Notes under the pieces: model-generated | What the model was told of the DNA's origin: nothing | Databases searched by the model: none | Seen by the model: only the letters and a program-made list of their open reading frames with translations | Made by a program: the position numbers and the translations under genes | Shown here: piece after piece, positions 1-64,000 of the stretch | Numbering within the stretch: the first letter of the stretch is position 1 | Layout of the letters: each line of letters begins with the position of its first letter | NCBI RefSeq assembly: GCF_025506335.1 | Contig: NZ_JANZYO010000004.1 | Span: 1 to 64,000 of the forward strand | DNA length: 64,000 bases | Direction of reading: 5' to 3' | Origin: Mumia quercus | GTDB taxonomy: Bacteria > Actinomycetota > Actinomycetes > Propionibacteriales > Nocardioidaceae

Positions 1-96
1 AGCATGGATCCACCACTACAACCACCACAGGCCCCACTCAGCAATCGGCAAAGCCGCACCCATCACCAGACTGACCAACCTGCCTGGACATCACAA
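1..96. other. Window edge, no gene seen
   Basis: This stretch lies downstream of the first minus-strand gene. It is noticeably lower in GC than the coding DNA around it and is rich in CCA/CAC triplets. I see no convincing reading frame, tRNA or strong hairpin in it. Confidence 0.5.
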
Positions 97-528
97 CTAG
101 ACCGGCTCGGCGAGGAGGACCGGGATCTCCCGGTCCGTGCGCCTGCGGTACTCCGCGTACGGCGGGTAGGCCTCGACCGCGCGCTTCCACCACTGCGCAC
201 GCTCGTCGCCGTGCAGCTCGCGGACCCGCATGGCGTGCTTCTCCGTCCCGTCCAGAAGGTCGATCTCGGGATGCACGGTGAGAGCGTGGTACCACTGCGG
301 ATGCTGCGGCGCCCCTCCCTTGGAGGCGACCAGCGCATAGGCGCCGTCGTGCTCGACGCGCATGACGGCGGTCTTGTGGACCTTGCGCGACCGGCGGCTG
401 TGGAACGTGAGGACGACGATCGGCTTGTCGAGCGGCGTGCCCGTCGCCGTACCGGTCGTCTCCATCTCCGCCACGTGCTTGCGCACCCGCGCCGAAGGGC
501 TCGGCTCGTACTCTCCGGTGACTGACAT
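97..528 (-). CDS. DDN-family (deazaflavin/F420-type) nitroreductase-like protein, copy 1
   Basis: This 143-residue protein starts at the ATG giving MSVTGEYEPS; the open frame runs further upstream but there it only shadows the next gene. It has the small split-barrel architecture of the deazaflavin-dependent nitroreductase (DDN) family: a charged N-terminal helix, a HSRRSRKVHKT-type basic segment, then MRVEHDGAYALVASKGG and PQWYHAL blocks. Family members use cofactor F420 to reduce varied substrates; the substrate here is unknown. It lies 8 bp downstream of a close paralogue, so the two are probably a tandem duplication transcribed together. Family is clear, function is not. Confidence 0.82.
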   Translation of the reverse strand: MSVTGEYEPSPSARVRKHVAEMETTGTATGTPLDKPIVVLTFHSRRSRKVHKTAVMRVEHDGAYALVASKGGAPQHPQWYHALTVHPEIDLLDGTEKHAMRVRELHGDERAQWWKRAVEAYPPYAEYRRRTDREIPVLLAEPV

Positions 529-536
529 CTGCTCAG

Positions 537-980
537 TCAAGCACCGGTCGCGGGCTCCAGCACGAGGACAGGGATCTCGCGGGTGGTCTTCTCCTGGTAG
601 CCGGCGTACGTCGGGAACGCCTCGACGGCACGCTCCCACCACAGCGCCTTCTCGTCGCCGTGCACCTCGCGCGCGACGAAGTCCTGCGGCTCCGGCCCGT
701 CCTGGAGCATCACGTGCGGGGCGGCGACGATGCTGGCGTACCACTGCGGATTCGTCGGTGCACCACCCATCGAGGCCACCATGGCGTACACGCCGTCGTG
801 CTCCACCCGCATCACCGGCGTCTTGCGCACCTTGCCGGTCCGGTGCCCGCGGTAGGTCACGATGACGACCGGTCGCCCGACGATCGTGGCATGCGTGCGG
901 CCGCCCGACGCCTCGTACCCCGCGACCTGGTCGCGCGACATCTTCCACGCGCTCGGGACGTACTCTCCGCTGATCGGCAT
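537..980 (-). CDS. DDN-family (deazaflavin/F420-type) nitroreductase-like protein, copy 2
   Basis: This 147-residue paralogue of the downstream neighbour starts at MPISGEYVPS. The same blocks recur: YRGHRTGKVRKTPVMRVEHDG, MVASMGGAPTNPQWY, and a C-terminal W-(E/K)-RAVEA(F/Y)P segment ending in REIPVL. The shared order and spacing support a local duplication. Established knowledge: DDN-family enzymes bind F420H2 through the basic segment before MRVEHDG. It follows purD on the same strand after about 28 bp, so it may be co-transcribed with the purine genes, but no purine role is implied. Confidence 0.82.
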   Translation of the reverse strand: MPISGEYVPSAWKMSRDQVAGYEASGGRTHATIVGRPVVIVTYRGHRTGKVRKTPVMRVEHDGVYAMVASMGGAPTNPQWYASIVAAPHVMLQDGPEPQDFVAREVHGDEKALWWERAVEAFPTYAGYQEKTTREIPVLVLEPATGA

Positions 981-1008
981 GGGCGCCAGTCTGCCCGCGC
1001 CCGGGCGG

Positions 1009-2271
1009 TCAGACCAGGGCAGCCTTGGCGGCGATGTCGCGGCGCGAGAAGCCACCGTCGATGTGGATCAGGTCCACGGCCTCGTACGCCCGCCGGCGCG
1101 CGTCGGCGAGATCGGTGCCGCGGGCGGTGACGGTGAGCACGCGCCCTCCTGCGGTGACGAGGTTGCCCGCCTCGTCGCGTGCGGTGCCGGCGTGGATCAC
1201 GTCGACGCCCTCGACCGCGTCCGCAGCCTCGACGCCGGTGATGACGTCACCCTTGCGCGGTGACGCCGGGTAGCCCTCGGCGGCGACGACCACCGTGACC
1301 GCCGCACCGTCGCGCCAGCGAGGGGCCGGCACCTCGGCGAGCGTGCCGTCGGCGGCGCCTGCGAGCAGCGCACCCAGCGGCGAGTCGAGCAGCGCCATCA
1401 GCGCCTGCGTCTCGGGGTCGCCGAAGCGCGCGTTGAACTCGACGACCCGCAGGCCGCGCGAGGTCAGGGCCAGGCCTGCGTACAGCAAGCCGGTGAACGG
1501 ACGGCCGCGCTTCGCCATCTCGTCGACCGTCGGCTGGAGCACGCGGCGCGTCACCTCGTCGACAAGGTCGTCCGGGGCCCACGGGAGCGGGGTGTACGCC
1601 CCCATGCCGCCAGTGTTCGGGCCGGCGTCGTCGTCGTACGCGCGCTTGAAGTCCTGTGCCGGCTGGAGCGGCACGACGGTGGCGCCGTCGGACTCGGTGT
1701 AGCTGCACAGGGCGAACAGCGACACCTCGGGACCGTCGAGGTACTCCTCGATCACCACGCGCTCGCACTGCGCGGCGTGCGCGGCCGCCGCCTCGCGGTC
1801 GTCGGTGACCACGACGCCCTTGCCGGCGGCGAGGCCGTCGTCCTTGACCACGTACGGGGCGCCGAAGGCGTCGAGCGCAGCGGCCACCTCCTCGGCGGTC
1901 TCGCAGACGTGCGCCATGGCGGTCGGCACCTCGGCCGCGGCCATGACGTCCTTCGCGAACGCCTTCGAGCCCTCGAGCGCCGCTGCCTCTCCGGACGGGC
2001 CGAAGACCGCGATCCCCCGGGCGCGGACCGCGTCGGCGACGCCCGCGACCAGCGGGGCCTCGGGTCCGACCACGACGAGATCGACGGCGAGCGACGCCGC
2101 GAGGTCGGCCACCGCCGCGCCGTCGAGCGGGTCCACCTCGTGGAGCGTCGCGACCTGCGCGATGCCGGGGTTGCCGGGCGCGGCGTGCACCTCGGTGACG
2201 GAGGGGTCGCGGGAGAGCGCGAGCGCGAGCGTGTGCTCGCGACCGCCGGTGCCGATGACGAGGGTCTTCAC
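1009..2271 (-). CDS. purD: Phosphoribosylamine-glycine ligase (GAR synthetase)
   Basis: PurD joins glycine to phosphoribosylamine using ATP, the second step of de novo purine synthesis. The 420-residue protein has the normal length. The GTG start gives VKTLVIGTGGREHTL, the family N-terminus; the longer upstream frame lacks similarity. Visible landmarks are PGNPGIAQ near residue 32, the ATP-grasp segment DDGLAAGKGV, the GGMGAYTP loop and the VEFNARFGDPE motif that holds metal and phosphate ligands. It sits downstream of purA on the same strand, separated by a large hairpin, and has its own -10-like TAGGCT eight bases before the GTG, suggesting a separate leaderless transcript. Confidence 0.96.
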   Translation of the reverse strand: MKTLVIGTGGREHTLALALSRDPSVTEVHAAPGNPGIAQVATLHEVDPLDGAAVADLAASLAVDLVVVGPEAPLVAGVADAVRARGIAVFGPSGEAAALEGSKAFAKDVMAAAEVPTAMAHVCETAEEVAAALDAFGAPYVVKDDGLAAGKGVVVTDDREAAAAHAAQCERVVIEEYLDGPEVSLFALCSYTESDGATVVPLQPAQDFKRAYDDDAGPNTGGMGAYTPLPWAPDDLVDEVTRRVLQPTVDEMAKRGRPFTGLLYAGLALTSRGLRVVEFNARFGDPETQALMALLDSPLGALLAGAADGTLAEVPAPRWRDGAAVTVVVAAEGYPASPRKGDVITGVEAADAVEGVDVIHAGTARDEAGNLVTAGGRVLTVTARGTDLADARRRAYEAVDLIHIDGGFSRRDIAAKAALV

Positions 2272-2279
2272 GGGCGCCC

Positions 2280-2285
2280 AGCCTA
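2280..2285 (-). promoter_or_regulatory. -10-like TAGGCT box before purD
   Basis: On the minus strand TAGGCT fits the actinobacterial TANNNT -10 pattern and ends 8 nt before the purD GTG, the spacing expected for a leaderless mRNA. No -35 is obvious. The call rests on the recurrence of this arrangement across the window. Confidence 0.45.
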
Positions 2286-2292
2286 GTCGGCC

Positions 2293-2343
2293 GCGGTGAA
2301 CCAGGTCCCACCCGCACGGCCGCGGTGGGACCAGGCTCACCGC
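2293..2343 (-). terminator. Large imperfect hairpin between purA and purD
   Basis: Arms at 2295-2312 and 2324-2341 are inverted copies with 16 of 18 positions pairing around an 11-nt loop, and two further outer pairs extend the stem. It begins about 22 nt after the purA stop on the minus strand and ends just before the purD -10 box, so it probably terminates or insulates purA transcription. There is no U-tract, so it could instead be a dispersed palindromic repeat. Confidence 0.5.
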
Positions 2344-2364
2344 CGCCGGCTCACCGTGGTGCCC

Positions 2365-3648
2365 TCAGAGCAGGTCGTGGCAGACGATCGCCTGGTCGCG
2401 TCCCGGGCCGACCCCGATGACCGACATGCGCGCGCCCGACAGCTCCTCGACGCGACGGACGTACGCCTGCGCGTTCGCCGGCAGCTCCTCGAAGGAGCGG
2501 GCGCCCGAGATGTCCTCGGACCAGCCCGGCAGCTCCTCGTACACCGGGACGGCGTGGTGGAAGTCGGTCTGGTTCACCGGCATCTCGTCGTGCCGGACAC
2601 CGTCGACGTCATACGCCACGCAGACCGGGATCGTCTCCAGGCCGGTGAGCACGTCCAGCTTCGTGAGGACGAAGTCGGTGACGCCGTTGACGCGGGCGGC
2701 GTAACGGGCGACGACCGAGTCGTACCAGCCGCAGCGGCGCGGGCGGCCCGTCGTCGTGCCGAACTCGCCGCCCTGCTCGCGCAGGAAGTCGCCCGAGTCG
2801 TCGTGCAGCTCCGTCGGGAACGGTCCCTCACCGACGCGCGTCGTGTACGCCTTGACGATGCCGATGACGCGCTCGATGCGCGTCGGGGCGATGCCCGAAC
2901 CGGTCGCGGCTCCGCCGGAGGTCGCGGAGGACGACGTGACGAACGGGTACGTCCCGTGGTCGACGTCGAGCATCGTGGCCTGGCCGGCCTCGAGGAGGAC
3001 CGTCTTGCCCTCAGCGACCGCGCGGTCGAGCAGCAGCGTGGTGTCCGTGACGTACGGGGCCAGCCGGTCGGCGTACGCCCGGAGCTCGTCGACGACCTCG
3101 TCGACGGTCACGGCACGACGGTTGTAGACCTTGGTCAGGATCTGGTTCTTGAGCTCGAGCGCACCCTCGACCTTCTGGGTCAGGATCTTCTCGTCGAAGA
3201 TGTCCTGCACGCGGATGCCCTGACGGTTCATCTTGTCGGCGTACGTGGGGCCGATCCCGCGACCGGTCGTGCCGATCTTGCGGGAGCCGAGGAACCGCTC
3301 GGTGACCTTGTCGAGGACCTTGTTGTACTCCGGGATGACGTGCGCGCTGGCGCTCACCTGGAGGGCCGAGGTGTCCACCCCTCGCGCCTCGAGGCCGTCG
3401 ATCTCCTCGAACAGCACGCCGATGTCGACGACGACGCCGTTGCCGATGACCGGGACGCAGCCCGGCGTGAGGATGCCGCTGGGCAGAAGGTGCAGCGCGT
3501 ACTTCTCGCTGCCGATGACCACCGTGTGGCCGGCGTTGTTGCCACCGTTGAACTTGACGACGTAGTCGACGCGGCTTCCGAGCAGGTCGGTCGCCTTGCC
3601 CTTCCCCTCGTCTCCCCACTGGGCTCCGACGATCACGACTGCGGGCAT
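2365..3648 (-). CDS. purA: Adenylosuccinate synthetase
   Basis: PurA converts IMP and aspartate to adenylosuccinate with GTP, the committed step to AMP. The protein is 427 residues, normal for bacteria. The N-terminal GDEGKGK phosphate loop is at residues 12-18, with catalytic Asp13 and His41 (in NNAGHTVV) in the same positions as in E. coli. Further conserved blocks are [11 protein letters not shown] and a C-terminal [12 protein letters not shown]-binding segment. It is divergent from the lipid kinase gene; the 112-bp gap between them contains a short GC hairpin. Downstream on the same strand is purD. Confidence 0.97.
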
Positions 3649-3676
3649 GGGCCTGCACCACCTGAGACATGCGACA

Positions 3677-3695
3677 AGCCCCGTCCGACGGGGCT
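3677..3695. promoter_or_regulatory. Short GC hairpin in the purA / lipid kinase divergent gap
   Basis: AGCCCCG and CGGGGCT form a perfect 7-bp stem around a 5-nt loop. It lies 28 nt upstream of purA and 65 nt upstream of the divergent kinase gene, so it cannot be an ordinary terminator of either. It may be a leader structure in the purA mRNA or a protein-binding palindrome. Confidence 0.3.
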
Positions 3696-3760
3696 CTTAC
3701 GGTGGGAGTCTACCGGGCCGCGCCCACCGGCCGTGCCCCGCGAGGTGGTAGACCGTCTCC

Positions 3761-4669
3761 ATGACCTCCGCACTCCTCATCGCGAACGCCTCTGCCGGCA
3801 GCGCCGACGACCAGGTCCTCGACGAGGTGGTCGACGCGCTGCGCACGGCCTGGGAGGTCGAGATCGCCCGGACGTCGGGGTCGGACGAGCTGCGGGAGGT
3901 GCTCGCCGCCCACCCCGACGTCGACGTGGTGGTCGCGGCCGGTGGAGACGGGTCCTGGCACGTGGTGGTGCAGGAGCTGTACGGCCTCGATCGTCTCCCC
4001 AAGCAGCTCATGGCCCTGGTCCCGATGGGCACGGGCAACGACTTCGCGCGGACGCTCGAGCTCGCCGAGGACCCGGTCGAGGTGGCCCGCGGGCTGCTCA
4101 AGGCCGAGCCGCAGCACCTCGACCTCGCCGTCGACGAGGACGGTGGCGTCGTCGTGAACGCGGTCCACGTGGGCGTCGGGGCGATGGCGGGCCAGGAGGC
4201 GGGACCGTGGAAGCGCCGGCTCGGGCCCCTGGGCTATGCCGTAGGCGCGTTCAAGGCCGGCCTCGTCGGCACGGCCGAACGCCTGCACGTCGTCGTCGAC
4301 GGCGAGCTGGTCGCGCACGGCGACGACGTCATCCAGGCGGCGGTCGGGATCGGCCGGTACGTCGGTGGAGGCGCTCCGCTGCTCCCGGAAGCCGACCCGA
4401 GCGACGGGCTCCTCGACATCACCGTCTCCCACGCCGACGCCCTCCCCCGCAGGCTCGCGTACGGGTTGCGGCTCCTGCGGGGGCGGCACGGGGACAGCGC
4501 CGACGTCGTGACCGTACGAGGACGCGAGGTCACGATCTCGGGTGACGCCATGACCTGGAACGCCGACGGCGAGCTCGGAGAGGGCCTCCAGAGGCGGACC
4601 TGGCGGGTCGAGCCGTCCGGCTACCGCGTCCTGGTCCCGGCATCTGACACGCCGTCAGAACAACCGTAA
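3761..4669 (+). CDS. Diacylglycerol/sphingosine kinase-family lipid kinase
   Basis: This 302-residue protein belongs to the DAGK_cat (YegS/Rv2252/BmrU) family, which phosphorylates diacylglycerol or related lipids at the membrane face using ATP. The nucleotide-binding GGDGS motif is at residues 61-65 and the conserved MGTGNDFART segment at 89-98. A C-terminal region with GVGAMAGQE and SDGLLDI is typical of the family's second domain. There is no signal peptide or membrane segment, consistent with a cytoplasmic, membrane-associated enzyme. It stands alone on the plus strand, divergent from purA and ending in a hairpin-rich gap. The true lipid substrate cannot be read from sequence. Confidence 0.9.
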   Translation: MTSALLIANASAGSADDQVLDEVVDALRTAWEVEIARTSGSDELREVLAAHPDVDVVVAAGGDGSWHVVVQELYGLDRLPKQLMALVPMGTGNDFARTLELAEDPVEVARGLLKAEPQHLDLAVDEDGGVVVNAVHVGVGAMAGQEAGPWKRRLGPLGYAVGAFKAGLVGTAERLHVVVDGELVAHGDDVIQAAVGIGRYVGGGAPLLPEADPSDGLLDITVSHADALPRRLAYGLRLLRGRHGDSADVVTVRGREVTISGDAMTWNADGELGEGLQRRTWRVEPSGYRVLVPASDTPSEQP

Positions 4670-4696
4670 GAACTCGGTCGAACTGGACATATTGCG

Positions 4697-4719
4697 TTGT
4701 GACCCCTTCGGGGTCACAA
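4697..4719 (+). terminator. Perfect hairpin after the lipid kinase gene
   Basis: TTGTGACCCC pairs perfectly with GGGGTCACAA around a 3-nt TTC loop, 28 nt past the kinase stop. There is no strong U-tract after it. Its position between convergent genes makes a bidirectional terminator the simplest reading. Confidence 0.6.
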
Positions 4720-4731
4720 TGGTTCTAGTGG

Positions 4732-4782
4732 CAGTGGCCGCGACGGAGTCTACCGGGGGATGGCTCCAGTCCGCGGCCACTG
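4732..4782. terminator. Second long inverted repeat between convergent genes
   Basis: CAGTGGCCGCG at 4732-4742 pairs perfectly with CGCGGCCACTG at 4772-4782, with inner GGAG/CTCC pairing possible. It lies about 20 nt beyond the end of the DUF3151 gene on the minus strand, so it could terminate that transcript while the neighbouring hairpin serves the kinase. Confidence 0.5.
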
Positions 4783-4802
4783 TTACGCCTTTCCAGGGGC
4801 CC

Positions 4803-5219
4803 CTACTCCGTGCCCGCGCGGCCGCCGCTGACGAGCGTGTCGTACGCCTCCTGGCTCGACTCCCGCAGGAACTCCCGGCAGCGGTGCGCCTCCTCGAGGT
4901 CGCCGATGCGCTCCGAGGCCTCCGCGAGGTCGGCCAGCGCCCGCAGGAAGCCCTGGTTGCCAGGGTGTCCCCACGGCACCGGGCCGTGGCCCTTCCAGCC
5001 GTTGCGGCGCAGTGCGTCCAGCCCGCGGTGGTAGCCCGTACGGGCGAACGCGTACGCCGCGACGTCGTCGTCAGCGGCCAGCGCCTCCTCGGCGCACAGC
5101 GCCCACGCGAGGCTCGACGCCGGGTAGGCACGTGCGATCTCCTGCGGCGTGCCGTCGGCGGTCGCAGCGGGATCGTCCGGGAGCAGGGTCTCCGGCGGCT
5201 CGCCGAGGAGGTTCGTCAC
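4803..5219 (-). CDS. DUF3151 family protein
   Basis: A 138-residue actinobacterial protein starting at GTG (VTNLLGEPPETLLP). It shows the DUF3151 pattern: an N-terminal LLGEPP(E/A)TLLP segment, then helices with AWALCAEEAL, AYAFARTGYHRGLDALRRNGWKG and PVPW, followed by a second helical pair. The repeated alpha-hairpins resemble a small TPR-like fold. Function is unknown. It follows fba after 10 bp on the same strand, so the two are almost certainly co-transcribed. Confidence 0.85.
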   Translation of the reverse strand: MTNLLGEPPETLLPDDPAATADGTPQEIARAYPASSLAWALCAEEALAADDDVAAYAFARTGYHRGLDALRRNGWKGHGPVPWGHPGNQGFLRALADLAEASERIGDLEEAHRCREFLRESSQEAYDTLVSGGRAGTE

Positions 5220-5229
5220 GGCCGCCGCC

Positions 5230-6249
<1,020 letters not shown>

Positions 6250-6287
6250 GGATGTCTCCTCATCGACCTCGGGACGGCGGTCCGGCC

Positions 6288-6293
6288 ATTATC
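6288..6293 (-). promoter_or_regulatory. -10-like GATAAT box for fba
   Basis: GATAAT on the minus strand closely matches the sigma-70 -10 consensus and lies 38 nt before the fba ATG. It overlaps the stop codon of the upstream flavoprotein gene. It would let fba be expressed independently. Confidence 0.4.
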
Positions 6294-7653
6294 GCAGGGG
6301 CGGCCCGAGCCTCGACACCGCGGCGCGTGCGGCCTGCTGGACGGGATCCCAGACCGACGCGAACGGCGGGGCGTACCCGAGGTCGGTCATCATCAGCTCG
6401 TCCACCGTCATCTCGTTCCACAGCGCGAGCGCGAACGAGTCGATCCGCAGCGCCGCCCCCTCGCGCCCGACGATCTGGGCGCCGAGCAGCCGCCGGCTCG
6501 GACGGTCGACGACGACCTTGACCGTCATCGAGCGGGCGTGCGGCATGTAGCCGGCCACCGTCGTCGCGTCGATCTGGACCGCGAGCGGGTCGAACCCGGC
6601 ATCGAGGGCGTGCTGCTCCCCCAGCCCCGTACGGGCGATCTCCAGCGTGACGACCTTCGTCATGGCGGTCCCGACGATGCCGGGGAACCGCGCGTCGCCG
6701 CCGGCCAGGTTGCGCCCGACGACCCAGCCCTGCTTGTTGGCGTGCGTACCGAGCGGGACGTAGACCTGGTGGCCGCTCACGCGGTGCCGCGACTCGACGC
6801 AGTCACCGGCCGCCCAGACGTTCCGGTCGGCGTCGAGCAGCCCCCGGTCGTCGACCGGGAGTGCCCCCTTGACGCCGGTCGGCAGCCCGGCACCTGCAGC
6901 CAGCTCCGTACGGGCCCGCACCCCCGTGCCGAGGACGACCAGGTCGGTCTCGATCGTGCCGTGGTCGGTCACCACCGCCCGTACGTGGTTGTCGGCGTCG
7001 GTCTCGAACCCTGTCACGGTGACGCCCGTCCGTACGTCGATGCCGTCCTCGCGCATCTCGGCCGCGATCTGCTCGCCGAGGTCGGAGTCGATCGTCGGCA
7101 TCGGTGTCGGGTGGGTGCCGACGACGACCGTCTCCAGCCCGCGGCGTACGCACGCCTCGGCCATCTCGACGCCGATGTAGCCCGCGCCGACGATGACGAC
7201 GTGCTGCGGGTCCTGCTGGAGGGCCTCCAGCAGCCGCTGGCCGTCGGCGAGCGTCTGGACGCCGTAGATCCCCCGCGCGTCCGCTCCGGGGACGTCGGGG
7301 CTTACCGGCTCGGCGCCGGTGGCGATCACGAGCTCGTCGTACCCGAACGTCTCGGTCCCCGAGGGCGTGCGCGCGACGACCTTGCCGGCGTCGAGGTCGA
7401 GCTCGGTGGCCGTCGTGCCCGTACGGACGTCGATGCCGTTGGCGCGGTGCTGCTCGGGCGTCCGGGCCACGAGGTCGTCGAGGGCGGGGACGTCGCCGGC
7501 GACCCAGTACGGGATGCCGCACGCGGAGTAGGAGGTCCAGCGCTGGCGTTCGAGCACGACGACCTCGAGGGCGTCACCGAGTGCGCGCTTGGCGGTGGAG
7601 GCGGCGGACATGCCGGCGGCGTCTCCGCCGACGACGAGCAGTCTTCGGGCCAT
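6289..7653 (-). CDS. FAD-dependent pyridine nucleotide-disulfide oxidoreductase, CoA-disulfide reductase / NADH oxidase-like
   Basis: A 454-residue two-dinucleotide-binding-domain flavoprotein. The N-terminal FAD loop is VVGGDAAGMSAAS, the NAD(P)H loop is VGAGYIGVEMAEA near the middle, and the second FAD contact is VWAAGDCVESRH. Cys45 sits in SYSACGIPY, the position of the single redox cysteine of CoA-disulfide reductases and NADH oxidases/peroxidases; a dimerisation domain follows. This supports a thiol or peroxide reductase role, but the physiological acceptor is not determined. A TAGGCT box 6 nt before the ATG suggests a leaderless mRNA. Confidence 0.9.
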   Translation of the reverse strand: MARRLLVVGGDAAGMSAASTAKRALGDALEVVVLERQRWTSYSACGIPYWVAGDVPALDDLVARTPEQHRANGIDVRTGTTATELDLDAGKVVARTPSGTETFGYDELVIATGAEPVSPDVPGADARGIYGVQTLADGQRLLEALQQDPQHVVIVGAGYIGVEMAEACVRRGLETVVVGTHPTPMPTIDSDLGEQIAAEMREDGIDVRTGVTVTGFETDADNHVRAVVTDHGTIETDLVVLGTGVRARTELAAGAGLPTGVKGALPVDDRGLLDADRNVWAAGDCVESRHRVSGHQVYVPLGTHANKQGWVVGRNLAGGDARFPGIVGTAMTKVVTLEIARTGLGEQHALDAGFDPLAVQIDATTVAGYMPHARSMTVKVVVDRPSRRLLGAQIVGREGAALRIDSFALALWNEMTVDELMMTDLGYAPPFASVWDPVQQAARAAVSRLGPPLR

Positions 7654-7659
7654 GCGTCG

Positions 7660-7665
7660 AGCCTA
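7660..7665 (-). promoter_or_regulatory. -10-like TAGGCT box before the flavoprotein gene
   Basis: TAGGCT ends 6 nt before the ATG at 7653, the same hexamer and nearly the same spacing as upstream of purD. Confidence 0.45.
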
Positions 7666-7715
7666 GGGCCTGACCGCGCCGAGGCTTCCCCGCGCAGCCT
7701 CCACCGCCCGCGCAG

Positions 7716-7844
7716 GGTTTGCCACGCTGGCGCGGCAAACCCCGGTTGGCGCACACGGTTTGCCACGCTGGCGCGGCAAACCCCGGTTGGCGGGGCGTAC
7801 TTGCCCCGCTAACCGGAGCTCGCCACGTTGGCGTGGCAAACCGG
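7716..7844. repeat. Cluster of palindromic intergenic repeats
   Basis: Two near-identical 36-bp units occupy 7716-7751 and 7757-7792. Each holds an inverted repeat, GTTTGCCACGC paired with GCGCGGCAAAC around a TGG core with one mismatch, followed by the tail CCCGGTTGGCG. A third, degenerate unit is at about 7821-7844 (CGCCACGTTGGCGTGGCAAA). Between the second and third, GGTTGGCGGGGC at 7785-7796 pairs with GCCCCGCTAACC at 7803-7814 with one mismatch. The cluster lies between the methyltransferase and flavoprotein genes. It looks like a small mobile-type palindromic repeat family rather than CRISPR. Confidence 0.75.
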
Positions 7845-7848
7845 GCGG

Positions 7849-7920
7849 AGGCGGGGGCGGGGCGGGGCGGGGCGGGCGGGGACGGCCCAGGCGGAGGGGC
7901 CAGGGCGGGCGCCGGGGGGG
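7849..7920 (+). repeat. G-run tract with G-quadruplex potential
   Basis: Directly after the palindromic repeats the plus strand carries a series of GGGG runs separated by single C bases, then further G-runs up to the stop codon of the methyltransferase gene. At least five closely spaced G4 runs occur in 7852-7881. Nothing coding is seen here. Confidence 0.6.
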
Positions 7921-8550
7921 TCAGCGAGGGAGGTCGGCGTGCTGGACGACCCAGGAGTGCATGGCGATCGCCGCAGCCGCGCCCACGTTGAGGGAGCGGG
8001 TCGAGCCGAACTGCGCGATCTCCAGGACCACGTCGACCGCCGCGAGCATCTCGTCGGAGAGCCCCGGCCCCTCCTGGCCGAACACCAGTGCGCACTCCCT
8101 CGGCAGGCTCTCGCGCTCGAGCGGGCGTGAGCCCGGCACGTTGTCGATCGCGACCAGCGCCACCCCTGCCGTACGCGCCCAGGCGACGAAGTCCTCGACG
8201 CTCGGGTGGTGGCGTACGTGCTGGTAGCGGTCGGTGACCATGGCGCCGCGGCGGTTCCAGCGGCGCCGCCCGACGATGTGCACCTCGGCCGCGAGGAATG
8301 CGTTGGCGGACCGGACGATCGAGCCGATGTTGTGGTCGTGCTGCCAGTTCTCGACGACGACGTGGAACGGGTGACGACGCGCGTCGAGGTCGGCGACGAT
8401 CGCGTCCATCGACCAGTAGCGGTAGGCATCGACCACGTTGCGGCGGTCCCCCTCGCGCAGCAGCTCAGGGTCCAGCCGCGGGTCGTCGGGCCAGGCGCCC
8501 TCCCAGGGACCGACCCCGACCTCCGCCTGCGGCTCTTCGTCCTCGCCCAC
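7921..8550 (-). CDS. SpoU/TrmH-family RNA 2'-O-methyltransferase
   Basis: A 209-residue SPOUT-superfamily enzyme that would transfer a methyl group from S-adenosylmethionine to a ribose 2'-OH in rRNA or tRNA. The three SpoU motifs are present in order: NIGSIVRSANAF (motif 1), LVFGQEGPGLS (motif 2) and STRSLNVGAAAAIAMHSW (motif 3, the knotted SAM-binding region). The acidic N-terminal about 40 residues are not part of the catalytic fold. Target RNA cannot be predicted. It is divergent from the glycerophosphodiesterase gene and followed by the palindromic repeat cluster. Confidence 0.9.
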   Translation of the reverse strand: MGEDEEPQAEVGVGPWEGAWPDDPRLDPELLREGDRRNVVDAYRYWSMDAIVADLDARRHPFHVVVENWQHDHNIGSIVRSANAFLAAEVHIVGRRRWNRRGAMVTDRYQHVRHHPSVEDFVAWARTAGVALVAIDNVPGSRPLERESLPRECALVFGQEGPGLSDEMLAAVDVVLEIAQFGSTRSLNVGAAAAIAMHSWVVQHADLPR

Positions 8551-8622
8551 GGCCCGAGCGTACGGGCTGGCGGGCGCCGGCCCGTACGGCGAGCCGAGCA
8601 GGTGCTGCTTGCCGACCGGGCG

Positions 8623-8628
8623 TAGCCT
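8623..8628 (+). promoter_or_regulatory. -10-like TAGCCT box before the GDPD gene
   Basis: TAGCCT ends 10 nt before the ATG at 8639 in the 88-bp divergent gap. This is compatible with a leaderless or nearly leaderless mRNA. Confidence 0.35.
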
Positions 8629-8638
8629 CGGACCCGCT

Positions 8639-9682
8639 ATGTCTGGACCGGTCGTGATCGCGCACCGTGGCGCCTCGGGCTACCGCCCGGAGCACACGCT
8701 CGCCTCCTACCTGCTCGGCGTCGCGCTCGGCGCGGACGTCATCGAACCCGACCTCGTCAGCACCGCGGACGGCGTCCTCGTCGCCCGGCACGAGAACGAG
8801 ATCGGGGGCACCACCGACGTTGCGCAGCGCCCCGAGTTCGCCGACCGCCGCACCACCACCTGCGTGGACGGCCACGAGGTGACCGGCTGGTTCACCGAGG
8901 ACTTCACGCTCGCCGAGCTCAAGACGCTGCGCGCCCGTGAGCGCATCCCCGAGCTGAGGCCGAGCAACACCGCGTACGACGGCTGGTACGAGGTGCCGAC
9001 CCTCGACGAGATCCTCGGGCTCGCCGAGCTCGCCAGCATCCAGTTCGGCCGGCACGTCGGCGTCGTCCCCGAGCTCAAGACCTCGACGTACTTCCGCGAG
9101 CGCGACCTGCCCCTCGAGGAGCCGCTCCTGCGGACGGTGCGCGAGTGGGGTCTCGACTCCGCCGACTCCGGGTTCGCGGTGCAGTCGTACGAGGTGGCGA
9201 ACCTCCAGCGGCTGGCGGCCGAGTCGCAGCTGCGGCTGGTCCAGCTCGTGGACCCGACGGGCGCCCCGTACGACCGGGTGCGCGCCGGCGACCCGCTGAC
9301 GTACGACGAGATGGTGCGGCCTCCCGGCCTGGCGCGGATCGCCGAGTACGCCCACGTGCTCGGCGCGCCGAAGGCGCGGCTGCTCCCCCGTACCCCTGCG
9401 GGCGGGCTCGGCACCGCGAGCACCCTCGCCGACGATGCGCACGCCGCCGGCCTCGAGGTGTACGTGTGGACCGTGCGGCGCGAGAACGCGTTCCTGCCGC
9501 TCGACCTGCGCTCCAGCGACATCGGGGGCGACAGCGGCGACGTGGCCCGCGAGCTCGACGCGCTGCTGGCGCTCGGGGTCGACGGGGTGTTCGCCGACCA
9601 GCCGGACGTGGCCGTCGCGGCGGTGGCGGCGCGGGCGGCGCGCTACAGCCCGAGGTCGGACTTCGAGATCGCGAAGCGGTAG
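8639..9682 (+). CDS. Glycerophosphodiester phosphodiesterase (GlpQ-like)
   Basis: This 347-residue enzyme hydrolyses glycerophosphodiesters, the deacylated products of phospholipids, to glycerol-3-phosphate and an alcohol. The start giving MSGPVVIAHRGASGYRPEHT places the catalytic HRGASG(Y)xPEHT motif directly at the N-terminus, and the metal-binding E-D pair in IEPDLVSTADG with the HE dyad of ARHENEI follow. Later blocks (VPELKT, VYVWTVRRENAF, DGVFADQPD) match long-form GlpQ proteins. No signal peptide is visible, so it may be cytoplasmic, unlike secreted GlpQ. The last 40 bp overlap the end of pyrE on the opposite strand. Confidence 0.92.
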   Translation: MSGPVVIAHRGASGYRPEHTLASYLLGVALGADVIEPDLVSTADGVLVARHENEIGGTTDVAQRPEFADRRTTTCVDGHEVTGWFTEDFTLAELKTLRARERIPELRPSNTAYDGWYEVPTLDEILGLAELASIQFGRHVGVVPELKTSTYFRERDLPLEEPLLRTVREWGLDSADSGFAVQSYEVANLQRLAAESQLRLVQLVDPTGAPYDRVRAGDPLTYDEMVRPPGLARIAEYAHVLGAPKARLLPRTPAGGLGTASTLADDAHAAGLEVYVWTVRRENAFLPLDLRSSDIGGDSGDVARELDALLALGVDGVFADQPDVAVAAVAARAARYSPRSDFEIAKR

Positions 9683-10182
9683 TCGAGACCCTCGGACCGT
9701 ACGCGGTCGGCCGCGTCGGTCTCGCGGTCCACGATCACCGCGACCGCCACGACCTCGGCGCCTGCCTCGCGCAACGCCTCGACGGCGGTCAGCACCGAGC
9801 CTCCGGTCGTGGAGGTGTCCTCGACGGCCACGACGCGGCGCCCGGCCACGTCGGGACCCTCGATCCGGCGCTGGAGGCCGTGCGCCTTCTCGGCCTTGCG
9901 GACGACGAACGCGTCGAGGGCACGCCCCTGGGCGGCCGCCTGGTGCAGCATCGCTGCGGCGACCGGGTCCGCACCCATCGTCAGACCTCCGACCGCGTCG
10001 TACTCCAGGTCGTCGAGGAGATCGAGCATCACGCGTCCGACCAGCGGCGCTGCCTCGTGGTCGAGCGTCACGCGGCGCAGGTCGACGTAGTAGTCCGCCT
10101 CCTTGCCCGAGGAGAGCGTGACCTTGCCGTGGATGACGGCCTTGTCCTTGACCTGGTCGATGAGGGCGTCGCGATCGCTCAT
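9643..10182 (-). CDS. pyrE: Orotate phosphoribosyltransferase
   Basis: PyrE attaches orotate to PRPP to make orotidine monophosphate in de novo pyrimidine synthesis. At 179 residues it is a normal short-form enzyme. The substrate loop SSGKEADYYVDLR near residue 24 and the PRPP-binding motif VVAVEDTSTTGGS near residue 120 are intact. It is a single gene here, between the sortase gene upstream and the convergent glycerophosphodiesterase gene, whose 3' end it overlaps by 40 bp. Confidence 0.95.
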   Translation of the reverse strand: MSDRDALIDQVKDKAVIHGKVTLSSGKEADYYVDLRRVTLDHEAAPLVGRVMLDLLDDLEYDAVGGLTMGADPVAAAMLHQAAAQGRALDAFVVRKAEKAHGLQRRIEGPDVAGRRVVAVEDTSTTGGSVLTAVEALREAGAEVVAVAVIVDRETDAADRVRSEGLDYRFAISKSDLGL

Positions 10183-10209
10183 GGCCCGAGGGTATCGAGC
10201 CGTGCCCTC

Positions 10210-10884
10210 TCACTTCTCGACGGCCGACGCCAGCTCGCCGAAGACCACTGAGCGCGTGTCGGTGTGGAACAGCTCCGCGCACGTGACCAGGGTGATCAGC
10301 CGCTCGGTCGGAGTCGCGCCCGGCTGCCCGGGGACGGGGTCGAGCACCCAGCCCTCGGAGAAGTCGACCTCGCGGTCCGTGCCGTCGTCGCGCAGCACGT
10401 AGGTGTAGACGTGCGTCCGCGTCTCGACGAGCACCTTGTCGCCCGCCCGCAGCTCGAGGAAGTCGCGGAACGGCTCGCCGTGGGTCACCCGGTGGCCGGC
10501 GAGGACGAAGTTCCCGATCGCTCCCGGTCCTGCGCTCTCGGGGAACCACCCCACCCCGCGCGCAAGAGACCGGTCGTCGACGCCCTTGACGACCGGCACC
10601 TCGTCGTCGCCGAACCGCGGCACCCGCAGCAGCGCGACCGGGTCGCCCGCTGCTGGGGCCTTCTGCTTGCCCGAGCTGTCCCACGAACGGACGAGGTCCT
10701 TGCGCAGCTGCTCGTGCTGCTGCTTGGAGACGATGTTCGTGCCGAAGTACTGCCAGCCGACGTAGCCGAGCAGCCCTATCCCGACGAGCACCAGAGCCAC
10801 GCCGAGGACGGTGAGCGCGGTCCCGAGCGGCGTCCGGCGCGCGCGTCCGCGCCGGGGCGCGGGAGGTGCGGCGGTCGTCGACAC
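10210..10884 (-). CDS. Class E sortase
   Basis: A 224-residue membrane-anchored transpeptidase that would attach secreted proteins to the cell wall. It has an N-terminal basic Pro/Ala-rich stretch, one membrane segment (TPLGTALTVLGVALVLVGIG), then the sortase beta-barrel with catalytic His in LAGHRVTHGEPF and Cys in the TLVTC motif, followed by a downstream Arg. I chose the GTG start giving VSTTAAPPAPRRG because GGGAG lies 11 nt upstream; an alternative ATG at 10935 adds 17 residues without a clear ribosome site. No LPxTG-type substrate gene is recognised in the window. Confidence 0.88.
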   Translation of the reverse strand: MSTTAAPPAPRRGRARRTPLGTALTVLGVALVLVGIGLLGYVGWQYFGTNIVSKQQHEQLRKDLVRSWDSSGKQKAPAAGDPVALLRVPRFGDDEVPVVKGVDDRSLARGVGWFPESAGPGAIGNFVLAGHRVTHGEPFRDFLELRAGDKVLVETRTHVYTYVLRDDGTDREVDFSEGWVLDPVPGQPGATPTERLITLVTCAELFHTDTRSVVFGELASAVEK

Positions 10885-10974
10885 CGCACCAGTCTCCCAC
10901 CGCGAGGCCGGTCGTACCGGGTCGTAGCGGGTCATAGGGGTTGATTCCGACGGGCGGGTCGCGCCCACCGGAGT

Positions 10975-10980
10975 TAGCGT
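10975..10980 (+). promoter_or_regulatory. -10-like TAGCGT box before the SpoIID-like gene
   Basis: TAGCGT ends 9 nt before the ATG at 10990 in the divergent gap with the sortase gene, again matching the short-leader pattern seen repeatedly here. Confidence 0.35.
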
Positions 10981-10989
10981 GCCAGGACC

Positions 10990-12315
10990 ATGCGCCGTGT
11001 CCCTGCTCTCGTCGTCGTCACGACCGCCAGCGCCTTCGTGGTCTCGCTCGCGACGCCGTCCACCGCCTCGGCGGCCTCGCTGCCCGCCCCGAGACCCCAG
11101 GCGAGCGAGGTCCTCGCGGTGCCGTCGTCCGGCACGTTCTCCGTGCACGGCCGGGGATGGGGTCACGGCATCGGCATGAGCCAGGAGGGCGCGATCGGCG
11201 CGGCACGCGCCGGCGTCGGCTACCGGGCGATCCTCCAGCACTACTACCCCGGCACGCGGCTCGCCTCGACCGCTCAGCAGCGGCTCAAGGTGCGGCTCTC
11301 GTCGGTCCGCAGCACGTCGGTCGTGGTCCGGGCGTCGACGGACCTTCGGGTCCGCGCCGACGGCACCACGGTCCGTCTCCCGGCCACGGTGCGCCGCTGG
11401 CGGGTGACTCCCGCAGCAGGGCTGCAGGCCCGGGTCGGCGGGCGCTGGGTCGCAGCGCAGACCGTGGGCGTCACCGTGCCGCACCGGTTCCCGATGCGGT
11501 TTGCCGCCCGAGGGCGGGTGCGGGTGGTCACGGCTGCCGGGACGACCCGCGCGTACGACGGGACGCTCGTGCTCAGGCGGGTCGGAAAACAGCTGCGGAC
11601 ACGCAACGTCGTCCCCGTGGACCGTTACGTCTCCGCCGTCGTGGCCCGAGAGATCTCGGCCGGCGCTCCCGCCCACGCCCTGCGGGCCCAGGCGGTGGCC
11701 GCCCGCAGCTACGCCCTGCAGGCGGCAGGCCCGGGCGCGCGCCGCCTTCTCTGCGACACCACCGCCTGCCAGGTCTACGGCGGAGCGTGGGAGCGCGGGC
11801 GCGACGGACGGCGCACCACGTACGCGACACCCGCCGTCCGCGCGGCCGCGGAGGCGTCGCCCGCCCACGGCGGCACCGCAGGTCAGGTGCTCACCTGGAA
11901 GGGTTCCGTGATCTCGGCGATGTTCTCTGCCGCGAACGGCGGCTGGACCGTCTCGGCCGACGAGAAGTACGGCCAACCGCGCGGCACCCATCCGTACCTC
12001 CCCGCGCAGGCCGACCCGTACGACCGCCTGACCGGTTCACGCTCCCACGCGTGGACCGCACACCTACCGGTGTCCGCGCTCGTCCGCCGCTTCGCCCCGG
12101 CAGCGAAGGCCCGACTGGTCCGCGTCCAGGTGCTGGGGCGCGACGGGCGTGGGGCGTTCGGCGGCAGACCGAGATCGGTCCTGCTGGAGTGGACGGTCGC
12201 CGGTCGTTACCGCACGACGACCGTCTCGGCGTCCGCGCTCGCGGCCGCGTACGCCTGGCCGGCCCACGCCCACGGCCTGCGCAGCCCCTGGTGGCGCCTA
12301 GAGTCGGGACGGTGA
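10990..12315 (+). CDS. Secreted SpoIID/LytB-domain protein
   Basis: A 441-residue exported protein. A classic signal peptide (basic MRRV, hydrophobic core, ASA cleavage region near residue 30) is followed by HGRGWGHGIGMSQEGA, the conserved SpoIID/LytB motif, and a later catalytic-domain block VDRYVSAVVAREISAGAPAHALRAQAVAARSYAL. In spore formers SpoIID cleaves denuded glycan strands; non-sporulating actinobacteria carry LytB-type relatives thought to act on peptidoglycan. It is divergent from a class E sortase gene, hinting at a shared envelope role. Its stop overlaps the next start by 4 bp (GTGA). Confidence 0.88.
   Translation: MRRVPALVVVTTASAFVVSLATPSTASAASLPAPRPQASEVLAVPSSGTFSVHGRGWGHGIGMSQEGAIGAARAGVGYRAILQHYYPGTRLASTAQQRLKVRLSSVRSTSVVVRASTDLRVRADGTTVRLPATVRRWRVTPAAGLQARVGGRWVAAQTVGVTVPHRFPMRFAARGRVRVVTAAGTTRAYDGTLVLRRVGKQLRTRNVVPVDRYVSAVVAREISAGAPAHALRAQAVAARSYALQAAGPGARRLLCDTTACQVYGGAWERGRDGRRTTYATPAVRAAAEASPAHGGTAGQVLTWKGSVISAMFSAANGGWTVSADEKYGQPRGTHPYLPAQADPYDRLTGSRSHAWTAHLPVSALVRRFAPAAKARLVRVQVLGRDGRGAFGGRPRSVLLEWTVAGRYRTTTVSASALAAAYAWPAHAHGLRSPWWRLESGR
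12299..12304 (+). promoter_or_regulatory. -10-like TAGAGT box inside the end of the SpoIID-like gene
   Basis: TAGAGT ends 7 nt before the aminotransferase GTG. It could drive a leaderless transcript independent of the upstream gene, as an alternative to translational coupling through the GTGA overlap. Confidence 0.35.
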
Positions 12316-13475
12316 AGACCAGCAGCGCACGCGTGGCCGGGCTCGGTACGACGATCTTCGCCGAGATGTCGGCGCTCGCCGTCCGTACGGGCGCCGTCAA
12401 CCTGGGCCAGGGATTCCCCGACACCGACGGGCCGGACGACGTCATCGACGCGGCGGTCCAGGCGATGCGGTCCGGCGCCAACCAGTACGCCCCCGGCATC
12501 GGCGTCCCCGCCCTCCGGAAAGCGATCGCCGTGCACCAGAAGCGGTGGTACGGCCTCGAGCTCGACCCCGACTCGGAGCTCGCGGTGTCGACAGGGGCGA
12601 CCGAGGCCATCGCGGCGGCGATCCTCGGACTGGTCGACCCCGGCGACGAGATCGTCGTCCTCGAGCCGTACTACGACTCGTACGTGGCCGTGCTGGAGTT
12701 CGCCGGCGGCGTCCGCAAGCCCGTGACGCTGCGCGCGCCCGACTTCCGGCTCGACCTCGACACGTTGCGTGCCGCCGTGGGGCCGCGCACGACCGCGATG
12801 CTGCTCAACAGCCCGCACAACCCGACCGGCATGGTGCTGAACGCGCAGGAGCGCGAGGCGGTCCGCGACCTCGCCGTCGAGCACGACCTCGTCGTGGTGA
12901 CCGACGAGGTCTACGAGCACCTCACCTTCGACGGCGTCAGGCACGTGCCCCTCGCGACGCTGCCCGGCATGCGCGAGCGCACGCTGACGATCTCGAGCGC
13001 CGGCAAGTCGTTCTCGTTCACCGGCTGGAAGGTCGGCTGGATGAGCGGGCCCGCCCCGCTCGTCCGCGCCGCCGTCGGCGCCAAGCAGTTCCTGACGTAC
13101 ACGTCCGGCTCGCCGTTCCAGCCCGCCATCGCGCACGCCCTCGGGCACGACGCCGCGTACTTCGAAGGGTTCGCCGCGACGCTGCAGGCCCGCCGCGACC
13201 AGCTCTGCGCCGGGCTGGAGGAGATCGGCTTCACCACGTACGTGCCGGAGGGGACGTACTTCACGACGACCGACATCCGCCCGCTCGGCTACGACGACGG
13301 CATCGCGTTCTGCCGCGCGCTGCCCGAGCTCGCCGGCGTGGTGGCGGTGCCGACCCAGGTGTTCTACGACGACGAGGAGGCCGGCCGGCCGCTCGTACGC
13401 TGGGCGTTCTGCAAGCAGGAGGCGGTGATCGCCGAGGCCCTGCGCCGCCTCGAGGCCCTCCGTCCCCCGCGCTGA
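12312..13475 (+). CDS. Class I/II PLP aminotransferase (DapC / methionine aminotransferase-like)
   Basis: A 387-residue fold-type I aminotransferase starting at GTG (VKTSSARVAGLGTTIF). The N-terminal NLGQGFPDTDGPD block, the NSPHNPTGMV cofactor-binding motif, the TDEVYEHL Asp/Tyr pair and the PLP lysine in SSAGKSFSFTGWKVGW are all intact. The closest family pattern is the YbdL/KAT group and actinobacterial N-succinyldiaminopimelate aminotransferases (DapC), so lysine/DAP synthesis or methionine transamination is plausible; sequence alone does not decide. It overlaps the SpoIID-like gene by 4 bp. A DAP role would fit a cell-wall-themed neighbourhood, but that is inference. Confidence 0.92.
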   Translation: MKTSSARVAGLGTTIFAEMSALAVRTGAVNLGQGFPDTDGPDDVIDAAVQAMRSGANQYAPGIGVPALRKAIAVHQKRWYGLELDPDSELAVSTGATEAIAAAILGLVDPGDEIVVLEPYYDSYVAVLEFAGGVRKPVTLRAPDFRLDLDTLRAAVGPRTTAMLLNSPHNPTGMVLNAQEREAVRDLAVEHDLVVVTDEVYEHLTFDGVRHVPLATLPGMRERTLTISSAGKSFSFTGWKVGWMSGPAPLVRAAVGAKQFLTYTSGSPFQPAIAHALGHDAAYFEGFAATLQARRDQLCAGLEEIGFTTYVPEGTYFTTTDIRPLGYDDGIAFCRALPELAGVVAVPTQVFYDDEEAGRPLVRWAFCKQEAVIAEALRRLEALRPPR

Positions 13476-13505
13476 GTGGCAGCCGCCCGAGGGGTGACTC
13501 GCGGG

Positions 13506-14714
13506 TCAGGGGCGGGCGCGTGCGGCGGTCTCGATGTCCTTCGCCGGCGCGAACGTCCGGGCGACGAAGAGGATCGTCGGCACCAGGACGAGCGGCACCA
13601 CGAAGACCCAGCGCCACAGGTCGGCCGTCGCCAGGGATCCGAGCAGTGCGGCACCGAGGATCGTCCCGACGTAGTTGAAGACGTTGAGGCGCGCGATCGC
13701 GACGTCGGCGTCCGTGCCGGGGATGCTGCCGGCTGCGGCGAAGGCCAGCGGCACGACAACCGGCAGCCCGAGACCCATCACGAGGAAGGCGACGATCGCG
13801 ACGGCGGGAGTCGGCGAGAGGACGACACCGAGCAGGCCGACGGTGCCGAGGAGCGTGCCCGCCTTGACCACGGCGACGGCGCCGTAGCGGACGACGAACC
13901 GGTCGCCGAGCACGCGAGAAGTGATGGCACCGACCTGGTACGCCGCGTAGCCGAGCGCGGCCACGCTCGCCGTCGCGCCCAGCGCGTTGGTGAGGAACAG
14001 CGTGCCCCAGCTCGCCACGCCGGTGTCGGCGAGGTAGAAGACGACGATCACGAGCCCGAGCGCCACCACGGGCCGCCACGGGACACGGATCGCCGGGCCC
14101 GCGGCCTCGCTCTGCGCCGTGGCGACGTGCTCGAGGCTCGGGCGCACGTACGCCGGGCCGGCGACGAGCGCGAGCAGCAGGCACACCACCCCCGCCGCGA
14201 GAAGCGAAGGACCGACCTCGATGTCGAGCGCGGCGGTCCCGGACGCGTAGAGCGCGCCGCAGATCGCGCCGATGCTCCACGCGCCGTGGAAGCCGGTCAT
14301 GATGCTGCGCCCGTACAGACGCTGGATCGTCACGCCCTGCATGTTCATCGAGGCGTCGACGGCGCCGACCCCGATCCCGTACACCCCGAAGGCGACCATC
14401 ATCGCCACCCCCGCGGGCGCGAATCCCGCCACCGGCGCCATGACCGCGATCATCACCAGCGCCAGCCGCAGCGCGAGCGCGCTCGAACGGCGCACCGCCA
14501 CCTGCTCGGCCAGCAAGGAGCCGACCCCGGCCAGCACGGACGCGAGCAGCAGGAGCACGGTCACGTCGGCCTCGGTGATGCCGCGCTCCTCTTCGAACGC
14601 CGGCAGGCGCGTCAGGATCGTCGCGAACAGCAGACCCTGGAGGAAGAACGCGACGAACGTCGCCAGTCGCGCACGCCGCGCCGCCGCCGTGGGGGCTTGC
14701 GTGATCTTGGACAC
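13506..14714 (-). CDS. MFS transporter (YbjJ-like)
   Basis: A 402-residue major facilitator permease with about twelve hydrophobic segments. It starts at GTG (read as MSKITQAP). The first segment region FVAFFLQGLLFATILTRLP, the LLLLASVLAGVGSLLAEQ stretch and the VFGVYGIGVGAVDASMNMQGV segment match the YbjJ-like subgroup of uncharacterised MFS proteins. Substrate is unknown. It is divergent from the beta-glucosidase gene with only 17 bp between the start codons, so a shared regulator and a linked sugar-related substrate are possible but unproven. Confidence 0.88.
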   Translation of the reverse strand: MSKITQAPTAAARRARLATFVAFFLQGLLFATILTRLPAFEEERGITEADVTVLLLLASVLAGVGSLLAEQVAVRRSSALALRLALVMIAVMAPVAGFAPAGVAMMVAFGVYGIGVGAVDASMNMQGVTIQRLYGRSIMTGFHGAWSIGAICGALYASGTAALDIEVGPSLLAAGVVCLLLALVAGPAYVRPSLEHVATAQSEAAGPAIRVPWRPVVALGLVIVVFYLADTGVASWGTLFLTNALGATASVAALGYAAYQVGAITSRVLGDRFVVRYGAVAVVKAGTLLGTVGLLGVVLSPTPAVAIVAFLVMGLGLPVVVPLAFAAAGSIPGTDADVAIARLNVFNYVGTILGAALLGSLATADLWRWVFVVPLVLVPTILFVARTFAPAKDIETAARARP

Positions 14715-14719
14715 GCGCC

Positions 14720-14726
14720 CAGTATG
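14720..14726. promoter_or_regulatory. Overlapping divergent -10-like boxes, MFS and glucosidase genes
   Basis: The minus strand reads CATACT 6 nt before the MFS GTG, and the plus strand reads CAGTAT 6 nt before the glucosidase ATG. The two boxes overlap almost completely. If both are real, the promoters compete for the same DNA and both mRNAs are leaderless. Confidence 0.35.
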
Positions 14727-14731
14727 TGCCC

Positions 14732-16075
14732 ATGACCGGCGACGTGACCAGACCTGCGCCCGACTTCTGGTGGGGAGCGGCCACCGCCGCCTACCAGGTC
14801 GAGGGCGCCGTCGACGAGGACGGCCGAGGCCCGAGCATCTGGGACACCTTCACCGCGGAGCCCGGCAGGATCACCGACGGCTCCACGGGCGCCGTCGCCT
14901 GCGACTCGTACCACCGCTGGCGCGAGGACCTCGACCTCCTCAACGGTCTCGGCGCGAACGCGTACCGGTTCTCGATCGCCTGGCCCCGCGTCCAGCCCTT
15001 CGGGAGCGGAGCTGTGAACGCGGCCGGGCTCGCGTACTACGACCGCCTCGTCGACGGCCTCCTCGAGCGCGGCATCGCGCCGTTCCCCACGCTGTTTCAC
15101 TGGGACCTTCCCCAGGCGCTGCAGGACGCCGGCGGGTGGCTCTCGCGCGACACGGCCGAGCGCTTCGCCGAGTACGCGGGCGTGGTCGGCGACGCGCTCG
15201 GCGACCGGGTCGCGTGCTGGGGAACGCTCAACGAGCCGTTCGTCCACATGGCGCTCAGCTACGCGTTCGGCACCCACGCTCCGGGCGAGGTGCTGCTGCT
15301 CGACGCGTTCGCGGCAGGCCACCACCAGCTCCTCGGGCACGGCCTCGCCACGCAGGCGCTGCGGGCGGCGAGCAGCGCTGCGGTGATGCTGGTGAACAAC
15401 CTGACCCCCGTACGCGCGGCGTCGGCAGAGCCGGACGACGTTGCCGCGGCTCGCGTGTACGACGCCTTCCACAACCGGATGTTCCTCGACACCGTCCTCC
15501 TCGGCACGTATCCCGAGGAGCTCGCCGACGCTGAGGTGGTGCGCGAGGGCGACCTCGCGACGATCGCCCAGCCTCTCGACCTGCTCGGCGTCAACTACTA
15601 CAACCCGACGCAGGTGAAGGCGCCCGGACCGGACAACCCGCTGCCGTTCGAGATCGTGCCGCTCGAGGGCTACCCTCGTACGGGCTTCGACTGGCCCGTG
15701 GTCCCCCAGGGCCTCACCGAGCTGCTCGTCGGGCTGCGCGACTCATACGCCGACGCGCTCCCACCCCTCGTCGTCACCGAGAACGGGTGCGCCTACCCCG
15801 ACGAGCCGGCGCCGGACGGCACGGTCGACGACCCCGACCGCATCGCCTACCTCGACGCACACATCCGCGCCGTCGGGGCCGCACGTGAAGCCGGGGTGGA
15901 CGTGCGCGGCTACCTCGTGTGGTCGCTGCTCGACAACTTCGAGTGGGCCGAGGGCTACACGCAACGCTTCGGGATCACCCGCGTCGACTTCGCCACCGGC
16001 GAGCGCACCCCGAAGGCCTCGTACGGGTGGTACCGCAACCGCATCTCCCGCGACTGGGCCCCGGATCTCCCCTAA
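14732..16075 (+). CDS. GH1 beta-glucosidase
   Basis: A 447-residue family 1 glycoside hydrolase that would release glucose or related sugars from beta-linked oligosaccharides or aryl glycosides. The TIM-barrel landmarks are complete: WWGAATAAYQVEGA at the N-terminus, YRFSIAWPRVQP, the acid/base Glu in TLNEPFV and the nucleophile Glu in VTENGCAY, followed by WSLLDNFEWAEGY. There is no signal peptide, so it is cytoplasmic and depends on an importer. I take the ATG (MTGDVTRP) rather than the GTG two codons upstream. It is divergent from the MFS permease gene. Confidence 0.95.
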   Translation: MTGDVTRPAPDFWWGAATAAYQVEGAVDEDGRGPSIWDTFTAEPGRITDGSTGAVACDSYHRWREDLDLLNGLGANAYRFSIAWPRVQPFGSGAVNAAGLAYYDRLVDGLLERGIAPFPTLFHWDLPQALQDAGGWLSRDTAERFAEYAGVVGDALGDRVACWGTLNEPFVHMALSYAFGTHAPGEVLLLDAFAAGHHQLLGHGLATQALRAASSAAVMLVNNLTPVRAASAEPDDVAAARVYDAFHNRMFLDTVLLGTYPEELADAEVVREGDLATIAQPLDLLGVNYYNPTQVKAPGPDNPLPFEIVPLEGYPRTGFDWPVVPQGLTELLVGLRDSYADALPPLVVTENGCAYPDEPAPDGTVDDPDRIAYLDAHIRAVGAAREAGVDVRGYLVWSLLDNFEWAEGYTQRFGITRVDFATGERTPKASYGWYRNRISRDWAPDLP

Positions 16076-16091
16076 CCGGGCATTTCTGCAC

Positions 16092-16102
16092 AAACTGAGT
16101 TT
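16092..16102. promoter_or_regulatory. Small AT-rich palindrome upstream of the TPM gene
   Basis: AAACTGAGTTT is a perfect odd palindrome in the 45-bp gap before the TPM-domain gene, in a locally AT-rich patch. It could be an operator for the TPM-pspA unit. There is no independent support. Confidence 0.25.
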
Positions 16103-16120
16103 CCAGGGCACGATCATGTC

Positions 16121-18082
16121 GTGATCGAGCCGAACCACACCGAGCGGCGCCTTTCCGGCGTGGCCGTTCGCGTCGCCGCCCTGTTCTTCCTCGGCACCGC
16201 CGGCGCAGTCGTGCCGTCAGTCGCATCTGCCGAGGCGCCACCGCGACTCTCCCAACCCGTCACCGACCATGCCGGTGTCCTCTCCGGAGACGACGGCGAG
16301 GACATCGAGGAAGCCTTCGCGCGTCTGGCCGACGACACCGACCTGCAGATGTTCGTGGTCTACGTCGACAGCTTCGAGGGCGCCGACCCCCAGGACTGGG
16401 CGAAGGACACCGCGACCCGCTCAGGCCTCGGCACCGACGACATCCTCCTCACGGTCGCCACGGACGACCGCGCGTACGCGATCTCGGTCGACGACGCGAT
16501 CCCCCTGAACGACAAGGAGCTCGACGCGGTCCGCAAGGGCGACATTCGCCCTGCGCTGGCCGACGGCGACTGGGCCCGGGCCGCGATCGACGGCGCCGAT
16601 GGCTACCGCGACGCGGCCACCTCCGGCGGATTCCCCGTCGTCCCGGTCGTCATCGGCGGGGTCGCCGTCGTCGGCGGGGGCGCCTACCTGGTCGCGCGGT
16701 CTCGGCGACGGTCCCGCGGACGGTCCGACGAGTTCGTCCTGGACGAGAACGGCCAACCGGTCGACCCCCTCGCGGGTCTCGGCACCGACGAGCTCGTGAC
16801 ACGGGCCGGCTCGGCGCTCGTCGCGATCGACGACGCCCTCAAGACGTCGGCGCAGGAGCTCGGCTACGCAGAAGCACAGTTCGGTAGCGAGGCGACGGCG
16901 GGTTTCCGGGCGACGCTGGCCGACGGGCGCGCGAAGGCCGCCGAGGCGTTCGCGCTCCGCCAACGGCTGGACGACGCCGAGCCCGAGACCGAGGCCGAGG
17001 TTCGGACGATGTCGCGGCAGATCCTCGCGCTGTGCGACGAGGTCGACGATGCGCTCGACGAGCAGGTCGAGGAGTTCGACACGCTGCGCGACCTCCACGC
17101 GAGCGCCCCTGCCGTGCTCGGCGCGCTCGCCGAGCGGGCGGCGCAGGCCGAGGCCCGCCTCTCGACCGCACGCGTCCAGGTCGAGCACCTGGCCGCGAAG
17201 TACCCGACGTCGGCCCTCGCCTCGGTCGCGCAGAACCCTGATGCCGCAGAGCGGATCCTCACCGAGGCGCGTGCCACGATCGTCGCCGGCCAGGAGGTCG
17301 TCGAATCCGACCGCGCCACCGCCGTCGCCCACCTCCGGGCGGCCGAGGACGCCGTCGGGCAGGCCGTCCTCCTGCTCGACGCCGTCGCCGGCGCCGACGA
17401 GGCGCTCAGCCGGGCAGCGGAGGCGATCACCGACGGCGTCGCCTCCCTCTCTCTCGACATCGCCGACGCCGACCGTCTGGCGCCGGAGGACGCCGCGATC
17501 CGCGAAGCGCGAGCCGCAGCCGCACAGGCGGTCGCGCTCGGACGCGCAGCCTCGAACGGCGACCCGCTCGCCGCTGTCCGCGCGCTCGAGGAGGCCGAGG
17601 TCGCGCTCGACACGCTCCTGGCGCCGGTCCGTGCCGAGGCCGCCGAGGCGGAGAAGGCGCGCAAGGTGCTGGAGGAGTCGCTCGGCCGCGTGACGTCACA
17701 GGTGGACGCGGTCAGCGCCTTCGTCGAGACACGGCGAGGTGCCGTCGGCGCGGAGGCCCGCACCCGTCTGTCCGAGGCGGCACGCCATCTCGACCTCGCC
17801 ATCCGCGCCGGCGCCGGCGACCCGCCGTACGCGCTCTCCGAGATCCAGCAGGCCGAGGAGATGGCAGCGCGGGCCCAGCGGCTGGCGGAGGACGACGTAG
17901 CCGCGTGGGAGCGCAGCCGGCAACCGCAGTCCAGCGGCACCGACCTCACGTCGATGATCCTCGGCGGCATCCTCATCAACTCCACGCTCGGAAGCCGCGG
18001 AGGCGGAGACGTGAGGCGTTCCCCTGGAAGCTTCGGCGGCGGAAGCACCCGCGGCCGACGCGGAGGTGGCGGTCGCTTCTGA
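16121..18082 (+). CDS. TPM-domain membrane protein with long coiled coil
   Basis: A 653-residue protein starting at GTG. A signal peptide or anchor (about residues 12-38) is followed by a TPM domain (about 45-165: QPVTDHAGVLS, QMFVVYVDSFEG, DDILLTVATDDRAYAI). A second membrane segment (VVPVVIGGVAVVGGGAYLVA, about 170-190) leads to roughly 400 Ala/Glu-rich residues with strong coiled-coil character and a Gly/Arg-rich C-terminus ending GGGGRF. TPM domains occur in photosystem-repair and envelope proteins. The gene is followed after 59 bp by pspA, so an envelope-stress role is likely. The C-terminal glycine tail resembles membrane-associated TPM proteins elsewhere. Confidence 0.85.
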   Translation: MIEPNHTERRLSGVAVRVAALFFLGTAGAVVPSVASAEAPPRLSQPVTDHAGVLSGDDGEDIEEAFARLADDTDLQMFVVYVDSFEGADPQDWAKDTATRSGLGTDDILLTVATDDRAYAISVDDAIPLNDKELDAVRKGDIRPALADGDWARAAIDGADGYRDAATSGGFPVVPVVIGGVAVVGGGAYLVARSRRRSRGRSDEFVLDENGQPVDPLAGLGTDELVTRAGSALVAIDDALKTSAQELGYAEAQFGSEATAGFRATLADGRAKAAEAFALRQRLDDAEPETEAEVRTMSRQILALCDEVDDALDEQVEEFDTLRDLHASAPAVLGALAERAAQAEARLSTARVQVEHLAAKYPTSALASVAQNPDAAERILTEARATIVAGQEVVESDRATAVAHLRAAEDAVGQAVLLLDAVAGADEALSRAAEAITDGVASLSLDIADADRLAPEDAAIREARAAAAQAVALGRAASNGDPLAAVRALEEAEVALDTLLAPVRAEAAEAEKARKVLEESLGRVTSQVDAVSAFVETRRGAVGAEARTRLSEAARHLDLAIRAGAGDPPYALSEIQQAEEMAARAQRLAEDDVAAWERSRQPQSSGTDLTSMILGGILINSTLGSRGGGDVRRSPGSFGGGSTRGRRGGGGRF

Positions 18083-18141
18083 CCGTTCGGCCTCCGGCTC
18101 GATGGCACCACCACACCTGAAGTCCAGAAAGGACCGCCACG

Positions 18142-18897
18142 ATGGCAAAGAAGCAGTCGATCTTGGGGCGTATCACGCAGCTTGCCAAGGCCAACGTGAA
18201 CTCGTTGCTCGACCGGGCCGAGGATCCCGAGAAGATGCTCGACCAGCTCATCCGGGACTACACCAACAACATCGCCGAGGCGGAGGACGCCGTCGCGCAG
18301 ACGATCGGCAACCTCCGTCTCCTCGAGCAGGACCACGCTGAGGATGTCGCAACAGCACAGGAGTGGGGTCAGAAGGCACTCGCCGCCTCCGAGAAGGCCG
18401 ACCAGCTGCGAGCCGCCGGCCAGTCCGCCGAGGCCGACAAGTTCGACAACCTGGCGAAGGTGGCGCTCGGCAAGCAGATCGACGCCGAGAGCGAGGCGAA
18501 GACCGCCGCCCCGATGATCGCGTCGCAGACCGAGGTCGTCGACAAGCTCAAGTCGGGCCTGACGGCGATGAAGTCCAAGCTCGAGGACCTGCGGAACAAG
18601 CGCGACGAGCTCGTGGCGCGTGCCAAGTCTGCTCAGGCGCAGGCGGGGGTGCAGGACGCGATCCAGTCGATCGACGTCCTGGACCCGACGAGCGAGGTCT
18701 CGCGCTTCGAGGAGAAGGTCCGCCGTGAGGAGGCCAAGGCCGCCGGCCAGGCCGAGGTGGCCGCGTCGTCGCTCGACGCGCAGTTCGAAGAGCTCGCCGC
18801 CTCCGACACCCAGGTCGAGATCGAGGCACGTCTGGCCGAGCTGAAGGGCGTGGGCGCCGGCACCTCGGCACGAGAGCTGGGCTCGAGCCTGGCCTGA
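18142..18897 (+). CDS. pspA: PspA/IM30 family protein
   Basis: A 251-residue ESCRT-III-like peripheral membrane protein. The N-terminal amphipathic region (QSILGRITQLAKANVNSLLDRAEDPEKMLDQLIRDY) and long helical hairpin are typical; the EDPEKMLDQ block is diagnostic. PspA/Vipp1 proteins polymerise on damaged membranes and remodel them. Here it is not next to clgR, pspB or pspC but follows a TPM-domain membrane protein on the same strand, so the TPM protein is a candidate partner or sensor. A strong hairpin terminator follows 18 nt after the stop. Confidence 0.92.
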   Translation: MAKKQSILGRITQLAKANVNSLLDRAEDPEKMLDQLIRDYTNNIAEAEDAVAQTIGNLRLLEQDHAEDVATAQEWGQKALAASEKADQLRAAGQSAEADKFDNLAKVALGKQIDAESEAKTAAPMIASQTEVVDKLKSGLTAMKSKLEDLRNKRDELVARAKSAQAQAGVQDAIQSIDVLDPTSEVSRFEEKVRREEAKAAGQAEVAASSLDAQFEELAASDTQVEIEARLAELKGVGAGTSARELGSSLA

Positions 18898-18915
18898 GTG
18901 GCACCGCCAGCAGAC

Positions 18916-18949
18916 GACCGCGCCTCGGCCCGTGGGCCGAGGCGCGGTC
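18916..18949. terminator. Perfect 16-bp hairpin between pspA and the VKOR gene
   Basis: GACCGCGCCTCGGCCC and its exact complement are separated by 2 nt, giving a long stem with a tight 4-nt effective loop. It lies between convergent genes and so should terminate both. A short T-rich run (TCGTGTCTT) follows on the plus strand. Confidence 0.8.
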
Positions 18950-18972
18950 TCGTGTCTTCGAGCCCGTACGGG

Positions 18973-19596
18973 TCAGGAGGCGAAGAGGCGCTCCGGGCCG
19001 AACTGGAACCAGATGACCGTCGCCACCGCGACGTACCAGAGCAGGACGATGAGCAGCGACCAGTTCGACACGAGCCTGGTGAAGCCCGAGGCCGGCGCCC
19101 ACGACCGCAGGTTGCGGGCGGTCACGGCGACGAACAGCGGGATCGTGACCGTCCAGACGACCATGCAGTAGGGGCACAGCCGTTCGAGCGTGAAGATGCT
19201 CGTGTACTGCAGGAACGTGATCAGCGCGACGGCGAGCACGACGCCGACCTGCAGGCCGCCCCAGATCCACTCCTGAAGGCGGGCGCCGGAGAGCAGCACG
19301 ACGCCGAGCGTGACGACGACGGCGAACCCGACGAGACCGAGGAAGGTGTTGGGGAACCCCAGCAGCGACGACTGCGAGCTGGACACGACTCCGCCGCAGT
19401 CGACCCAGGCGTTGAGCGCGCAGGCGAGCTGGGCGTCGGGGTTCTGGAGGAGCTTGATCTTGTCGTAGGTGAGGATCCCGGAGGCCAGGACGCCGATGGC
19501 GCCGCCCACGACCATGAGCCAGGCCAGCACGCTGCGCGTCCCGGTCGCGTCCACGGCCACGTCGCGCGGGGCCACCTGCTCGTCGATGTCGATCAC
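18973..19596 (-). CDS. Vitamin K epoxide reductase (VKOR) family protein
   Basis: A 207-residue, five-helix membrane protein starting at GTG. The loop cysteines in CALNAWVDCGGVVSS and the active-site CPYC motif in the LERLCPYCMVVW helix match bacterial VKOR homologues. In actinobacteria VKOR re-oxidises a DsbA-like protein using menaquinone, driving disulfide formation in exported proteins. No thioredoxin domain is fused and no dsbA gene is adjacent. TACGAT ends 6 nt before the start, suggesting a leaderless transcript. Confidence 0.9.
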   Translation of the reverse strand: MIDIDEQVAPRDVAVDATGTRSVLAWLMVVGGAIGVLASGILTYDKIKLLQNPDAQLACALNAWVDCGGVVSSSQSSLLGFPNTFLGLVGFAVVVTLGVVLLSGARLQEWIWGGLQVGVVLAVALITFLQYTSIFTLERLCPYCMVVWTVTIPLFVAVTARNLRSWAPASGFTRLVSNWSLLIVLLWYVAVATVIWFQFGPERLFAS

Positions 19597-19602
19597 CAGG
19601 CC

Positions 19603-19608
19603 ATCGTA
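19603..19608 (-). promoter_or_regulatory. -10-like TACGAT box before the VKOR gene
   Basis: TACGAT matches TANNNT and ends 6 nt before the VKOR GTG. The rest of the 144-bp divergent gap shows no other clear element. Confidence 0.45.
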
Positions 19609-19740
19609 GGCGCGTCACCCACCGCCGCGGAGCCGGACGTCGTGATGCGTCTCACTCGCAGCCGAGGAAACATGGAGAGACCGAGACCTCGTTGTCTTGT
19701 TGTAGGCGATTTGCGCCGCGCGAACGTGGGGAGGGAGCGC

Positions 19741-20640
19741 ATGAGCATGAGCACCGACGGACGGGCCTCCTGGCCGATGATGGCCGGTTTGGCGACGACC
19801 ACCGGAGCCGCGGTGGTCCTGCTCCTGCTGTCGTGGACCGGCCTTCCGGACGCACTCGTCGTCCCCGTGCTGGCCCTCCTCATGGCCGTGATGGTGGCAG
19901 GTGTGGTCGCCGACGTCCTCGTACGGCGCGACCTGCGGCGGGCTGTCGCCGAGCAGCGTCGCTGGCTCGCGGGCCTCGGCAAGGACCTCCCGACGTACCG
20001 CCACCGCGTCGACGAGCGTGAACGACGGCTCTTCGCGTGGGAGAGCAGCTGGCACCGCCCTCTCGGGACCGTGTTCTTGGTCGGCCTGGCCGCCGCGCTC
20101 GTGCCGTTCAACCTCATCCTGCCCCTGGCCCCGAACGACGGCGTCGAGGCCATGGTCACCGTCTGGGTCGTCGCCTCGCTGCTGCTGACCGGGGCGCTGG
20201 TCGTACGGACGGTGACCGCGGCCCGCAAGGACAGCCGCGGTCTCGTCCTCCCGGGTCCTGTCCGTCCAGCGCCGGCGCCGCCCCAGCCGCGCGACCCTGC
20301 GGAGGTGGCGCGCGAGGAGAGCGTCGCGAAGTATCTCGTCGTGGAGGACGACGCCGCACCCGAGGTGCGGGTCTCGAGGGAGATCGAGCGCATGACCTCG
20401 ATCCTCGACAGCCCGGACGCCCCGCGTCCCGTGCTGCCGGTTCCCGCCGACTGGGTGCCGAAGCCCGCGAGCCCTCACGCAGAGCCCGCCACAGAGCCCG
20501 CCGCCGAGCCCGCCGTCGAGGACGTCGTGGCTGAGGAGGACGAAGGCGAGGACGACGACTCGGAGCCGAGGGGTGACGCGCCGGCCGAGCCGGAGGGCGA
20601 GCTCGACAAGCTCGCCCGGCTCTTCCACAGCGCCGCCTGA
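19741..20640 (+). CDS. Membrane protein with acidic Pro/Ala/Glu tail, function unknown
   Basis: A 299-residue protein I cannot assign. I chose the ATG giving MSMSTDGRASW because GGGGAGGG lies just upstream. Two hydrophobic helices (about residues 13-60) are followed by a basic linker with RRDLRRAVAEQRRWLAGLGKD, then two more helices (about 105-155). The C-terminal half is soluble and ends in PAxEPA-type repeats and an E/D-rich run (EEDEGEDDDSEP). The layout suggests an envelope scaffold or a protein docking a cytoplasmic partner through its acidic tail. It is convergent with the next gene. Confidence 0.7.
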   Translation: MSMSTDGRASWPMMAGLATTTGAAVVLLLLSWTGLPDALVVPVLALLMAVMVAGVVADVLVRRDLRRAVAEQRRWLAGLGKDLPTYRHRVDERERRLFAWESSWHRPLGTVFLVGLAAALVPFNLILPLAPNDGVEAMVTVWVVASLLLTGALVVRTVTAARKDSRGLVLPGPVRPAPAPPQPRDPAEVAREESVAKYLVVEDDAAPEVRVSREIERMTSILDSPDAPRPVLPVPADWVPKPASPHAEPATEPAAEPAVEDVVAEEDEGEDDDSEPRGDAPAEPEGELDKLARLFHSAA

Positions 20641-20651
20641 GCGACGACGGA

Positions 20652-21101
20652 CTACTTGGGCTCTTCGGAGTCCTCTGCTCCCTGCTCCATCTCGTACCCG
20701 CGCTGCCACTGCGCGCGAGCCTGCTCGGCCGCGGAGTCCTCGGCCTCCTGAGCCGCACGGAGCGCCACCAGGGCCGAGGCGACCGCGCCCGTCTCCGCGG
20801 GCTCGTACGGCGTGCCGCCGATCGTCACGTGCAGCGGCGCCGGCTCGCACGCCCGGGCGAAGTCCTCCAACGCGCGGCCGAGCCCGGCGCCGCCGGCCCC
20901 GAGATGGTAGGAACCCACGGACAGCACGGACGCGTCGGGAAGCGACTCGAGCCGCTTGTCGAGCACCTCGTAGCCGATGTCGTGCTTCTCGAGGACGCTC
21001 GTGAACGCCCCTGCGGCGTCCTCGGAGACGGCGACCTCCACCGTCTGGGTCCCGGCCAGCCCTCCGCTGACACGCAGTTCGACGTCGGTCGGTGCCGTCA
21101 T
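20652..21101 (-). CDS. Hypothetical protein
   Basis: A 149-residue soluble protein of unknown function, starting at MTAPTDVELRVSG. The first half looks like an alpha/beta ferredoxin-like or small Rossmann module (LEKHDIGYEVLDKRL, ASVLSVGSYHLGAG), and the last 40 residues are an Ala/Glu/Gln-rich helix ending in an acidic tail. An in-frame upstream ATG at 21164 would add 21 Arg-rich residues without clear family support. It is convergent with the preceding membrane protein gene and not obviously linked to the molybdoenzyme pair upstream. Confidence 0.6.
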   Translation of the reverse strand: MTAPTDVELRVSGGLAGTQTVEVAVSEDAAGAFTSVLEKHDIGYEVLDKRLESLPDASVLSVGSYHLGAGGAGLGRALEDFARACEPAPLHVTIGGTPYEPAETGAVASALVALRAAQEAEDSAAEQARAQWQRGYEMEQGAEDSEEPK

Positions 21102-21191
21102 CGCTCGCCCCTCTCGTCCGCGTCGCGTCCGTTCATCATGGCGTGGAGGGGCGTCCACCGCCATCGCTCGTGCACGGGGAGAACCGGCTGC

Positions 21192-21920
21192 TCAGGCGTC
21201 GCCCGTAGGACCGAACCTCTCGGTGCGGATCCGACGAGGGTCGTGCCCGAGCGCCACCAGCATGTCGGCGACGGTCTCGACGAATCCCGTCGGCCCGCAG
21301 ACGTAGCAGGTGGGGGCGAAGTCCGGCGGCCACCCGCCGGTGTTGACGTCGGCGACCGACAGCCGACCCGCCGGCCGCGGGGATCCTTCCGGGGCCTGTC
21401 GGGTGTAGGCGATCGTGACGTCGAGACCCGGATCAGGCGCCCGCAGCTCGGAGCGGTAGAAGACCTCGGCGCGCGAGCGTACCGAGTAGATGAGCCGGAA
21501 CGGCGCCTTGCTCCCGGCGTCGCGGCGGGCCCGGACCATCGCCATCAGGGGCACCACCCCAGAACCGCCCGCGACGAGCAGCACCGGCTCCGTCTGCTCC
21601 GGCCGCCACACGAACCAGCCGCCGATCGGCCCGCGCACCTCGAGCTCGGTCCCGACCTCGATCTCGTCGACGAGGAAGGGCGAGACCTCTCCCCCGTCGA
21701 TCGCCTGCACCGTGATCTCCGCCCGCTCAGGATCACCGGCGCGCGCGAGCGAGTACTCCCGGTCGGCGGTGTAGCCGTCCTCGGCGGTCAGCCGGAGCTC
21801 GATCCGCTGTCCAGCGACCGACGGGCGCTCCCCGCCGACGTGCAGCAGGAGCGTGGCAGCCGTCGGTGTCTCCTCGCGACGCGCAAGCACCACGGCCCGC
21901 CGCCAGGGCATCCCCACCAT
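21192..21920 (-). CDS. Ferredoxin-NADP reductase-like flavin reductase
   Basis: A 242-residue FNR-superfamily protein. The FAD-binding (R)EYSLA motif is near residue 55, and the NAD(P)H-binding GGSGVVPLMAM and C-terminal YVCGPTGFVETVADML blocks are present. No 2Fe-2S domain is fused. Its ATG overlaps the stop of the YedY-like molybdoenzyme by one base (TGATG), so the two are translationally coupled and probably form one electron-transfer system: reduced nicotinamide to flavoprotein to molybdoenzyme, or the reverse. Confidence 0.88.
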   Translation of the reverse strand: MVGMPWRRAVVLARREETPTAATLLLHVGGERPSVAGQRIELRLTAEDGYTADREYSLARAGDPERAEITVQAIDGGEVSPFLVDEIEVGTELEVRGPIGGWFVWRPEQTEPVLLVAGGSGVVPLMAMVRARRDAGSKAPFRLIYSVRSRAEVFYRSELRAPDPGLDVTIAYTRQAPEGSPRPAGRLSVADVNTGGWPPDFAPTCYVCGPTGFVETVADMLVALGHDPRRIRTERFGPTGDA

Positions 21921-22519
21921 CAGTCGCCCGCGTAGCGCTGCTCGCGCCACGGGTCGCCGTAGTCGTGGTAGCCGGCGCGTTCCCAGAACCCTGGCGCGTC
22001 CTGCGTCATCAGCTCCAGCCCACGCACCCACTTCGCCGACTTCCAGAAGTAGAGGTGCGGGACGAGCAGGCGTGCGGGCCCTCCGTGCTCGGGACGCAGC
22101 GGCTTGTCGTCGTACGCGAACGCCACCCACGCCTGCCCGTCCCGCAGGTCGGCCAACGGCATGTTGGTGGTGTACCCGCCGTACGAGTGCGCCATCGCGT
22201 ACGACGCCCGCGTCTCGACCCCCTCGAGGAGCACGTCGACGCTGACGCCGCGCCAGCGGGTGCCGAGCTTGGACCACTTCGTCACGCAGTGGATGTCGGT
22301 GGTCACGTCCTCGGTCGGCAGGGACCGCAGCTCCTCCCAGCTCCACCGACGCTGGGCGCCGGACTCGGTCGTCACCGTGAACGACCATGCGCCGGGGGCG
22401 ATCTGCGGGGTGGGCCCCGCCGACAGGACGGGGAACCCCCGCTCGAGGTACTGACCTGGCGGCAGCACGACCTCCTCGCGGTCGCGTCGCCCACGAAAGC
22501 CTCGCGTCACGATGCCCAT
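21920..22519 (-). CDS. Molybdopterin-dependent oxidoreductase (sulfite oxidase / YedY fold)
   Basis: A 199-residue protein with the sulfite-oxidase molybdopterin fold. Cys78 in DIHCVTKWSKLGTRW is in the position of the molybdenum ligand, and HSYGGYTTNMPL and PEHGGPARLLVPHLYFWKSAKW match the cofactor-binding and conserved C-terminal segments of the YedY-like branch. It has no Tat signal peptide, so it is likely cytoplasmic, unlike MsrP. It is translationally coupled to a flavin reductase downstream. Substrate unknown; sulfoxide or N-oxide reduction is the most natural guess. Confidence 0.88.
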   Translation of the reverse strand: MGIVTRGFRGRRDREEVVLPPGQYLERGFPVLSAGPTPQIAPGAWSFTVTTESGAQRRWSWEELRSLPTEDVTTDIHCVTKWSKLGTRWRGVSVDVLLEGVETRASYAMAHSYGGYTTNMPLADLRDGQAWVAFAYDDKPLRPEHGGPARLLVPHLYFWKSAKWVRGLELMTQDAPGFWERAGYHDYGDPWREQRYAGD

Positions 22520-22572
22520 CGCCGCTCCCTTCGGTCCAGGGTGCGAGCGTACGGGCCGCGCGGGGCTGTCGC

Positions 22573-22845
22573 TCAGCTGTTGCGCAGGGCGGAGATCAGC
22601 TCCTTCTTGCTCATCGACGACCGCCCGTCGATCCCGACCTCCTTCGCCCGCGTGTACAGGTCGGACTTGGACCAGTCCTCGTAGTCGCCCGACTTCCCAC
22701 CCTTGCGCCCCACGTTGGAGCGCCCGCGTGCCGCGGCGGCGTTGGCGATGCGCGCCGACTTCTGCTTCGAGTTGCCCTCGTCGCGCAGCTCCTCGTACAG
22801 CTTCTTGTCCTTGACGCTCGGTCCCGGTGACTTGCGAGCAGGCAT
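22573..22845 (-). CDS. Small DUF7218-like protein with Rho_N/SAP-type C-terminus
   Basis: A 90-residue basic protein. The N-terminal half carries KDKKLYEELRDEGNSKQKSARIANAAA, a motif seen in small actinobacterial proteins. The C-terminal half (SKSDLYTRAKEVGIDGRSSMSKKELISALR) has the helix-extended-helix pattern of the Rho N-terminal/SAP nucleic-acid-binding module. It may bind DNA or RNA. It is divergent from the kinase gene and upstream of the YedY-like gene on the same strand. Confidence 0.8.
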   Translation of the reverse strand: MPARKSPGPSVKDKKLYEELRDEGNSKQKSARIANAAAARGRSNVGRKGGKSGDYEDWSKSDLYTRAKEVGIDGRSSMSKKELISALRNS

Positions 22846-22921
22846 GGTGCTCTCCTCTCTTGCGCCTTCGTCCTCGGAGTACCCGGGTGGCCCCGCGGAC
22901 ATGCGCGGCCACACTGGTGCC

Positions 22922-23554
22922 ATGACGACGACCGTCCTGCACGACCTCGACGGCGCGGTGGCGCGCGCACGAGATCTCGTCGCCGCCGGCGGGCGCATGC
23001 TCGGGATCGCCGGTGCGCCCGGTGCGGGCAAGTCGTGGCTCGTCGACGAGCTGCTCGTACGACTTGTCGACCTCGCGCCTGCCCACGTCCCGATGGACGG
23101 CTTCCACCTCGCGGACGTCACGCTCGACCGGCTCGGGCTGCGCAACGTCAAGGGCGCTCCGGAGACGTTCGACGTCGGGGGCTACGTGGCGACGCTGCGG
23201 CGGATCGTGTCCCGCGCGGAGGGGCGCGTGTACGTCCCCGGGTTCTCGCGGGACCTCGAGGAGCCGCTCGCCGCCGCGCTCGAGGTCTCTCGCGAGGCGG
23301 GGCTGGTGGTGACGGAGGGGAACTACCTGCTGCTCGACGAGCCCGGCTGGCGCGAGGCGCGCGGGCTGCTCGACGAGGTCTGGTACGTGAACGTCCCCGA
23401 CGACGTGCGCGTACGACGGTTGGTGGAGCGCCACGTTACGTTCGGCAAGGCGCGGGAGGAGGCAGCGGCCTGGGTACGCCGCAGCGACGAGGCGAACGCC
23501 CGACGCGTCGTCGCCGTACGAGGGCGCGCCGACGTCGAGGTCCACCTCGGCTGA
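22922..23554 (+). CDS. P-loop nucleoside/nucleotide kinase family protein
   Basis: A 210-residue phosphoribulokinase/uridine kinase-like protein. The Walker A loop GIAGAPGAGKSW is near residue 30; VPMDGFHLADVTLDRLG provides the catalytic Asp-Phe-His segment typical of uridine-kinase and YggC-like proteins; EGNYLLLDEPGWREAR and a late R-x-x-R-DEANAR block complete the pattern. The substrate may be a nucleoside, sugar or pantothenate-like compound. Its stop codon abuts the stop of the convergent acyl-CoA dehydrogenase gene with no gap. Confidence 0.88.
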   Translation: MTTTVLHDLDGAVARARDLVAAGGRMLGIAGAPGAGKSWLVDELLVRLVDLAPAHVPMDGFHLADVTLDRLGLRNVKGAPETFDVGGYVATLRRIVSRAEGRVYVPGFSRDLEEPLAAALEVSREAGLVVTEGNYLLLDEPGWREARGLLDEVWYVNVPDDVRVRRLVERHVTFGKAREEAAAWVRRSDEANARRVVAVRGRADVEVHLG

Positions 23555-24715
23555 TCAGCGTCGCGCGCGCCGGACCAGGTTCGAGCCGATGATGAGACGC
23601 TGGATCTCGCTGGTGCCCTCGTAGAGCCGCAGCAGGCGGACGTCGCGGTAGATCCGCTCGACCGTGCTCTCACGCATGTAGCCCGATCCCCCGTGGACCT
23701 GGACGGCGAGATCGGCGACCTTGCCCGCCATCTCGGTGCAGTAGAGCTTCGCGACCGACGGCGCGACCCGCCGGTCCTCGCCGCTGACGTAGGCACGGGC
23801 CGCCTCGCGCACCAGTGCACGTCCGGCCATCACACCGGTCTGCTGGTCGGCGAGCATCGCCTGCACCAGCTGGAAGTCCCCGAGCAGCGTCCCGCCCTGC
23901 GTCGCCGTCGCGGCGTAGGCGACCGACTCGTCGAGCGCCCGCTGCGCCTGCCCGACGGCGAGGGCGGCGATGTGGACGCGCCCCTTCGCCAACGAGGTCA
24001 TCGCCGCGCGGTAGCCGACCTCGACCGCCCCGCCGACCAGCGCGTCGTCGTCCACCCGCACGTCCTCGAGGTGGACGTCGGCGGTCCAGGCACCCTCCTG
24101 GCCCATCTTCTGGTCGTGCGGGCCGATCGACAGCCCGGGCGCGTCACCGGGAACGAGGAAGACTGCGATCTGGCCGTCCTCCGCCTCGCCGCCCTCGACC
24201 CGCGCGAAGACCATGAAGAGGCCCGCCAGCGGCGCGTTCGTGATGAACCGCTTCTCACCGCTGAGCACCCACCCTCCGTCGACGCGACGCGCTCGGGTGC
24301 GTAGGCCCGCGGGGTTGGAGCCCGCGCCTGCCTCGGTCAGCGCGAAGGAGGCGACGACCTCGCCGCTGGCGACCCGCCCGAGCCATGCCGACTTCTGGGC
24401 GTCCGTGCCGAAGTTCACCAGCACCTGGCCGGCGATCCCGTTGTTCGTCCCGAACATGGAGCGGAACGCGAGCGTCGTGTAGCCCAGCTCCATCGCGAGC
24501 TCGACCTCCTGGGCGAGGTCGAGACCGAGCCCGCCCCACTCCTGGTCGATCGCGTAGCCGAACAGCCCCATCTCGCGGGCCCTGGCCCGGAGGTCGTCGG
24601 GGATCGCGTCCGTGTCGACGATCTCCCGCTCGCGCGGCACGACCTCCTTGCGGACGAACCGACGGACCTGGTCGAGGACGTCGGCGAGCTCGTCGTCTCC
24701 CACCTGCTGGCTCAC
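23555..24715 (-). CDS. Acyl-CoA dehydrogenase
   Basis: A 386-residue FAD enzyme that introduces an alpha-beta double bond into acyl-CoA esters. The N-terminal helical domain, FALTEAGAGSNPAG FAD/substrate segment, KRFITNAP and the C-terminal QVHGGSGYMRESTVERIYRD block are intact; the catalytic Glu is in LYEGTSEIQR. It is last in a three-gene unit with aldo/keto reductase and a PNPOx-fold protein on the same strand (gaps of 11 and 4 bp). Substrate chain length cannot be inferred. Confidence 0.94.
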   Translation of the reverse strand: MSQQVGDDELADVLDQVRRFVRKEVVPREREIVDTDAIPDDLRARAREMGLFGYAIDQEWGGLGLDLAQEVELAMELGYTTLAFRSMFGTNNGIAGQVLVNFGTDAQKSAWLGRVASGEVVASFALTEAGAGSNPAGLRTRARRVDGGWVLSGEKRFITNAPLAGLFMVFARVEGGEAEDGQIAVFLVPGDAPGLSIGPHDQKMGQEGAWTADVHLEDVRVDDDALVGGAVEVGYRAAMTSLAKGRVHIAALAVGQAQRALDESVAYAATATQGGTLLGDFQLVQAMLADQQTGVMAGRALVREAARAYVSGEDRRVAPSVAKLYCTEMAGKVADLAVQVHGGSGYMRESTVERIYRDVRLLRLYEGTSEIQRLIIGSNLVRRARR

Positions 24716-24719
24716 GAGG

Positions 24720-25148
24720 TCACTCCCACGCGATGCGACGACCGCTGACCTCGCTGGGCGTGAGCGAGATCCAGAGGATGCGGGTCCCGTCGGCCCACGG
24801 TGTCGCGCGGTCGGGCCCCCACAGCTGGCTGAGCACCGCCGGGTCGGTCTCGTGCTGCCCGGTGCCGCTGAGCAGGACCGACCACCCCGTCTGGTTGGGG
24901 TGGTCGATCATGTCCACCTCGAACGCGATCGGTGCGTCGGTCACGGCCTGCGCCACCGCCCCGTACGGGGTCGTCCGGAAGAGCACGCGTCCCTCGTGCA
25001 CCTGGAAGTTGACGGGGAAGATCTGCGGCGTGCCGTGATGGATGAACCCGACCCGTCCCACCTCCTGCGTCGCCAGCAGCTCCCAGCAGTCGGCCTCCGA
25101 CAGCTGGAGCAGCTGACGGTGGGGTCCTCGTTCGTCGAGCGGGCTCAT
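24720..25148 (-). CDS. Pyridoxamine 5'-phosphate oxidase-fold protein
   Basis: A 142-residue split-barrel protein starting at MSPLDERGPHRQLL. The block VGRVGFIHHGTPQIFPVNFQV and a following strand pattern (RVLFRTTPYGAVAQAV, IAFEVDMID) match the short actinobacterial PNPOx-like group, many of which bind FMN, F420 or haem and are not vitamin B6 enzymes. It lies between the aldo/keto reductase and acyl-CoA dehydrogenase genes. Function unknown. Confidence 0.85.
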   Translation of the reverse strand: MSPLDERGPHRQLLQLSEADCWELLATQEVGRVGFIHHGTPQIFPVNFQVHEGRVLFRTTPYGAVAQAVTDAPIAFEVDMIDHPNQTGWSVLLSGTGQHETDPAVLSQLWGPDRATPWADGTRILWISLTPSEVSGRRIAWE

Positions 25149-25159
25149 CGGTCGTCCTC

Positions 25160-26170
25160 TCAGCTCGGGCGTTCCTTCGGCGCGTTCTGCGCCGTCATCG
25201 CGGGATCGCGGACGACCACGTCCCCGAGGACGTCGTCGATGGCGGTCATGATCTCGGGCTCCAGCGTGACGCCGCTCGCCGCGACGTTGTCGGAGACCTG
25301 CTCGGGTCGCGACGCGCCGATGATGGCGGCCGAGACGTTGCGGTTCTGAAGGACCCAAGCCACGGCCAGCTGCGCCATCGACAGCCCTGTGTCGGCGGCG
25401 ATCGGCGCGAGGCGCGCCACCCGCTCGAGCACCGGCTCGTTGAGCCAGCGGGCGATCATGTCGGCTCCGCCCTTGGCGTCGGTGGCCCGCGAGCCGGGTG
25501 GCAGCGCGGCGCCGGGCTTGTACTTGCCGGTGAGGACGCCCTGCGCGATCGGCGACCAGACGATCTGTCCGATGCCGAGCTCTTCGCTGGCGGGGACGAC
25601 CTCCTCCTCGATGACCCGCCAGAGCATCGAGTACTGCGGCTGGCTGGAGATCAGGGAGATGCCGAGGTCCTTCGCGAGGGCCGCACCCGCGCGCAGCTGG
25701 TCGGCGGTCCACTCCGAGACGCCGATGTAGAGCGCCTTGCCGGAGCGTACGACGTCGGCGAACGCCTGCATCGTCTCCTCCAGCGGCGTCTCCACGTCGT
25801 AGCGGTGGGCCTGGTAGAGGTCGACGTAGTCGGTCTGAAGGCGACGCAGCGAGCCGTTGATCGACTCCATGATGTGCTTGCGCGAGAGCCCGCTGTCGTT
25901 GTGACCGCGAGGCCCGGTCGGCCAGTAGACCTTGGTGAAGATCTCGAGCGACTCCCGCCGCTGGCCGGCGAGCGCGTCACCGAGGACGGACTCCGCTGCC
26001 GTGTTGGCGTAGACGTCGGCGGTGTCGAAGGTCGTGATGCCCTCGTCCAGCGCGCGGCGTACGCACGCGGTCGCGACGTCGGCCTCGACCTGCGAGCCGT
26101 GGGTGAGCCAGTTGCCGTACGCGATCTCGCTGATCTTCAGACCACTCGCGCCGAGGTAGCGGAACTCCAT
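25160..26170 (-). CDS. Aldo/keto reductase (Kv-beta / YghZ-like)
   Basis: A 336-residue NADPH-dependent oxidoreductase with the AKR TIM barrel. The tetrad is visible: Asp and Tyr in TFDTADVYANTAAESVLG, Lys in EIFTKVYW and His in LYQAHRYD. The cofactor loop GASRPEQVSDNVAA near the C-terminus and the YVDLYQAHR segment resemble the potassium-channel beta subunit/YghZ subgroup, which reduces aldehydes such as methylglyoxal. TAACGT ends 6 nt before the ATG. It is first in a unit with the PNPOx-like and acyl-CoA dehydrogenase genes. Confidence 0.93.
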   Translation of the reverse strand: MEFRYLGASGLKISEIAYGNWLTHGSQVEADVATACVRRALDEGITTFDTADVYANTAAESVLGDALAGQRRESLEIFTKVYWPTGPRGHNDSGLSRKHIMESINGSLRRLQTDYVDLYQAHRYDVETPLEETMQAFADVVRSGKALYIGVSEWTADQLRAGAALAKDLGISLISSQPQYSMLWRVIEEEVVPASEELGIGQIVWSPIAQGVLTGKYKPGAALPPGSRATDAKGGADMIARWLNEPVLERVARLAPIAADTGLSMAQLAVAWVLQNRNVSAAIIGASRPEQVSDNVAASGVTLEPEIMTAIDDVLGDVVVRDPAMTAQNAPKERPS

Positions 26171-26176
26171 GACCCC

Positions 26177-26182
26177 ACGTTA
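26177..26182 (-). promoter_or_regulatory. -10-like TAACGT box before the aldo/keto reductase gene
   Basis: TAACGT ends 6 nt before the ATG at 26170, consistent with a leaderless transcript for the three-gene unit. Confidence 0.4.
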
Positions 26183-26242
26183 GTGCGACCTGCCTGGCAC
26201 CGGGTCCCGGCCACGGGCCGGTCGCACGGCAGGATGTGCTGC

Positions 26243-26752
26243 GTGACGACGTTCGACGACGTTCCCGAGGGCAGCACGACCGGCACCGCGCGCTGGACGA
26301 CGCGGGTCACGCTCGTGGCGCTCCTCGTCGTCGTGATCGCCGGGGCCACCGGCCTGCTCGGCGTCCGCAACCTGACGGCGACCGCCGAGGAAAGCGGTTG
26401 GAAGCTCTCCGTCGACTACCCGAGGCTGGCGCGCGCCGGGCTCGACACTCCGCTGTCGATCACCGTCTCGAACCCCGACGGTGTCGGCGAGGAGGTCGTG
26501 GTGGCGATCTCGCAGGAGTACCTCACGATCTTCGAGCACCAGGGGATCTTCCCCGACCCCAGCGACACGACCACCGACGGCGACCTGCTCTACCTCACGA
26601 TCGCGGCCGAGCCCGGCGCGACGAAGGTGCGGGTCGACTTCGACGTGTACATCCAGCCTTCCGCCCAGGAGGGCGAGCAGGCGACCGTCGCGGTGGTCGA
26701 GGGCGGTCGACCCGTGGTCTCGACCGAGATCCGCACCAGCCTCGTCCCCTGA
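26243..26752 (+). CDS. Single-pass membrane protein with extracytoplasmic domain, function unknown
   Basis: A 169-residue protein; I chose the GTG giving VTTFDDVPEGS, though an ATG three codons earlier is possible. One membrane segment (VTLVALLVVVIAGATGLLG, about residues 22-42) is followed by a beta-rich domain (WKLSVDYPRLARAGLDTPLSITVSNPDG) resembling an immunoglobulin-like or CARDB-type fold. No catalytic residues are apparent. It is followed after 40 bp by a DUF421 gene, suggesting a membrane-associated pair. Confidence 0.75.
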   Translation: MTTFDDVPEGSTTGTARWTTRVTLVALLVVVIAGATGLLGVRNLTATAEESGWKLSVDYPRLARAGLDTPLSITVSNPDGVGEEVVVAISQEYLTIFEHQGIFPDPSDTTTDGDLLYLTIAAEPGATKVRVDFDVYIQPSAQEGEQATVAVVEGGRPVVSTEIRTSLVP

Positions 26753-26792
26753 CCCGACCGACCACGCCCCTGCGGCAGAACGGAGGACCGCG

Positions 26793-27293
26793 ATGGAGAT
26801 CGTCGTCCGCGCGATCGTCGTGTTCGCGTTCCTGTGGCTCATCACCCGTGCTGTGGGACGCTCCACGCTGGGCGAGCTGAGCACGTTCGAGCTGGTGCTC
26901 TTCATCGTCATGGGCGACCTCGTGCAGGGCGCGGTGACCCAGCAGGACACCTCCGTCACCGGGGCCGTCCTGGCCGTCGGCACGTTCACCCTCCTGACGG
27001 TCGCCCTCTCGTGGCTTTCCTGGCGATGGCCGAAGCGGTTGCGCTTCATCCGCGGTGAGCCAGTGGTGGTACTGCGCGACGGCGAGCCACGGATGAAGGT
27101 GCTCGCCGACCAGCGCCTCGCCCTGGCCGACCTCGTGACCTCCGCCCGACAGCAGGGGGTGCGCCGGCTGAGCGACGTCGAGATCGCCGTCCTGGAGACC
27201 GACGGGCGGATCTCGTTCTTCACGTACGAGGACGAGGGCGGGGACGACGGCGAGGACGACGGCGCCCCCGAGAGCGGGCCGCAGGCGGCGTGA
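26793..27293 (+). CDS. DUF421 family membrane protein (YetF-like)
   Basis: A 166-residue protein with the YetF/DUF421 pattern: an N-terminal membrane unit (IVVRAIVVFAFLWLITRAVGRSTLGELSTFELVLFIVMGD) with three helices, then a cytoplasmic domain with GEPVVVLRDGEPRMKVLADQRLALADLVTSARQQG. The C-terminus is an acidic D/E/G-rich tail. Function of the family is unknown. It is probably co-transcribed with the single-pass membrane protein upstream and is convergent with ppgK. Confidence 0.85.
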   Translation: MEIVVRAIVVFAFLWLITRAVGRSTLGELSTFELVLFIVMGDLVQGAVTQQDTSVTGAVLAVGTFTLLTVALSWLSWRWPKRLRFIRGEPVVVLRDGEPRMKVLADQRLALADLVTSARQQGVRRLSDVEIAVLETDGRISFFTYEDEGGDDGEDDGAPESGPQAA

Positions 27294-27300
27294 GGCCGCC

Positions 27301-28059
27301 TCAGTCGTTCGCCCTCGCCGCGATCAGCGCGGCCCCGATGATGCCGGCGGCGTTGCCGAGCCGAGCGGCGACGATCGGGGCCCGCAGGTGCAGCAGGGGC
27401 AGGTACTTGTCGGCGTGCTTGGCCACCCCACCGCCGACGATGATGAGGTCCGGCCAGAGCAGGTCCTCCAGACGCGCGTAGTACGTCTGGAGCCGCTCGG
27501 CCCACTCCTCCCACGAGAGGTCCTCGTTCTCGCGGGCCGCCGACGACGCCGTCAGCTCGGCGTCCTCCCCGTCGATCCGCAGGTGGCCGAGCTCGCTGTT
27601 GGGGACGAGGACGCCGTCGTTGATGAGCGCGGTGCCGATCCCGGTGCCGAGCGTCGTCATCAGCACCAGCCCGGACGTCCCACGCCCCGCCCCGTACTCC
27701 AGCTCGGCGATGCCCGCCGCGTCGGCGTCGTTGGTGACGACGGCGGGACGCTCGAGCCGCTCGGAGAGCAGGCGCTCGGCATCGGTGCCGATCCAGCTGC
27801 GGTCGATGTTGGCCGCGGTGCGGACGAGTCCGCGCGTGACGACGGCCGGGACGGTGACCCCGACGGGAGCCCCCTTCGCGGGCGCGAAGTGGTCGACGAT
27901 CTCGGCGACGACGTCGGCGACCGCGTCTGGCGTCGACGGCTGCGGGGTCTCGATGCGCAGCCGCTCGTCGGCGAACACACCCTTCTTCAGGTCGACGGGC
28001 GCGCCCTTGATGCCGCTGCCGCCGATGTCGACCCCGATCGGACGCGAATGCTTGGCCAT
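27301..28059 (-). CDS. ppgK: Polyphosphate glucokinase
   Basis: A 252-residue ROK-family kinase that phosphorylates glucose using inorganic polyphosphate (and usually ATP). The N-terminal phosphate loop [11 protein letters not shown], the sugar-binding [12 protein letters not shown], the [14 protein letters not shown] loop and the [13 protein letters not shown] segment match actinobacterial PpgK closely. It lies 38 bp downstream of hppD on the same strand and is convergent with the DUF421 gene. The pairing with a tyrosine-catabolic gene is probably accidental. Confidence 0.94.
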
Positions 28060-28097
28060 GGGACCAAAGGTGCCACCGTGCGGCGTCTGGTGCTGGC

Positions 28098-29960
<1,863 letters not shown>

Positions 29961-30362
29961 TCAGCGCGCCCGGGACCGGCGTACGACAAACGTCGGCGCC
30001 TCGGTGAACCGCACCGGCAGATTGCGCACCCGCGGCACCGACGAGTCGCGCGCCTCCAGCTCGGCCTCCAGCTCGGCGACACGCGACTGGAGGGCCATCA
30101 CCTGGTTCTCGAGCTCGAGGACACGCTTGACGCCCTCGAGCCCGAGCCCCTCGGCAGTGAGCTGGGCGACCGAGCGCAGCAGCTCGATGTCGCGCAGCGA
30201 GTAGCGGCGGCCACCGCCGCCGGTCCGGGCGGGGCTGACCAGCCCGAGCCGGTCGTACGTGCGCAGCGTCTGCGGGTGCAGCCCTGAGAGCTCGGCGGCG
30301 ACGCTGATCACGAAGACCTTCGCCTCCGGGCCCGGCGGGACGAACTCCTTACCGCGCGACAT
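29961..30362 (-). CDS. hspR: Heat-shock repressor HspR (MerR family)
   Basis: A 133-residue MerR-type repressor that binds HAIR elements and shuts down the dnaK operon, with DnaK acting as co-repressor in actinobacteria. The winged helix-turn-helix (VISVAAELSGLHPQTLRTYDRLGLVSPARTGGGGRRYSLRDIELL) is diagnostic, followed by a short coiled coil and a C-terminal hydrophobic/basic tail. It is the last gene of the dnaK-grpE-dnaJ-hspR operon, starting 2 bp after dnaJ, giving autoregulation. Confidence 0.96.
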   Translation of the reverse strand: MSRGKEFVPPGPEAKVFVISVAAELSGLHPQTLRTYDRLGLVSPARTGGGGRRYSLRDIELLRSVAQLTAEGLGLEGVKRVLELENQVMALQSRVAELEAELEARDSSVPRVRNLPVRFTEAPTFVVRRSRAR

Positions 30363-30364
30363 GG

Positions 30365-31510
30365 TCAGGCACCTCCTGCGAAGAGCGCCGCCCGCGGGTC
30401 GGCGCCGTCACGGGCGGAACGGTACGACTCCACGGCCGCGCGCTCGTCCTCGGTCGGAGCGGTGGGAACCTGCACCTCGACCGTGACGAGCAGGTCGGCC
30501 TTGGTGCCGTCCTTGCGCGGAGCGCCCTTGCCCCGCGCCCGGAAGGTACGCCCGTTCGGCGTGCCGGCCGGGACCTTGATCCTCACCGGCGCCCCGTTGA
30601 GCGTCGGAACGGCGATCTCAGCACCGAGCACAGCCTCGTCGAAGGTGACGGGCACCGTGATGGTGAGGTTGTCGCCCTTGCGCCCGAAGACGCGGTGCGG
30701 CCGGACGTGGACGGTGACGTACAGGTCGCCGTTCGGCCCGCCGTTCTCACCCTTGGCACCCTTGCCCTTCAGCCGGATGCGCTGGCCGTCCTTCACGCCG
30801 GCAGGGATGCGGACCTGCATGGTCCGCGCGGACGCAGCGCGGCCCGACCCGTGGCAGGTGTCGCACGCCTCGTCGACCACGAGCCCGCGGCCGCGGCACA
30901 CGTCGCACGGCTCGGTCATCGTGAAGACGCCGCCCGAGGCGCTCGTCTGCATGCCGCTGCCCTCGCAACGGGGGCAGACACGCGGGACGGTGCCGGCCTT
31001 GGCGCCCGTGCCGTGGCACGTCGGGCACGGCTCGTCGCTGGACATCCGCAGCGAGACCGTCGTCCCCGAGATCGCGTCGTCGAACGACAACGTCGTCTCG
31101 GACTCGAGGTCGGCACCGCGGCGCGCCGGCGCCGAACGCGTCCGCGTCCCGGCACCGCCGCCGAACATGCCGCCGAGCAGGTCGGAGAAGTCGAACCCCC
31201 CGCCGCCGCCCTGGCCGTAGCCGAAGCCGCCGCCGCTCGTACGCCCGCCGCCGAAGCCTCCACCGAAGGCGCCGGAGGAGAACATCGCCCGCTGCTCGTC
31301 GTACTCCTTGCGCTTGTCCGCGTTCGAGAGCACACCGTAGGCCTCGGAGATCTCCTTGAACTTCTCCTCGGCCGCCTTGTCACCGGGCTTGGCATCAGGG
31401 TGGTGGTCTCGCGCGAGCTTGCGGTACGCCTTCTTGATGTCGGACGCGCTCGCGTCCTTCGAGACTCCCAGGATCTTGTAGAAGTCCTTCTCGAACCACT
31501 CGTTGTTCAC
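30365..31510 (-). CDS. dnaJ: Chaperone DnaJ (Hsp40)
   Basis: A 381-residue type I J-protein starting at GTG with GGGAGGTGG upstream. It has the J domain with the HPD motif in [11 protein letters not shown], a Gly/Phe-rich linker (about 75-115), four zinc-binding CxxCxGxG repeats ([32 protein letters not shown]) and the C-terminal substrate-binding barrels. It delivers unfolded proteins to DnaK and stimulates its ATPase. It lies between grpE and hspR. Confidence 0.97.
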
Positions 31511-31553
31511 GAGACCACCTCCCTACTTCTGCTCGATCGCACGGACGTGCGTG

Positions 31554-32129
31554 TCACTCTGCCGTGGACTCGGACTCATCGTCGACCTCCGGCTCGGCCT
31601 CCTCGTGCTCGACGACCGACACCCGCGCGGGGCGCAGGATCTTGTCACCGATCCGGTAGCCGACCTGCATGATCGCGTCGACCGTCGGCTCGCCCTCGGG
31701 CGCGTCGGCGTCGAGGCGGTGCATGAGCGCCTCGTGGAGCATCGGGTCGAACACGTCCCCGCGCTCGCCGAATGCCTCCAGACCGTGCGCGCTCGTGGCC
31801 TGGACGAGCGAGTCGGCGACGGCCTTGAAGCCGCCCTCGAGCTCGCCGTGGTCGCGAGCGCGGCCGATGTCGTCGAGCACCGGGAGGAACGAGGCGAGCA
31901 CTGCCGCGGTGGCGTTCACCCGCTGCGCCTCGCGGTCACGGTCGACGCGCCGCTTGTAGTTGACGTACTCGGCCTGGAGGCGCTGGAGGTCGGCCGTCCG
32001 CTCGGCAAGCTGCCGGGCGAGGTCAGAGACGGCGAGCTCCTCCTCCTGGGCCGTGGCCTCGGGGGCCGGAGCAGCCTCCTGCTCCGGCACCCCCTCGGCC
32101 TCGGACGTGAAGTCGCGGTCCGACGTCAC
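31554..32129 (-). CDS. grpE: Nucleotide exchange factor GrpE
   Basis: A 191-residue DnaK co-chaperone that releases ADP from DnaK. An acidic, disordered N-terminus is followed by the long coiled-coil helix ([26 protein letters not shown]), then the head domain with [17 protein letters not shown] and a C-terminal beta wing ([19 protein letters not shown]). The start overlaps the dnaK stop by 4 bp. The last 20 residues form an acidic tail. Confidence 0.97.
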
Positions 32130-33967
32130 TTCGTCTCACCCTCGTCGTCGACGATCTCGGCCTCGACGACGTCGTCCTCCTCGGCCTGGGCCTGGCCCTC
32201 ACCGGAGCCGGCCGCGTTGGCCTGGGCGGACGCCGCCTCGTACATCGCCGTGCCCATCTTCTGGCTCGACTCACCGAGCTTGGCGATCGCCGCCTTGATG
32301 GCGTCGGTGTCGTCGCCGTTCAGCGTCTCCTTGAGGGCGTCGACATCGGCCTGGACCTCGGCCTTGACGTCGTCACCGACCTTGTCACCGTTCTCGGCGA
32401 GGAACTTCTCGGTCGAGTGGACGAGCGTCTCACCCTGGTTGCGGACCTCGACGGCCTCCTTGGCCTTGCGGTCCTCCTCGGCGTACTGCTCGGCCTCGCG
32501 GACCATGCGGTCGATGTCGTCCTTGGAGAGGGCCGACCCGCCGGTGATGGTCATCGACTGCTCCTTGCCGGTGCCCCGGTCCTTCGCGGAGACGTTGACG
32601 ATGCCGTTGGCATCGATGTCGAAGGTGACCTCGATCTGCGGCACGCCGCGCGGCGCCGGCGCGATGCCCGTCAGCTCGAACGTGCCGAGCATCTGGTTGT
32701 GTGCCGCGATCTCGCGCTCCCCCTGGTAGACCTGGATCGCGACGGACGGCTGGTTGTCGTCGGCGGTCGTGAAGACCTCCGAGCGCCGCGTCGGGATCGT
32801 GGTGTTGCGCTCGATGAGCTTGGTCATCACGCCGCCCTTGGTCTCGATGCCCAGCGACAGCGGGGTGACGTCGAGCAGGAGGACGTCCTTGACCTCGCCC
32901 TTCAGGACGCCGGCCTGGAGGCTGGCGCCGACGGCGACGACCTCGTCCGGGTTCACGCCCTTGTTGGGCTCCTTGCCACCGAGCAGCTCACGGACCAGGT
33001 CGGAGACGGCCGGCATGCGGGTCGAGCCACCGACGAGGACGACGTGGTCGATGTCGGCGACCTTGATGCCCGCGTCCTTGATGACGTGCTCGAAGGGGGC
33101 GCGGGTGCGCTGGAGCAGGTCGGCGGTGATCTTCTGGAACTCCGCACGGGTCAGCGTCTCGTCGAGGAACACGGGGTTCTTCTCGGCGTCGACGGTGATG
33201 TACGGGAGGTTGATCGAGGTCGACTGCGAGCTGGAGAGCTCGATCTTGGCGCGCTCGGCGGCCTCACGGACACGCGGCATCGCCATCTTGTCCTTGGTGA
33301 GGTCGAGGCCGGTGCTCGCCTTGAACTTGTCGACGATCCAGTCGACGACCTTCTGGTCCCAGTCGTCGCCGCCGAGGTGGTTGTCACCGCTGGTGGCCTT
33401 CACCTCGATGACGCCGTCACCGATCTCCAGCAGGGACACGTCGAACGTGCCGCCGCCGAGGTCGAAGACGAGGATCGTCTGGTCGTCGCCCTTGTCGAGG
33501 CCGTACGCGAGCGCAGCCGCGGTCGGCTCGTTGATGATGCGGCTCACGTTGAGGCCGGCGATCTCGCCTGCCTCCTTGGTGGCCTGACGCTGGGCGTCGT
33601 TGAAGTACGCCGGAACGGTGATCACCGCGTCGGTGACCGGCTCGCCCAGGTACGCCTCGGCGTCGCGCTTGAGCTTCTGCAGCACGAACGCCGAGATCTG
33701 CTGCGGGGTGAACGTCTTGTCGTCGATCTTGACCGACCAGTCGGTGCCCATGTGACGCTTCACGGACCGGATCGTCCGGTCGACGTTGGTCACACCCTGA
33801 CGCTTGGCGACCTCGCCGGTCAGCACCTCGCCGTTCTTGGCGAACGCGACGACGGACGGGGTCGTACGGGCACCCTCGGCGTTAGCGATGACGGTGGGCT
33901 CGCCACCCTCCAGGACGGCGACGACAGAGTTGGTCGTGCCGAGATCGATTCCGACCGCACGGGCCAT
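32126..33967 (-). CDS. dnaK: Chaperone DnaK (Hsp70)
   Basis: A 613-residue Hsp70. The ATPase domain carries IDLGTTNS (residues 7-14), the [18 protein letters not shown] phosphate-2 motif and the VGGSTRMP motif. The substrate-binding domain begins after the conserved linker [12 protein letters not shown], and the C-terminal lid ends in an Ala/Gln/Gly linker and acidic [13 protein letters not shown] near-perfect AGGAGGA lies 4-10 nt before the ATG. It is first in the operon under a HAIR-like site. Confidence 0.98.
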
Positions 33968-33971
33968 GAGT

Positions 33972-33978
33972 TCCTCCT
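33972..33978 (-). promoter_or_regulatory. Strong ribosome-binding site of dnaK
   Basis: AGGAGGA on the minus strand, about 4 nt before the ATG, is among the best Shine-Dalgarno matches in the window and fixes the dnaK start. Confidence 0.8.
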
Positions 33979-34043
33979 GATGGATCGCGGTACGGGGCGC
34001 GTCATGGGTTCGACGCGGACCCGCTTTGCCAGCACTCTTGTTA

Positions 34044-34064
34044 ATTGAGTCTGATGTTATCAAC
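34044..34064 (-). promoter_or_regulatory. HAIR-like HspR operator / dnaK promoter region
   Basis: The minus strand reads GTTGATA, seven bases, then ACTCAAT. This matches the HspR HAIR consensus (CTTGAGT-N7-ACTCAAG) at 4 of 7 and 6 of 7 positions with exact N7 spacing. It sits in a distinctly AT-rich patch (34040-34085) about 80 bp before the dnaK ATG, where a promoter is expected. No other HAIR match is seen. Confidence 0.6.
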
Positions 34065-34141
34065 TTATGTGAGCGCGACTTCATTCCACCGTAGCGGCAA
34101 CGATTTTCGCCTCCGCCCCGGGGCAGAGGAGGGCGCTGCGG

Positions 34142-34159
34142 CCGGCGGACGCCCGCCGG
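34142..34159 (-). terminator. Hairpin after the YhgE/Pip gene
   Basis: CCGGCGG and CCGCCGG form a 7-bp stem around ACGC, ending 7 nt beyond the YhgE stop on the minus strand. There is no U-tract; the position between two same-strand units supports termination. Confidence 0.45.
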
Positions 34160-34166
34160 GAGCGGC

Positions 34167-36260
34167 TCAGAGGACGAGCTCGGGCTGCAGCTGCTTGGGC
34201 GTCCAGACCTTCTGCCGTCGGGCCGCCAGCGCGGTCAGCAGGATCGCGACGACGAACACGGCGACCAGCACCGAGAGGTCCCGGGCGACGATCCACGCCT
34301 CGCCCCCGTAGAGCGTCTGCCGGAGCCCGTTGACCGCGTAGGACATGGGCAGGAGCCAGTGCAGCGACCGCAGCGGCTCCGGGATCGTCTCCCACGGGAA
34401 GGTGCCGCCCGCCGTGACCAGCTGGACGAGCATGAGGACGAGCCCCAGGAACTCGCCCACCTCGCCGAGCCAGGCGTTGAGCGCCTGCAGGATCGCGACG
34501 AAGGCCATCGACGAGATCACGAGCACCGCGGCCGTCGCGACCTCGTAGACCGGATCGATGTCGAGAGCGAACCGGACGATCGTGAACATGACCGCGACCT
34601 GGACCAGCCCGACGACCGCCGGCGGGGCCCACCCGCCGAGCGCCGTCCGGGTCGCCGGACCGTTCGCCGCGAGGGCACGCGCCGACAACGGCCGCACGAG
34701 CAGGAAGAGCACGTACGCCCCGATCCATGCCGCGAGCGACATGAAGAACGGGGCGAGGCCGGCACCGTACGACCCGGCGCGCGCGAGCGTGTCCTCCTTG
34801 ACGGCCACCGGGTCACCGATCGTCTCCGCGGTGTCACGTGCGGTCGTCTTGTCCAGGTCGGGGACTTTGCGCAGCCCGTCCTGCAGCCCGTTCCGGAGCT
34901 CGCCGGTCCCGGTCTCGAGCCTCGCGCTGCCCTTGCGCAGCGCCGTGCTCGAGGTGGCGAGCCGCTCAGCGCCGTTCGCCACCTTCTCCGTCCCGTCCGC
35001 CAGCGTGCCGGTGCCACGCGCGAGGGTCTGGGCGCCGCGGTCGACGCGCGCCGATCCCGAGGCGAGCTCGGCTCCGCCCGACGCGGCCTTCCTGATGCCC
35101 CGCGTGAGCACGGGGGCGGCGGCCGCGAGCTTCTCGGTGCCCGCGGCGACCTCGGAGGAGCCCTTGCTCAGCGCGTCCAGCCGGTCCGCGGCGCTCTCGA
35201 TCTGCGCCGCCACCGCATCGACCGGGACCTCGGCGTCGGCGAACAACGCCATCAGGGCGTCTCTCTCGGCGTCGGTCATCCTCCCCTGCGCGACGAGCGC
35301 GTCGAGGCCCTCGTCGAGCGAGGCTCGCGCGGCCCGGAACTGGTCGACGACCACGCCTGCCACCTCGGCCGCGTCGTCACCGACGGCGGCGACCTTCGCG
35401 TTTCCTGCGGCGACCTCCTGCGCGCCGTTCGCGAGCGTGCGCGTGTCCGACGGCAGGCTCCCCGTGCGGCGCTTCAGCTCGTCGAGCCCGTTCGACAGCG
35501 TGCTCGCGCCGCCCGCGATCCGACGCGTCCCGCTCGCCAGCTCGTCGGCGCCAGACTCGAGACGGGCGGCTCCGTCCGCCGCCTCCTCGGCGCCACGCGC
35601 GAGGGTCGCCGTCCCGTCGACGAGCTCGGCGGTCCCGCTGGTGAGCCGGCTGGAGCCGGTGACGAGCTCCTGAGCGCCCTTCACCCCCTTGGTGAGATCG
35701 GTGTGCACGACGGAGAGGCCGTCGAGGAAGCTGCTCGCGGCCACGGTGCCGACCTGTGTCGCGATCGTGTCCCGCACATCGCCCACGATCGTCTCGGCGA
35801 CCCGGGTGACGAGGTAGTTGTTCGCGTCGTTGGTGATGAGGGTGAGCCCTGCTCGCTCCGGCTCGAACCGGGCGGACGACGTCAGCTCCTCGGAGAACTG
35901 GGGACCGATGATGAGCGCGGCGTCATAGCGTCCGTTCCGCACGCCGGACTCCGCCTCTCCCTCCGTCGTCTCGACCCAGCCGAACCCGCCGTCGCCTCGC
36001 AAGAGGCGGTCGGCGACCTCGCCGCCGTAGTCGACCTTCTCGGTCGTCCCGTCGATCGCGTCGGTCAGGGTCGCGCCACGGTCCTGCACGACGAGGGCCG
36101 CCGGGACGCGGTCGAGCTCGCCGTAAGGGTCTTCGTTGGCGAACAGGTAGAGCCCTGCGTACAACGAAGGGATCACGACCATGGCGAGGATCGCCAGCTT
36201 GGGCAGGGTTCCGGCGCTGATGCGCCGGATCTCCGAGACGGCCAGCCGGATCGCGATCAT
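34167..36260 (-). CDS. YhgE/Pip-domain membrane protein
   Basis: A 697-residue protein. An N-terminal membrane helix ([36 protein letters not shown]) carries the Pip/YhgE signature. A long extracytoplasmic region then contains repeated 7-14-residue units of the form ...[16 protein letters not shown]..., a heptad-like coiled-coil array of more than ten units. Five to six C-terminal membrane helices follow (ABC2-membrane-like). Relatives include phage-infection proteins and type VII/ESX-linked or lipid-export proteins. Its start overlaps the next upstream gene by 4 bp; that gene encodes a degenerate ABC-ATPase-like protein, so the two should act together. Confidence 0.9.
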
Positions 36261-37072
36261 CGATCCTCCTCCTTCGCACGGGGAGCACCGGGCTCGTGCT
36301 GGTCGTCGGCAGGAACCTCGCCGAAGAGCCATGCGGTGTCGAGCGACTGGTCGGGGGCCGGACGCTCGGCGTCGCCTGTGGTCGGTCTCGGCGCGGACGG
36401 CGGCCGGGTACGGAGCGCCTCCAGCGGTGTCGCGCGGCGTGCGCTGTCCCCGTGGGCCGGCGGGATGTCGGCACCGAGGTCGCGCGCCGAGGAGCGGCCG
36501 CACTGGACGACCACCCCGTACCCGAACGACGCGTACGCCTGCGCGATCTCCCACCAGTCCGCCGGCTCACCACCATGCCTGTCGGGCAGGGAGAGCACGA
36601 GGAAGCGGACCCCCTTCCGCTCGGCGGCCAGCGCAGTCAGCAGCGCCGTACGGACGGCCCCCCCGACCTCGTCGACCCGGACGGTGCGCAGCGCACCCAT
36701 GTCGTGCCGCTCCAGCCAGCGCGTCGGCTCACCCGGCACGGCACCCCGGCGGGCCAGGGCGAGGCCTTCGGCGGTGACGGTCCCCACCGGGACCGCGTCG
36801 TCGGGCTCGGAGACGGCGGGGAGGTCGACGACGGCGGTGAGGCGTCGGCGCTCCTTCCGGTCCTCGGTCGTCGACCCGTCGTCCCTGACGAGCCGCACCC
36901 GACCCGAGAACGGGGAGAGGCGACCGGTCGCGACGAGGGCCATGGCTGTGTGGCCCTGCCCGGGTTCCCCGGCCATGAGCACGCACTCACCCGTCGAGAC
37001 GGTGAACCGGTCGAGCTCGAGCAGCGGGCCGCGCCGCCCGTAGACGGTGATGTCCTCCAGCACGAGCTGCAC
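36257..37072 (-). CDS. Degenerate ABC-ATPase-like protein, partner of YhgE/Pip
   Basis: A 271-residue protein whose first 60 residues follow the layout of an ABC nucleotide-binding domain (MQLVLEDITVYGRRGPLLELDRFTV, then the Walker A position). The loop reads GEPGQGHT at 35-42, with His41 in place of the essential Walker A lysine. No LSGGQ signature and no LLLDEP Walker B are visible; the corresponding strand reads FLVLSLPD. The C-terminal 70 residues are disordered and Pro/Arg-rich. It is therefore unlikely to hydrolyse ATP conventionally. It overlaps the YhgE gene by 4 bp. It may be a structural or regulatory remnant of an ABC exporter. Confidence 0.7.
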   Translation of the reverse strand: MQLVLEDITVYGRRGPLLELDRFTVSTGECVLMAGEPGQGHTAMALVATGRLSPFSGRVRLVRDDGSTTEDRKERRRLTAVVDLPAVSEPDDAVPVGTVTAEGLALARRGAVPGEPTRWLERHDMGALRTVRVDEVGGAVRTALLTALAAERKGVRFLVLSLPDRHGGEPADWWEIAQAYASFGYGVVVQCGRSSARDLGADIPPAHGDSARRATPLEALRTRPPSAPRPTTGDAERPAPDQSLDTAWLFGEVPADDQHEPGAPRAKEEDR

Positions 37073-37144
37073 GTCGGCACTCCCTCGGTCAGCGACCGCG
37101 TGGGCGTCGTCGTCGCGGCTGGCGCGCGCGTCCGCCCTGCGGCG

Positions 37145-38077
37145 TCATGGGCGTTTGAGCACCGGGATGAACCCCGCGACGACCAGCAGCACCCAGGTGG
37201 TGAGGATGTAGGGCCACGTGTAGTGCGGCTGATCGGTGAGGTCGGTCATGACGAGGGTCGTCACCGCCGTGATCGCCGCACCGACCCCGGCGTACACCCA
37301 CGAGGCAGTGCTGCTCCTGAGGAACACGACCGAGAGCGCGATCGCCGTCAGGACGCCGGAGTAGCCGGCCAGGCCCTCCGCGATGGTGGCGTCGGTCTCC
37401 CCGAGGGCGAGCGCACAGAGGCTGCCGATCACGCTGCCCATCACAGCGGCGACGCCGACCTTCCAGGAGGCGATGAAGAGTCCGAGCAGGATCAGCGCGC
37501 CGGCCCACACGCTGTTGACCAGGACGACCTCGGAGACGTTGGCCAGCAGCGAGCGCAGCACGGACTCTCCCGTGCCGTCCGTGGTGTGCACGGGCGACGA
37601 GCTGACGTGCAGGCTGGTCGTGGAGACGTAGATGATCCCTGCGACCGCGCAGAACGGCGCCGTGGTGGAGGGCAGTCCGAACCGCTCCAGCGGCCGTCTC
37701 CCGAAGAGCCAGACCAGGAACCAGGCCACCGGTGCGGTCAGGATGCCGCCGACGATGGTGAGGACGTACGACCAGCCCTGCCCGCCCATCGCGGTGTAGA
37801 CCGCCGCACCGATGAGCGCCCCGTTGAAGCCCTGCATCCCGATCCTGATGCTGTCGGCGCCTACCTTCAGCGCCGCGCCCGCAAGGGTCGAGGCGATGGT
37901 CCCGAGCAGCGCCAGGACCGCCATCTCCCAGTCGGCGACGACGAAGGCGGCCAGGATCAGCAGCCCCGTCCAGACGTTGCTCTGGAAGAAGATCTCGGAC
38001 ATGCCCCGCGGCAGCGCGGCGAGCCACGTCACCCAGGTGTTGGGGGGTGCCGCGGCCGTGGCTCCGGTTGCCGACAT
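37145..38077 (-). CDS. Urea transporter (UT/Yut family)
   Basis: A 310-residue membrane protein with about ten hydrophobic segments arranged as two similar halves, typical of urea-channel transporters. The N-terminal LPRGMSEIFFQSNVWTGLLILAAF block and the second-half LANVSEVVLVNSVWAGALILLGLF block are internal repeats of one another, matching the UT family pseudo-twofold. It starts 8 bp after ureD on the same strand, so it is the last gene of the urease operon and would supply the substrate. Confidence 0.92.
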   Translation of the reverse strand: MSATGATAAAPPNTWVTWLAALPRGMSEIFFQSNVWTGLLILAAFVVADWEMAVLALLGTIASTLAGAALKVGADSIRIGMQGFNGALIGAAVYTAMGGQGWSYVLTIVGGILTAPVAWFLVWLFGRRPLERFGLPSTTAPFCAVAGIIYVSTTSLHVSSSPVHTTDGTGESVLRSLLANVSEVVLVNSVWAGALILLGLFIASWKVGVAAVMGSVIGSLCALALGETDATIAEGLAGYSGVLTAIALSVVFLRSSTASWVYAGVGAAITAVTTLVMTDLTDQPHYTWPYILTTWVLLVVAGFIPVLKRP

Positions 38078-38085
38078 GACAGCTC

Positions 38086-39099
38086 CTAGCTCTTGCGAAC
38101 GACGGGGGCTTCGATGCCGGTGAGGAGACCTCGCAGCGCCCGCCACGCCTGCGTGACGGCGTCGAGGACCAGGTGGGTGTCGTCGCTCAGCAGGCGTACC
38201 CACACGCCGGCGTCCCTGGGGAGCGCACTCACTCCCAGGACGACGCCGGCCTCGACCGACGGGGCGAGCGCCTGGTGCAGGAGCTCGCTGATCTCGGCCA
38301 CCGACGCGCGGGGCGTCAGCACGTAGAGCATCGACAGGACGTCGTGGTCGTCGAGGACCGCCAGTCCCCCGGTGTCACGGTCGGTGGGGGTGAGGCGCAC
38401 ACGGTCGAGGGCGACGACCGAGCCGTCCGGACGGCGCACCTCCAGGTCCGCCGCGAGCGCGGTGTACTGGTGGCGCTCGTCGCTGGCGAGCCGCCCCGCG
38501 ACCAGCGTCTCGCCGATCACCAGCGTGGCCGACGGCGCGAGCGTGACGTGGGTGCGTTGGTAGAGACGGGCGTCGGCGAAGGCGATCACCGGGTCCGGGA
38601 GGTACTCGACGTACGCGTCGTCGTCGACGCGGACGTTGACCTGCGCCACCGCGTAGTCGTGCTCCATCCGCAGCACCTTCGTGTACGCCGACGTGGTCAC
38701 GTACGCGGACGTGCCCGGGCCGAACGTGAGGTCCGTACGGAGGCGGTCGCCCTGCAGGATGCCGGCCCCGGTGGACATGAGGTACGTGTACGGCATGTCC
38801 GGCCGCGCGGTGTCGTAGTAGAGCGGGTGCATGATCTGCAGCGGCGACTTCTGGTAGTGCTGGACCAGCTCGGTCCCGTTCCCGGTGCGCGCGAACTCGA
38901 GCTCGAGGACGCCGATCTTGCCCGGGCTCCCGGTCGGGAGCGTGTCGGGCACCCCGCTGAAGCGGGCCACCTCGTGCGGGACCCGGACCGGCTCGTAGTA
39001 CGCCGGCTCGAGCCGGTGCCCCCCGTACCCCGTCGACGGCGCGCCCACCTTCGGCACCGCGGACGCCGGCGGCGCGTCGTGGAGGGTGACGGTCTTCAT
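38086..39099 (-). CDS. ureD: Urease accessory protein UreD (UreH)
   Basis: A 337-residue scaffold protein that holds the apourease during nickel insertion. The block PYTYLMSTGAGILQGDRL followed by TSAYTKVLRMEHDYA and YLPDPVIAFADARLYQRT is the UreD core. UreD, UreF and UreG form the GTP-dependent complex that activates urease. It overlaps ureG by 4 bp and is followed by the urea transporter. Confidence 0.94.
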   Translation of the reverse strand: MKTVTLHDAPPASAVPKVGAPSTGYGGHRLEPAYYEPVRVPHEVARFSGVPDTLPTGSPGKIGVLELEFARTGNGTELVQHYQKSPLQIMHPLYYDTARPDMPYTYLMSTGAGILQGDRLRTDLTFGPGTSAYVTTSAYTKVLRMEHDYAVAQVNVRVDDDAYVEYLPDPVIAFADARLYQRTHVTLAPSATLVIGETLVAGRLASDERHQYTALAADLEVRRPDGSVVALDRVRLTPTDRDTGGLAVLDDHDVLSMLYVLTPRASVAEISELLHQALAPSVEAGVVLGVSALPRDAGVWVRLLSDDTHLVLDAVTQAWRALRGLLTGIEAPVVRKS

Positions 39100-39731
39100 C
39101 GCGACAGCACCGCCGGCCGGGCGTGCCAGGCGGCGAGGATCTGGTCCTGGAGCTCGTCGACACCGTCGCCCGTCAGCGAGTTCGTGAGGACGACCGGCTT
39201 GCCGTCACGGACGCGTCGCGCATCGGACTCCATGACGGAGAGATCGGTCCGGACGTACTGGGCGATGTCGATCTTGTTGATCACGAGGATGTCGGACTCC
39301 GTGATGCCGGGGCCACGCTTGCGCGGCATCTTCTCCCCTTCGGAGGTGTCGAGGACGAACACGAAGACGTCGGCGAGCGACGGCGAGAAGGTGAGCGTGA
39401 GGTTGTCGCCGCCCGACTCGTACACCAGGGTGTCGACCTCCGGGTACCGCTCGAGCATCTCCGCACCCGCCGCAAGGTTCATCGTGGGGTCGTCACGGAC
39501 CGCGGTGTGGGGACACGCGCCGGTCTCCACCCCGACCACCCGCTCCGGGTCGAGGATGCCGGCGAGCTCTCGTCGCACGTGCTGGGCGTCCTCCTGCGTG
39601 TAGATGTCGTTGGTGATGACCGCAGGCTGGCGCCCGGCGGCGAAGAGCCGGGGCACGAGGGCCTCCGTCAGTGCCGTCTTGCCCGAGCCCACCGGTCCTC
39701 CGATGCCGATCCGCAGCACGTCGTTGCTCAT
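39096..39731 (-). CDS. ureG: Urease accessory GTPase UreG
   Basis: A 211-residue SIMIBI-class GTPase that hydrolyses GTP to drive nickel delivery. The P-loop is GIGGPVGSGKTAL near residue 8; the CPH nickel-binding motif is in TGACPHTAVRDDP; SGGDNLTLTFSP and NKIDIAQYV (guanine specificity) are intact. In many bacteria UreE passes nickel to the UreG dimer at CPH; no ureE exists in this operon, so another donor is needed. It overlaps ureD by 4 bp. Confidence 0.97.
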   Translation of the reverse strand: MSNDVLRIGIGGPVGSGKTALTEALVPRLFAAGRQPAVITNDIYTQEDAQHVRRELAGILDPERVVGVETGACPHTAVRDDPTMNLAAGAEMLERYPEVDTLVYESGGDNLTLTFSPSLADVFVFVLDTSEGEKMPRKRGPGITESDILVINKIDIAQYVRTDLSVMESDARRVRDGKPVVLTNSLTGDGVDELQDQILAAWHARPAVLSR

Positions 39732-39774
39732 CCGTCCCCCTCGTTGTCGTCGGTCGGGCACCGCTGGGGTGCCG

Positions 39775-40470
39775 TCAGCTCGCGAAGAGTCGTGCCTCCG
39801 CGCGCTCGTGCTGGGCAGACATGACGTCCGCCATCGGGACGCACCCGCCCATGTCCTCGAGGTCACGGCCGACCGCCTCGGCAGCCTCCTCGGCGATGAC
39901 AGGTCCGACGGCGTGCAGCACGACCTGCACGTGCCGGTGGTCGGAGAGACGCAGCCGCAGTGCCGCCCCGAGGAAGCTCACCGCGAACGCGAACAGGTCC
40001 GAGGCGACCGCCTGCTCCGTTCCCACGCCGGCCGCCGCGTACGCGACCGCGGTCGCGACCGGCTGACAGCCCGGCGTCTCCTTCGCGGCGACGGCCCGCT
40101 TCCACTCCTCGAGCTCCGGCCCACCGATCGCCTCGAGCGCGATGTCGGTGAGCTGGTGGCCGCTGCGCACCGACGCTCTGCGCATCTCTGCGTTGAGCTT
40201 CGCGGCGAACAGCATCTCGTCGACCCGGCGCACGCGCTCCCAGTCACCGTCCTCGACCGCGTCGTGCGCCCGGGCGAGCGCCGTGGCGTCCCCCGGGCCG
40301 ACGGAGTGCCGCAGCAGTCCGGTGAGCAGCCCCTCGATCCCGTCCTGGTCGACCGCACCCGCCTGGCTGAACCCCTCCAACCCGTGCGACATCGTGTAGA
40401 AGCCGCTCGGGAACGCGGAGTCCGAGAGCTGGAGGCTCACGAGGAGGTCCCGCACGGTGGTCGACGTCAT
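39775..40470 (-). CDS. ureF: Urease accessory protein UreF
   Basis: A 231-residue all-helical protein that bridges UreD and UreG and acts in the activation complex. The N-terminal LLVSLQLSDSAFPSGFYTMSHGLEGF block is the UreF signature, and the C-terminal region with helix-rich DLFAFAVSFLGAALRL follows. It starts 5 bp after ureC and is 43 bp upstream of ureG. Confidence 0.95.
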   Translation of the reverse strand: MTSTTVRDLLVSLQLSDSAFPSGFYTMSHGLEGFSQAGAVDQDGIEGLLTGLLRHSVGPGDATALARAHDAVEDGDWERVRRVDEMLFAAKLNAEMRRASVRSGHQLTDIALEAIGGPELEEWKRAVAAKETPGCQPVATAVAYAAAGVGTEQAVASDLFAFAVSFLGAALRLRLSDHRHVQVVLHAVGPVIAEEAAEAVGRDLEDMGGCVPMADVMSAQHERAEARLFAS

Positions 40471-40475
40471 GGTGC

Positions 40476-42202
<1,727 letters not shown>

Positions 42203-42203
<1 letters not shown>

Positions 42204-42682
42204 CAGCTCTTCCTCTTCCTCGTGGACCCTGCGGACTTCTTCACCGGGCTCGACTTCTTCGCCGCGCTCGACTTCTTCGCCGGGCTCGACTTCTTCGCCT
42301 TGGCCGCTGGCTTGCCGTTCTTGAAGTCGCCCTCGGTCATCCTGGCCATCGCGTCGATCTGCGTCTGCCTCGCGTCGAGACCGCCGTCGACGAGGTTGTT
42401 GAACCCGTAGACGCGGCGCGCGCCTGCGTACGCCGTCAGGACGACGTCGCGGGTGTCACCGGGCTCGATGCGGACACCGGTCCCGGCGGGGATGTCCAGG
42501 TGCATCCCGAAGGCCCTCTCCCGCTCGAAGAGGAGGGCACGGTTGACCTCGAAGAAATGGAAGTGCGACCCGACCTGCACCGCACGGTCGCCCGTGTTGC
42601 TCACCGTGAGCGTGACGCTCTCGCGTCCGGCGTTGATCTCGATCTCGTCGTCGAGGTGGTGGTACTTGGGACTTCCCAGCAT
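42203..42682 (-). CDS. ureB: Urease beta subunit with histone-like Lys-rich C-terminal tail
   Basis: A 159-residue structural subunit. The core (residues 1 to about 120) is a normal Ure[14 protein letters not shown] and [20 protein letters not shown] are diagnostic. From about residue 121 it continues into a Lys/Ser/Ala/Pro-rich tail with repeated AKKSSP-type units ending KRKS, resembling histone H1 or mycobacterial HupB tails. Bacterial UreB normally ends near 100-125 residues, so the tail is an extension. At DNA level it is encoded partly by an 18-bp tandem repeat. Its role is unknown: anchoring, stabilisation or metal/nucleic-acid contact. Confidence 0.95.
42244..42297 (-). repeat. 18-bp tandem repeat (3 copies) in the 3' end of ureB
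   Basis: Three back-to-back copies of an 18-bp unit (CCGGGCTCGACTTCTTCG in plus-strand reading, one copy with a single change) encode the KKSSP-type tail repeats. The unit is a multiple of three, so copy-number change would lengthen or shorten the tail in frame. Confidence 0.85.
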
Positions 42683-42703
42683 GTGGTTCCCTCCGCATCT
42701 GTG

Positions 42704-42729
42704 CGGGCCGCGCGCGTGCACGCGGCCCG
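42704..42729 (-). promoter_or_regulatory. Intra-operon hairpin between the CbiX-like gene and ureB
   Basis: CGGGCCGCG and CGCGGCCCG form a perfect 9-bp stem around 8 nt in the 53-bp gap upstream of ureB. With no U-tract it may stabilise an mRNA end or attenuate expression between the chelatase-like gene and the structural subunits. Confidence 0.45.
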
Positions 42730-42735
42730 GATGGC

Positions 42736-43617
42736 TCAGTGGTGGGGCGAGGTGAGGACCTCGTCGTGGGAGGCGCCACGTTCGACGGGCGTCTCGTGTG
42801 GAACGTGGTGCGGGTGGACGTGCGGGTGCACATGGCCACCGTGTCCGGGAGCAGCACCGTCCTCGAACGCGTGCGAGTGCGCATACCCGTGACCGTGGTC
42901 GGCAAGCAGCCCGGCAGCGATCCCGTCCCGCCCGTGGCCCAGCTCGTGCTGCGCTTCGCTCACCCGTCGGCGCACGATGTCGAGCACTGCCGCCTCGGAG
43001 AGCAGCGGCCCGAAGAAGGTCGCGTGCTCGCCGGGCAGTCCTGGCGGCGGTCCCTTGCCGAATCCCGCCGGCACCACGACGACGTCGTCGGAGCCGAGCA
43101 GCAGTGCTCGTTCGACGGCGCGCCCGAGATCCGAGGGTTCAGCGACGCATGCGACCTCGACCTGAACCCCCGCACCGTGCGTGCGCACGAGATGAGCGAT
43201 GCGGTGGAGCTCCGCGTCGTCGAACGGGTTGGACGACGGCGCTGTCACCAGCACGCCGGCTCCCGGCCGCTGACGTGCCGTCTCCGTCGCGGCGCGGCGC
43301 AGCCACGCGACCAGGTGGTCCACAGTCCCGAAGCTCGGTGTCAGGGCAAGGCGCCCACCGGCGTCGGAGGCGAGCCAGCTCAGCGTCTTCGCGACGTCGG
43401 CGACCATGACGGGATCGCGACCCCAGGTCATGGTGACGACGACGACGGTCTCGCCCGCGGCGAGGGACGGGGCGACGGTGTTGTGCAGCGCTCGTCCTGC
43501 AGGGGTGACGACGGCGTCGGGGAGCAGGTCGAGGAGGGGAAGCAGGTCACTCCCGTACGCGCTCTCGTGGCCACCGACGAGCACCGTCGTGACCGCGCTG
43601 TGCTCCCCCGTCGGCAT
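42736..43617 (-). CDS. CbiX/SirB-like chelatase-fold protein with His-rich C-terminus, in place of ureE
   Basis: A 293-residue protein. Residues 1 to about 235 resemble the two-domain CbiX/SirB type II chelatase fold: the first half opens VLVGGHES with His17 at the usual metal-ligand position, and the second half contains [26 protein letters not shown] with a second candidate His. Residues 238-293 are a histidine-rich tail with 15 His in 56 residues, like the metal-binding tail of UreE. The gene starts 3 bp after ureA and precedes ureB, so it belongs to the operon. No other gene here is for cobalamin. I infer a nickel storage or delivery role; fold assignment is moderate confidence. Confidence 0.75.
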
Positions 43618-43620
43618 CTG

Positions 43621-43926
43621 TCAGGCCGCCACAGGGTCGTGACAGGAGACGAGCTTGCTGCCGTCGATGAAGGTGGCCTCCACCTGGAGCAGGGCCAGGC
43701 GTTCACGGACCCCCGCCATGCAGTCGGCCTCGGAGACCACGTGCTTGCCGAGCTCCATGCACTCGGCCACGGACTTGCCGTCGCGGGCCGCCTCCAGGAT
43801 CGCCTCGGAGATCAGCGCCTGGGCCTCGCTGAGATTGAGCTTGGTGCCGCGATCGCGACGCCGCCGGGCGAGGTCTGCGACCTGGTAGACGTAGAGCTTG
43901 TCGATCTCCCGCGGAGTGAGGTTCAT
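43621..43926 (-). CDS. ureA: Urease gamma subunit
   Basis: A 101-residue structural subunit. MNLTPREIDKLYVYQVADLARRRRDRG and LNLSEAQALISEAILEAARDGKSV are classic UreA. The start is fixed by GAAAGGTGG upstream. UreA, UreB and UreC assemble as the (abc)3 apoenzyme. It is the first gene of the operon; its promoter lies in the 170-bp divergent gap with the FUSC gene. Confidence 0.97.
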   Translation of the reverse strand: MNLTPREIDKLYVYQVADLARRRRDRGTKLNLSEAQALISEAILEAARDGKSVAECMELGKHVVSEADCMAGVRERLALLQVEATFIDGSKLVSCHDPVAA

Positions 43927-44096
43927 CGCCTCGACCCACCTTTCGGAGCTCGCGGCTGGCGATCATGGGACACCAACCTGGGTGTGTCGTACGTTCCCTA
44001 GATCGTTTGCCTGGCCGGAAACAACCGCAAGTCGAAACAGACAAAGCAGAAATAGTTCGCAAAGCGCATCCCGGCCGCGCGACTAGCCTTGCACGG
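43927..44096. promoter_or_regulatory. ureA / FUSC divergent regulatory region
   Basis: This gap must hold the urease promoter and the FUSC promoter. On the plus strand TAGCCT at 44084-44089 ends 7 nt before the FUSC GTG. For ureA I see an AT-richer patch at 44005-44060 with two GAAAC words (44018-44022 and 44034-44038), faintly like half-sites of the nitrogen regulator GlnR, but spacing does not fit the known GlnR pattern. No promoter for ureA can be called firmly. Confidence 0.4.
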
Positions 44097-47000
44097 GTGG
44101 ACATCGTCTGGATCGCCCTGGGAGCCGTCATCCTGGGCGCGACTCTGCTCGACGTGTTCCTTACGGCGCTGAACTACGACGAGGCGGGAATCTTCAGCGG
44201 TGCTGCGACGCGCTGGCAGTGGCGGATCCTGCGCCGGATCACCCGGCGCCTGTCTCGGCGGTGGCGACCGGTCGGGCTCCGGCAGGTCACCGGGATCCAG
44301 ATCATCACCGTCATCGTCCTCTGGGTGTTCGGGATCATCACCGGGTTCGGGCTCATCTACTACGGCCTGATGTCGCGGTCCAGCTTCTCGGTGTCGGGCG
44401 AAGGCGCCGGGCTCACCCTCTTCGACGCGTTCTACTTCAGCGCCGCCCAGCTGTCGACCGTGGGCGGCTCGTCCCTGACGGCGGAGACCGACCTCCTGCG
44501 GTTCCTCAGCATCGCGGAGACGCTCTCCGGCGTCGTCCTGATCTCCCTGATCCTCACGTTCCTGCTGGCCATCTACTCGGTCTTCAGCGACCTGAACGGG
44601 CTGTGCCGGTACTTCTTCACCGCGGAGCGAGGAGCCGGCTCCACCGTCGCCACCCTCACCCCCTTCTTCAGGAACGGTCAGCCGAACGGGCTGGACACCC
44701 ACCTCGACGGCATCTCCGGCTCGTTCGCCTCGTACACCGACGGAGTGCGTCTGCACCATGCCGCCTACTACTTCCAGAGCGGACGCGACCAGTTCGCGCT
44801 GCCGTACGCGATCCGGATGCTGGCGGGAACGCTCGGCGCGCTGCGGTGGGGTCTCCCGACTGGGCACCCGGCCGCCGCCGACCCCAGCCTGATCTCGCTC
44901 ACCTTCCAGTTCCTCCAGTTCGGCGAGTACCTGCAGCGCAGCGTGGGATGGCGGAGCCGCGACGTGCCCGAGGTCGTGAGTGCCGAGACCTTCGCGAAGC
45001 TCGCCCGCGATCCCCGAGGCAAGCGCGAGAACGAGTGGGTCGCCCAGTTCCTCGACCTGGACGCCGCGATGGCGCGACTGGCCGAGGTCGAGCCGCTGGC
45101 CGACATGGACGACACGTATCGGCGGTACAGCGAATGGCTGCCGTTCGCCTACCGGGCGCAGCAGATCACCCTCGGTGTGAGCGCCGACCTCGACTACCAG
45201 CCCGCCATCGTCTCGGACGAGCCCGTCTCCATGCTCCACGACCACGACACCATCGCTCTGGAGAACGTCGCGGAGATCACGCCGCTCGTCGGGAGGAGCA
45301 CCCCTAAGACGGTCGCCGGTTCCCACGGCTCGCACCTCGGCCGCTGGTGGGCGAGGCGCGACCTCCGGCACTCGCAGGTCGACCCCGGATACTCACGGTT
45401 CCGCGCGGCGGCGCGGTCGGTCCTCGCGGCGGCCACCGCCGCGCTCCTCCTCTACGGCATCTTCGAGGCGACCGGTCGCAGCTCGCTGTCGCCGGCCATC
45501 TTCGGCGGCTTCGTCGGCATGCTGAGCGCCGGGATATCGGCGGACAGGACACCGCGTGCCGCGCGTCTCACGAGCGCGCTGATCATCGTGCCGGTCGCCG
45601 TGGTCGTGATGCTCGGCGCACTCGTGTCGGGCTCCGTCGTGCTGACCGGGGTCTTCGTCGTCGTGGTGGCGATGGTCGGCGTCTGGGCCGGGCGGTTCGG
45701 TCCGCGCTGGGCGGCGCTCGGCCAGGTGACCTTCATGGCGTACTACTTCGCGCTGATCCTGCGCCTGCAGCTCACCGACGTCGCGCTCTACCTCACCGCC
45801 GCGGCGGTCGGGGTCGCGTCGGCGTACCTGTTCACCCACGTGCTCCTGCGGCAACAGCCGCTGCGTGCACTGCGCAGCGGGTTGAGCGGGTTCGCGCAGC
45901 GCCTGGTGTCGTCGATGGACACCCTCTTCGACGCGGTGTCAGCGGCTCGCTGGGATCCCGACATCCGCAGGAACGTCTCCGCCGACATCAGGCAGCTCCG
46001 CAGCGATGCGGCGTTCGTCGCCGGCCAGGTCAGCGGCGACGAGACCCTGACCGGTGTCAGCGCCCACCGTGCGACGGCGCTGAGGCTCCGCCTGTTCGAC
46101 ACCGAGCTGGCGGCCATGAACCTGGTGGCGGCGGCGCACAGCGTCACAGGCACCATGATCTCGCTCGAGCTTCGCGCCCGGCTCGCCGGCCGGGTGGAGC
46201 TGCTGCAGGCGCACCTCGCACAGATGGCCGTGATCCCGGGTGACGCTGCCTCGCAGGTGGTTCCCTCGGACGCCCAGCTCGCCCCGTGGAGAGATGACGA
46301 GCCGGCGGCTGACTGGCCGCGCGCCGCCCGCCTCGTGTTCCAGGCGGCCAACGAGCTTCACGGCGCCGCGTCCGAGTTCCGGGCCACCGCCGTCGCCGCC
46401 CTCGATCCGAGCGCGCCGGTCGCCGTCCCGCTGGACGACGAGGAGGACACGAGTGGTGACGTCGACCGCTCCGTCGCGACCCCACCATCCGAAGACCCCC
46501 CGCGTGGCCGATGGCCGCTGTCCCCGCCCACCCGTCGAGCGATCCAGACGGCGGTCGCGACCGGCGCCGCACTGACGATCGGCGAGGTGGTCTCGGCCTC
46601 CCACCAGTACTGGGCGGCGCTCGCCGCCTACCAGGTGCTGGGCGGCACCAACGGAGAGACGTTCCTCAAGGGCGCGCAGCGGGTCGCGGGCACCGTCGCC
46701 GGTGCCGCGGTCGGGTTCGGGTTGGCGCTCTCGACGGGAGCGGACCCGAGGGTGGTCCTCCCCCTCCTCGCCGTCGCGGTCTTCGGCTCGACCTACTACC
46801 GCCCGGTCGCACCGGCGGTGTCGACGTTCTGGACGACGATGATCTTCGCCGTCCTCTACGAGTTCCTCGGCCGCCTGACCACCCTCGCACTGGAGATGCG
46901 GATCCTGGAGACGCTCTTCGGTGCGGCGATCGCCCTGGTCGTCGCCGCGCTGGTCCTGCCGACGCGCACCCGCAACGTGCTAAGCAAGGACGCGACCACC

Positions 47001-47540
47001 GTCGTGAAGGACGTCGACGCGATCACCTCCGCCAGCCTGGGCCGACTGGCCGGGAACCACTCGATCTCGAAGGCGGCGATCCGTCAGCGGCTCCTCGCCG
47101 CCGAGCAGCACGTCCGCGCACTCGAGTCGGCGTTCGCGCCGCTCCGACTGGCACCCGGTGCGGTCCAGGTCGGTGGCGTCGAGGCCCGGCTCACCGCGGT
47201 GTGGGCGTTGATGTTCCACACCCGCCAGCTCGTCGCTGCCGTCGAGAGCGCCATCGACGCCGGCGTCGACGGCTCCTCGGAAGACTGGGACGGGCTGAGC
47301 CGTACGTTGAGCAAGAACGCCACCGCCCTGACCACGGCGTTGGACGGCAAGCTCCCCGGCCCCGTCGACCCGGACGTGGGTGGGGACGACACGGACCCGT
47401 CGAGCGCGACCGCCGCCCGTGAGCAGAGTGCCGTCCTGCGCGAGCTCGGGCTGGTCAACGACACGCTGCTGGTCATGATCGAGGACGTGTCGCCCGGCGC
47501 GGTGAACGATCCGAACACGCGTGAGCCGGTGTCGGCGTGA
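44097..47540 (+). CDS. Large FUSC-family membrane protein with N-terminal channel-like pore module
   Basis: A 1147-residue protein starting at GTG. The first about 165 residues look like a small cation-channel module: two membrane helices (about 3-25 and 66-92), then DAFYFSAAQLSTVGGSS (110-126), which resembles a K+ channel pore helix and selectivity filter (TVGYG in true K+ channels), then a third helix (about 135-160). After a cytoplasmic region of about 300 residues come two FUSC-type membrane blocks (about 445-590 and 820-960), each of five to six helices, separated by helical soluble stretches. FUSC proteins are thought to export aromatic acids. The fusion is unusual. Confidence 0.85.
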   Translation: MDIVWIALGAVILGATLLDVFLTALNYDEAGIFSGAATRWQWRILRRITRRLSRRWRPVGLRQVTGIQIITVIVLWVFGIITGFGLIYYGLMSRSSFSVSGEGAGLTLFDAFYFSAAQLSTVGGSSLTAETDLLRFLSIAETLSGVVLISLILTFLLAIYSVFSDLNGLCRYFFTAERGAGSTVATLTPFFRNGQPNGLDTHLDGISGSFASYTDGVRLHHAAYYFQSGRDQFALPYAIRMLAGTLGALRWGLPTGHPAAADPSLISLTFQFLQFGEYLQRSVGWRSRDVPEVVSAETFAKLARDPRGKRENEWVAQFLDLDAAMARLAEVEPLADMDDTYRRYSEWLPFAYRAQQITLGVSADLDYQPAIVSDEPVSMLHDHDTIALENVAEITPLVGRSTPKTVAGSHGSHLGRWWARRDLRHSQVDPGYSRFRAAARSVLAAATAALLLYGIFEATGRSSLSPAIFGGFVGMLSAGISADRTPRAARLTSALIIVPVAVVVMLGALVSGSVVLTGVFVVVVAMVGVWAGRFGPRWAALGQVTFMAYYFALILRLQLTDVALYLTAAAVGVASAYLFTHVLLRQQPLRALRSGLSGFAQRLVSSMDTLFDAVSAARWDPDIRRNVSADIRQLRSDAAFVAGQVSGDETLTGVSAHRATALRLRLFDTELAAMNLVAAAHSVTGTMISLELRARLAGRVELLQAHLAQMAVIPGDAASQVVPSDAQLAPWRDDEPAADWPRAARLVFQAANELHGAASEFRATAVAALDPSAPVAVPLDDEEDTSGDVDRSVATPPSEDPPRGRWPLSPPTRRAIQTAVATGAALTIGEVVSASHQYWAALAAYQVLGGTNGETFLKGAQRVAGTVAGAAVGFGLALSTGADPRVVLPLLAVAVFGSTYYRPVAPAVSTFWTTMIFAVLYEFLGRLTTLALEMRILETLFGAAIALVVAALVLPTRTRNVLSKDATTVVKDVDAITSASLGRLAGNHSISKAAIRQRLLAAEQHVRALESAFAPLRLAPGAVQVGGVEARLTAVWALMFHTRQLVAAVESAIDAGVDGSSEDWDGLSRTLSKNATALTTALDGKLPGPVDPDVGGDDTDPSSATAAREQSAVLRELGLVNDTLLVMIEDVSPGAVNDPNTREPVSA

Positions 47541-47682
47541 CCTCGCAGTCGCCCCGTCCGGCGACGACGAGGCGGCGTCCGGCGCGCGGTCGGGAATCAG
47601 CGGACCTACCGTCGAACCAGGACCACCGGCACCGTGCGGCGCCGGGTGACGCGCGAGAACGACTCGGCTGAGAGGCTTGCTG
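47541..47682 (+). other. Gap before crcB, no clear element
   Basis: This 142-bp gap carries no gene. I looked for a fluoride riboswitch because crcB follows, but the conserved fluoride-aptamer core is not recognisable. The segment CGGCTGAGAGG near the end resembles part of a THI box, but the rest of that aptamer is absent. A plain promoter is assumed. Confidence 0.4.
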
Positions 47683-48132
47683 ATGACGACGACAACGGGC
47701 CGACCAGCCTACCTGCGCGCGGCGTCGATCGCCCTCGTCTTCGCCGGAGGAGTCGTCGGCGTGGCAGCCCGCGAGGGTTTCATGCTCGCCGTCCCGAACG
47801 AGGACAACATCCCGATCGTGGTGCCGATCGTGAACCTGCTCGGCGCGTTCATCCTCGGGTACCTGTACGAGGGCCTCACCCGCACCGCTCCCGCTCCGCA
47901 GACGACCGCGCGGCTGAAGCTCCTCGTCGGTACGGGGTTCTGCGGAGGCCTCACGACGTACAGCTCGCTGGCGACCGACACCGCCGTGCTCGTCGACGAC
48001 GCGCGGATCGGCATCGCCCTCACGTACGCGCTGGGCACCGTCATCATCGGTGCCTGCGCCACGATGCTCGGCATCGTGCTGGCGTCGAGGCTCCACGAAC
48101 GCAAGCACGAGGACAAGGGAGCGGGCTCATGA
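47683..48132 (+). CDS. crcB: Fluoride channel subunit CrcB/FluC, first copy
   Basis: A 149-residue four-helix membrane protein of the Fluc/CrcB family, which exports fluoride to keep cytoplasmic levels low. The GGVVGVAAREGF first helix, the NLLGAFILGYLYEGL second helix with the conserved Asn, and the GTGFCGGLTTYSS third-helix Phe/Thr/Ser cluster are diagnostic. The C-terminus is charged (ERKHEDKGAGS). Its stop overlaps the second crcB start by 4 bp, so the two are probably made in equal amounts and heterodimerise. Confidence 0.93.
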   Translation: MTTTTGRPAYLRAASIALVFAGGVVGVAAREGFMLAVPNEDNIPIVVPIVNLLGAFILGYLYEGLTRTAPAPQTTARLKLLVGTGFCGGLTTYSSLATDTAVLVDDARIGIALTYALGTVIIGACATMLGIVLASRLHERKHEDKGAGS

Positions 48133-48509
48133 CGTTCCCCCTGTTCCTGCTGATGATCGTGGCCGGCGGCGCGGGCGCCAGCGTGCGCTACGTCGTCGAC
48201 GGGATGATCAAGGCCAAGACCTCCCGCTCGGCCTTCCCGTGGTCGACCGCGATCATCAACATGACCGGTTCGCTCGTGCTCGGCTTCCTCACCGGCCTGG
48301 TGGTCGGCGACCTGGCCTCGTCGGACGTCAGCGCGGTGATCGGGACAGGGTTCCTCGGCGGCTACACCACCTTCAGCACTGCCAGCTACGAGGCCGTCAC
48401 CCTGGTCCGCGAGAGGCGCTACGGTCTCGCCGCGGCGTACGGGTTCGGCGTGCTGGCCGCCACGATCGCCCTCGCCCTGCTCGGGTACGTGTGGGGCAAG
48501 AGCCTCTGA
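48129..48509 (+). CDS. crcB: Fluoride channel subunit CrcB/FluC, second copy
   Basis: A 126-residue partner of the first CrcB. It has the same arrangement: GGAGASVRYVVDGM first helix, INMTGSLVLGFLTGLV second helix with the conserved Asn, and GTGFLGGYTTFSTAS third-helix cluster. Paired crcB genes in actinobacteria and lactobacilli encode heterodimeric channels. It overlaps crcB1 by 4 bp and is convergent with maoC. Confidence 0.93.
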   Translation: MTFPLFLLMIVAGGAGASVRYVVDGMIKAKTSRSAFPWSTAIINMTGSLVLGFLTGLVVGDLASSDVSAVIGTGFLGGYTTFSTASYEAVTLVRERRYGLAAAYGFGVLAATIALALLGYVWGKSL

Positions 48510-48528
48510 CGGCGGGCCGTCCCGGCGG

Positions 48529-48981
48529 CTACTCCGCGAAGATCGCGAGCGTGCGCGCGACGCACACCGGCTTGTCGACGCCCTCTGCCTCGACCGTGAA
48601 CTCGACGGTGACGCGCTGGCCGAGCGCGACCGGGACGACCTCGACGAGCTTCGCCCGCCCGCGGACGCGTGAGCCGACGGGCAACGGCGCAGGGAAGCGC
48701 ACCTTGTCGGACCCGTAGTTGACGCCCATCCTGACGCTCTCGACCTTGTACGTCTCGGCCGACAGCATGGGGATCAGCGACACCGTGAGGTAACCGTGCG
48801 CGATCGTGCGACCGAAGGGCCCGTGGGCAGCCTTCTCCGGGTCGACATGGATCCACTGGTGGTCACCGGTCGCCTCGGCGAAGAGGTTCACCTGCTCCTG
48901 CGTGACCTCGTGCCAGTCGCTGACGCCGAGCTCCTCGCCCGTGCAGGACGCGAGCTCGGCAAGGTTCTTGAAGGTGCGCAT
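48529..48981 (-). CDS. MaoC-family dehydratase
   Basis: A 150-residue hot-dog-fold enoyl-CoA hydratase-like protein. The hydratase motif is ATGDHQWIHVDPEKAAHGPFGRTIAHGYLT, with the Asp-His dyad in IHVD. Proteins of this length are typical single-domain MaoC enzymes of fatty-acid or steroid metabolism in actinobacteria. A perfect 14-bp palindrome lies 15 nt upstream of the start. Confidence 0.92.
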   Translation of the reverse strand: MRTFKNLAELASCTGEELGVSDWHEVTQEQVNLFAEATGDHQWIHVDPEKAAHGPFGRTIAHGYLTVSLIPMLSAETYKVESVRMGVNYGSDKVRFPAPLPVGSRVRGRAKLVEVVPVALGQRVTVEFTVEAEGVDKPVCVARTLAIFAE

Positions 48982-48995
48982 CGGGGCCTCCGTAC

Positions 48996-49009
48996 TAAGC
49001 GATCGCTTA
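48996..49009. promoter_or_regulatory. Perfect palindromic operator TAAGCGATCGCTTA before maoC
   Basis: The 14-bp sequence TAAGCGATCGCTTA is its own reverse complement and lies about 15 nt upstream of the maoC ATG, where it would overlap the promoter. Size and symmetry match operators of TetR-family regulators of fatty-acid or steroid genes. No such regulator is encoded in the window, so it would act in trans. Confidence 0.7.
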
Positions 49010-49059
49010 CTGCGCCCCGATCCTAGAGGGCGACCGTGACGCGCGGCACACCGGCCGTC

Positions 49060-49749
49060 TCACCGTACGAGCCAAGGGACCGCGGCGAGGACGACTCCGA
49101 GGGCGAGCAGGCCGGTGTCCGCCCGGGTCCACGGCGCCGGTTCCGCCCATGTCCGGGTCTGCGCCCCGGCAAAACCTCGCGCGTCCATCGCGACCGACAT
49201 CCGCGCCGCGTCGCGCAGCGCGCTGACCAGCAGCGCGAACGCGAGCGAGGCCGCGTGCCGTCCGCGCGAGAGCGGGTTGCGTGTCGGTCCGTAGCCACGC
49301 GCTCGCCGGGTTCGGTCGAGCTGCCCCCAGGTCTCCCGCAGGGCACCGAAGCGCTGCATCGCCGCGGCGAACGCGACGACGGGTCGTGCCGGCAGACGAA
49401 GCCGCTGGCCGAGCTGGTCAGCGAGCCGTGACGGGTCGACGAACGCGGCCAGCACGGCTCCGGGCAGGGCGAGGACGACGATCCGCAGACCCGCCGTCAG
49501 CGCGACCTCGAGGTCACGCCCGCCGAGCCACCACGTCGACGAGACCAGGGACACCGACGCCACCGCGATCGCCGCGAACCGCGCCAGCGCGAACCGTGGG
49601 GACGGCAGCAGCAGCGCACCGGCAAGCACGTACGCTCCCAGCGCGACAGCGGCGGTCCTCAGGTCGCGCACCGCGAAGGACGCGACGATCGCGAGCGTCC
49701 CCATGGCCAGCAGCACCAACGGGTTCGCAGCGGGGACGAGGCGCCTCAT
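49060..49749 (-). CDS. ECF transporter membrane subunit (EcfT / YkoC-like)
   Basis: A 229-residue transmembrane coupling subunit. About five helices near the N-terminus (VPAANPLVLLAMGTLAIVASFAV) are followed by the coupling helices with the RDAARMSVAMDARGF Ala-Arg-Gly motif that grips the ATPase. It is the last of three overlapping genes after ykoE and the ATPase. Together they make an ECF importer, here for a thiamine precursor. Confidence 0.9.
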   Translation of the reverse strand: MRRLVPAANPLVLLAMGTLAIVASFAVRDLRTAAVALGAYVLAGALLLPSPRFALARFAAIAVASVSLVSSTWWLGGRDLEVALTAGLRIVVLALPGAVLAAFVDPSRLADQLGQRLRLPARPVVAFAAAMQRFGALRETWGQLDRTRRARGYGPTRNPLSRGRHAASLAFALLVSALRDAARMSVAMDARGFAGAQTRTWAEPAPWTRADTGLLALGVVLAAVPWLVR

Positions 49750-51200
49750 CGTGCCCCCTCGACGCGCGGCGCGGGTACAGCGTTGCGTCCGTCCGCGAGG
49801 CGCACCACATGGTCGGCGCAGCTCACCAGCGCACTGTCGTGGCTCGCTGCGGCGACCGCGGCACCGCCGTGCGCGGCCGCGCGCATCCACCCCGCGACCG
49901 CCGCCCAGGTGCCGCGGTCCTGGCCGACCGTGGGCTCGTCGAGGAGCAGCACGGACGGGCGGTGTGCGAGCGCGGCGCCGAGGGCGAGCCGGCGCTGCTC
50001 GCCGCCGGAGAGCCGGTACGGGTTGGCGTCGGCGAGCCGGTCGAGCCCCAGGTGCGCGAGCACCGCGTCGACGTCGACGACGACCCCGACCCGCCGGGAG
50101 GTCGCCGCGACCTCGTCGCGGACGCGGGTCGTCAGGAACCCGTGCTCAGGATTCTGGGGGACCCACCCGACGACCGCCGCCAGCGCACGCGAACGCATCC
50201 GGTGCGGCGGCATGCCCAGGCCACGCACCTCCCCCGCGGTGGGACGCTGCAGTCCGCCGAGGGTCGCCAGCAGAGTCGACTTGCCGGCGCCGCTCGGCCC
50301 GCCGAGGACCGTGACCGCGTCGGGTGTGAGCGTGGCGTCGACCTCCCGGAGCGCGGCCGCGACGACCGTCCCGCGCATGTCGGTGCGGCGGAGGTCGACG
50401 CTCAGCGCGACGGCCTCGAGGGTCGGCGCGGGCCGACGATGCGGCACGACGAGCGCGGCGGGAGGCTCGACGGGTTCGGGCGCGGGCACGCCCGGCATCC
50501 AGACGCCCGCGGAGGCAAGGTCGTCGCGCATCGTGGCCGCGAACGTCGCCGGGTCCGTGTCGGCGACCACCTCGCCGTCGCGCCCGAGCACGACGACCCG
50601 GTCGACGTGGTCGAGCCACGGCGCGAGCCGGTGCTCGACCACCACGAGCGTCGCCCCGCTCTCGGCCACGACGTCGGTGATGCACCGGCGCACGCCCTCG
50701 GCGTTCGCGTCGTCGAGCATCGAGGTCGGTTCGTCGAGGAGCAGGACGTCGGCCCGCGACGCGAGGACCCCGGCGAGCGCCGCACGCTGGAGCTCACCTC
50801 CCGAGAGCGCCGCCGTCGGGTGCTGCACCCCGTACGGGAGTCGGACGGCCTCCAGCGCGGCACGGACACGGGGCCACATCGCATCCGGGGCGACGCGCGC
50901 GTTCTCGAGACCGAACGCGACGTCACGCCCGATCCGCTCAGCGACGACGGCGTCACCCGGGTTCTGCAGGAGCAGACCGATCCGGCCTTCGGTCTCGACC
51001 TCGCCGAGCAGGTCGCCGTCACCGGCGGTCGCGAGCACCCCGGCGACGGCGCGGAGCACGGTCGACTTGCCGGCACCGGAGGGACCGGCGAGCAGGACGC
51101 GCTCACCGGGCTCGACCCGCAGGTCGAGTCCGGCGACGACCGGGGCCCGCCGACCGAGCGGACGCCAGCCGAAGCCGCGGAGCGTGATCGAGCCGGTCAC
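49746..51200 (-). CDS. Double-domain ECF ATPase (YkoD-like)
   Basis: A 484-residue protein containing two complete ABC ATPase domains. Domain 1: Walker A GPSGAGKS, signature LSGGELQRAAL, Walker B VLLLDEPT. Domain 2: Walker A GPSGAGKS, signature LSGGEQRRLAL, Walker B VLLLDEPT. This fused layout is typical of YkoD. It starts at GTG, overlapping ykoE by 4 bp (GTGA), and is itself overlapped 4 bp by the EcfT gene. It powers uptake by the YkoE substrate subunit. Confidence 0.94.
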   Translation of the reverse strand: MTGSITLRGFGWRPLGRRAPVVAGLDLRVEPGERVLLAGPSGAGKSTVLRAVAGVLATAGDGDLLGEVETEGRIGLLLQNPGDAVVAERIGRDVAFGLENARVAPDAMWPRVRAALEAVRLPYGVQHPTAALSGGELQRAALAGVLASRADVLLLDEPTSMLDDANAEGVRRCITDVVAESGATLVVVEHRLAPWLDHVDRVVVLGRDGEVVADTDPATFAATMRDDLASAGVWMPGVPAPEPVEPPAALVVPHRRPAPTLEAVALSVDLRRTDMRGTVVAAALREVDATLTPDAVTVLGGPSGAGKSTLLATLGGLQRPTAGEVRGLGMPPHRMRSRALAAVVGWVPQNPEHGFLTTRVRDEVAATSRRVGVVVDVDAVLAHLGLDRLADANPYRLSGGEQRRLALGAALAHRPSVLLLDEPTVGQDRGTWAAVAGWMRAAAHGGAAVAAASHDSALVSCADHVVRLADGRNAVPAPRVEGAR

Positions 51201-51835
51201 GCCTGATCGTGGTCCGCAGACACCGCCGTGCGTGCGTGGTAGTCGCGTCCCGGCCCGAACGCGTCGAGCGCCCCGGTCGACGCGAGCGCACGGACGAGGG
51301 CCCAGCCGCCGACCCCAGCGACGAGCGCGCCGGAGACCACGAAGAACGCGAGGTAGACGAGCTGGTAGCCGAACGACCAGTCCGCGTAGTAGGCGAACCA
51401 CTCGTACACGGCCTCACCAGCGCCCGCCAGCGCACCGGCCAGCGCGGCAACGACGACGCCCCACCGCCGGTAGAGGAACACGGCGAAGACGAGCTCGGCG
51501 CCGAACCCCTGGATCAGTCCCGAGACGACGACGGACATCCCCCACTGGTTGCCGAGCAGCGCCGACACCGTGGCCGCGACCAGCTCCGTGCCGACCGCGG
51601 CACCGGGCTTGCGGACGACGAGACCGCCGACGACACCGCCGAGCAGCCAGACGCCGCAGATGAGCCCGGAGCTCGGCGGGAAGGCGAACAGCGCAGTGCC
51701 GCTCACCACGGCGAACAGCTGGTTCCAGCCCCAGAAGACGACACCGAGCGCGACCCCCAGCATCGCGACGGTGACGAGGTCGACCGTGCGGTAACGGGTG
51801 GTCGCGGACGTGCGAGAACGAATGGCCTCAGCCAT
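51197..51835 (-). CDS. ykoE: Thiamine-precursor ECF substrate-binding subunit YkoE
   Basis: A 212-residue S-component with about six membrane helices. VDLVTVAMLGVALGVVFWGWNQLF is the typical YkoE first segment, and GLIQGFGAELVFAVFLYRRW and GAGEAVYEWFAYY follow the family pattern. YkoE binds the thiamine precursor HMP or thiamine itself. A TPP riboswitch is directly upstream, matching thiamine control. It is the first gene of ykoEDC. Confidence 0.93.
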   Translation of the reverse strand: MAEAIRSRTSATTRYRTVDLVTVAMLGVALGVVFWGWNQLFAVVSGTALFAFPPSSGLICGVWLLGGVVGGLVVRKPGAAVGTELVAATVSALLGNQWGMSVVVSGLIQGFGAELVFAVFLYRRWGVVVAALAGALAGAGEAVYEWFAYYADWSFGYQLVYLAFFVVSGALVAGVGGWALVRALASTGALDAFGPGRDYHARTAVSADHDQA

Positions 51836-51841
51836 GGGTGA

Positions 51842-51936
51842 CTCCCTTCGCCGGTGCTAACCGGTGCAGGTTCGGAGGGTCTGCGGGCTTTCCGCACTCT
51901 CAGCGCACCGTGCCCGTGGGCACCCGCGCTCCCCTG
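51842..51936 (-). promoter_or_regulatory. TPP riboswitch (THI element)
   Basis: On the minus strand the conserved parts appear in order: GGGGAGCGC, GTGCGCTGAGAGTGCGG (the J2-4 CTGAGA region), ACCCTCCGAACCTG, CACCGGTTAGCACCGG and GCGAAGGGAG. These are the hallmarks of the thiamine-pyrophosphate aptamer. It ends 6 nt before the ykoE start, so translation of ykoE is most likely blocked when TPP is bound. No gene for thiamine synthesis is adjacent; the target is the importer. Confidence 0.95.
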
Positions 51937-51947
51937 TCGTGGGATCG

Positions 51948-51953
51948 ACTGTA
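51948..51953 (-). promoter_or_regulatory. -10-like TACAGT for the TPP riboswitch transcript
   Basis: TACAGT on the minus strand lies 11 nt before the first aptamer base, which is where a promoter for the riboswitch-ykoEDC transcript must sit. Confidence 0.5.
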
Positions 51954-51995
51954 GCGCCTCGCTGCCGCGACGGACGAGGTGTCCGCCGTGGGTCG

Positions 51996-52379
51996 TCAGG
52001 TCAGCAGGTTGTCCCGGCCGAACATCGCGGCCGTCGCCCGGGCCGACGGCGTCCCCAGGTCCGGGTCGGCCCCGGCGCCGATGAGCAGCGACACCACGAG
52101 GTCCTCCCCCTTGAAGACGGCGCCCGCGAGCGGGCTCTGACCGCGGTCGTTGAGCCGGTCGACGTCCGCGCCGGCATCGAGCAGACGCTGCACCACGTCG
52201 GCATGGCCGTGGTACGCCGCGAGCATCAGCAGCGTGTTGCCGTCGGGGTCGGTCATCTCCAGGGGTACGCCGGCGTCGACGTACGCGAGCAGGCTGTCGG
52301 CGTCACCGTCGCGCGCCAGGTCGAACATCCGGTGCGCGAGCTCGACCACCTCGGGGTCGGGAGGCTCGTTCCGCTCCAT
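51996..52379 (-). CDS. Ankyrin-repeat protein
   Basis: A 127-residue soluble protein made of three to four ankyrin units: DPDGNTLLMLAAYHGHADVVQRLLDAGADVD, then NDRGQSPLAGAVFKGEDLVVSLLIGAGADPD. The end (ARATAAMFGRDNLLT) is a capping helix. Small actinobacterial ankyrin proteins are often inhibitors or partners of neighbouring enzymes; none is obvious here. It lies between the riboswitch and the SGNH hydrolase gene. Confidence 0.92.
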   Translation of the reverse strand: MERNEPPDPEVVELAHRMFDLARDGDADSLLAYVDAGVPLEMTDPDGNTLLMLAAYHGHADVVQRLLDAGADVDRLNDRGQSPLAGAVFKGEDLVVSLLIGAGADPDLGTPSARATAAMFGRDNLLT

Positions 52380-52388
52380 GCACGGACC

Positions 52389-53102
52389 TTACGCGCCGAG
52401 AACCTCCAGGCGCGTCGCGACGAAGTCGCCGAACGCGCGGTGGCCCTCCGGCGACAGGTGCAGCCCGTCCTCGAGGTATGGAAGGTCGAGACCGAGCGTC
52501 GAGACGTAGGCGGCACCGTGGGCTTCCGCGAGATCGGCGAGGAGCGTGTCGACCTCGGGCGCACCCCCGGCGCGCGACGGCGCGGACGCGGGTCCGACCA
52601 CGACGACCGGCAGCTCCCCCACCGCACGCATCACCCGCGCGAAGCCCGCTCGGACGGCACCCACCGGCTGGTCGACGTCGTTGAGACCTCCTGCCACCAC
52701 GACCAGGTCCGCGCCCCCGGCCACGGCACGGCCGGCACGGGCGCCGAACCACGAGCCGTCGCACGGGCTCGCCGACCGACTGAACCCCGAACCGGAGAAT
52801 GCGTCGACGTGCACCTGCCCGGACAGCCGCGAGGTCCAGGCGTCGCCGGCATCGTCCAGGCCGAGGCCCGCGGACCAGGAGTCGCCGATCACGACGACCC
52901 GCTTCCCGAGGGCGGGGGCGACGACCGCACGGCGTGCCTCGGACTGCGACGTGAACCGCTCGCACCGCACGGCGTCGGCACGGCTCTGCCCGAGGTCGGT
53001 GAGGAACGCCGCGCTGAGCGTCAGAAGCAGCAGGACCACCGCCAGACGTGCCCGCCACGACGCGTCCGCACGTCGCGGTCGGGGCGTGCCGAAGGCGCTC
53101 AC
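52389..53102 (-). CDS. Secreted SGNH/GDSL hydrolase
   Basis: A 237-residue protein starting at GTG (VSAFGTPRPRR), with a membrane/signal segment (LAVVLLLLTLSAAFL, about residues 20-35). The nucleophile Ser is in VVIGDSWSAGLG, Gly and Asn ligands are in VVAGGLNDVDQP, and the catalytic Asp-His pair is in DGLHLSPEGH. It would cleave esters or acetyl groups outside the cell, on lipids or cell-wall polymers. It follows the cupin gene after 50 bp on the same strand; a link with the amine operon is unproven. Confidence 0.88.
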   Translation of the reverse strand: MSAFGTPRPRRADASWRARLAVVLLLLTLSAAFLTDLGQSRADAVRCERFTSQSEARRAVVAPALGKRVVVIGDSWSAGLGLDDAGDAWTSRLSGQVHVDAFSGSGFSRSASPCDGSWFGARAGRAVAGGADLVVVAGGLNDVDQPVGAVRAGFARVMRAVGELPVVVVGPASAPSRAGGAPEVDTLLADLAEAHGAAYVSTLGLDLPYLEDGLHLSPEGHRAFGDFVATRLEVLGA

Positions 53103-53152
53103 CCCTTCATGATCCCTCGTGCGTGGGCCCGGCGGGTCGGAACCGGGACGGA

Positions 53153-53497
53153 TCAGGCCAGGTAGACCTTGCGCAGGGTCTCGCGAACCTCCCACACCGT
53201 ACGGTCGCCGGCGCGCAGGCGTACGGCGACGCCGGGCCGCAGCGAAAGCGTGCTGCCGTCCTCGAAGCGCACGGTCGCGTCCCCGGACAGCACGACGAAG
53301 ACCTCGTCGATCTCGGTGTCGCGGACCGTGCCGGCGGTGATCTCCCAAAGTCCGACGGACGCGCCGTCGAGCGCCGCGAGCTCGGTGGACGCCGTGCTCG
53401 GCGAGCCGTCGACGACGTCCGTCGGGTCGAGCGTTCCTGGCTCGAGCGGATGGGTTCCGGTTGCGGCCGACAGAAGCCGCTCACGTGCCTTTGTCAT
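53153..53497 (-). CDS. Cupin-domain protein of the amine operon
   Basis: A 114-residue single-domain cupin of the ureidoglycine/ethanolamine-related type. GLWEITAGTVRDTEIDEVFVVLSGDATVRFEDG shows the first and second cupin motifs; the usual metal His residues are partly replaced (EITAG, EIDEVF). It could be a binding or regulatory protein rather than an enzyme. It starts 6 bp after the permease gene and ends the operon. Confidence 0.85.
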   Translation of the reverse strand: MTKARERLLSAATGTHPLEPGTLDPTDVVDGSPSTASTELAALDGASVGLWEITAGTVRDTEIDEVFVVLSGDATVRFEDGSTLSLRPGVAVRLRAGDRTVWEVRETLRKVYLA

Positions 53498-53503
53498 TCG
53501 TGC

Positions 53504-54370
53504 TCATCCTCCGGTAAAGGTCGAGGCGACCGAGGCGTTGTCGTCCCCGGACCGCCGCAGCACTGCCCACACGACGGCGAGCGCCGCGAGCGTCAGCAGC
53601 AGCATCACGGTCGACACGGCAGCGATCTCCGGGCGCAGGCCCACCTTGAGCGATCCGAACACGTAGACCGGCCACGGGGTGTAGCCCGGTACCTGGACGA
53701 ACGACGCGACGATCGTGTTGTCGAGGCTCAGCGTGAACGCCATCAGCGCACCGGCGAAGATGCCGGGCGAGGCCAACGGAAGCGTGATCTGACGGAACCT
53801 GTTCCACGGAGCCGCGTAGAGGTCGGCGGCCGCCTCCTCGATCTGCTCGTCCATCCCTCGCATCCGCGCACGCACGATGAACGTGACCACGGCGACCGCG
53901 AGCGAGGTGTGCACGATCACCAGGCGCACCATGCCGTTGTTGACGACCGCGAGGCCGCCGTCCGTCCCGAGGGTGACGAGCCACGGCAGGATCGCGATGC
54001 CGTCGATGACCTCCGGCGTGATCAGCGTGACCGCGAGCAGTGCCGTCAGGATGCCGGCCCAGCGCGCCCCGGCACGGGCACGCGCGAGGGCGACTCCGCC
54101 GATCGTGCCGAGCACGGTGGACACCATCGACGCGAGCACGCCGGCGACCAGCGACGTACGGACCGTGTCACCGATGACGGGGTTGTTCCAGGCCCGGGTG
54201 TACGCGTCGAACCCGAAGCTGTCCCACGCGCCGAGCAGCCGGCCCGTGTTGAACGAGTAGACGACGATCACCAGGATCGGCAGGAAGAGGAACACGAAGA
54301 CCAGCACGCCCAGGACCGTGAGCGCACGGCTCAGCGGATCCCGAGGCCGACGGGTACGCGCGGCGCTCAT
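53504..54370 (-). CDS. potC: Polyamine-type ABC transporter permease (PotC-like)
   Basis: A 288-residue inner-membrane permease with about six helices. LTVLGVLVFVFLFLPILVIVVYSFN begins the protein and the cytoplasmic EAA loop (EQIEEAAADLYAAPWNRFRQITLPLASPGI) couples to PotA. It overlaps potB by 4 bp. With PotB, PotA and PotD it forms a PotABCD-type importer for putrescine, spermidine or a similar amine. Confidence 0.93.
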   Translation of the reverse strand: MSAARTRRPRDPLSRALTVLGVLVFVFLFLPILVIVVYSFNTGRLLGAWDSFGFDAYTRAWNNPVIGDTVRTSLVAGVLASMVSTVLGTIGGVALARARAGARWAGILTALLAVTLITPEVIDGIAILPWLVTLGTDGGLAVVNNGMVRLVIVHTSLAVAVVTFIVRARMRGMDEQIEEAAADLYAAPWNRFRQITLPLASPGIFAGALMAFTLSLDNTIVASFVQVPGYTPWPVYVFGSLKVGLRPEIAAVSTVMLLLTLAALAVVWAVLRRSGDDNASVASTFTGG

Positions 54371-55266
54371 GGCGTCACCTCCAGGTCAAGGTGGCGGGCT
54401 CGCCGGACGATCGTCCGGACCAGCAGGAAGACGGCGGCGGCGAGCACGACGGTCAGCAGCACGAACGCCATCAGCGTCACCGCCATGGCCGAGCCGAGCG
54501 CCCAGTTCTGGGCCGACGTGAACTGGCGGGCGACGACCTGGCCGATCATCGTCCCGCGCGCACCGCCGAGCACCGACGCGGTGAGGTAGTCGCCCATCAG
54601 CGGGATGAACACCAGGAGACATCCCGACGCGATGCCGGGGAGCGCCTCGGGCACCGTGACGGAGAAGAAGGTCTTCCACCGTCCGGCACCGAGGTCGCGG
54701 CTCGCCTCGCGCTGGCTCGGGTCGAGGCGCTCGAACACCACGTAGAGCGGCAGGATCATCAGCGGCAGGTAGTTGTAGACGACGCCGAGCTGGACGGCTC
54801 CCCGCGTGTAGAGGATGTCGAGCGGACCGTTCAGGACACCCAGCCACTGGAGCGCGTCGGACGCCATGCCGTTGGGCGCCAGGAAGATCTGCCACCCGAG
54901 GGTCCGGACGAGGAAGTTCGTCCAGAAGGGCACCAGCACGAGAGCGAGGAGGAGCGGACGCCACCGCGGGTCCACCTTGACCGCCATCCAGTACGCGAAC
55001 GGGACGCCGACCAGCAGGCAGAGCAGCGTCCCTGCTCCGGCGATCCGCAACGTCGCCCAGAACGTGGACATGAAGACGCCGTCGAGGACCTCGCCGTACC
55101 GATCGAACGAGAGCTGGTCGTTCGAGACCGCAGTGAAGAGATCAGGCTTCTCGCCGAAGGAGTACCAGACGACGAGCGCGAGCGGCATGAACACGAAGAA
55201 CGCCAGCCACGCCCACAGCGGGAAGGACAGCCACGCGCTGGTCGCGCGGATTCGGAGCCGCGACAC
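54367..55266 (-). CDS. potB: Polyamine-type ABC transporter permease (PotB-like)
   Basis: A 299-residue permease with about six helices. FPLWAWLAFFVFMPLALVVWYSF at the N-terminus and the EAA loop (SQREASRDLGAGRWKTFFSVTVPEALPGI) are visible. It overlaps potC by 4 bp and follows potD after 4 bp. Confidence 0.93.
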   Translation of the reverse strand: MSRLRIRATSAWLSFPLWAWLAFFVFMPLALVVWYSFGEKPDLFTAVSNDQLSFDRYGEVLDGVFMSTFWATLRIAGAGTLLCLLVGVPFAYWMAVKVDPRWRPLLLALVLVPFWTNFLVRTLGWQIFLAPNGMASDALQWLGVLNGPLDILYTRGAVQLGVVYNYLPLMILPLYVVFERLDPSQREASRDLGAGRWKTFFSVTVPEALPGIASGCLLVFIPLMGDYLTASVLGGARGTMIGQVVARQFTSAQNWALGSAMAVTLMAFVLLTVVLAAAVFLLVRTIVRRARHLDLEVTP

Positions 55267-55270
55267 GTCG

Positions 55271-56433
55271 TCACCCCGCCTTCGACTGGACGTGCTCGAG
55301 GATCGCGGTGAGGCGGTCCTGAGCGTCGGTCAGCTCGGCCGGAGTGAGCCGCGCAACCACGTCGTCCGGCGGGAAGATGAGGTCGAGCATGTCCAGCTCC
55401 CACTCCTCGGCGAGCGCGCGCTGACCGGCGATCCCGGTGGGGTAGCCGTTCCAGTCCACCTCGCCGATGGCGGTCTCGGGGCCGAGCATGAAGTTGATGA
55501 ACGCGTGCGCGGCGTCGACGTGCTGCGCACCGCGCGCGATGGCCCACGTGTCGACCCACAGGTTCGCGGTCGGTGTCGGGTAGACGAAGCGCCAGCGGTC
55601 GGGATCGTCGGACTCGGTGATCGCAAGCCGGGCGTCACCGTTGTACATCTGTAGCAGCGCGAGCTCGTTCTGCACGATGCTCTGGGTCGGCGCCGAGCTG
55701 AAGGTACGCACGTGCGGGGCGAGCTCGGTCGTCAGGTACGCCTCTGCCGCGTCGAGCGCCGTCGGATCGGTCGTGTTCGGGTCGATTCCCTCCGCACCGA
55801 AGTAGATCGACGACACCTCCCACGGATCGTCGAGGAGCGAGACGGAGCCGCTCGCCTGGCCAGCAGCGAGCTCGAGGAAGTCGCGCCAGGACTCGGGACG
55901 ACCGTCGATCTTGGTCGTGTCGTACGCGAACCCGGTCGTCCCCCACGCCTTCGGGACGGCGTGCGTGTTGCCCGGGTCCCACGGCTGGTCGGTGAACGCC
56001 GGCTCCAGGCGGGAGATGTTGGGGATAAGACTGTGGTCGAGCGGCGACAGGAGGTCGTTCGCCACCATCATCGGGACGAACTGGCCGGAGGGGACCAGCA
56101 CGTCGTACCCGCTCGTCCCCCTGCTGGCGCCGATCTTGGCGATCATCTCCTCGTTGGACGCGAAGCTGTCGACCTGGACGGTCAGGTTGTGGGCGTCCCG
56201 GAACGCGCGGACGTTGTCCGGGCTCTCGTAGTCGCCCCACGAGTACACGTTGAGGCGGTCCTCGAGCGTGCCGTCGGGCTTGGCGGTGGTCGCCACCGTG
56301 CGGCTGCCACCGCAGCCGAGCAGCGTCGCCGTCCCGATCGCCCCGAAGGCGCCCAGCAGCGCGCGTCTGCTGATCCGTCCCGCTTCGGAGCGCGGCGCGA
56401 GGACGCGCACGGTCTCGGGCGGACGCCTGCGCG

Positions 56434-56437
<4 letters not shown>
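55271..56437 (-). CDS. potD: Spermidine/putrescine-type extracellular binding protein (PotD-like)
   Basis: A 388-residue lipoprotein-type binding protein. A twin-arginine-like [22 protein letters not shown] segment places a lipobox Cys near residue 42. The mature protein begins [15 protein letters not shown], the PotD/PotF signature, with acidic and aromatic residues for amine binding ([23 protein letters not shown]). It starts at MTRRRPP, overlapping the potA stop by 4 bp. Confidence 0.92.
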
Positions 56438-57546
<1,109 letters not shown>

Positions 57547-57598
57547 CGGCTACCTTCCGTTGCCCGGTGACGTACCTGCTGGTCCTGCTCCGGGGCGC

Positions 57599-59011
57599 TC
57601 ACGAGTCGAACCCGAGCCCGACGGCGTCGAGCGCGCGCAGCCAGGCGTTGCGGGCGCCGCCACGGTGGTCGGCGCGGTCGAGCGACCACCGCGTCAGGTT
57701 GATGCCGACGGCCGCGGCCGGCTCCGGCGGGAACGGCAGCGGCTTCTTGCGCACCATCTCCACCTCGGTGCGCGGCGTCCGCTCGCCGGAGAGCCGGTCG
57801 AGCATCACGTCGGCTGCGAAGTGGGTGGCGCTGACACCGAGGCCGGTGAACCCCGCCGCGTACGCGACCCGCCCCTGCTTCGCCAGCCCGAAGAACGCGC
57901 AGAACCGCGTCGACGTGTCGATGGCACCTGCCCACCGGTGCGTGAACCCGATGCCCTCCAGCTGCGGGAACGTGGTGAGGAAGTGCGACGCGAGCGTCCG
58001 GTACGTCGCCGGCCGGTGCTCGTACGCCGAGCGGACCTTCCCGCCGTAGTGGTAGACGGCGTCGTACCCGCCGAACAGGATCCGCCCGTCCGCGGACTGG
58101 CGGTAGTAGTGGAACTGGTTCGCCATGTCGCCGACGCCTTGACGGTTGTCCCAGCCGATCGCCTGACGCTGGGCAGCGGTGAGCGGCTCGGTCATCAGCG
58201 CGTAGTCGTAGACCGGCACGGTGAACAGGTCGTAGCGCGGAAGCAGCGACGGGAACACGTTCGTCGCGAGGACGACCCGGTCGGCGCGGACGGAGCCTCG
58301 CGGCGTCCGTACCAGCACCGGCCCGCGACGCCCGGAGGACTCCAGCGACTCGGCCGCGCTGTGCTCGAAGATCTCGACGCCCAGTCCCGCGGCCACCCGG
58401 GCCAGCTCCTTGGCGAGCTTCGCCGGGTGCAGCATCGCGGTGGAGTCGCGGTGCCACACCCCTGCGAGGTACGTGGGGCTGTTCACCTGCGCCCGTACGG
58501 CGGCGGTGTCGAGCACCTCGCCCGCACCCTCCTCGAGCCACGCGACCTGGTGCGGCTCCACGGCGACGTCGAGGGTGCCGGTGCGTTCGAGCTCGCAGTC
58601 GATGCCGAGCGCGTCGACGGCCTTGCACAACGCCTCGAGGTTGTCCTGCCCGAGGCGTTCGAGCGTCTCGTACTCGTCGGGCCAGCGCGACCGGCCGTTG
58701 TCCTCGCCGTGCGTGAGGCTCGCGTCGCAGAAACCGCCGTTGCGCCCGGATGCCGCCCAGCCCACGGTCTGCGCCTCCAGGACCACGACACGTGTCCCCG
58801 GGTTGCGCAGCTTGGCCTTCACCGCCGTCCACAGTCCGGTGTAGCCGCCTCCGACGACGAGCAGGTCGGTGGAGTGGGCACCGGCCAGCGCCGGGTACTG
58901 GGTGGCGTCATCGACGTCGTCCAGCCAGAAGCAGCCGTCGCGCGTCGCGGACAGCGACGCGTCGACGACCGCTGCGGGCGGCGCCAGCCGCTCGAAGACG
59001 GTGCGGGTCAT
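57599..59011 (-). CDS. Gamma-glutamylputrescine-oxidase-like flavoprotein (PuuB family)
   Basis: A 470-residue DAO/GlpO-family flavoenzyme. The FAD loop is VVGGGYTGLWTAVKAK and the second cluster with SGRNGGFCDASLTHG is typical of PuuB-type enzymes, which oxidise gamma-glutamyl or free amines to the aldehyde. No gamma-glutamyl ligase (puuA) is in the window, so the amine substrate may be free. It lies between the aminotransferase gene (6 bp) and potA (52 bp) on the same strand. Confidence 0.9.
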   Translation of the reverse strand: MTRTVFERLAPPAAVVDASLSATRDGCFWLDDVDDATQYPALAGAHSTDLLVVGGGYTGLWTAVKAKLRNPGTRVVVLEAQTVGWAASGRNGGFCDASLTHGEDNGRSRWPDEYETLERLGQDNLEALCKAVDALGIDCELERTGTLDVAVEPHQVAWLEEGAGEVLDTAAVRAQVNSPTYLAGVWHRDSTAMLHPAKLAKELARVAAGLGVEIFEHSAAESLESSGRRGPVLVRTPRGSVRADRVVLATNVFPSLLPRYDLFTVPVYDYALMTEPLTAAQRQAIGWDNRQGVGDMANQFHYYRQSADGRILFGGYDAVYHYGGKVRSAYEHRPATYRTLASHFLTTFPQLEGIGFTHRWAGAIDTSTRFCAFFGLAKQGRVAYAAGFTGLGVSATHFAADVMLDRLSGERTPRTEVEMVRKKPLPFPPEPAAAVGINLTRWSLDRADHRGGARNAWLRALDAVGLGFDS

Positions 59012-59017
59012 GGCGAC

Positions 59018-60343
59018 CTACCGCGCCACGTGGGCGTCGCCGAGGGACAGCGCCTCGTCGAGGATCTCCAGCCCCTGGCGCGCCTCGTCGTGCGCGATGT
59101 TGAGAGCCGGCACGACGTGGATGCGGTGGTAGTTCGCGAACGGGAGGAGCCCGTTCTTCTTGCACGCGCCGACGATCTCGTTCATCGCCGGGCTCGACCC
59201 GCCGTACGGCGCGAGCGGCTCCCGGGTCTGCGGGTCGGCCACCAGGTCCAGCGCCCAGAACGCACCGACGCCACGGACCTCGCCGACGCAGGGGTGCTTC
59301 GCCGCGATGTCGGCGAGGCCGGGGCCGAGCACGTCGGACCCGAGGGTCGCCGCCGCCTCGACGATCCGCTCGTCCTTCATCGTCTCGATCGTCGCGACCG
59401 CGGCGGCGCAGGCGAGGGGGTGCCCCGAGTACGTGAGCCCGCCGGGGTAGACGCGGTCGGCGAACGTCGCGTAGATCGGCTCGGAGATGATCACGCCTCC
59501 GAGCGGGACGTACCCGGACGTGACGCCCTTCGCGAAGGTGATGAGGTCCGGCTTCGCGTCGTACAGGTCGAGCGCGAACCACGTGCCCGTACGCCCGAAC
59601 CCGGCCATGACCTCGTCGGCGATCCACACGATGCCGTAGCGGTCGCACAGCGCGCGGACTCCCTCGAGGTAGCCCGGCGGCGGCGGCATGATGCCCGCGG
59701 TGCCGGGGATCGTCTCGAGGATGATCGCCGCGATCGTGTCGGGACCCTCCATCACGATCGTGCGCTCGAGGTGCTCGAGCGCACGCTCGCACTCCTCCTG
59801 CTCCGTCGTCGCGTGGAACTCCGAGCGGTACAGGAACGGGCCGAAGAAGTGCACGACGCCCTCGGAGCCGTAGTCGTTCGGCCACCGCCGCGGGTCACCT
59901 GTGAGGTTGACCGCGGTCTGCGTGCCCCCGTGGTACGACCGGTAACGGCTGAGCACCTTCCGGCGCCCGGTGTGCAGCCGGGCCATGCGGACCGCGTGCT
60001 CGACCGCGTCGGCGCCACCGTTGGTGAAGAAGACGTGGTCCATCCCCTCGGGCGCGAGCTCGGCGACGAGCCGGGCGGCCTCCGACCGGGCGGCGTTGGC
60101 GTGCTGCGGCGCGATCGTGCACAGGGTCGCCGCCTGGTCCTGGATCGCCTTGACGACGCGGGGGTGCTGGTGCCCGATGTTGGTGTAGACCAGCTGCGAG
60201 GAGAAGTCGAGGTAGCGCTGACCCTGGTCGTCGACGACGTAGCTGCCCTCGGCGCTCTCGATCACCATCGGGGTGAGGGAGGCCTGCGCGGACCACGAGT
60301 GGAAGACGTGCGCGCGGTCGAGGTCGTAGGTGCGGTTGCTCAT
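59018..60343 (-). CDS. Class III PLP aminotransferase (amine/beta-alanine type)
   Basis: A 441-residue class III omega-aminotransferase. FFTNGGADAVEHAVRMAR near residue 105, the VWIADEVMAGFGRTG Asp motif and the PLP lysine in LITFAKGVTSGYVPLG are diagnostic. It would move an amino group from putrescine, GABA or beta-alanine to pyruvate or 2-oxoglutarate, feeding the semialdehyde dehydrogenase mmsA next to it. Gaps are 9 bp to mmsA and 6 bp to the oxidase gene. Confidence 0.93.
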   Translation of the reverse strand: MSNRTYDLDRAHVFHSWSAQASLTPMVIESAEGSYVVDDQGQRYLDFSSQLVYTNIGHQHPRVVKAIQDQAATLCTIAPQHANAARSEAARLVAELAPEGMDHVFFTNGGADAVEHAVRMARLHTGRRKVLSRYRSYHGGTQTAVNLTGDPRRWPNDYGSEGVVHFFGPFLYRSEFHATTEQEECERALEHLERTIVMEGPDTIAAIILETIPGTAGIMPPPPGYLEGVRALCDRYGIVWIADEVMAGFGRTGTWFALDLYDAKPDLITFAKGVTSGYVPLGGVIISEPIYATFADRVYPGGLTYSGHPLACAAAVATIETMKDERIVEAAATLGSDVLGPGLADIAAKHPCVGEVRGVGAFWALDLVADPQTREPLAPYGGSSPAMNEIVGACKKNGLLPFANYHRIHVVPALNIAHDEARQGLEILDEALSLGDAHVAR

Positions 60344-60352
60344 CGACGCTCC

Positions 60353-61873
<1,521 letters not shown>

Positions 61874-61962
61874 GGGACGAGCGTGCGCCCTGCGGCGCCA
61901 CCCTGGCAACGGACGACCTGTCACCTGCACGGCCCCGAGCGCGACGATTCGTCAAGCGACCG

Positions 61963-61968
61963 TACCCT
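61963..61968 (+). promoter_or_regulatory. -10-like TACCCT box before pucR
   Basis: TACCCT ends 6 nt before the GTG of the PucR-type gene in the 101-bp divergent gap with mmsA. The gap probably holds the operator controlling the amine operon; no clear palindrome is seen. Confidence 0.4.
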
Positions 61969-61974
61969 GATCCC

Positions 61975-63594
61975 GTGGCACTCCCGACCCTCCGCGCCGT
62001 CCTCGCCTCGGACGCCGTCCGCGCTGCCGAGCCCGAGGTGCTCGCCGGCTCCGACCGGCTCGACCGACCGGTCCGCTGGGTCCACGTCAGCGAGGTGCGC
62101 GAGGTCACCGGTCTCCTGACCGGCGGGGAGCTGCTGCTGTCGACCGGCCTCGCGATGCGGGGCGGCGCCCGCGACGCTGCGGCGTACGTCTCCGAGCTCG
62201 TCGACGCCGGAGCGACGGGCCTGATCGTCGAGACCGGCGACGGGTTCCTCGAGGTGCCGCCGGCAGCGCTGCGGGTGGCACGCGAGCGCCGCTTCCCCGT
62301 GATCGCCCTGCGCCGCAAGACCCGCTTCGTCGAGATCACCGAGCAGGTCCACCGAGCGATCGTCGCCGAGCAGTACGAGCGGGTCGACTTCTCGCGACGG
62401 GTCCACGAACGGTTCACCGCGCTCAGCCTCGAAGGCGCAGGCGCGCAGGCCATCGTCGAGGCGACCGGGGAGCTCGCCGGCTCCTCCGTCGTGCTCGAGG
62501 ACCTGTCCCGCCACGTCGTCGCGTACGCCGCGGTGGGCCGCCCCGCCAGCGGGCTGCTCAAGGACTGGGCGAAGCGGTCGCGCCTGGCCGCACCCACCGG
62601 GGCCGCGGGCCTGACCGGCCCCGAGGGCTGGATGGTGACGCCCGTGGGCCTCCAGCAGCGCTGGGGACGGCTCGTCGTCGTGAACCCTGCCTCCGACCAG
62701 GCGAGGTTGGCGATGGTGCTCGAGCGGGCCGCGCAGGCGCTGGAGCTCGGCCGGATGGCCGAGAGCGACCGGTTCGGCATCACCTACCAGGCGCAAGGCG
62801 GGTTCCTCACCGAGCTCGCCGAGGGACGGGTCCGCGACGACGCCGAGGCCGACGCCCGGGCGCGGTCGCTCGGTCTGCCGCTGGCACCCCCATACGTGGC
62901 CGTGGTGGTCCGGGCCGCGCCCCGCGGGACGGGCCCGTCCGACCCGGTCGCCCAGCACCGCCGCGCCCGAGGGCTCGTCGAGAGGGTCGCCCAGGCGTCG
63001 CGCAGCGCCCGGGTCCCGGTCCTGCTCGGCTCGCTGGGGCCGTACGAGGTCGCCGTCCTCATCGCGGCCGGCGGCCGTGCCGAGGACGCCGCGCTCGAGG
63101 CGTTCGCCGAGGTCCTCCACACGCAGGTGGTCCGCCAGCCCGAGCTCGACGAGGTCGCCGTCGGCGCGGGCGAGCAGGCCTCCTCCCTCCGCGCCGCGGG
63201 GGCGAGGCTGCGTCACGCCCAGCACGTCGCCGAGGTGGCGCACGCCCTGCCCGCCGGACGGCGACGCATCTTCTTCCGCGCCCGCGACGTGCGGCTGCGT
63301 GGGCTGATCGCCCTGCTGCACGACGACCCGCGGGTGCAGGCGTTCGCCGAGTCCGAGCTCGATCGGCTGCTCGTCCACGAGGCCACGCACGACGACGGCA
63401 TGCTCGCCCTGCTCCGGCAGTACCTCGCGGTCGGCGGCAACAAGACCGAGCTCGCCCGGGTGAGCCACCGCAGCCGCCCGGCGCTCTACAAGCGGCTCCA
63501 CCGTCTCGAGCAGATCCTCGACGTCGACCTCGACGACCCGGACTCCCGGCTCGCGCTCGGCGTCGCCTTGATGGTGCACGACCAGCGGCGCTGA
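61975..63594 (+). CDS. PucR-family transcriptional regulator
   Basis: A 539-residue regulator starting at GTG. An N-terminal PucR domain (DRLDRPVRWVHVSEVREVTGLLTGGELLLSTG), a middle GGDEF-like/CdaR segment, and a C-terminal PucR helix-turn-helix (YLAVGGNKTELARVSHRSRPALYKRLHRLEQILDVDLDDP) are visible. PucR/CdaR activators control purine, amine or amino-acid catabolism. Its divergent placement makes it the likely activator of the mmsA-cupin operon; a second aldehyde dehydrogenase gene lies downstream. Confidence 0.94.
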   Translation: MALPTLRAVLASDAVRAAEPEVLAGSDRLDRPVRWVHVSEVREVTGLLTGGELLLSTGLAMRGGARDAAAYVSELVDAGATGLIVETGDGFLEVPPAALRVARERRFPVIALRRKTRFVEITEQVHRAIVAEQYERVDFSRRVHERFTALSLEGAGAQAIVEATGELAGSSVVLEDLSRHVVAYAAVGRPASGLLKDWAKRSRLAAPTGAAGLTGPEGWMVTPVGLQQRWGRLVVVNPASDQARLAMVLERAAQALELGRMAESDRFGITYQAQGGFLTELAEGRVRDDAEADARARSLGLPLAPPYVAVVVRAAPRGTGPSDPVAQHRRARGLVERVAQASRSARVPVLLGSLGPYEVAVLIAAGGRAEDAALEAFAEVLHTQVVRQPELDEVAVGAGEQASSLRAAGARLRHAQHVAEVAHALPAGRRRIFFRARDVRLRGLIALLHDDPRVQAFAESELDRLLVHEATHDDGMLALLRQYLAVGGNKTELARVSHRSRPALYKRLHRLEQILDVDLDDPDSRLALGVALMVHDQRR

Positions 63595-63630
63595 CGGCTA
63601 GGTTGGTCTCAGCCGAGCAAAGGGGCCGTG

Positions 63631-63804
63631 ATGTCGACCTGGGTTCAGATCGCTGTCTTCACCGTGGTGGCGGGCGTCGGGATGCTGCCGATGGTGGTGG
63701 ACCGCTCCACGTCGTCGAAGCTCGTGGGCTCCGCGGTGGCCTGCGTGGTGCTGGCGTTCTTCGCCGGCCTGCTGGTGATCGCCCTGCCCAAGACCATCGC
63801 CTGA
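63631..63804 (+). CDS. Small two-helix membrane protein
   Basis: A 57-residue protein (MSTWVQIAVFTVVAGVGMLP...) with AAAGGGG upstream of its ATG. Two hydrophobic segments (about residues 5-22 and 32-52) flank a short polar loop with DRSTSSK. It lies between the PucR regulator and an aldehyde dehydrogenase start on the same strand and may be co-transcribed with the PucR gene. I do not recognise a family; it could help anchor a transporter or be an unrelated small membrane protein. Confidence 0.6.
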   Translation: MSTWVQIAVFTVVAGVGMLPMVVDRSTSSKLVGSAVACVVLAFFAGLLVIALPKTIA

Positions 63805-63886
63805 GGCGACACCTCGTCACCGCGACGACCCTTCCGGTGACAGGGCGGGTGTTGTCCCGGCGCGAGGCGCGTGCTGGAATCGCGCC

Positions 63887-64000
63887 ATGAGCGCACCTGC
63901 CAGCCGCCCGTTCGATCCCGCCTCCTTCCCCGCCGGCCAGTACGTCGGAGGACGTTTCACCGACGGCTCGGGCCCGGAGGACGTCGTGGTCACGAATCCG
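63887..64000 (+). CDS. Aldehyde dehydrogenase (partial, cut by the window end)
   Basis: Only the first 38 codons are in the window (MSAPASRPFDPASFP, then QYVGGRFTDGSGPEDVVVTNP). The YVGGRFTDGSG...VTNP pattern is the standard N-terminal beta-strand region of NAD-dependent aldehyde dehydrogenases. Downstream of PucR and near the amine operon, it may be an aminobutyraldehyde dehydrogenase, but that needs the rest of the gene. Confidence 0.75.
   Translation, partial: MSAPASRPFDPASFPAGQYVGGRFTDGSGPEDVVVTNP

Follow-up and report, generated by a model that had tools for sequence, protein, structure and literature searches.

A diverged, histidine-tailed CbiX/SirB-type protein as a putative nickel-binding module of urease maturation in one actinobacterial lineage

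How is nickel brought to a urease whose operon encodes neither UreE nor a UreG with a histidine stretch? The question is raised by a 64,000-nt stretch of the genome of Mumia quercus (contig NZ_JANZYO010000004.1, positions 1 to 64,000; hereafter the window), in which a urease operon carries an additional gene between ureA and ureB, whose 293-residue product we call X. A Pfam/NCBIfam scan of the window bore out the neighbours named in the original prediction, giving the order ureA, X, ureB, ureC, ureF, ureG, ureD and urea transporter, all on the minus strand. The gamma subunit gene ureA lies at 43621-43926 (PF00547, 132 bits), and the ORF of X, a CbiX/SirB-like, His-tailed putative urease accessory protein, was confirmed exactly at 42736-43617 on the minus strand. 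The beta subunit gene ureB follows at 42203-42682 (PF00699, 137.7 bits; the ORF opens at 42721 and the ATG at 42682 was chosen by comparison with locus L009), then the alpha subunit gene ureC at 40476-42203 (TIGR01792, over cut-off), ureF at 39775-40470 (PF01730, 120.5 bits), ureG at 39096-39731 (TIGR00101, over cut-off), ureD at 38086-39099 (PF01774, 168.8 bits) and a transporter of the UT/Yut family, with an uncertain start, at 37145-38203 (PF03253, 218.6 bits). UreG, whose ORF opens at 39866 and whose conserved start is MSNDVLRIGIGGPVG, has no His-rich extension at either end.

X starts 3 nt past the ureA stop codon. The same operon position was found in 15 loci, and in all 14 loci that were measured the distance between ureA and X lies between -4 and +17 nt, which suggests translational coupling. 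Every X operon mapped with both of its ends also has a urea transporter gene, which follows ureD in the window's own family (Nocardioidaceae) and precedes ureA in the other X operons. PADLOC gave no match. Adjoining the operon, a divergently oriented gene at 44097-47540 (plus strand) encodes a membrane protein that reads as ion-channel plus FUSC-like; it recurs, at 41-69% identity, next to 8 of 9 other own-family X operons, the exception being L010, and was found in 0 of 5 scanned X operons outside the family.

X alone gives no Pfam CbiX match, and NCBIfam returns just two weak SDR matches. Across the family, Pfam CbiX is reached at E<1 in 12 of 14 aligned members (best 3.5e-6), with its 22-bit cut-off passed by 3 of the 10 members scanned, and hhalign of the X family against ten CbiX/SirB proteins yields 98.9% and an E value of 1.2e-17 over 219 columns. 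This homology to the class II chelatase superfamily (CbiX/SirB) extends over both lobes, in agreement with the chelatase-like core proposed originally, and on the strength of this alignment we class X as a diverged CbiX/SirB-type protein with two lobes. An SDR identity was discarded, the matches being weak (PDB 2z1n, E 0.0045) and confined to at most 2 of 14 members. A PDB profile search with X returned nothing useful, with a sirohydrochlorin cobaltochelatase entry, 6m25, which we take to be CfbA, at E 7.9. No Pfam UreE domain was matched by X or by the aligned members; weak NCBIfam UreE matches of single members (5.3e-4 and 0.72) probably arise from the His tail. Curated models thus comprise no NCBIfam family and a marginal Pfam match. 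The dN/dS ratio of the core is 0.19-0.38 against five own-family relatives and 0.38-0.60 against three more distant ones, while that of the tail is 0.17-0.44 in the five unsaturated pairs, from which we conclude that X is a real, selected gene.

Homology leaves the question of whether the chelatase site is intact. The catalytic pair of SirB is His10/His76. His17 of X lies within VLVGGHES, as predicted, and is kept in 41 of the 43 homologues with a letter there; SirB His76 falls at X residues 65-72 by the hhalign alignment, and no His is found at these residues in 46 of 46 homologues. With homology over both lobes, the first His kept and the second gone, X belongs to the superfamily yet is without its defining catalytic pair. 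The Glu position of the site is variable (residues 37-40), and the Fe-S motif MXCXXC of CbiX-L is found in 0 of 49 X. Conserved residues specific to X are Glu18 (43/43), Gly66-Arg67 (46/46), His101 (46/46) and Asp134 (47/47). It is highly improbable that X is a working tetrapyrrole chelatase, which inserts nickel or cobalt into sirohydrochlorin while its gene merely resides in a urease operon: the clear homology to both CbiX halves and the retention of His17 would fit such an activity, but the loss of the second metal His and the variable Glu position do not, the genome (4.1 Mb, 13 contigs) holds two further CbiX-like genes besides its single X, one of them beside a gene read as cysH, and the Pfam/NCBIfam scan found no tetrapyrrole gene in the mapped operon.

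The second predicted feature, the His-rich tail, was likewise seen, with 15 His in the last 57 residues (residues 237-293; 42739-42909, minus strand). Among 49 X homologues the His-richest 40-residue window of the C-terminal part contains 6-19 His (median 12), and an in-frame terminal His cluster is present in 48. The exception is L185 (genome G864), where the core is in frame and UreG is bare, but the tail loses its reading frame past HHGHAHTH; the shifted frame has no stop through ureB into the frame of ureC and may reflect a real shift or a sequencing error. This locus, together with short tails such as HDHHH in L194 and core residues that are nearly invariant and under purifying selection, would suit a structural assembly factor of this urease lineage whose function resides in the conserved core (G16-H17-E18, G66-R67-D68, H101, D134), the tail being left over from a CbiX-L ancestor. 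We nevertheless consider such a factor rather improbable, given how consistently the in-frame His cluster is kept, and operons without intact X, described below, weigh against it as well.

The original prediction regarded X as filling the ureE slot of the operon. In the ureE operons read, ureE was never situated between ureA and ureB; in Providencia (nearest by UreC), Hydrogenophilus, Priestia and Sulfitobacter its place is between ureC and ureF, and Paracoccus, Acinetobacter and Haloarcula have it elsewhere. The slot was therefore abandoned as evidence, X being located between ureA and ureB and UreE being rare in the class anyway. A ureE gene elsewhere in the genome would have spoken against the prediction, and UreE_N gave no match over cut-off in the 4.1-Mb window genome; nor was ureE found in any of 14 X-bearing genomes that were searched in full. 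The expected mutual exclusion of ureE and X is weak evidence, since UreE_N over cut-off occurs in just 7 of 393 genomes of the class, all seven urease-bearing, and UreC in 167. UreE was accordingly not found in 160 of the 167 urease-bearing genomes, in a search that scored at most 15 candidates per genome and may miss some divergent UreE. HypB was rejected as donor in most X genomes, being over cut-off in only 2 of 14. It should be noted that several nickel carriers may be encoded in one operon, as in a Deinococcus radiodurans plasmid (L137), where annotated HypA, HypB and UreE genes lie between ureC and ureF.

In the part available of Haas et al. (PMC2770081), UreG is proposed to carry a His stretch whenever UreE is lacking, and HypB is suggested for the two exceptions to this rule. 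We therefore read the ends of UreG and scored a His stretch if three or more His occurred either in the N-terminal extension, taken from the nearest ATG, or among the final 30 residues. Such a stretch is seen in none of 48 X operons, none of 18 ureE operons and 31 of 33 ureE-less operons outside the clade, the latter hand-picked from UreC lists before the UreG ends were read and not a random draw (L125-L130 among them had been fetched earlier). With the farthest start within 60 codons, the counts are 1/48, 2/18 and 32/33. Rows without UreG in the fetched stretch (L062, L083, L087, L129) were dropped, as were L163, in which X is present and the contig ends before UreG, and L212, where the contig starts before ureB and X is undecidable; L153, L157 and L166 are the same loci as L044, L131 and L045 and were counted once. 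The informative contrast is consequently X against His-rich UreG, not X against ureE. Of the predicted replacement of UreE, the absence of ureE, the His tail and the linkage to urease stand, but the contrast itself lies with His-rich UreG, which is found in none of the 48 X operons.

Single UreG loci deserve separate mention. L066, ureE-less and outside the clade, has no clear UreG His stretch either. In L120 an in-frame tandem repeat encoding NHDD units lies just upstream of the conserved ureG start; it counts as a His stretch if 70 codons back are taken, and would provide a His-rich start if translated from upstream. A C-terminal stretch, with 4-12 His in the last 30 residues, characterizes one 14-row urease branch (L057-L059, L067, L072-L074, L076, L078, L080, L081, L126, L127, L130).

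X marks one urease lineage. Sampled over the class (Actinomycetes), strong X (over 200 bits) is found in 4 of 393 genomes; the X-profile search gave weaker matches in 42 genomes besides these four, and 18 of the 26 weaker loci read contained an ORF with CbiX-like motifs by our own filter. In the window's own family (341 genomes) UreC identity to the window is bimodal, with eight loci at 79-100% and the other matches listed at 57% or below. X is present in 8 of 8 loci with a UreC identity of at least 79%, and in 0 of 10 other own-family urease loci fetched. Streptomyces (by inference the genus of G123) contributes 26 in-clade UreC (71-76%) in 25 of 219 genomes and f18, the family of G323, 24 (67-72%) in 24 of 220 genomes; X was found in 20 of the Streptomyces loci (five lack it and one is cut by the contig end) and in 17 of those of f18. 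The UreC search thus found 58 in-clade loci, with X in 45 of the 57 decidable ones, in three groups each chosen for holding a known X. In a tree of UreC and UreG, 15 X rows form one group with full support, nested in a 17-row group together with a Providencia plasmid urease (ureABC-ureE-FGD-yut) and genome G643, which has no X, no ureE and a UreG with HHHDHSHDRH. Long branches are flagged for both in both trees, and their exact order is therefore unsure. A plasmid search additionally found X in Streptomyces sp. NBC_01237. On a megaplasmid of Embleya sp. NBC_00896 (L132, 8001-9333) a decayed urease operon still has X and ureB adjacent, with weak ureA fragments only and no ureC, F, G or D further along the fetched stretch; it was excluded from every count.

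Within the clade, 12 operons lack an intact X, and 8 of these have a His-rich UreG (6 of 12 by nearest ATG). The stretch lies at the UreG N-terminus in five Streptomyces operons (L202-L206) and three of f18 (L208-L210), with MHDPTQVRGSHHHHDHDEL and MDHHHHHHDAHP as examples, and depends in L205 and L206 on an upstream start common to sister operons. The presence of His on UreG in these eight operons argues against a tail that is only a relic on an assembly factor, as does L207, the only core-deleted locus, which keeps the tail. Compared with L171, which belongs to the same genus, this locus has lost the core of X through an in-frame deletion, and what is left, eight initial codons plus the His tail, forms a 45-codon ORF that overlaps the ureA stop by one base. 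This ORF may be decay, and it is merely suggestive, since the frame would be retained by chance one time in three and the genome holds a second, His-rich UreG (L214). Three operons (L200, L201 and L211, in genomes G954, G1046 and G1068) have no X and a bare UreG, the only UreG of each genome; with UreE and HypB considered over the fetched stretch, they are genuine exceptions with none of the three modules, so that a module is either not strictly needed or supplied from elsewhere. As a separate observation, the UreB of G954 (L200, 4456-5493), a protein of 345 residues in all, carries a very long Lys/Ala/Pro-rich C-terminal extension.

Taken over 59 rows, with L207 left out, a UreG His stretch is present in 0 of 48 operons with X versus 8 of 11 without (Fisher p 7e-8, not corrected for descent). 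X and His-rich UreG are thus complementary in distribution; however, allowing for descent leaves 2 independent pairs (sign test p 0.5), and the association consequently rests on few independent events. The main rival explanation is that X is a mere sink for nickel (or zinc or cobalt), whose tail stores or detoxifies metal and never hands it to UreG. The tail alone is plainly metal-binding in character, L207 keeps a tail-only ORF without the core, and three clade members have neither X nor a His-rich UreG. A sink is nonetheless unlikely in our view, as X abuts ureA in all 14 loci measured and is complementary to His stretches that sit on UreG, a dedicated delivery GTPase.

We therefore favour, with moderate confidence, a reading of these sequences in which X would supply the nickel-binding module of urease maturation in one lineage and would be derived from a cobaltochelatase of the CbiX-L type. 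X probably takes over the module otherwise provided by UreE or UreG because of the contrast in UreG and because the closest lineages outside the clade rely on either UreE or a His-rich UreG. With UreE absent and UreG devoid of a His stretch, no His-rich nickel ligand other than the tail of X was found encoded in X operons. The shifted tail of L185 beside a bare UreG tells slightly against this reading, as do L066 and the three clade operons with none of the modules. The ancestor would have been a class II cobaltochelatase similar to CbiX-L and bearing a His tail, whose chelatase site was dismantled by loss of the second His, the Glu and the Cys motif, and whose two-lobed fold, His17 and His-rich tail were kept. 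In the present-day protein, the tail would gather cytosolic Ni(II), the chelatase-like core would dock and pass the metal to UreG, and UreG, UreD and UreF would then load urease with nickel. Gene order, homology, the lost site residues, the tail and the complementary distribution with His-rich UreG are observed; we infer that the metal is nickel, that UreG is the partner, that X donates instead of storing and that evolution ran in this direction. A tail of this kind could coordinate Zn, Co or Cu instead. More tentatively, X might found a third class of proteins for nickel delivery to urease, namely a former cobaltochelatase whose substrate would have changed from a tetrapyrrole to the UreG/urease machinery and which would be evolutionarily interchangeable with UreE and His-rich UreG. 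The nearly invariant His17, Glu18, His101 and Asp134 would then form a remodelled nickel site in the former active-site cleft, which the tail would feed before the metal is handed over, a possibility that we put forward with some doubt.

If the proposed role is true, it would explain how an actinobacterial urease lineage without UreE or His-rich UreG is loaded with nickel, provide a clear example of a cofactor-making enzyme that became a metal donor, and identify a protein family without a curated model. The natural variants, in which X is absent and UreG His-rich, the ORF is tail-only, the tail is shifted or neither module is present, offer a way to test what the His stretch does.

X was not described in the literature on urease combined with CbiX, sirohydrochlorin or chelatase, or with His-rich UreE or UreG, a scope outside which most subscription papers lay, nor in the portions available of PMC2770081, PMC4531530, PMC7055735, PMC7689651 and PMC11301274. 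What we rate as new is a putative urease nickel-delivery module on a new scaffold, compensation for UreE by a His-rich UreG being already published. UreE resembles X in being encoded in urease operons and in often ending in a His-rich tail (as in L049-L056), but X has no UreE domain by Pfam and its gene lies between ureA and ureB. Hpn-type nickel storage proteins are small and, unlike X, have no chelatase-like core. Their likeness to X is the His-rich nickel module. The His-extended UreG, as far as the accessible portion of PMC2770081 describes it, likewise provides a His-rich stretch when UreE is lacking, but the stretch is located on the GTPase, whereas in X it sits on a separate chelatase-like protein. 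CfbA, which inserts nickel according to the available part of PMC11301274, had been invoked as a precedent for nickel handling by this fold. CfbA and SirB share the class II chelatase superfamily with X, but X lacks their two-His metal site and is two-lobed and His-tailed, and the precedent is weak because X has lost both the Glu and the second metal-binding His. For CbiX-L, the accessible portion of PMC7689651 places the two catalytic His in the N-terminal lobe and describes an extension at the C-terminus that contains a 4Fe-4S MXCXXC motif and a long stretch rich in His, which is dispensable for catalysis and may store and deliver metal. Such a His-rich tail extension is seen in 8 of the 10 CbiX/SirB proteins aligned here and not in the two from the window's genome. 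X differs from CbiX-L by the missing second His, the missing MXCXXC and its tie to urease operons; two CbiX-like halves, an N-terminal active-site His and a His-rich C-terminal tail are common to both, and by this analogy the CbiX-L tail, with its proposed part in metal storage and delivery, appears a better precedent for X than CfbA.
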